Origin: Candidatus Latescibacterota bacterium
GTDB lineage: Bacteria; JAAXHH01; JABIQT01
Reading direction: 5' to 3'
NCBI GenBank assembly: GCA_018667995.1
Contig: JABIQT010000875.1
Location: 1-5,697, forward strand
DNA: 5,697 nt
Shown here: positions 1 to 5,697 of the stretch, in pieces
How positions within the stretch are numbered: the first letter of the stretch is position 1
Layout: every line of letters begins with the position of its first letter
The notes under the pieces: model-generated
Database searches by the model: none
What the model was told of the DNA's origin: nothing
The model's input: the letters and a program-made list of their open reading frames with translations, nothing else
Position numbers and translations under genes: made by a program

Positions 1-1899
1 CGTGGCGAGAAGCACCAGTGCCTGCTTGGGATTACCGGGAGTGGGAAGACTTTTACCATGGCCCACGTAATCCAGAATGTGCAGCGCCCCACACTTGTGA
101 TCTCTCCCAATAAGACCCTTGCCGCGCAGCTCTATGGTGAGTTTAAGAGCTTCTTTCCGGACAATAGGGTAGAGTACTTTATCAGTTATTACGACTACTA
201 CCAGCCAGAGGCCTACCTGCCCACAACGGATACGTATATAGAGAAAGATTCTTCGGTAAATGACGATATCGACAAACTTCGCCTGCGTGCCACCACGGCT
301 TTGCTTGAGCGGAGAGATGTGATCATTGTTGCCTCTGTGTCCAGTATTTATAGTTTGGGGTCTCCTGATGAATGGAAGGAGTTCGTTCTCTCTGTAGAGC
401 GTGGCCAGAGTTACGAGCGCGAAGAACTACTGCATAAACTCATCGATATGCATTATACGCGAAATGACTACGATTTCGCACGGGGCACATTCCGGGTTCG
501 CGGAGATAGTCTTGACATTGTGCCTGCGGATCAGGAACTAGCCATTCGAATCGAGATGTTTGGAGATGAGATTGATCGCATTTCGGAGTTTGATCCGTTA
601 ACAGGTGAAGTGCTCAATGATCTCGAGAACGTGGCAGTATACCCCGCGCGCCATTTCGTAACTACTGCACCACGACTTGAGAAGGCGATAAAGGCTATTG
701 AAGCCGAGTTGGACGAGACTCACAAGAAGATGATCTCCGAGGATAAGCTACTCGAGGCGCAACGTATCGATCAACGCACACGATTCGACCTCGAAATGAT
801 GAAGGAGATTGGGTTCTGTGCCGGGATAGAGAATTACTCGCGCCATCTGTCTGGCCGTAATGAAGGGGATCGGCCCTTCTGCCTGTTTGATTTTTTTCCA
901 AGTGATTATCTGATCGTGATAGACGAATCCCATGTGGCTGTTCCGCAGATACGTGCCATGTACAATGGAGACAGATCCCGGAAGATGACGCTGGTGGACC
1001 ATGGGTTCAGACTGCCATCCGCGCTGGATAACCGACCTCTTACCTTCGAAGAATACGAGAGCATGGTGAATCAGGTGGTCTACGTTTCCGCCACCCCTGC
1101 CGACTATGAGCTCGAACAGAGCAAAGGCGTTTACGTCGAACAAGTCATTCGTCCCACAGGGCTGATGGATCCGATGATAACGGTGATGCCCGTAGAAAAT
1201 CAGATCGATGATCTGGTTTCCCGTTGTCGGGAACGGGCGGAACGCGGAGAACGGGTGCTCGTTACGACTTTGACGAAGCGGATGTCTGAGGATCTTACAG
1301 ATTATCTGCGCGGCCTGGATATCCGTGTGCGTTATCTTCATTCCACGATCGACAGTATTGAGCGAGTAGAAATCCTGCGTGAATTGAGAATGGGACAATT
1401 TGACGTGCTCGTTGGAATAAACCTACTTCGTGAAGGACTTGATCTACCGGAGGTTTCGCTGGTCGCCATCCTGGATGCGGATAAGGAGGGATTTCTCAGG
1501 TCGGAGCGATCGTTGATTCAGACATCCGGCAGGGCAGCTCGGAATGTCAACGGTGAAGTCATTTTCTATGCGGATAGGATCACCGATTCCATGAAAAAAG
1601 CCATGGATGAGACCACGAGGCGAAGAGCCCTGCAAGCAGAATACAACGAAGTCAACGGCATTGTTCCTACGACGATCTATAAATCCATAGATGAGATCAT
1701 GTTGACAACTTCTGTTGCAGATGCTCGCACGGTCGAGGAAGAGATGCCGATACTGAACACATTGGCAAAAATGGATCGTGGAGCGCTGCTCGAAGAGCTG
1801 CGGAGCGCTATGCATGAGGCTGCAGCTAATCTGGAGTTTGAGAAAGCCGCCAAATTGCGCGATGAAATTGGTCGTCTGGAGGCTCAACCCAAGGACTGA
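1..1899 (+). CDS. uvrB: UvrABC system protein B (excinuclease ABC subunit B), 5'-truncated by the window edge
   Basis: UvrB works in the cytoplasm with UvrA and UvrC. It is loaded by UvrA, verifies the DNA lesion with a beta-hairpin and recruits UvrC for incision. The frame is open from base 1, so the ATG at 58 is internal: the Walker A motif GITGSGKT (visible residues 10-17) lies upstream of it. 632 residues are visible. E. coli UvrB has 673, so roughly 30 N-terminal residues are missing here. Other landmarks are [12 protein letters not shown] (motif Ia), the aromatic hairpin [10 protein letters not shown] (residues 63-72), RGTFRVRG in the UvrA-interacting region, DESH (308-311, Walker B/motif II), YVSATP (361-366), [10 protein letters not shown] (motif V) and QTSGRAARN (507-515, motif VI). 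A C-terminal UVR domain, ending in [18 protein letters not shown], would contact UvrC. All ATPase motifs are intact, so it should be functional. The one oddity is Ser in motif VI where E. coli has Ile. No uvrA or uvrC is in view, and no clear terminator follows. Confidence 0.98.
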
Positions 1900-1965
1900 C
1901 GCAGGGCGTGGCTGTCGCACTTTCAGGCGAGAGACTGAGGCCAATGGTCGTGGAACAGGTGTTCA

Positions 1966-1997
1966 TTTGTCGCGTTTAAGTACGTATGTTAGCTTCT
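1966..1997 (+). promoter_or_regulatory. Weak candidate promoter (Bacteroidota-like -33/-7 pattern)
   Basis: TTTG at 1966-1969 is followed after 20 bases by TAGCTTCT at 1990-1997. The known Bacteroidota primary sigma consensus is TTTG, then 19-21 bases, then TAnnTTTG, so the -33 box and the TAnnTT part match while the final TG does not. As a sigma-70 promoter the same stretch is poor: TTGTCG with a 17-base spacer to TAGCTT. It lies about 75 bases before the downstream start codon, a sensible distance. A short match like this can easily occur by chance, and the host phylum is unknown. Confidence 0.22.
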
Positions 1998-2006
1998 TCA
2001 TTATTT

Positions 2007-2035
2007 AAGCCTGATGAGGAGTCGTTACGAGGCTT
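2007..2035 (+). other. Weak inverted repeat in the 5' leader region
   Basis: AAGCCT (2007-2012) is perfectly complementary to AGGCTT (2030-2035), separated by 17 bases. An alternative fold pairs GGAGTC (2018-2023) with GGCTTC (2031-2036), using G-U pairs, across a 7-base loop. Both use the same right arm, so they exclude each other. There is no T tract, so a terminator role is unlikely. The hairpin sits 35 bases before the start codon of the secreted protein gene and may be a chance repeat or a minor leader structure. Confidence 0.2.
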
Positions 2036-2059
2036 CCCAAGTTATCATCTTCTCCGGAT

Positions 2060-2063
2060 AGGA
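2060..2063 (+). promoter_or_regulatory. Ribosome binding site for the LPP20/DUF4384 gene
   Basis: AGGA, within GGATAGGA, ends 7 bases before the ATG at 2071, a standard Shine-Dalgarno spacing. It supports 2071 as the start. The predicted signal peptide beginning exactly at this ATG gives independent support. Confidence 0.65.
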
Positions 2064-2070
2064 TTCTCGC

Positions 2071-3993
2071 ATGTACCGTCCAATCCTCATTTTACTCGTA
2101 GCTGGATGGGCCCTGCTCACCGTTGGGTCCGTAAATGCCCAACCCGGCTGGGTGTCGAAACCACCCGCTGGCAACAGTCTCTATCTCTATGGAGTCGGGA
2201 TCGCCCACGCCACCGATGACAGGATCTATGACCGCCAGCGTGCAGATGACGTGGCTCGTACTGACATTGCCCGTCAACTAAGAGTGACCATCTCCTCGCG
2301 GCTAGTCTCAACGAAAGTGGAGGATGCCGAAGCGGGATTCGCACTCGATACCCGTGAAGTCATCGAGAGCTCGGTTACATTGACCCTCGACGGGGTCACG
2401 ATTCGCGAACGCCACTACGACAAGAAACACAAGACATACTACGCATTGGCTCGATTGAACCGGCAATCAGCAGCTGATCTGGTAGCCGGCAAGATACAGT
2501 CGGCGGCTGAGCGTGCGCGTGGCTATCTCAAGCAGGCAGATAGATTTGATGGAGAGGGCGCTACGTATCGGGCCTTCCTCGCATTGTTACAGTCAGCCGA
2601 CGAACGAGCATCCGTAGAACTGGACGAGAGTATCCACCGGGCGTTGGCAGCTAACTCGGTGGATGCCTTATTGGCGGCGGAGGGGCTCGAATCGCCATTC
2701 ACCCCTACCCAAAACCAGATCGAGAGTCGCATAAACGCGCTGGTTTCAAGCCTCTCTTTTTCCGATGATGTTGGTAGTGGGCAGACGATCGACGGAGGGC
2801 TTATTCAGGACCCGTTGAGCACGCGATTGACTATGGACCGTGCGGGGCAACCGGTGGCTGTCTCCGGGTTTCCAGTCCTCTTTTCCACATCAACGGGAAG
2901 AGCCAAACTTGATCTGCGTGGAACGACGGATAAACATGGCATCATTCAGTCTGTAATACATCAAGCCGGCACGTGTATACATCAATCCTGCACCATCGCA
3001 GCAACAGTAGATACCTCGGTCATCCGGGCCCAGGCACCCGGTGAACAGGTTGATCGTTGGATCGCAAGACTTGGAGACATCCACACGTCGTTCGAACTGA
3101 TGCCCGGATTGATGGGATTTGAAGATGGCATTGGTGAGTTGGCTTGTCGCCTGATTCACGCACCTTCCCTGACTGAAACATATGATCTGCCAACAATCGC
3201 TGTTGCACGATTCACCTACCAGGACACGCGAATCTCGGGACCATTTACAGGCCCCTTGCGCCGGATTATGCAGTCTCAATTGGCGGATATGGATCGGGGT
3301 CGGTTGATCGAGAGGGTGGACTTGTCGGCTGGTACCGCCGAATACGGGGATCCCAATGCCACCGCCACAATAGCTCGAGAGATGCAGGCTGATGTCGTCG
3401 TCTGGGGAGACTATTGGGAATCTGGGGACAGTGTAATTGTGAATGCCAGAATGACCGGATCGGATGGTTCTCGGTTTGCCACTTCCACGGTAATCATTCC
3501 GCGTGACGCCATACCATATCAGGTGCGCCCGCCTGCTCTGGATCCAAACATACCAGCGCCTCCAAAGAATGGCCTACCACTCAAAGTATGGACGGAGCGC
3601 GGTGACGGCGGTCTGTTCGTTGAAGGTGAGCGTCTGACGGCCTACATCACGACAGAATCGGACGGGTACCTGAGGCTTCTCTATCGACAGGTTGACGGTA
3701 GCGTAATACAGATATTCCCGAATCAGTTAAGCGGCGACGAACGAGTGTCTGCCGGCCAGGTTTACAGTATACCGGATGTGGATGACGGATTCGATTATGT
3801 GGTGCAGGCTCCTTTTGGTGTGGAGTACCTGATAGCCGTCGCAGGTGCGACGCCGTTTCCCCGATTGCCGGGTCGCGAGGTAAACGGCGGCGTTCTGCTT
3901 CAGGGCTCCGTTCGCGATGTAATTCAGCGGCTAACAGGTGGCCGGACCTGGTATGGCCAGGCCATTTGCCGTCTAACTACGGTTGGCCAGTGA
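2071..3993 (+). CDS. Secreted multidomain envelope protein: LPP20, FlgO/CsgG-like and DUF4384 domains
   Basis: A 640-residue protein of unknown function, predicted to be exported. Residues 1-23 form a signal peptide (hydrophobic ILILLVAGWALL, cleavage after VNA). No lipobox is present, so it should be soluble in the periplasm or on the surface. Residues 24-142 resemble LPP20/FlgP-like lipoprotein domains: PGWVSKPP, YLYGVG, then alternating helix and strand ending in YYALARLNR. Residues 143-205 look helical. Residues 250-320 are beta-rich, with a TCIHQSC cysteine pair (C302, C307) that might form a disulfide. Residues 373-480 resemble the FlgO/CsgG/TolB-N fold (LPTIAVARF, LRRIMQSQLADM, ADVVVWGDYW). 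Residues 503-598 match DUF4384 (LPLKVWTERGDGGLFVEGE, YLRLLYRQVDGSVIQIFPN, FGVEYLIAVA). The gene ends 20 bases before the caspase-like lipoprotein gene, suggesting an operon. Export and the LPP20 and DUF4384 calls are firm. The FlgO-like call is moderate and the function is open. LPP20 and FlgO domains are known from Vibrio FlgP and FlgO, but no flagellar gene is in view. Confidence 0.92.
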   Translation: MYRPILILLVAGWALLTVGSVNAQPGWVSKPPAGNSLYLYGVGIAHATDDRIYDRQRADDVARTDIARQLRVTISSRLVSTKVEDAEAGFALDTREVIESSVTLTLDGVTIRERHYDKKHKTYYALARLNRQSAADLVAGKIQSAAERARGYLKQADRFDGEGATYRAFLALLQSADERASVELDESIHRALAANSVDALLAAEGLESPFTPTQNQIESRINALVSSLSFSDDVGSGQTIDGGLIQDPLSTRLTMDRAGQPVAVSGFPVLFSTSTGRAKLDLRGTTDKHGIIQSVIHQAGTCIHQSCTIAATVDTSVIRAQAPGEQVDRWIARLGDIHTSFELMPGLMGFEDGIGELACRLIHAPSLTETYDLPTIAVARFTYQDTRISGPFTGPLRRIMQSQLADMDRGRLIERVDLSAGTAEYGDPNATATIAREMQADVVVWGDYWESGDSVIVNARMTGSDGSRFATSTVIIPRDAIPYQVRPPALDPNIPAPPKNGLPLKVWTERGDGGLFVEGERLTAYITTESDGYLRLLYRQVDGSVIQIFPNQLSGDERVSAGQVYSIPDVDDGFDYVVQAPFGVEYLIAVAGATPFPRLPGREVNGGVLLQGSVRDVIQRLTGGRTWYGQAICRLTTVGQ

Positions 3994-4004
3994 TTTCAAG
4001 TATC

Positions 4005-4010
4005 GAGTGA
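4005..4010 (+). promoter_or_regulatory. Weak ribosome binding site for the caspase-like lipoprotein gene
   Basis: GAGTGA lies just before the ATG at 4014, with the GAG 6 bases upstream of the start. The match to the anti-Shine-Dalgarno sequence is modest. With only 20 bases between the preceding stop and this ATG, translation may depend partly on ribosomes arriving from the upstream gene. The next in-frame ATG (4134) would lose the signal sequence, so 4014 is preferred. Confidence 0.45.
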
Positions 4011-4013
4011 CCT

Positions 4014-5697
4014 ATGGATAAACCCCTTTCCCCGCAGGCACAAAAGACTGATAGCAGGGCCGTCAGATGCTTTGCTGCGTTGTTGTGTCTGGTGATATGC
4101 CTCTCTTGTGCGGGCACGCAGACGGTATCTTTCATGGGATACCAACCGCCGGACTACGACGTGTCCCTGGTTAAAAGCCTTACGATCGTTGGTTTTGAAT
4201 CGGATCGCCACGAGATGGGTGTCTCTGTGAAGTCCCATCTCATCCAAAGCTTGATGGGACATGGATATTTCACTGTGGCGGAATCAGACCGAGCGGGGGG
4301 AGGACGGTCCTATAGCGGAGATCCAGCCGGGATTGTGGAACTGGGGCGGCGAATGCAGGTGGATGCCGTGATAACCGGGACCGTCAGTGGATCCGTAGAT
4401 GACAACTATACTACGCAGAAGAACTCGAAGCGTGTGCTCACACGATATAAGACAGTCGTCGAGTATGAATCCAGACGTGTCAAAGAGAAGGTAAAAGTCA
4501 GGGTGAAGGAAAAAGGAAAATGGGTAGAACGCGAGAAGACTGTAACCACTGTGAAGCGGGTGCCCACGGAGCGAAGGGTTCCGGTATATGAGCATGTCAA
4601 CTACACCGAGAGATATCTTCATCGCAAAGGAGCACTCACGGTTAACCTTAGAATCGTCGATGTGCTGACCGGTAATGTACTGGCCTCACGCACTGCCTCA
4701 CACGATGAAAAGTACAGACAACTGATCTCCTCGAATGAACCGCCTGCCAAGCGAGCACGACGTTCTGATGGTTCAGTAGGCGGGCTATTGACAGCCATAG
4801 TTGATGCAGCCGTTAGTGGGAGCGCAAATCGCACCTACAACGGTCGTCTTCCTGCCCAGAACGAGATCATCGCATCGCTGTCTCAGAAAGTCGCGTCCGA
4901 GTTGGCGGACCAATTGTCACCGCGGCAGATTAGTATCGTTCGGCAGTTGAAGAAGGACAAATCAGGGAAGGCCGGTGTGGCCATGGCACGAAACGGGCAA
5001 TGGGAGCAGGCCGCCCGATTTTGGAGTAGGATTCGTGAACAGGAACCTGCTAACGCGACCGTGTGGAACAACCTCGGAGTATTCTACGAGCATGACGGTC
5101 AATATGCCGAAGCGCGAACCGCCTACCAGCAGGCAGTGGATATGAATCCCAGTGATCGTGTCTTTCAAAGAAATCTGAATGCACTCACTTCCCTGGTGGA
5201 GTCGATGCAGCGTCAGACGGCCGCCCTGGGAGCCAAGATGGAAGTGACCAGTCTTGGGCTACTCGTGGCCAGTGTCCTGGATGGTACACTTGCTGAACGT
5301 CTTGGACTGAAGAAAGGTGACATTGTGGAGCGAGTCAACAGTGTCCCAATGGCGACGCAGGATGAACTGGAACGTGCCATCATTCAAACCACTAAATTGG
5401 GCGCCGAATTGAATGTAGATGTAATGCGGGCAGGTGAACGATTAATTCTTGAGCTGACACTTGGTGACGGGCGCCGACCCCTTGCCGATATTTCCGCTGT
5501 GGATGTTCCTGATCATACCGCTCCTGTTGACTATGAGCCAGTGGTAGACGTTGATCAAGTTGTTGACTCGCGATCAGATCGCCCAGAAGCTCTTGGCGTG
5601 ATAATTGGTGTAGAGGAATATAGATACGCACCGGCTGTTCCATATGCGCGGCATGACGCGATGGTCGCCCACGAGTATTTCGTACGCGCTCTGGGAA
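4014..5697 (+). CDS. Probable lipoprotein: CsgG/FlgO-like domain, TPR, PDZ and caspase-like (C14) domain; 3' end beyond the window
   Basis: One frame of 561 codons without a stop, cut by the right edge. Residues 16-31 are a hydrophobic signal segment ending LSC, with C32 the likely lipidated cysteine followed by AGTQT. The lipobox is imperfect because position -3 is Cys. Residues 50-134 and about 206-235 look like a CsgG/FlgO-type alpha/beta domain (VKSLTIVGFES, VDAVITGTVSG, LTVNLRIVDVLTGNVLAS). It is split by a Lys/Arg/Val-rich insert at 135-205. Residues 320-382 hold about two TPR repeats (WNNLGVFYEHDGQYAEA, AYQQAVDMNPSD). Residues 408-484 are a PDZ domain (LAERLGLKKGDIVERVN, MRAGERLILELTLG). 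An acidic linker follows at 492-522. From 527 the sequence LGVIIGVEEYRYAP and the conserved-looking YARHDA match the first strand and helix of bacterial caspase-like (peptidase C14) domains. The catalytic His and Cys are outside the window, so activity cannot be judged. It probably acts at the inner face of the outer membrane or at the periplasmic side of a membrane. It is likely cotranscribed with the preceding gene. Confidence 0.9.
   Translation, partial: MDKPLSPQAQKTDSRAVRCFAALLCLVICLSCAGTQTVSFMGYQPPDYDVSLVKSLTIVGFESDRHEMGVSVKSHLIQSLMGHGYFTVAESDRAGGGRSYSGDPAGIVELGRRMQVDAVITGTVSGSVDDNYTTQKNSKRVLTRYKTVVEYESRRVKEKVKVRVKEKGKWVEREKTVTTVKRVPTERRVPVYEHVNYTERYLHRKGALTVNLRIVDVLTGNVLASRTASHDEKYRQLISSNEPPAKRARRSDGSVGGLLTAIVDAAVSGSANRTYNGRLPAQNEIIASLSQKVASELADQLSPRQISIVRQLKKDKSGKAGVAMARNGQWEQAARFWSRIREQEPANATVWNNLGVFYEHDGQYAEARTAYQQAVDMNPSDRVFQRNLNALTSLVESMQRQTAALGAKMEVTSLGLLVASVLDGTLAERLGLKKGDIVERVNSVPMATQDELERAIIQTTKLGAELNVDVMRAGERLILELTLGDGRRPLADISAVDVPDHTAPVDYEPVVDVDQVVDSRSDRPEALGVIIGVEEYRYAPAVPYARHDAMVAHEYFVRALG

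Follow-up and report, generated by a model that had tools for sequence, protein, structure and literature searches.

The window, the complete 5697-base contig G000:C401 of a Candidatus Latescibacterota MAG (6.06 Mb in 1165 contigs), encodes an exported fusion protein in which a CsgG/PelC-type domain, TPRs and a PDZ domain precede a C14 caspase-like domain. It forms a conserved gene pair with an upstream LPP20-DUF4384 gene, and the linkage of DUF4384 to C14 domains recurs far beyond this locus. This linkage is a more general and more testable result than the domain combination itself. The features of the window are as follows.

2071-3993, + strand: upstream gene, exported LPP20 - FlgO/CsgG-like - DUF4384 protein of 640 aa (Pfam)
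3616-3855, + strand: DUF4384 domain of the upstream gene (PF14326, 76.9 bits)
4014-5696, + strand: truncated fusion gene with export signal, CsgG/PelC-type domain, TPR, PDZ and C14 start (orthologues P0001 and P0002)
4014-4109, + strand: lipoprotein-type signal sequence (LVICLSC-AG) up to Cys32 (codon 4107-4109), the Cys being invariant in three proteins
4110-4919, + strand: CsgG/PelC/FlgT-like domain, residues 33-302 (Pfam CsgG borderline; DUF6340; model match)
4365-4661, + strand: predicted single long charged beta-hairpin, residues about 118-216 (AF2 on an orthologue, pLDDT about 60-83)
4953-5216, + strand: TPR region, residues about 314-401 (TPR_2, E 9.6e-11; residues 330-417 of the orthologue model match TPR structures)
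5223-5462, + strand: PDZ domain, HtrA/DegP type by profile, residues 404-483 (PDZ_2, E 1.5e-9)
5580-5696, + strand: start of the C14 caspase-like domain, 39 residues (match to positions 1-39 of profile A4, E 8.7e-16)

The cut gene is preserved full length in related genomes

The fusion frame stays open for 561 codons without a stop. Because the window is a whole contig, the gene runs past its end and is cut short ahead of the C14 catalytic residues. The missing part was not found on other G000 contigs, where a WD40-caspase paralogue on contig C283 is the one further close copy; this was rejected as the completion of the cut gene, being a different gene that carries WD40.

Among 59 relatives searched, we found orthologues in G013, an uncultured-bacterium MAG from the same order as the source (CAJXCW010000064.1; 781 aa), and in G001, a Candidatus Latescibacterota groundwater MAG (JACQVL010000319.1; 793 aa), whose identity to the window protein, over nearly its whole length, is 52 and 55%. 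Scanning the genome contigs with the truncated protein gave no match; a three-sequence profile recovered both. In the orthologues Peptidase_C14 scores 57.4 and 62.8 bits (Pfam cut-off 21.4), and the match spans nearly the entire model. The order of signal, CsgG-like, TPR, PDZ and caspase-like domains read in the initial annotation is thus borne out by Pfam profiles and by full-length proteins that, rather than stopping without a C14 fold, run through the domain and end there. Profile recovery of C14 holds for both orthologues and fails for the window protein itself, where Pfam misses the domain because only about 39 residues are present; in alignment these are 76-85% identical to the full-length orthologues.

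The His/Cys dyad (GHG, DACFSG) is intact in both orthologues, and His and Cys are kept in 34/34 aligned C14 domains. Joined to the PDZ domain by a variable linker, C14 is the best-conserved part of the protein, with 73% identity between the full-length orthologues versus 47% in the CsgG-like part, a pattern that constraint on catalysis would predict. An assembly chimera or chance reading might be suspected, as the contig ends within the gene and the MAG is fragmented, but the same full-length fusion stands beside the same partner gene in two independent assemblies. The fusion is therefore not an assembly chimera, and we consider this explanation refuted, its probability being practically nil.

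The N-terminal part combines a lipoprotein-type signal with a PelC-like predicted fold

A hydrophobic signal ends at the invariant cysteine (Cys32 in the window protein), with Ala or Ser as the next residue. Both orthologues match the strict PROSITE lipobox; the window protein, with a Cys at -3, does not, but it shares the invariant cysteine and the hydrophobic stretch. The clear export signal and the invariance of Cys32 in all three proteins strengthen the initial reading of an envelope lipoprotein. Cys32 is the putative site of lipidation, and outer-membrane placement rests on the lipoprotein sorting rule known from E. coli.

The following domain had been annotated as CsgG/FlgO-like. By sequence this is borderline, with Pfam CsgG at 20.9 bits in the window protein and 20.5 and 22.2 in the orthologues (cut-off 20.8), while the predicted fold sustains it. 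DUF6340 is recognized in the window protein at the junction with the TPR region (Pfam, 29.4 bits vs cut-off 26.4). An AF2 model of the G001 orthologue, built from a three-sequence alignment and with pLDDT mostly 60-89 over residues 66-258 and 330-400, matches PelC (Z 13.2, rmsd 2.6 over 129), FlgT (Z 11.4, rmsd 3.0 over 134) and CsgG (Z 10.3, rmsd 4.9 over 154). The fold match covers residues 60-320, with a low sequence identity of 9-18% to these proteins. In profile searches against solved structures, the CsgG-like profile matched CsgG alone (E 0.21) and the C14 profile gave no match at E 0.01.

PelC, FlgT and CsgG form rings at the outer membrane, and PelC belongs to the Pel exopolysaccharide export system. 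The window protein shares their predicted fold and differs by the added TPR, PDZ and protease modules and by one long hairpin. This hairpin is predicted to consist of two Lys/Arg/Glu-rich strands of about 48 residues each, and its stretch is 58-66% identical, above the rest of the CsgG-like domain. Whereas CsgG has two membrane hairpins that form an outer-membrane channel, the three-sequence model has a single, highly charged one. Outside residues 66-408 of the G001 orthologue the model, based on three sequences, is of poor quality (pLDDT 55 or less in the C14 region), which leaves both the hairpin and the placement of PDZ relative to C14 uncertain.

The source order also encodes, close to genes for Rieske protein and cytochrome b, a CsgG-like/TPR lipoprotein of about 340 aa that lacks a caspase domain (L112:1764-2840, L113:1392-2414, L114:1974-2975 and L111:1451-2503). 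The N-terminal half of the fusion probably derives from it.

The TPR and PDZ modules named in the initial annotation were both recovered by profile in the window protein. PDZ_2 scores 38.5 bits there and 29.1 and 39.9 bits in the orthologues (cut-off 27), and the domain best matches PDZ profiles of the HtrA/DegP/DegS type. HtrA/Do profiles align over the PDZ part only, with scores far below their cut-offs and no trypsin-like domain. Like DegS and DegP, the fusion would be an envelope protease with an HtrA-type PDZ proposed to sense peptides; here, however, the protease is of the caspase-type cysteine class, the PDZ precedes it and the trypsin-like domain is absent. No PDZ was found in other caspase proteins among the frames of our small survey, using a profile from three close sequences.

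DUF4384 genes adjoin C14 genes in many families

The upstream protein matches LPP20 (E 2.1e-7), DUF4384 (E 2.7e-20) and FlgO (E 0.011) in Pfam; its structure prediction is poor (mean pLDDT 41). Its gene lies on the same strand and stops 20 bases ahead of the fusion start, the gap being 3 and 46 bases in the orthologues. Each of the three genomes with the fusion also has the LPP20-DUF4384 gene beside it, a pair conserved in G001 and G013, and both genes are missing from 12/12 genomes of genus g3. In G011 a homologue of the upstream gene is cut by a contig end, and no C14 gene was found. The 3' part of uvrB occupies positions 1-1899 (+ strand) directly upstream of the pair, the contig starting inside uvrB. 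The order uvrB, LPP20-DUF4384 gene, fusion is the same in G013, and the G001 contig stops at the LPP20-DUF4384 gene. A separate small LPP20 lipoprotein of 189 aa lies 3' of the caspase gene in G001 (L035:7048-7617) and was not seen there in G013.

We mapped DUF4384 and C14 in 31 genomes picked for C14 matches, not for DUF4384. Among 51 DUF4384 matches, 34 have a C14 domain within 5 kb; in 28 cases the two domains occupy separate frames and in 6 they share one. The separate pairs, from 19 genomes and 17 families, are on the same strand in 27/28 cases. Random placement predicts 0.5 such neighbors; matches within one genome are partly non-independent and contig structure is left out of this null, yet the excess goes far beyond what these effects would explain. 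Counted by genome, a DUF4384 gene adjoins a C14 gene in 19 of the 28 that have DUF4384.

Fusions of DUF4384 with orthocaspases are described in cyanobacteria (PMC8283722) and alphaproteobacteria (PMC6426788), and the accessible parts of these two papers do not mention separate DUF4384/C14 gene pairs. The domains are linked in both settings, in one fused protein in those accounts and in separate adjoining genes here and in the 17 families. A literature search for LPP20 with DUF4384 found no paper. In the distant genome G355, a putative lipoprotein of 817 aa (L118:2471-4921) carries LPP20 fused straight to C14, and in G241 an LPP20...DUF4384 protein adjoins C14 genes.

Proposed function of the fusion

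In bacteria, caspase homologues have mostly been viewed as cytoplasmic proteins with roles in death or conflict. The best reading of the present protein, to which we give about an even chance, is an envelope protease that is guided by its PDZ and TPR modules, is carried on a ring-type lipoprotein scaffold and works with the DUF4384 partner. The lipoprotein would be exported and held at the outer membrane via Cys32, facing the periplasm. Its PelC/CsgG/FlgT-type domain would act as the scaffold, probably as a ring or other oligomer and perhaps through the long hairpin, while the TPR and HtrA-type PDZ would bind peptides or C-termini of envelope proteins. Clustering or ligand binding may then activate the C14 domain, which would cleave substrates in the envelope and serve in envelope stress or assembly control, with the upstream LPP20-FlgO-DUF4384 protein as its putative partner or regulator. 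Lipidation, the oligomer, proteolytic activity, PDZ-guided substrates and stress role are what we infer; counted in favor of an envelope protease are the orthologue dyad, the C14 conservation, the HtrA-type PDZ, the ring-family fold, the conserved gene pair, the DUF4384 linkage and the LPP20-C14 fusion. Counted against it are the end of the window protein ahead of the catalytic residues, the poor model around PDZ and C14, and the restriction of the fusion to three genera.

The main rival, which we regard as unlikely, places the ring-type lipoprotein in an export or surface-assembly apparatus like those of PelC and CsgG, where the protease would process an exported polymer or protein. The closest fold is indeed that of PelC, from Pel exopolysaccharide export, followed by FlgT and CsgG, and the partner has LPP20 and FlgO-like domains, as in outer-membrane flagellar ring proteins. 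However, no secretion, curli or polysaccharide gene was recognized among the neighbors (uvrB, rhomboid, LPP20 lipoprotein and unrelated genes), and in the model one highly charged hairpin replaces the CsgG membrane hairpins.

It is less probable still that the protein is a self-killing or anti-phage effector whose PDZ and TPR sense damage before the protease triggers death. Effector roles in death or conflict are discussed for C14 proteins with WD40, NACHT or FGE (PMC3501461, PMC8195603), and the PADLOC caspase model gives a weak match (E 3e-12). Yet an export signal with a lipoprotein cysteine fits a cytoplasmic role poorly, no NTPase, nuclease or effector gene adjoins, and the EACC1-type caspase model NCBIfam NF047832 scores 82.6 and 68.6 bits against a cut-off of 140. 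With so weak a PADLOC match and neighbors without an effector, we do not favor an anti-phage assignment. Pseudo-orthocaspases exist (PMC6426788), and the C14 domain might by analogy serve for binding, without catalysis, in a structural lipoprotein; the retention of His and Cys in both orthologues and in all aligned relatives makes this the most doubtful of the three alternatives.

For the preferred envelope protease, the combination of an exported C14 branch, here putatively lipid-anchored and PDZ-guided, with DUF4384 across 17 families points to an envelope role and provides a testable partner. If true, quality control or signaling in the envelope would involve caspase-type proteolysis alongside the HtrA, Tsp and rhomboid enzymes.

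Distribution and relatives of the C14 domain

The fusion occurs in 3 of the 16 genomes surveyed from the phylum (genera g1, g2 and g5) and in 0/12 genomes of g3, and we saw the PelC/CsgG-TPR-PDZ-caspase combination only in three genera of the source order. In 384 diverse genomes the CsgG-like profile gave no further full-length match; with the C14 profile, relatives came to light in 28 more genomes. Front modules of these relatives include WD40, LamG with CARDB, FG-GAP, Sel1, ankyrin, TPR and LPP20. A signal-like N-terminus is found in 25/35 related caspase-domain frames, several of the rest being cut by contig ends, versus 42/106 other frames on the same loci as a crude control. Export is therefore common in this C14 branch and not special to the window protein. 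The initial claim that an envelope-anchored bacterial caspase is unusual in itself is weakened, since most relatives are signal-like and several lipoprotein-like. The unusual features are the PelC/CsgG-TPR-PDZ module ahead of the protease and the recurring DUF4384 neighbor, which the initial annotation had not pointed out, rather than the envelope location.

A 2012 survey reported metacaspases with N-terminal helices that are probably signal peptides, and C14 orthocaspases/metacaspases with accessory WD40, TPR, Sel1 and FGE (PMC3501461). Those proteins likewise join a His/Cys-dyad C14 domain to protein-interaction modules, many with signal-like N-termini, whereas the carrier here has an outer-membrane lipoprotein fold. 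The main text of the survey does not mention PDZ, and a literature search for caspase, CsgG and PDZ together found no paper.

In the tree, the sister group of the fusion's C14 domain is formed by the C14 domains of two WD40-C14 proteins of the source order (G000:C283 and G013:C12), with group support of 98/99 and 61-65% identity. In these paralogues a WD40 propeller replaces CsgG-TPR-PDZ, and the complete one lacks a lipobox. One C14 lineage has thus been joined to two front modules. It is possible, though somewhat short of an even chance, that exported C14 proteases with swappable sensors and a DUF4384 partner constitute a widespread undescribed two-gene envelope system, of which this locus would be the PelC/CsgG-scaffold variant with PDZ and TPR sensors.

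Two neighboring frames (596 and 554 aa) at G000:C945:3957-6297 hold further strong C14 domains (133 and 128 bits), both scoring higher in Pfam than the C14 domain of the fusion. The closest C14 relatives outside the source order are encoded on G151:C52, where a 1299-aa WD40 protein with two C14 domains (L091:4318-8214) adjoins a LamG/CARDB-C14 protein.
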